The notes under the pieces: generated by a model | What the model saw: the letters and a program-made list of their open reading frames with translations, nothing else | Told to the model about the DNA's origin: nothing | Database searches by the model: none | Shown: positions 1 to 6,153 of the stretch, in pieces | How the letters are laid out: each line of letters begins with the position of its first letter | Numbering within the stretch: the stretch's first letter is position 1 | Position numbers and translations under genes: made by a program | From: JAFGIT01 sp016929465 [NCBI: Candidatus Coatesbacteria bacterium] | Lineage (GTDB): Bacteria; B130-G9 | DNA: 6,153 nucleotides | NCBI GenBank assembly: GCA_016929465.1 | Contig: JAFGIT010000075.1 | Location: forward strand, 1 to 6,153 | Direction: 5' to 3'

Positions 1-854
1 AACTCCGAGGTGCAGCGCTGGTCCGTGCCCACGAACAACGTCGATGGCGTGTAGCAGAATATCAACGCACCGTGCTCATTCTGGCCGAAATAGAAATTTG
101 AGCTCTTCCCGTCTGGACCAGGCCTGAGATCAACGACGAGCGGTTCCAGGAACTGCTCCATAGGCGCCGAAATGCCCGCCTCGTGGCTGTCCGGCTGAAC
201 CGGTATCGTAAGGCCAATCGATTCGCCGAGCTCTCTCGCATGGGCGCCCGCTGCATTCACGACGATCGGTGCGGAGTAGGTGCCCTTGTCGGTCTTTACT
301 CCCGAAACCTTTTGTTTATCGATAGTTATGGCCTGAGCCTTATCACCGAACTTGAAGTCGCAGCCAAATGACTTGGCGATCCTGTGCATCTCATAAGCGG
401 CCTTTAGAGTGCAGACCTGGCCGTCCTCCGGCGAGAGCGTCCCACCAAGCAAGCCCTCCTCGTTGATACCAGGGATTACCTCCTTTATCGTCTCGGGGCC
501 GACCCAGTCTATGTTGAGCCCAAACTCCTTCTGAATGGGCAGGATGCTCTTCAGGACCATCTCCTCGTTCGGCCTGAATACGGGGAAGCAATAGCCGCCC
601 ATCTTCCAGCCGACGCTGCCGCCGTGGTTCTCTTCCCAGGTGGAGAATATCTTTAGGCTTTCGAGGCAGAGCCTGATCTTTGCTGGATTGGAGTGGGTGG
701 CCCTGACGCCGCCAATCGCGGTCTTATTCTGCCCCTGTCCGCAAGAGGCACTGCTGTCGATTACAAGGACCTTCAGCTTCTCCTTTGCAAGGAACATCGC
801 TGTCGGAAGGCCGACGCTTCCTCCCCCGACAACTATCGCGTCGTAAGTGTTCAC
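1..854 (-). CDS. Sarcosine-oxidase-beta-like FAD-dependent dehydrogenase (DAO family), C-terminus cut by window edge
   Basis: Reading leftward from a GTG at 854-852, the frame stays open for 284 codons to the window edge, so the protein is 3'-truncated here; family members are usually about 380-420 residues. Residues 5-15 form the FAD Rossmann motif (IVVGGGSVGL, Gly10/12/15), followed by the ribose-binding acidic residue Asp33. NAAGAHA at 200-206 is the second flavin-contact motif typical of D-amino acid/sarcosine oxidase flavoproteins. SPEDGQV at 141-147 and the stretch around 252-284 (NFYFGQNE, then VGTDQR) fit the SoxB/HcnC/OoxB type. These beta subunits oxidise a C-N bond of an amino or N-methylamino acid and pass electrons to an alpha partner, which here would be the gene immediately upstream. 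The start is set by a strong Shine-Dalgarno sequence six bases upstream and by a 4-nt GTGA overlap with the preceding gene. Arginine codons are almost all AGG/AGA. The substrate is not determined; glycine-, proline-, opine- and sarcosine-type substrates all remain possible. Confidence 0.88.
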   Translation of the reverse strand, partial: MNTYDAIVVGGGSVGLPTAMFLAKEKLKVLVIDSSASCGQGQNKTAIGGVRATHSNPAKIRLCLESLKIFSTWEENHGGSVGWKMGGYCFPVFRPNEEMVLKSILPIQKEFGLNIDWVGPETIKEVIPGINEEGLLGGTLSPEDGQVCTLKAAYEMHRIAKSFGCDFKFGDKAQAITIDKQKVSGVKTDKGTYSAPIVVNAAGAHARELGESIGLTIPVQPDSHEAGISAPMEQFLEPLVVDLRPGPDGKSSNFYFGQNEHGALIFCYTPSTLFVGTDQRCTSE

Positions 855-2926
855 TCCGAGCCCTCCTTGACGCAGGCGAGCGCCGATAGCGGGACCTCGG
901 CCACAAACGGGCGCTCGGTCGGCGGTGTGACCTCATTCAGCGGCACGCCTTCCTCTCGGAATATCCGTTGGATAAGTTCGGTGCAGGTCTTGCCGCCGCA
1001 GGCGCCCATCCCAGTCCTGAGCGAGGCCTTGAGCTGGTTCATATCCCGCACACCGCGCCTTATCTCCTGCACGATCTCCCGCCTCGTGATCCGCTCGCAG
1101 CGGCAAACTATGACGTCGCCATCGTCGAATCCCTCGCCGGTCTCATTCCACTGCTCGAAATCCCTCTGGAGCTTGAATCCGGCCACCTCGAGCCGTTGCT
1201 CGTAAGGAACCTCGAGCATCAGCAGGTCTCTCTTGTCGAGGATCGGTGATTTCTTCACGGCGATGATCTTGCCCTCTCCGACGGGCTGCCCATCGAGATT
1301 GGTCGTCGTCACTATCTTCCGTTTGAGCAGGTCCTTGCGGTCGGTCTCAGAAGGCATGATGACGAGGGCGAATTTCTTGTCTGGATCGTAGTCCTCGGTG
1401 ACGAGCGTGATCGCAAGCCCCGGGCATATCGAGACGCACCTTCCACAGCCCGTGCATCGGCCATCGAAGACGGGAAGGTCCGTAATCGAATTCCCGCTGA
1501 GTTTGATCGAGCGCATGGGACACACCTGCGTGCAGGGATTGCACGGTATCTCCTCGAAGCAGCGAATGACGGGATAGACCTTCAGGTCCTTCGGCTCGGC
1601 TTTGTGCACCGTGGTCGCACCTGGCTTGCTGCGAAGCGTCTTCATCAGCGGCTCCCAGGTTGCGGGAACGAAGCTGGATTTGCCGAGCATCTTCGCTATC
1701 TTGCGGCCCGAAAGGCGGCCCGAGAACATCGCGGCGCTCGCTTCGGCAATCTCCTGGGCGTCTCCAGCCGAGAGAACAGGCACGCCCGCCTCCTCGGCCA
1801 TGTTGTATAGCTCGTCGAGCGGCGACAGGCCGACCGCGACGAGGATCGTATCGACCTCGAAGCTCCTCGTGGTGCCCTCGACGACTTTGAATGATTTGTC
1901 CACTTGCGCGATTTCGATGCCCCTGACATCAGTCTCGCCGAATGCCCTGACGACGGTATGCGAAGTGTAAACCGGCACTCCGAGCCTGAGTATCTTGTCC
2001 AGGTGGACCTTGTAGCCACCGCATTTCGGCAGCGCCTCGACCAGCCCGACCACTTCGATGCCCGCCTGAATAGCATGATACGCGGCGATCAGGCCGACAT
2101 TTCCGCCACCGACTATGAAGAGCCGATCCGTCGGGCGCACCAGGTCCCTGTTGACCAGCGTCTGAAAGGCTCCAGCGCCATAGACGCCAGGAAGATCGCA
2201 GCCCGGGAAGGAGAGGTTTTTCTCTCGGGCACCCGTCGAGATGAGTATGATTCTCGGGTGAACCAAGACATATCTCTGCCCCTGCTGGATGCCGACTCTC
2301 TTGTCGGAGAAAACGCCGACAGCGGTCGATCCGGTCCAGGTCTCGACGCAGTCGTATCTATTGACCTCATTTGCGAGGATATGTCCGATCTCATTGCCCC
2401 GCGTGCCCGCGAAGCAGTCGTCGATGGAGCCGAAGAAGGCGTGTGTCTGAAGGCTCAGCTTCCCGCCGAGCTCCTCCTTATCATCTACTAAAAGCGTCTC
2501 TATGCCGAGTCTGCCCAATTCGATAGCGGCACAAAGCCCCGATGGGCCGCCGCCGATTATCAGCACTTCCGTCTCGAAGGTCTTGATCTCTTCGAAGCCA
2601 ACCGGCCTATCTTCGGGAGGAAGCGCTGGATCCCCGACGCAACTCCCGACGACCATCCCTTCCCTGGCAAGTGTCATGCACGCCTTCACCGCGACACCAT
2701 CAGCGATGACCATGCACTGCGAGCACTGCCCGTTCGCGCAGAATATGCCCATCGGCGCGCCATCTCTGGGATGACGCCCGAATACCTTGATGCCCGCAGC
2801 GAAGAGTGCAGATGAGATGACTTCGCCTCTCTTCGCAATGATCGGCTTGCCGTCGAACGTGAACTCTAATTCCTCTCTCTCGGGAATGTCGAGAACGGGA
2901 TGCGTCCTTACCCTGAAGTCCGTCAT
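851..2926 (-). CDS. Fused [2Fe-2S]/FAD/2x[4Fe-4S]/BFD oxidoreductase, HcnAB/SoxA-like alpha subunit
   Basis: This 691-residue cytoplasmic electron-transfer flavoprotein shows no signal peptide or membrane segment. Domains in order: residues ~18-90, a plant-type [2Fe-2S] domain with Cys63, Cys68, Cys71 and Cys83 (HcnA, or the SoxA N-terminus); ~119-415, a two-dinucleotide-fold flavoprotein (HcnB-like) with VLIIGGGPSGL at 121-131, a second GGGNVG site at 273-278 and an AGDA flavin motif at 387-390; 456-501, two ferredoxin-like [4Fe-4S] motifs (Cys462/465/469 plus probably Cys456, and Cys491/494/497/501); ~515-600, an unassigned, probably beta-rich domain; 608-648, a BFD-type [2Fe-2S] domain with CRC at 608-610 and CGGKTC at 643-648. 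The tail (PPTERPFVAEVPLSAL) resembles the end of HcnB/OoxA/SoxA proteins. The folate-binding GcvT domain of true heterotetrameric sarcosine oxidase is absent. By family analogy it receives electrons from the SoxB-like beta subunit. The ATG start overlaps the upstream stop by one base (TGATG), with GAAGG four bases upstream. Confidence 0.9.
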   Translation of the reverse strand: MTDFRVRTHPVLDIPEREELEFTFDGKPIIAKRGEVISSALFAAGIKVFGRHPRDGAPMGIFCANGQCSQCMVIADGVAVKACMTLAREGMVVGSCVGDPALPPEDRPVGFEEIKTFETEVLIIGGGPSGLCAAIELGRLGIETLLVDDKEELGGKLSLQTHAFFGSIDDCFAGTRGNEIGHILANEVNRYDCVETWTGSTAVGVFSDKRVGIQQGQRYVLVHPRIILISTGAREKNLSFPGCDLPGVYGAGAFQTLVNRDLVRPTDRLFIVGGGNVGLIAAYHAIQAGIEVVGLVEALPKCGGYKVHLDKILRLGVPVYTSHTVVRAFGETDVRGIEIAQVDKSFKVVEGTTRSFEVDTILVAVGLSPLDELYNMAEEAGVPVLSAGDAQEIAEASAAMFSGRLSGRKIAKMLGKSSFVPATWEPLMKTLRSKPGATTVHKAEPKDLKVYPVIRCFEEIPCNPCTQVCPMRSIKLSGNSITDLPVFDGRCTGCGRCVSICPGLAITLVTEDYDPDKKFALVIMPSETDRKDLLKRKIVTTTNLDGQPVGEGKIIAVKKSPILDKRDLLMLEVPYEQRLEVAGFKLQRDFEQWNETGEGFDDGDVIVCRCERITRREIVQEIRRGVRDMNQLKASLRTGMGACGGKTCTELIQRIFREEGVPLNEVTPPTERPFVAEVPLSALACVKEGSE
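861..868 (-). promoter_or_regulatory. Shine-Dalgarno sequence of the SoxB-like gene
   Basis: The minus strand reads AAGGAGGG, then six bases, then GTG. It lies inside the last codons of the upstream 691-residue gene. This near-perfect anti-16S match supports the non-ATG start at 854 and indicates translational coupling through the GTGA stop/start overlap. Confidence 0.8.
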
Positions 2927-3789
2927 CAGACCTTCTTTCCAAGGTTCTTAGCGATAAAAAGGATCAGGTCCTGCACATCGATTGCGCTCTTAACCCAGGT
3001 GCCAGGCCGTGTCGCGAATTTGAGCGAAATCAGGCACTTCGGGCAGAGCGTGAGAATCCGCTCGCAGCCCGCGCCATCTGCCGCCTCGATGAGCCGATCA
3101 ATTCTCGATCTGGCGGCAGCATCCCTGGGCAGCCATTCCGTGCCGCAGCAATCCATTGGCTCTTCGACCAGTCTATTGATATCGACGTAATCAGAGACGA
3201 GGTCGCTCAGCCTGGAGACATTGTGCTCTCTGCCTCCGTCCACGGCATCGTGGCCAGTGCAGGTCAATATCCCCGTCTTGGGCGGCAAAGCGAACTTCGG
3301 CATCTTGCCGGCGAGAAAATCGACCAGATGCAGCACTTCGCAGCCATGGTCGAAGCCGAGCTCGGAATATTTCTTGAGCATCATAACCCCGGCGGAGCAG
3401 GTCGCGACTATCGTCCTGGCACCAACCGCTTCGAAGAGGCCGATGTTCTTCTCGGCAAGGCCATTGACCGTATCGACATCCATCCCAATAAATGCGTCCA
3501 GACCGCAGCAGACTTCATCCGCCAGCACAACCGGCTTCACGCCGACCGAATTGAGCAGCCGGACGGATGCCCTGGGTATTTCTATAATGCTGTGTTCTAC
3601 CTGTCTGCCGAAGATAAGGTCGGCGAAGGGAACGCAGCCAACGAAATATACGACCGGTCCCATTTCAGAGACCTTCAGCTCTCCATCAAGCCAGGAGAGC
3701 CGATTCTGTTTCTTCTCCCCCCTGGCCTGCATACGGGCGATTGCCGTCAACATGTCGCGGTTCTTTTTACCACTATCAGGCGCAGTCAT
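2926..3789 (-). CDS. HdrB-like (Fe-S)-binding protein with two CCG domains
   Basis: This 287-residue soluble protein has the two-repeat cysteine-rich (CCG) architecture of heterodisulfide reductase subunit B and relatives such as GlpC, LutA and SdhE-type proteins. Repeat 1 has Cys52 (FVGC), Cys94-Cys95-Gly and Cys131. Repeat 2 has Cys177, Cys214-Cys215-Gly and CPKC at 249-252. In HdrB each repeat binds a non-cubane [4Fe-4S] cluster through C...CC...CxxC. Here repeat 2 is complete, but repeat 1 ends in CSAG, so its last ligand is Gly134. About 45 residues precede repeat 1, including WLDGELKVSEMG, a lead-in I associate with HdrB-like proteins of anaerobes. There is no HdrC-like or HdrA-like neighbour, so it is probably not a classical CoM-CoB heterodisulfide reductase; electron transfer within the operon's complex, or reduction of a thiol/disulfide or quinone, is more likely (inference). 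The ATG lies 5 nt after the upstream stop, with GGAG ten bases upstream inside the end of the previous gene. Its stop overlaps the next start by one base. Confidence 0.87.
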   Translation of the reverse strand: MTAPDSGKKNRDMLTAIARMQARGEKKQNRLSWLDGELKVSEMGPVVYFVGCVPFADLIFGRQVEHSIIEIPRASVRLLNSVGVKPVVLADEVCCGLDAFIGMDVDTVNGLAEKNIGLFEAVGARTIVATCSAGVMMLKKYSELGFDHGCEVLHLVDFLAGKMPKFALPPKTGILTCTGHDAVDGGREHNVSRLSDLVSDYVDINRLVEEPMDCCGTEWLPRDAAARSRIDRLIEAADGAGCERILTLCPKCLISLKFATRPGTWVKSAIDVQDLILFIAKNLGKKV

Positions 3790-3794
3790 TTATT

Positions 3795-6083
3795 TTAATC
3801 TCCATTCGAATGCGGAGTATTGTCGAAAGTCATTAGTTTTATTTTATCGGATGTTACCCCGAGTATATAGAGTATCGCATTAAGTTTCGCCACGGTCTCC
3901 TCGACATCGTGGCAGGAATCGTAGCGACAGTCGTCCTCTCCGCAGCTGTAGATCAGGACCTCTCTTGCGCCGTTCTCTAACGCACCGATAATCGACCATG
4001 CGGGAATACGTCCGGTGCAAAGGAGATCGATAAATACGGCTTCATCGCCTAATCGGTTTGCGAGTGCATCGCTCGCATCAGGATGATTCGCCTTCGCCCA
4101 GATGCACCTGAACACGACCGTCTTGTCCTTCACATCGAGAATCGATTGCGCGAGGCGCTCATTCGAGAAGTGCATCTGGTCCAGTGCACCGGTCGGACAG
4201 CGGGCGATGCAAGCGCCACAACCTTTGCATACGGCGGTATCTATGACCTGGACCACTCGGCCATCCTTCACAAAGGTCGTCTTAGCAGCCGCGTAGGAGC
4301 AGGCATCCTCACAGGTAGAGCAGCCTATGCAAAGGCTCTCATCACAGAGGGCTATGATTGGTGCGAGTATGCCTGAAAGAGCGCTTTCGTCGGCGTCTCC
4401 CACCTTTACGGAACATCGAGCCATTTCTCGCTTCTCCCCGAGGAGGTCCTCGAGCTGGGCGTGCTGGACCTTCACCAGTTCCGCGTCGCACCACGAGGCC
4501 TCCCGCTGTTCGCTTTCGAGGGCGATGTATCGACCATCACACTCGTTTATGCACCGCTCGCACTCGAGACACGAGCCGCACATGAGGCATCTCGAAGCCT
4601 CTTCCCTGGCCTGCTCGAGCGTGTATGCCATCTCCACCTCGTCGAAGCTTCTGACGTCGAGGTTGTCAGCCAACGGTGGCTTGATCCTCTTGCGCTCATC
4701 GGTCGGTGAGAAGATGAGCTCATATTTCACTGGCGTCTGATATTTCCTTGGTTCAAGTATCGAGGCCTTGCCCGTTTCGATGAACGCTGCAATGGCCTCA
4801 GCCGCACGATGGGCCATGCCTATCGCCTCGACAGCGGTTGCCGCTCCCGAGACTATGTCGCCCGCAGCGAATATACGGGGGATGCTCGTGGCGCAGGTGC
4901 GCTCATCAGCGCCGATGGTATCCCACCGCGTCACTTCGAGCCCATCGATGCCCTCGACGAGGCCCAGGTCTGGACGCTGCCCGAGCGCCGCGACCACGGA
5001 ATCGCAATCAACCGTGAACTCGCTGCCATCTATAGGAACAGGCCTGCGCCTGCCGCTCGAATCCGGCTCTCCGAGACGCATCTTCTTCAGCTCGATTGAA
5101 CTGACCCCGCCATCAGTGCCGAGAATCCGTTCGGGTGCAACCAGGTAGTCGATAAGAATGCCCTCTCTAAGGGCCTCCTCTATCTCGTAATCCCTGGCAG
5201 GCATCTCGGCCCTGGAGCGTCTGTAAGCTATCTTGACCTCGCTTGCGCCAAGCCTGAGGGCGGTCCTTGCAGAATCGATAGCGGAATCGCCACCACCGAT
5301 CACGATTACCCTCTTCCCGAGAGTGCGGTTGCCGTCGAGATGAACCGACGCTAGGAATGATATCGCATCGAGCACGCCTTCGAGGTCTTCGCCTTCAACG
5401 CCGAGGGACATACCTTTGTGCGCGCCGGCCGCAATCAGAACGGCCGAAAAGCCTTGCTCGAGGAGCTCATTCAGGCCGAGGTCACGACCTATGCTGATAC
5501 CCGTCTTTATCTCGATGCCCATTTGGAGCACATGCTCGATTTCGAGGCTCAGAATCTCGCGCGGAAGGCGGAAAGGAGGAATGCCGGCGAGCAACATGCC
5601 GCCCGGCTCATTGAACCGGTCGAATATCGTGGTACCGAATCCCTTCATAAGAAGGTCCTGCGCGGCAGTCAGACCAGCCGGTCCTGCTCCTATGATCGCG
5701 ACTCTCTCGGGTCTTGTGGGCGATATCCGCTCGATTATCCTGCCGCCACGGCGAAGCTCGTAGTCCGCGATGAATCGCTTCAGAGAACATATCGAGATAG
5801 GGTCGTCGAATTCGCCGCGCGCGCATTCCGTCTCGCAGGGGTGACTGCAGATGCGGCCCATGACTCCGGGGATTGGGAGTCTCTCTCGAACCACCCGGAG
5901 AGCCTCATCGAACCGGCCCTCGGCGGTAAGCGCTATGTATGCCTTTGCATTGACTCCCGCCGGACAGGCGGCGTTACAGGGGGGCCTCTCAGAGGTTACC
6001 AGCTTATAGGATAGCCGGCCTCCCGAAGGGGCTATCTCAAAGTTGGCAGAACCAATCTGCCGATTTTTACTATCTCGACTCAA
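3795..6083 (-). CDS. GltD/NfnL-like NAD(P)-FAD oxidoreductase fused to ferredoxin and MvhD-like domains
   Basis: This 762-residue fusion is the first gene of the operon. Residues ~20-110 form the GltD-type N-terminal Fe-S domain (CNAAC at 36-40; Cys79, Cys83 and Cys87 in CSHPCETEC). Residues ~127-440 form the FAD/NAD(P) module: IIGAGPAGL (Gly132/134/137) for FAD, GGGDSA at 263-268 and YRRS at 287-290 for the nicotinamide nucleotide, and AAGDI at 406-410. Residues 498-515 hold a six-cysteine cluster motif that begins RCLMCGSC. Residues 585-629 are a 2[4Fe-4S] ferredoxin domain (Cys585/588/591/595 and Cys619/622/625/629). Residues ~655-760 resemble MvhD, the delta subunit that links [NiFe] hydrogenase to HdrA, with Cys660, CTGR at 689-692, and Cys714, Cys719 and Cys724; the second Cys of its usual CxWC is missing. 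The protein likely exchanges electrons between NAD(P)(H) and Fe-S partners, perhaps by bifurcation at the NfnL-like FAD. Start: an in-frame TAA lies 18 bases upstream and the first internal Met is residue 75, inside the conserved domain, so TTG is the best choice. It has no Shine-Dalgarno sequence. Confidence 0.9.
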   Translation of the reverse strand: MSRDSKNRQIGSANFEIAPSGGRLSYKLVTSERPPCNAACPAGVNAKAYIALTAEGRFDEALRVVRERLPIPGVMGRICSHPCETECARGEFDDPISICSLKRFIADYELRRGGRIIERISPTRPERVAIIGAGPAGLTAAQDLLMKGFGTTIFDRFNEPGGMLLAGIPPFRLPREILSLEIEHVLQMGIEIKTGISIGRDLGLNELLEQGFSAVLIAAGAHKGMSLGVEGEDLEGVLDAISFLASVHLDGNRTLGKRVIVIGGGDSAIDSARTALRLGASEVKIAYRRSRAEMPARDYEIEEALREGILIDYLVAPERILGTDGGVSSIELKKMRLGEPDSSGRRRPVPIDGSEFTVDCDSVVAALGQRPDLGLVEGIDGLEVTRWDTIGADERTCATSIPRIFAAGDIVSGAATAVEAIGMAHRAAEAIAAFIETGKASILEPRKYQTPVKYELIFSPTDERKRIKPPLADNLDVRSFDEVEMAYTLEQAREEASRCLMCGSCLECERCINECDGRYIALESEQREASWCDAELVKVQHAQLEDLLGEKREMARCSVKVGDADESALSGILAPIIALCDESLCIGCSTCEDACSYAAAKTTFVKDGRVVQVIDTAVCKGCGACIARCPTGALDQMHFSNERLAQSILDVKDKTVVFRCIWAKANHPDASDALANRLGDEAVFIDLLCTGRIPAWSIIGALENGAREVLIYSCGEDDCRYDSCHDVEETVAKLNAILYILGVTSDKIKLMTFDNTPHSNGD

Positions 6084-6153
6084 ATCTGAACTAATTTTTT
6101 AACTAATGGAGAATGCCAAAATAAACGCGGCCGCGAGAATGCTACCTTATCAC
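6084..6153 (-). promoter_or_regulatory. Operon leader and promoter region, weak TATA-like element
   Basis: This 70-nt stretch is the only non-coding DNA in the window and lies directly upstream of the first gene. On the minus strand a TTTATTTT element (6125-6118) sits about 38 nt before the TTG. If it is an archaeal TATA box, transcription would begin near 6096-6098, giving a leader of about 13 nt. An A-rich run (TTAAAAAATTAG) lies between the element and the gene. A bacterial -10-like reading of the same AT-rich stretch cannot be excluded. No purine-rich ribosome site precedes the start codon. The call rests on position and composition only. Confidence 0.35.
6109..6142. repeat. Pair of 8-bp direct repeats flanking the TATA-like element and a CG palindrome
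   Basis: GAGAATGC occurs at 6109-6116 and again at 6135-6142, 26 bp apart. Between them lie the AT-rich TATA-like element (6118-6125) and the 10-bp perfect palindrome CGCGGCCGCG (6126-6135). The arrangement could be an operator overlapping the operon promoter, but repeats this short can arise by chance and no regulator gene is visible in the window. Confidence 0.35.

Follow-up and report, generated by a model that had tools for sequence, protein, structure and literature searches.

A four-gene operon that combines a PDH1-like amino-acid dehydrogenase pair with GltD, ferredoxin, MvhD and HdrB-like modules in Candidatus Coatesbacteria

The window analysed, a stretch of 6,153 nucleotides, is the entire contig G000:C196 and carries four genes, A to D, all on the minus strand, with junctions of +5 (A/B), -1 (B/C) and -4 nt (C/D). 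This composition and these junctions, as given in a preliminary description of the DNA, agree with our ORF and Pfam analyses. The genes and their features are:

3795..6083, minus strand: gene A, 762 aa, TTG start; GltD-type flavoprotein with an extra Fe-S stretch, a ferredoxin dicluster and MvhD
4776..5990, minus strand: A, GltD/NfnB/StnC-type FAD and NAD(P)H domain, residues 32-436, with Lys102, Arg172 and the nucleotide motif GGGDSA
4539..4589, minus strand: A, six-Cys stretch C499-C515
4164..4367, minus strand: A, 2x[4Fe-4S] ferredoxin domain, residues 573-640, resembling the HdrA C-terminus
3825..4118, minus strand: A, MvhD/FlpD domain, residues 656-753
2926..3789, minus strand: gene B, 287 aa, HdrB/CCG-type
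851..2926, minus strand: gene C, 691 aa, alpha subunit with Fer2_4, FAD/dinucleotide, two [4Fe-4S] and BFD [2Fe-2S]
2645..2875, minus strand: C, Fer2_4 [2Fe-2S] domain, C63, C68, C71 and C83
1763..2569, minus strand: C, Pyr_redox_2 FAD/dinucleotide domain, residues 120-388, from Pfam
1424..1561, minus strand: C, two [4Fe-4S] motifs, C456/462/465/469 and C491/494/497/501
953..1111, minus strand: C, BFD-like [2Fe-2S] domain, C608, C610, C643 and C648
1..854, minus strand: gene D, first 284 codons, DAO-fold catalytic beta subunit, PDH1-beta-like

Pfam searches returned Fer4_20, Pyr_redox_2, 4Fe-4S and FlpD/MvhD on A, a single CCG domain on B, Fer2_4, Pyr_redox_2, 4Fe-4S and Fer2_BFD on C, and DAO on D, which is truncated by the contig end (284 codons against about 387 in relatives). 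Conserved cysteines assign up to six Fe-S sites to A, four to C and one or two to B, so that the earlier estimate of about ten clusters was a fair one. The dN/dS ratios point to purifying selection on the genes, most clearly in the G001/G003 pair, the only one with dS below 1 (C 0.10, D 0.12, and A 0.20 over 213 codons); in the remaining pairs dS was above 1 or saturated, and the computable ratios ranged from 0.07 to 0.31 with B highest.

In comparisons with solved structures, the cut D of the window was represented by its relatives from G001, L055 and G002, and these indicated that the beta subunit is closest to PDH1-beta in sequence and predicted fold. The top PDB sequence match of D from G001 was 1y56_B, the PDH1 chain of Pyrococcus horikoshii (E 4e-47), which was also the best fold match of the model of D from G002 (Foldseek E 8e-36, TM 0.89). 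All but two of 33 D rows (31) contain an Arg-X-Trp motif, described for FMN in PMC4575208; the exceptions are the window D, which ends before the motif, and L007, where the frame breaks nearby, and eight distant D rows are left out of these motif counts. The closest known systems to our pair are PDH1 (PDB 1y56), a heteromeric dye-linked L-proline dehydrogenase, and its relatives, the opine and D-hydroxyproline dehydrogenases (PMC4575208), which have in common with it the alpha-beta pair, the fold and sequence of D, this motif, and FAD in both alpha and beta. They differ in that C is a single polypeptide of 691 aa with Fer2, two [4Fe-4S] and BFD in addition, and that A and B are extra. All 16 cluster cysteines of C are invariant among the rows that have a letter at the position (32 or 33 of 33 each). 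An amine or amino-acid dehydrogenase core had been proposed for the operon at the outset, and the PDH1-like C-D pair bears this out.

The position of the Lys in the SoxB GFK segment (Lys in 3ada_B), which we take to be substrate-binding, is occupied by Met, as in PDH1-beta, in every D row that has a residue at that place (30 of 30). The GCV_T-like folate domain of the SoxA C-terminus had no match in C at E 0.001. Membership in SoxAB was rejected on these two grounds. A plasmid tblastn search with C returned 60 records, none of which reached 60% identity; the top one, from Parabacteroides, had 29% identity across 96% of C. In the phylum of G009, C was found in two of four genomes.

D is the only full-size match of its type in each of G000-G003 (E 1e-10), and five of the ten other genomes searched, including G376 and G388, have a further, distantly related D-type protein (26-28% identity). 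In G000-G003 and G376, P5CDH scored over the TIGR01237 cut-off; PutA-type proline dehydrogenase (PF01619) was found in four of 35 genomes and in none of G000-G003, G376 and G388, an absence that is no proof because the completeness of these draft family genomes is 83-95%. Since P5CDH is present, the PutA-type enzyme was not found and D is the sole full-size protein of its type detected in the family genomes, proline is the best guess for the substrate. P5CDH and the operon lie on different contigs in the family genomes, and the family P5CDH could serve ornithine breakdown instead. G326 has P5CDH 3 nt after a more distant C-D pair. A P5CDH match at E 1e-80 was obtained in 19 of the 35 C-bearing genomes, with at least 53% identity in 12, G326 itself included; because the match is confined to part of these genomes, proline is maybe not the substrate everywhere.

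Sarcosine, dimethylglycine, glycine or some other amino acid may take the place of proline, a reading that is doubtful but deserves to be taken seriously. The models soxA, soxB and ThiO are among the best NCBIfam matches, all under cut-off; glyA lies directly upstream of C-D in L055, with a similar contig-cut frame seen by eye in L058, and a GcvT-like frame lies near C-D in L049, GcvT being confirmed at the same place (G382:C141). Against these stand the Met at the GFK position, PDH1 as the best fold match, and GcvT itself, detected in 33 of 35 genomes, with G000 one of the two that gave no match. An opine route, considered from an alanine-dehydrogenase-like gene after D in G002, was rejected because that neighbour is not conserved. 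In G001 and, to the contig end, in G003, D is followed by a run of citrate synthase-like, paired aconitase-like and isocitrate dehydrogenase-like genes (by eye), and neither downstream neighbour is conserved since G002 differs from G001 and G003 after D.

Analysis of relatives revealed that the A-B-C-D order is intact in G002 (L002), one of three same-family genomes found, and G001 and G003, whose contigs break off within A or B, carry pieces with corresponding outer flanks that are consistent with it. In a second phylum the unit recurs unfused, as GltD-Fd, MvhD, HdrB-like and C in order in G388, and as Fd, MvhD, HdrB-like, C and D in G376, whose B is barely above the CCG cut-off. In a third phylum another fusion precedes C-D: G167 and G390 encode a 658-aa Fer2-Fd-MvhD protein whose C-terminal part is B-like (an 18-19% alignment without Pfam match) and overlaps C. 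In G107, GltD-Fd lies 13 nt before C. The four-gene arrangement exceeds chance. Conserved synteny had been named beforehand as a check on the operon, and the kept order, the fused and unfused versions and the single clade described below sustain the claim that the genes are one functional unit.

The phylogenetic tree constructed with 33 C proteins and two outgroup rows showed that the nine C rows with an upstream module form one clade (support 99/96), which suggests that the module was added to a widespread C-D pair, probably in a single event. Ten short, split or distant rows (L060, L061, L063, L065-L068, L070-L072) are omitted from the tree, as are L043, whose C was lost to a longer opposite frame in ORF picking, and L064, which has no C frame. 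No module was detected in the other 24 of 33 rows, as judged by window-derived queries at E 1e-8, which distant modules could escape; 20 of these rows have at least 2.4 kb upstream, and L042, L007, L057 and L058 less than 0.9 kb. Because most module-less rows have ample upstream sequence, C-D can probably work without A-B. That C-D is a complete enzyme and A-B a separate NADPH-dependent reductase, merely co-transcribed, would agree with these module-less rows and with the identities between family members, in which B is the least conserved (45-50% against 72-90% for C). We nevertheless consider this unlikely, as the association lies within one clade and has survived both fusion and fission in several phyla, and junctions run from +5 to -8 nt across the window and L033.

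The GltD part of A matched NfnB (5jca_L) with E 2e-93, the end of A matched only the ferredoxin-MvhD end of HdrA2, and the FlpD domain scored above its Pfam cut-off (46.6 bits against 22.3). The MvhD cysteines 660, 689, 714 and 719 are conserved in G001, G002 and G388, and three of the four in G167. The first two Cys of C499-C515 appear to be a permuted form of the RCLxC found on the N-terminal side of NfnB, and the StnC alignment shows this permutation too. Lys102 aligns with StnC K170, where NfnB has Glu, so that the residue at the FAD-proximal cluster is of the StnC type and not the Glu ligand of the bifurcating NfnL/NfnB subunit. A resembles StnC of the StnABC transhydrogenase (PDB 8oh5; PMC10482914) in its GltD-type domain, the Lys at the FAD-proximal cluster and the added Fe-S domains, but the window has no recognised NuoF-type bifurcating module and MvhD replaces the NuoG part. 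HdrA type III, with inserted GltD, and type Ia, with fused MvhD, of methane-metabolising archaea likewise join GltD or MvhD to ferredoxin domains, according to PMC12054007; A differs in having no HdrA flavin core, an amino-acid dehydrogenase as partner, and GGGDSA, that is GxGxxA, instead of GxGxxG, a motif whose significance we take from the same source.

The preliminary description had placed bifurcation or confurcation at an NfnL-type flavin, and a true flavin-based complex of this kind would send electrons from amine or amino-acid oxidation to two acceptors, NAD(P)+ and ferredoxin or a disulfide, by NfnL- or Hdr-type splitting. The modules are those of bifurcating enzymes, as the NfnB and HdrA2 matches indicate, C weakly matches HdrA models at the first Rossmann stretch and the ferredoxin end of HdrA, the thermodynamics of passing electrons from proline to NADP+ would favour coupling, and Arg172 sits at the position of NfnB R201, the Arg near FAD N5. 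This Arg is present in A of G000, G001 and G002 but is replaced by Glu in G388 and Leu in G107, and StnC likewise carries Arg there, with a GltD flavin reported in section 9 of PMC10482914 as non-bifurcating. Together with the StnC-like Lys102, the loss of cluster ligands from B in relatives, and the lack of any recognised HdrA core, HdrC, NuoF/HydB or Etf within the window, this speaks against the placement; bifurcation at an NfnL-type flavin was rejected as the default reading, and splitting of this type is improbable.

Protein B had no sequence match among solved structures. Its AlphaFold model, built on a seven-row alignment (mean pLDDT 84), matched LutA 9a6l_A best (E 9e-8, TM about 0.6; 9a6l_A is itself an integrative model) and also HdrB 5odc_B (E 5e-6, TM about 0.6); of the 17 structure matches at E 0.001 or lower, the top seven were LutA or HdrB and the other ten racemases with TM 0.30-0.34. 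B has a predicted CCG-type fold, as in HdrB, and only the second CCG motif is complete: the first (C52, C94, C95, C131) lacks its last Cys in the window, and the second (C177, C214, C215, C249, C252), complete in the window, is incomplete in G001, G002 and G003. C131 is the only motif Cys kept in all seven aligned rows. A contig scan with the B pattern gave 24 pattern matches, which yielded one relative. Since relatives that retain the unit have lost cluster ligands of B, disulfide reduction is unlikely as a conserved role of B, and an active HdrB was rejected as the conserved function. HdrABC-MvhD complexes, for example with MetVF (PMC5736913), also place MvhD and an HdrB-like subunit beside a dehydrogenase, but with HdrA core and HdrC, not recognised in the window, and the HdrB ligands are degenerate in B. 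Main exit of electrons through B to quinone or thiol in the manner of LutA or GlpC, with GltD as a side port, has in its favour the LutA and HdrB fold matches and the joining of dehydrogenases to quinone by CCG subunits in GlpC-like systems, yet the poorly conserved ligands and the lack of an encoded membrane anchor within the window make it rather implausible.

The reading that we prefer, at about even confidence, is that the operon encodes a composite soluble imino-acid:NADP(H) oxidoreductase with a third port made of MvhD and B. We infer that the four products form a complex in which D would oxidise the C-N bond of an imino or amino acid at FAD, most likely L-proline to P5C. Electrons would pass by an FMN expected at the C/D interface into the Fe-S chain of C (two [2Fe-2S], two [4Fe-4S]), from there probably to the ferredoxin clusters of A, and would be exchanged with NADP(H), the presumed GltD cofactor, at the GltD-type FAD. 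MvhD and the HdrB-like B may act as a third port or as a docking hub for a further partner. Proline oxidation is only mildly reducing, and net NADP+ reduction would need strong product removal or a second input; the MvhD/B port is for this reason the key question. A new class of energy-coupling enzyme, an amino-acid dehydrogenase that confurcates electrons of proline and, via MvhD, of a low-potential carrier into NADPH, with the splitting flavin in C or the C/D FMN instead of an NfnL or HdrA site and HdrB as hub, is a distant prospect.

The literature searched for such a unit or its parts contained no description of this four-gene unit, which is a new combination of known parts. To our knowledge, it is unsettled which electron acceptor PDH1-type amino-acid dehydrogenases use physiologically. 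Candidate acceptor modules (GltD, ferredoxin, MvhD and HdrB-like) are here attached to a PDH1-type dehydrogenase, fused and unfused, in several phyla, and Hdr/Mvh parts stay in use although the HdrB cluster ligands have decayed. Through the attached modules, the acceptor question for PDH1-type dehydrogenases becomes directly testable.

Analysis of the window, which is one complete contig of a draft genome with a completeness of 86%, indicated four minus-strand genes, with the following Pfam assignments:

Gene A, positions 6083 to 3795, minus strand: GltD-type flavoprotein, 4Fe-4S dicluster and FlpD/MvhD
Gene B, positions 3789 to 2926, minus strand: CCG protein
Gene C, positions 2926 to 851, minus strand: Fer2_4, FAD domain, 4Fe-4S and BFD
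Gene D, starting at 854 and running off the contig end, minus strand: DAO-fold protein

The ORF calls reproduced the gene junctions of +5, -1 and -4 nt reported in the preliminary description. Three other genomes belonging to the same family as the window (G001, G002 and G003) were found. G002 (locus L002, JAGHCW010000007.1, MAG bacterium isolate AUK292) carries A-B-C-D in order on a single contig. In G001 the C-D contig breaks off inside B and a second contig starts inside B, adjoining A, while in G003 one contig starts late in B and continues into C-D and another breaks off early in A. G001 and G003 agree with each other in their outer flanks. The order is thus observed directly in the window and in G002; G001 and G003 are consistent with it, with the gap between their contigs not spanned. 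Between family members, C was 72-90% identical, D 75-87%, A 56-84% and B 45-50%. In the G001/G003 pair, the only one with dS below 1, dN/dS was 0.10 for C, 0.12 for D and 0.20 for A (the latter over 213 codons).

Downstream of D, G002 carries an alanine-dehydrogenase/PNT-like gene (L002:9035-10174), while citrate synthase-like and aconitase-like genes, named by eye, were observed in G001 and G003, together with an isocitrate dehydrogenase-like gene (also by eye) in G001. Near the G002 operon (L002:11254-14307, minus strand), a glutamate-synthase-like protein without NCBIfam match lies beside two Fe-S proteins, NuoG/HydA-like and NuoF-like by eye; this group may be a further NAD(P) electron unit.

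Among solved structures, the beta subunit of Pyrococcus horikoshii L-proline dehydrogenase was the best match to D both by sequence and by predicted fold. By sequence, E was 4e-47 for D of G001 and 2e-55 for D of locus L055; the model of the G002 D (mean pLDDT 85.6) gave a Foldseek E of 8e-36 and a TM of 0.89. Sarcosine oxidase, dimethylglycine dehydrogenase and glycine oxidase ranked lower. In the excerpted text of PMC4575208 an Arg-X-Trp motif is described for FMN in the PDH1-type family; 31 of the 33 D rows contain it, and the two misses arise because D of the window is cut before the motif and the L007 frame breaks there. Wherever a row has a letter, the Cys of the two [2Fe-2S] and two [4Fe-4S] motifs of C are all kept; SoxA lacks the Fer2-region Cys.

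P5C dehydrogenase scored above the TIGR01237 cut-off in all four family genomes, while a search of 35 genomes for the PF01619 proline dehydrogenase gave four positives (8 of 14 among control genomes), none of them in the four family genomes. D is the sole full-size match of its type in each family genome; G001 also has, outside the operon, a piece of 35 residues (G001:C12:232-336) with 74% identity to D residues 256-290, which may be a stray copy or a fragment. In G326, P5C dehydrogenase comes 3 nt after a C-D pair that is more distant. These observations favour proline as the substrate. Against it, the family P5C dehydrogenase sits on contigs other than that of the operon, among the 35 C-bearing genomes a close P5C dehydrogenase was seen in 12 and a match of any kind at E 1e-80 in 19, and a second, distant D-type protein occurs in 5 of 10 other genomes. 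Moreover, a serine hydroxymethyltransferase gene (glyA) lies 5' of C-D pairs that lack A and B at L055 (5237-6532, by Pfam; 26 nt away) and L058 (11033-11875, by eye and contig-cut; 34 nt away), hinting at a different substrate at those loci. GcvT was found in 33 of the 35 genomes, the exceptions being G080 and the genome of the window. Convergent to D, both loci also encode a similar protein of 416-417 aa (L055:9808-11061 and L058:6517-7767), function unassigned.

C matched at E 1e-60 in 59 of 386 genomes, and near-full-length C was counted manually in 31 listed rows, including that of the window; the G009 match contains one stop. From the C matches 40 loci were retrieved, and a further two came from same-genus genomes. 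Leaving aside the window, D adjoins C in 33 of 34 tree rows, the L075 contig stopping before D. Upstream modules were found at few of the loci. A GltD-Fd gene lies 13 nt 5' of C in G107; in G376, C-D is preceded by Fd, MvhD and an HdrB-like gene, and in G388 C is preceded by GltD-Fd, MvhD and an HdrB-like gene. G167 and G390 carry an upstream 658-aa Fer2-Fd-MvhD protein whose C-terminal part can be aligned to B with 18-19% identity, with no Pfam CCG match. Phylum searches placed G376 and G388 in one phylum and G167 and G390 in another, each sharing just the domain with the window. In G376 (L037), C appears in two parts, with a short Fer2 frame before and overlapping a frame of 551 aa (1045-2700); this may reflect a frameshift or a genuine split.

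The phylogenetic tree of 33 C proteins and two outgroup rows showed that the nine module-bearing rows form a single branch (support 99/96). The module label required one change, whereas shuffled labels required 8.0, and none of 500 shuffles came out as low. Among the 24 core rows lacking a module, the upstream sequence extends to 2.4 kb or more in 20 and to less than 0.9 kb in four (L042, L007, L057 and L058). The simplest reading is that the module was joined once, with fusions, fissions and losses thereafter; the sequence of events within the module clade, where forks have support of 93/91 and 88/68, is less sure.

Electron bifurcation, raised in the preliminary description, was left unsupported. 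According to the excerpted text of PMC10482914, the StnC FAD is non-bifurcating, and NfnB has Glu at its FAD-proximal cluster where StnC has Lys170. Alignment revealed that A has Lys102 at this position, as do G001, G002 and G107 (G388 is cut before it), while at the NfnB R201 position the window, G001 and G002 have Arg, G388 has Glu and G107 has Leu. The window showed no other recognisable bifurcating flavin site of a known kind. Judged from sequence, bifurcation is possible, though without support.

The model of B (mean pLDDT 84) gave LutA and HdrB as best fold matches. Its first motif, in which the customary last Cys is lacking, retains C52, C94, C95 and C131 in the window, G001 and G002, this stretch of G003 being missing. 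The second motif is intact in the window and broken in G001, G002 and G003. C52 and the CC pair have been lost from G376 and G388, and C131 is the sole motif Cys kept in all seven aligned rows. B is more likely a hub or relay than a conserved disulfide reductase.

No description of the composite four-gene unit was found in the literature searched for such a unit or its parts. We conclude that A-D is a real and conserved composite, in which an NADP/ferredoxin/MvhD/HdrB-like module has been added to an amino-acid dehydrogenase.
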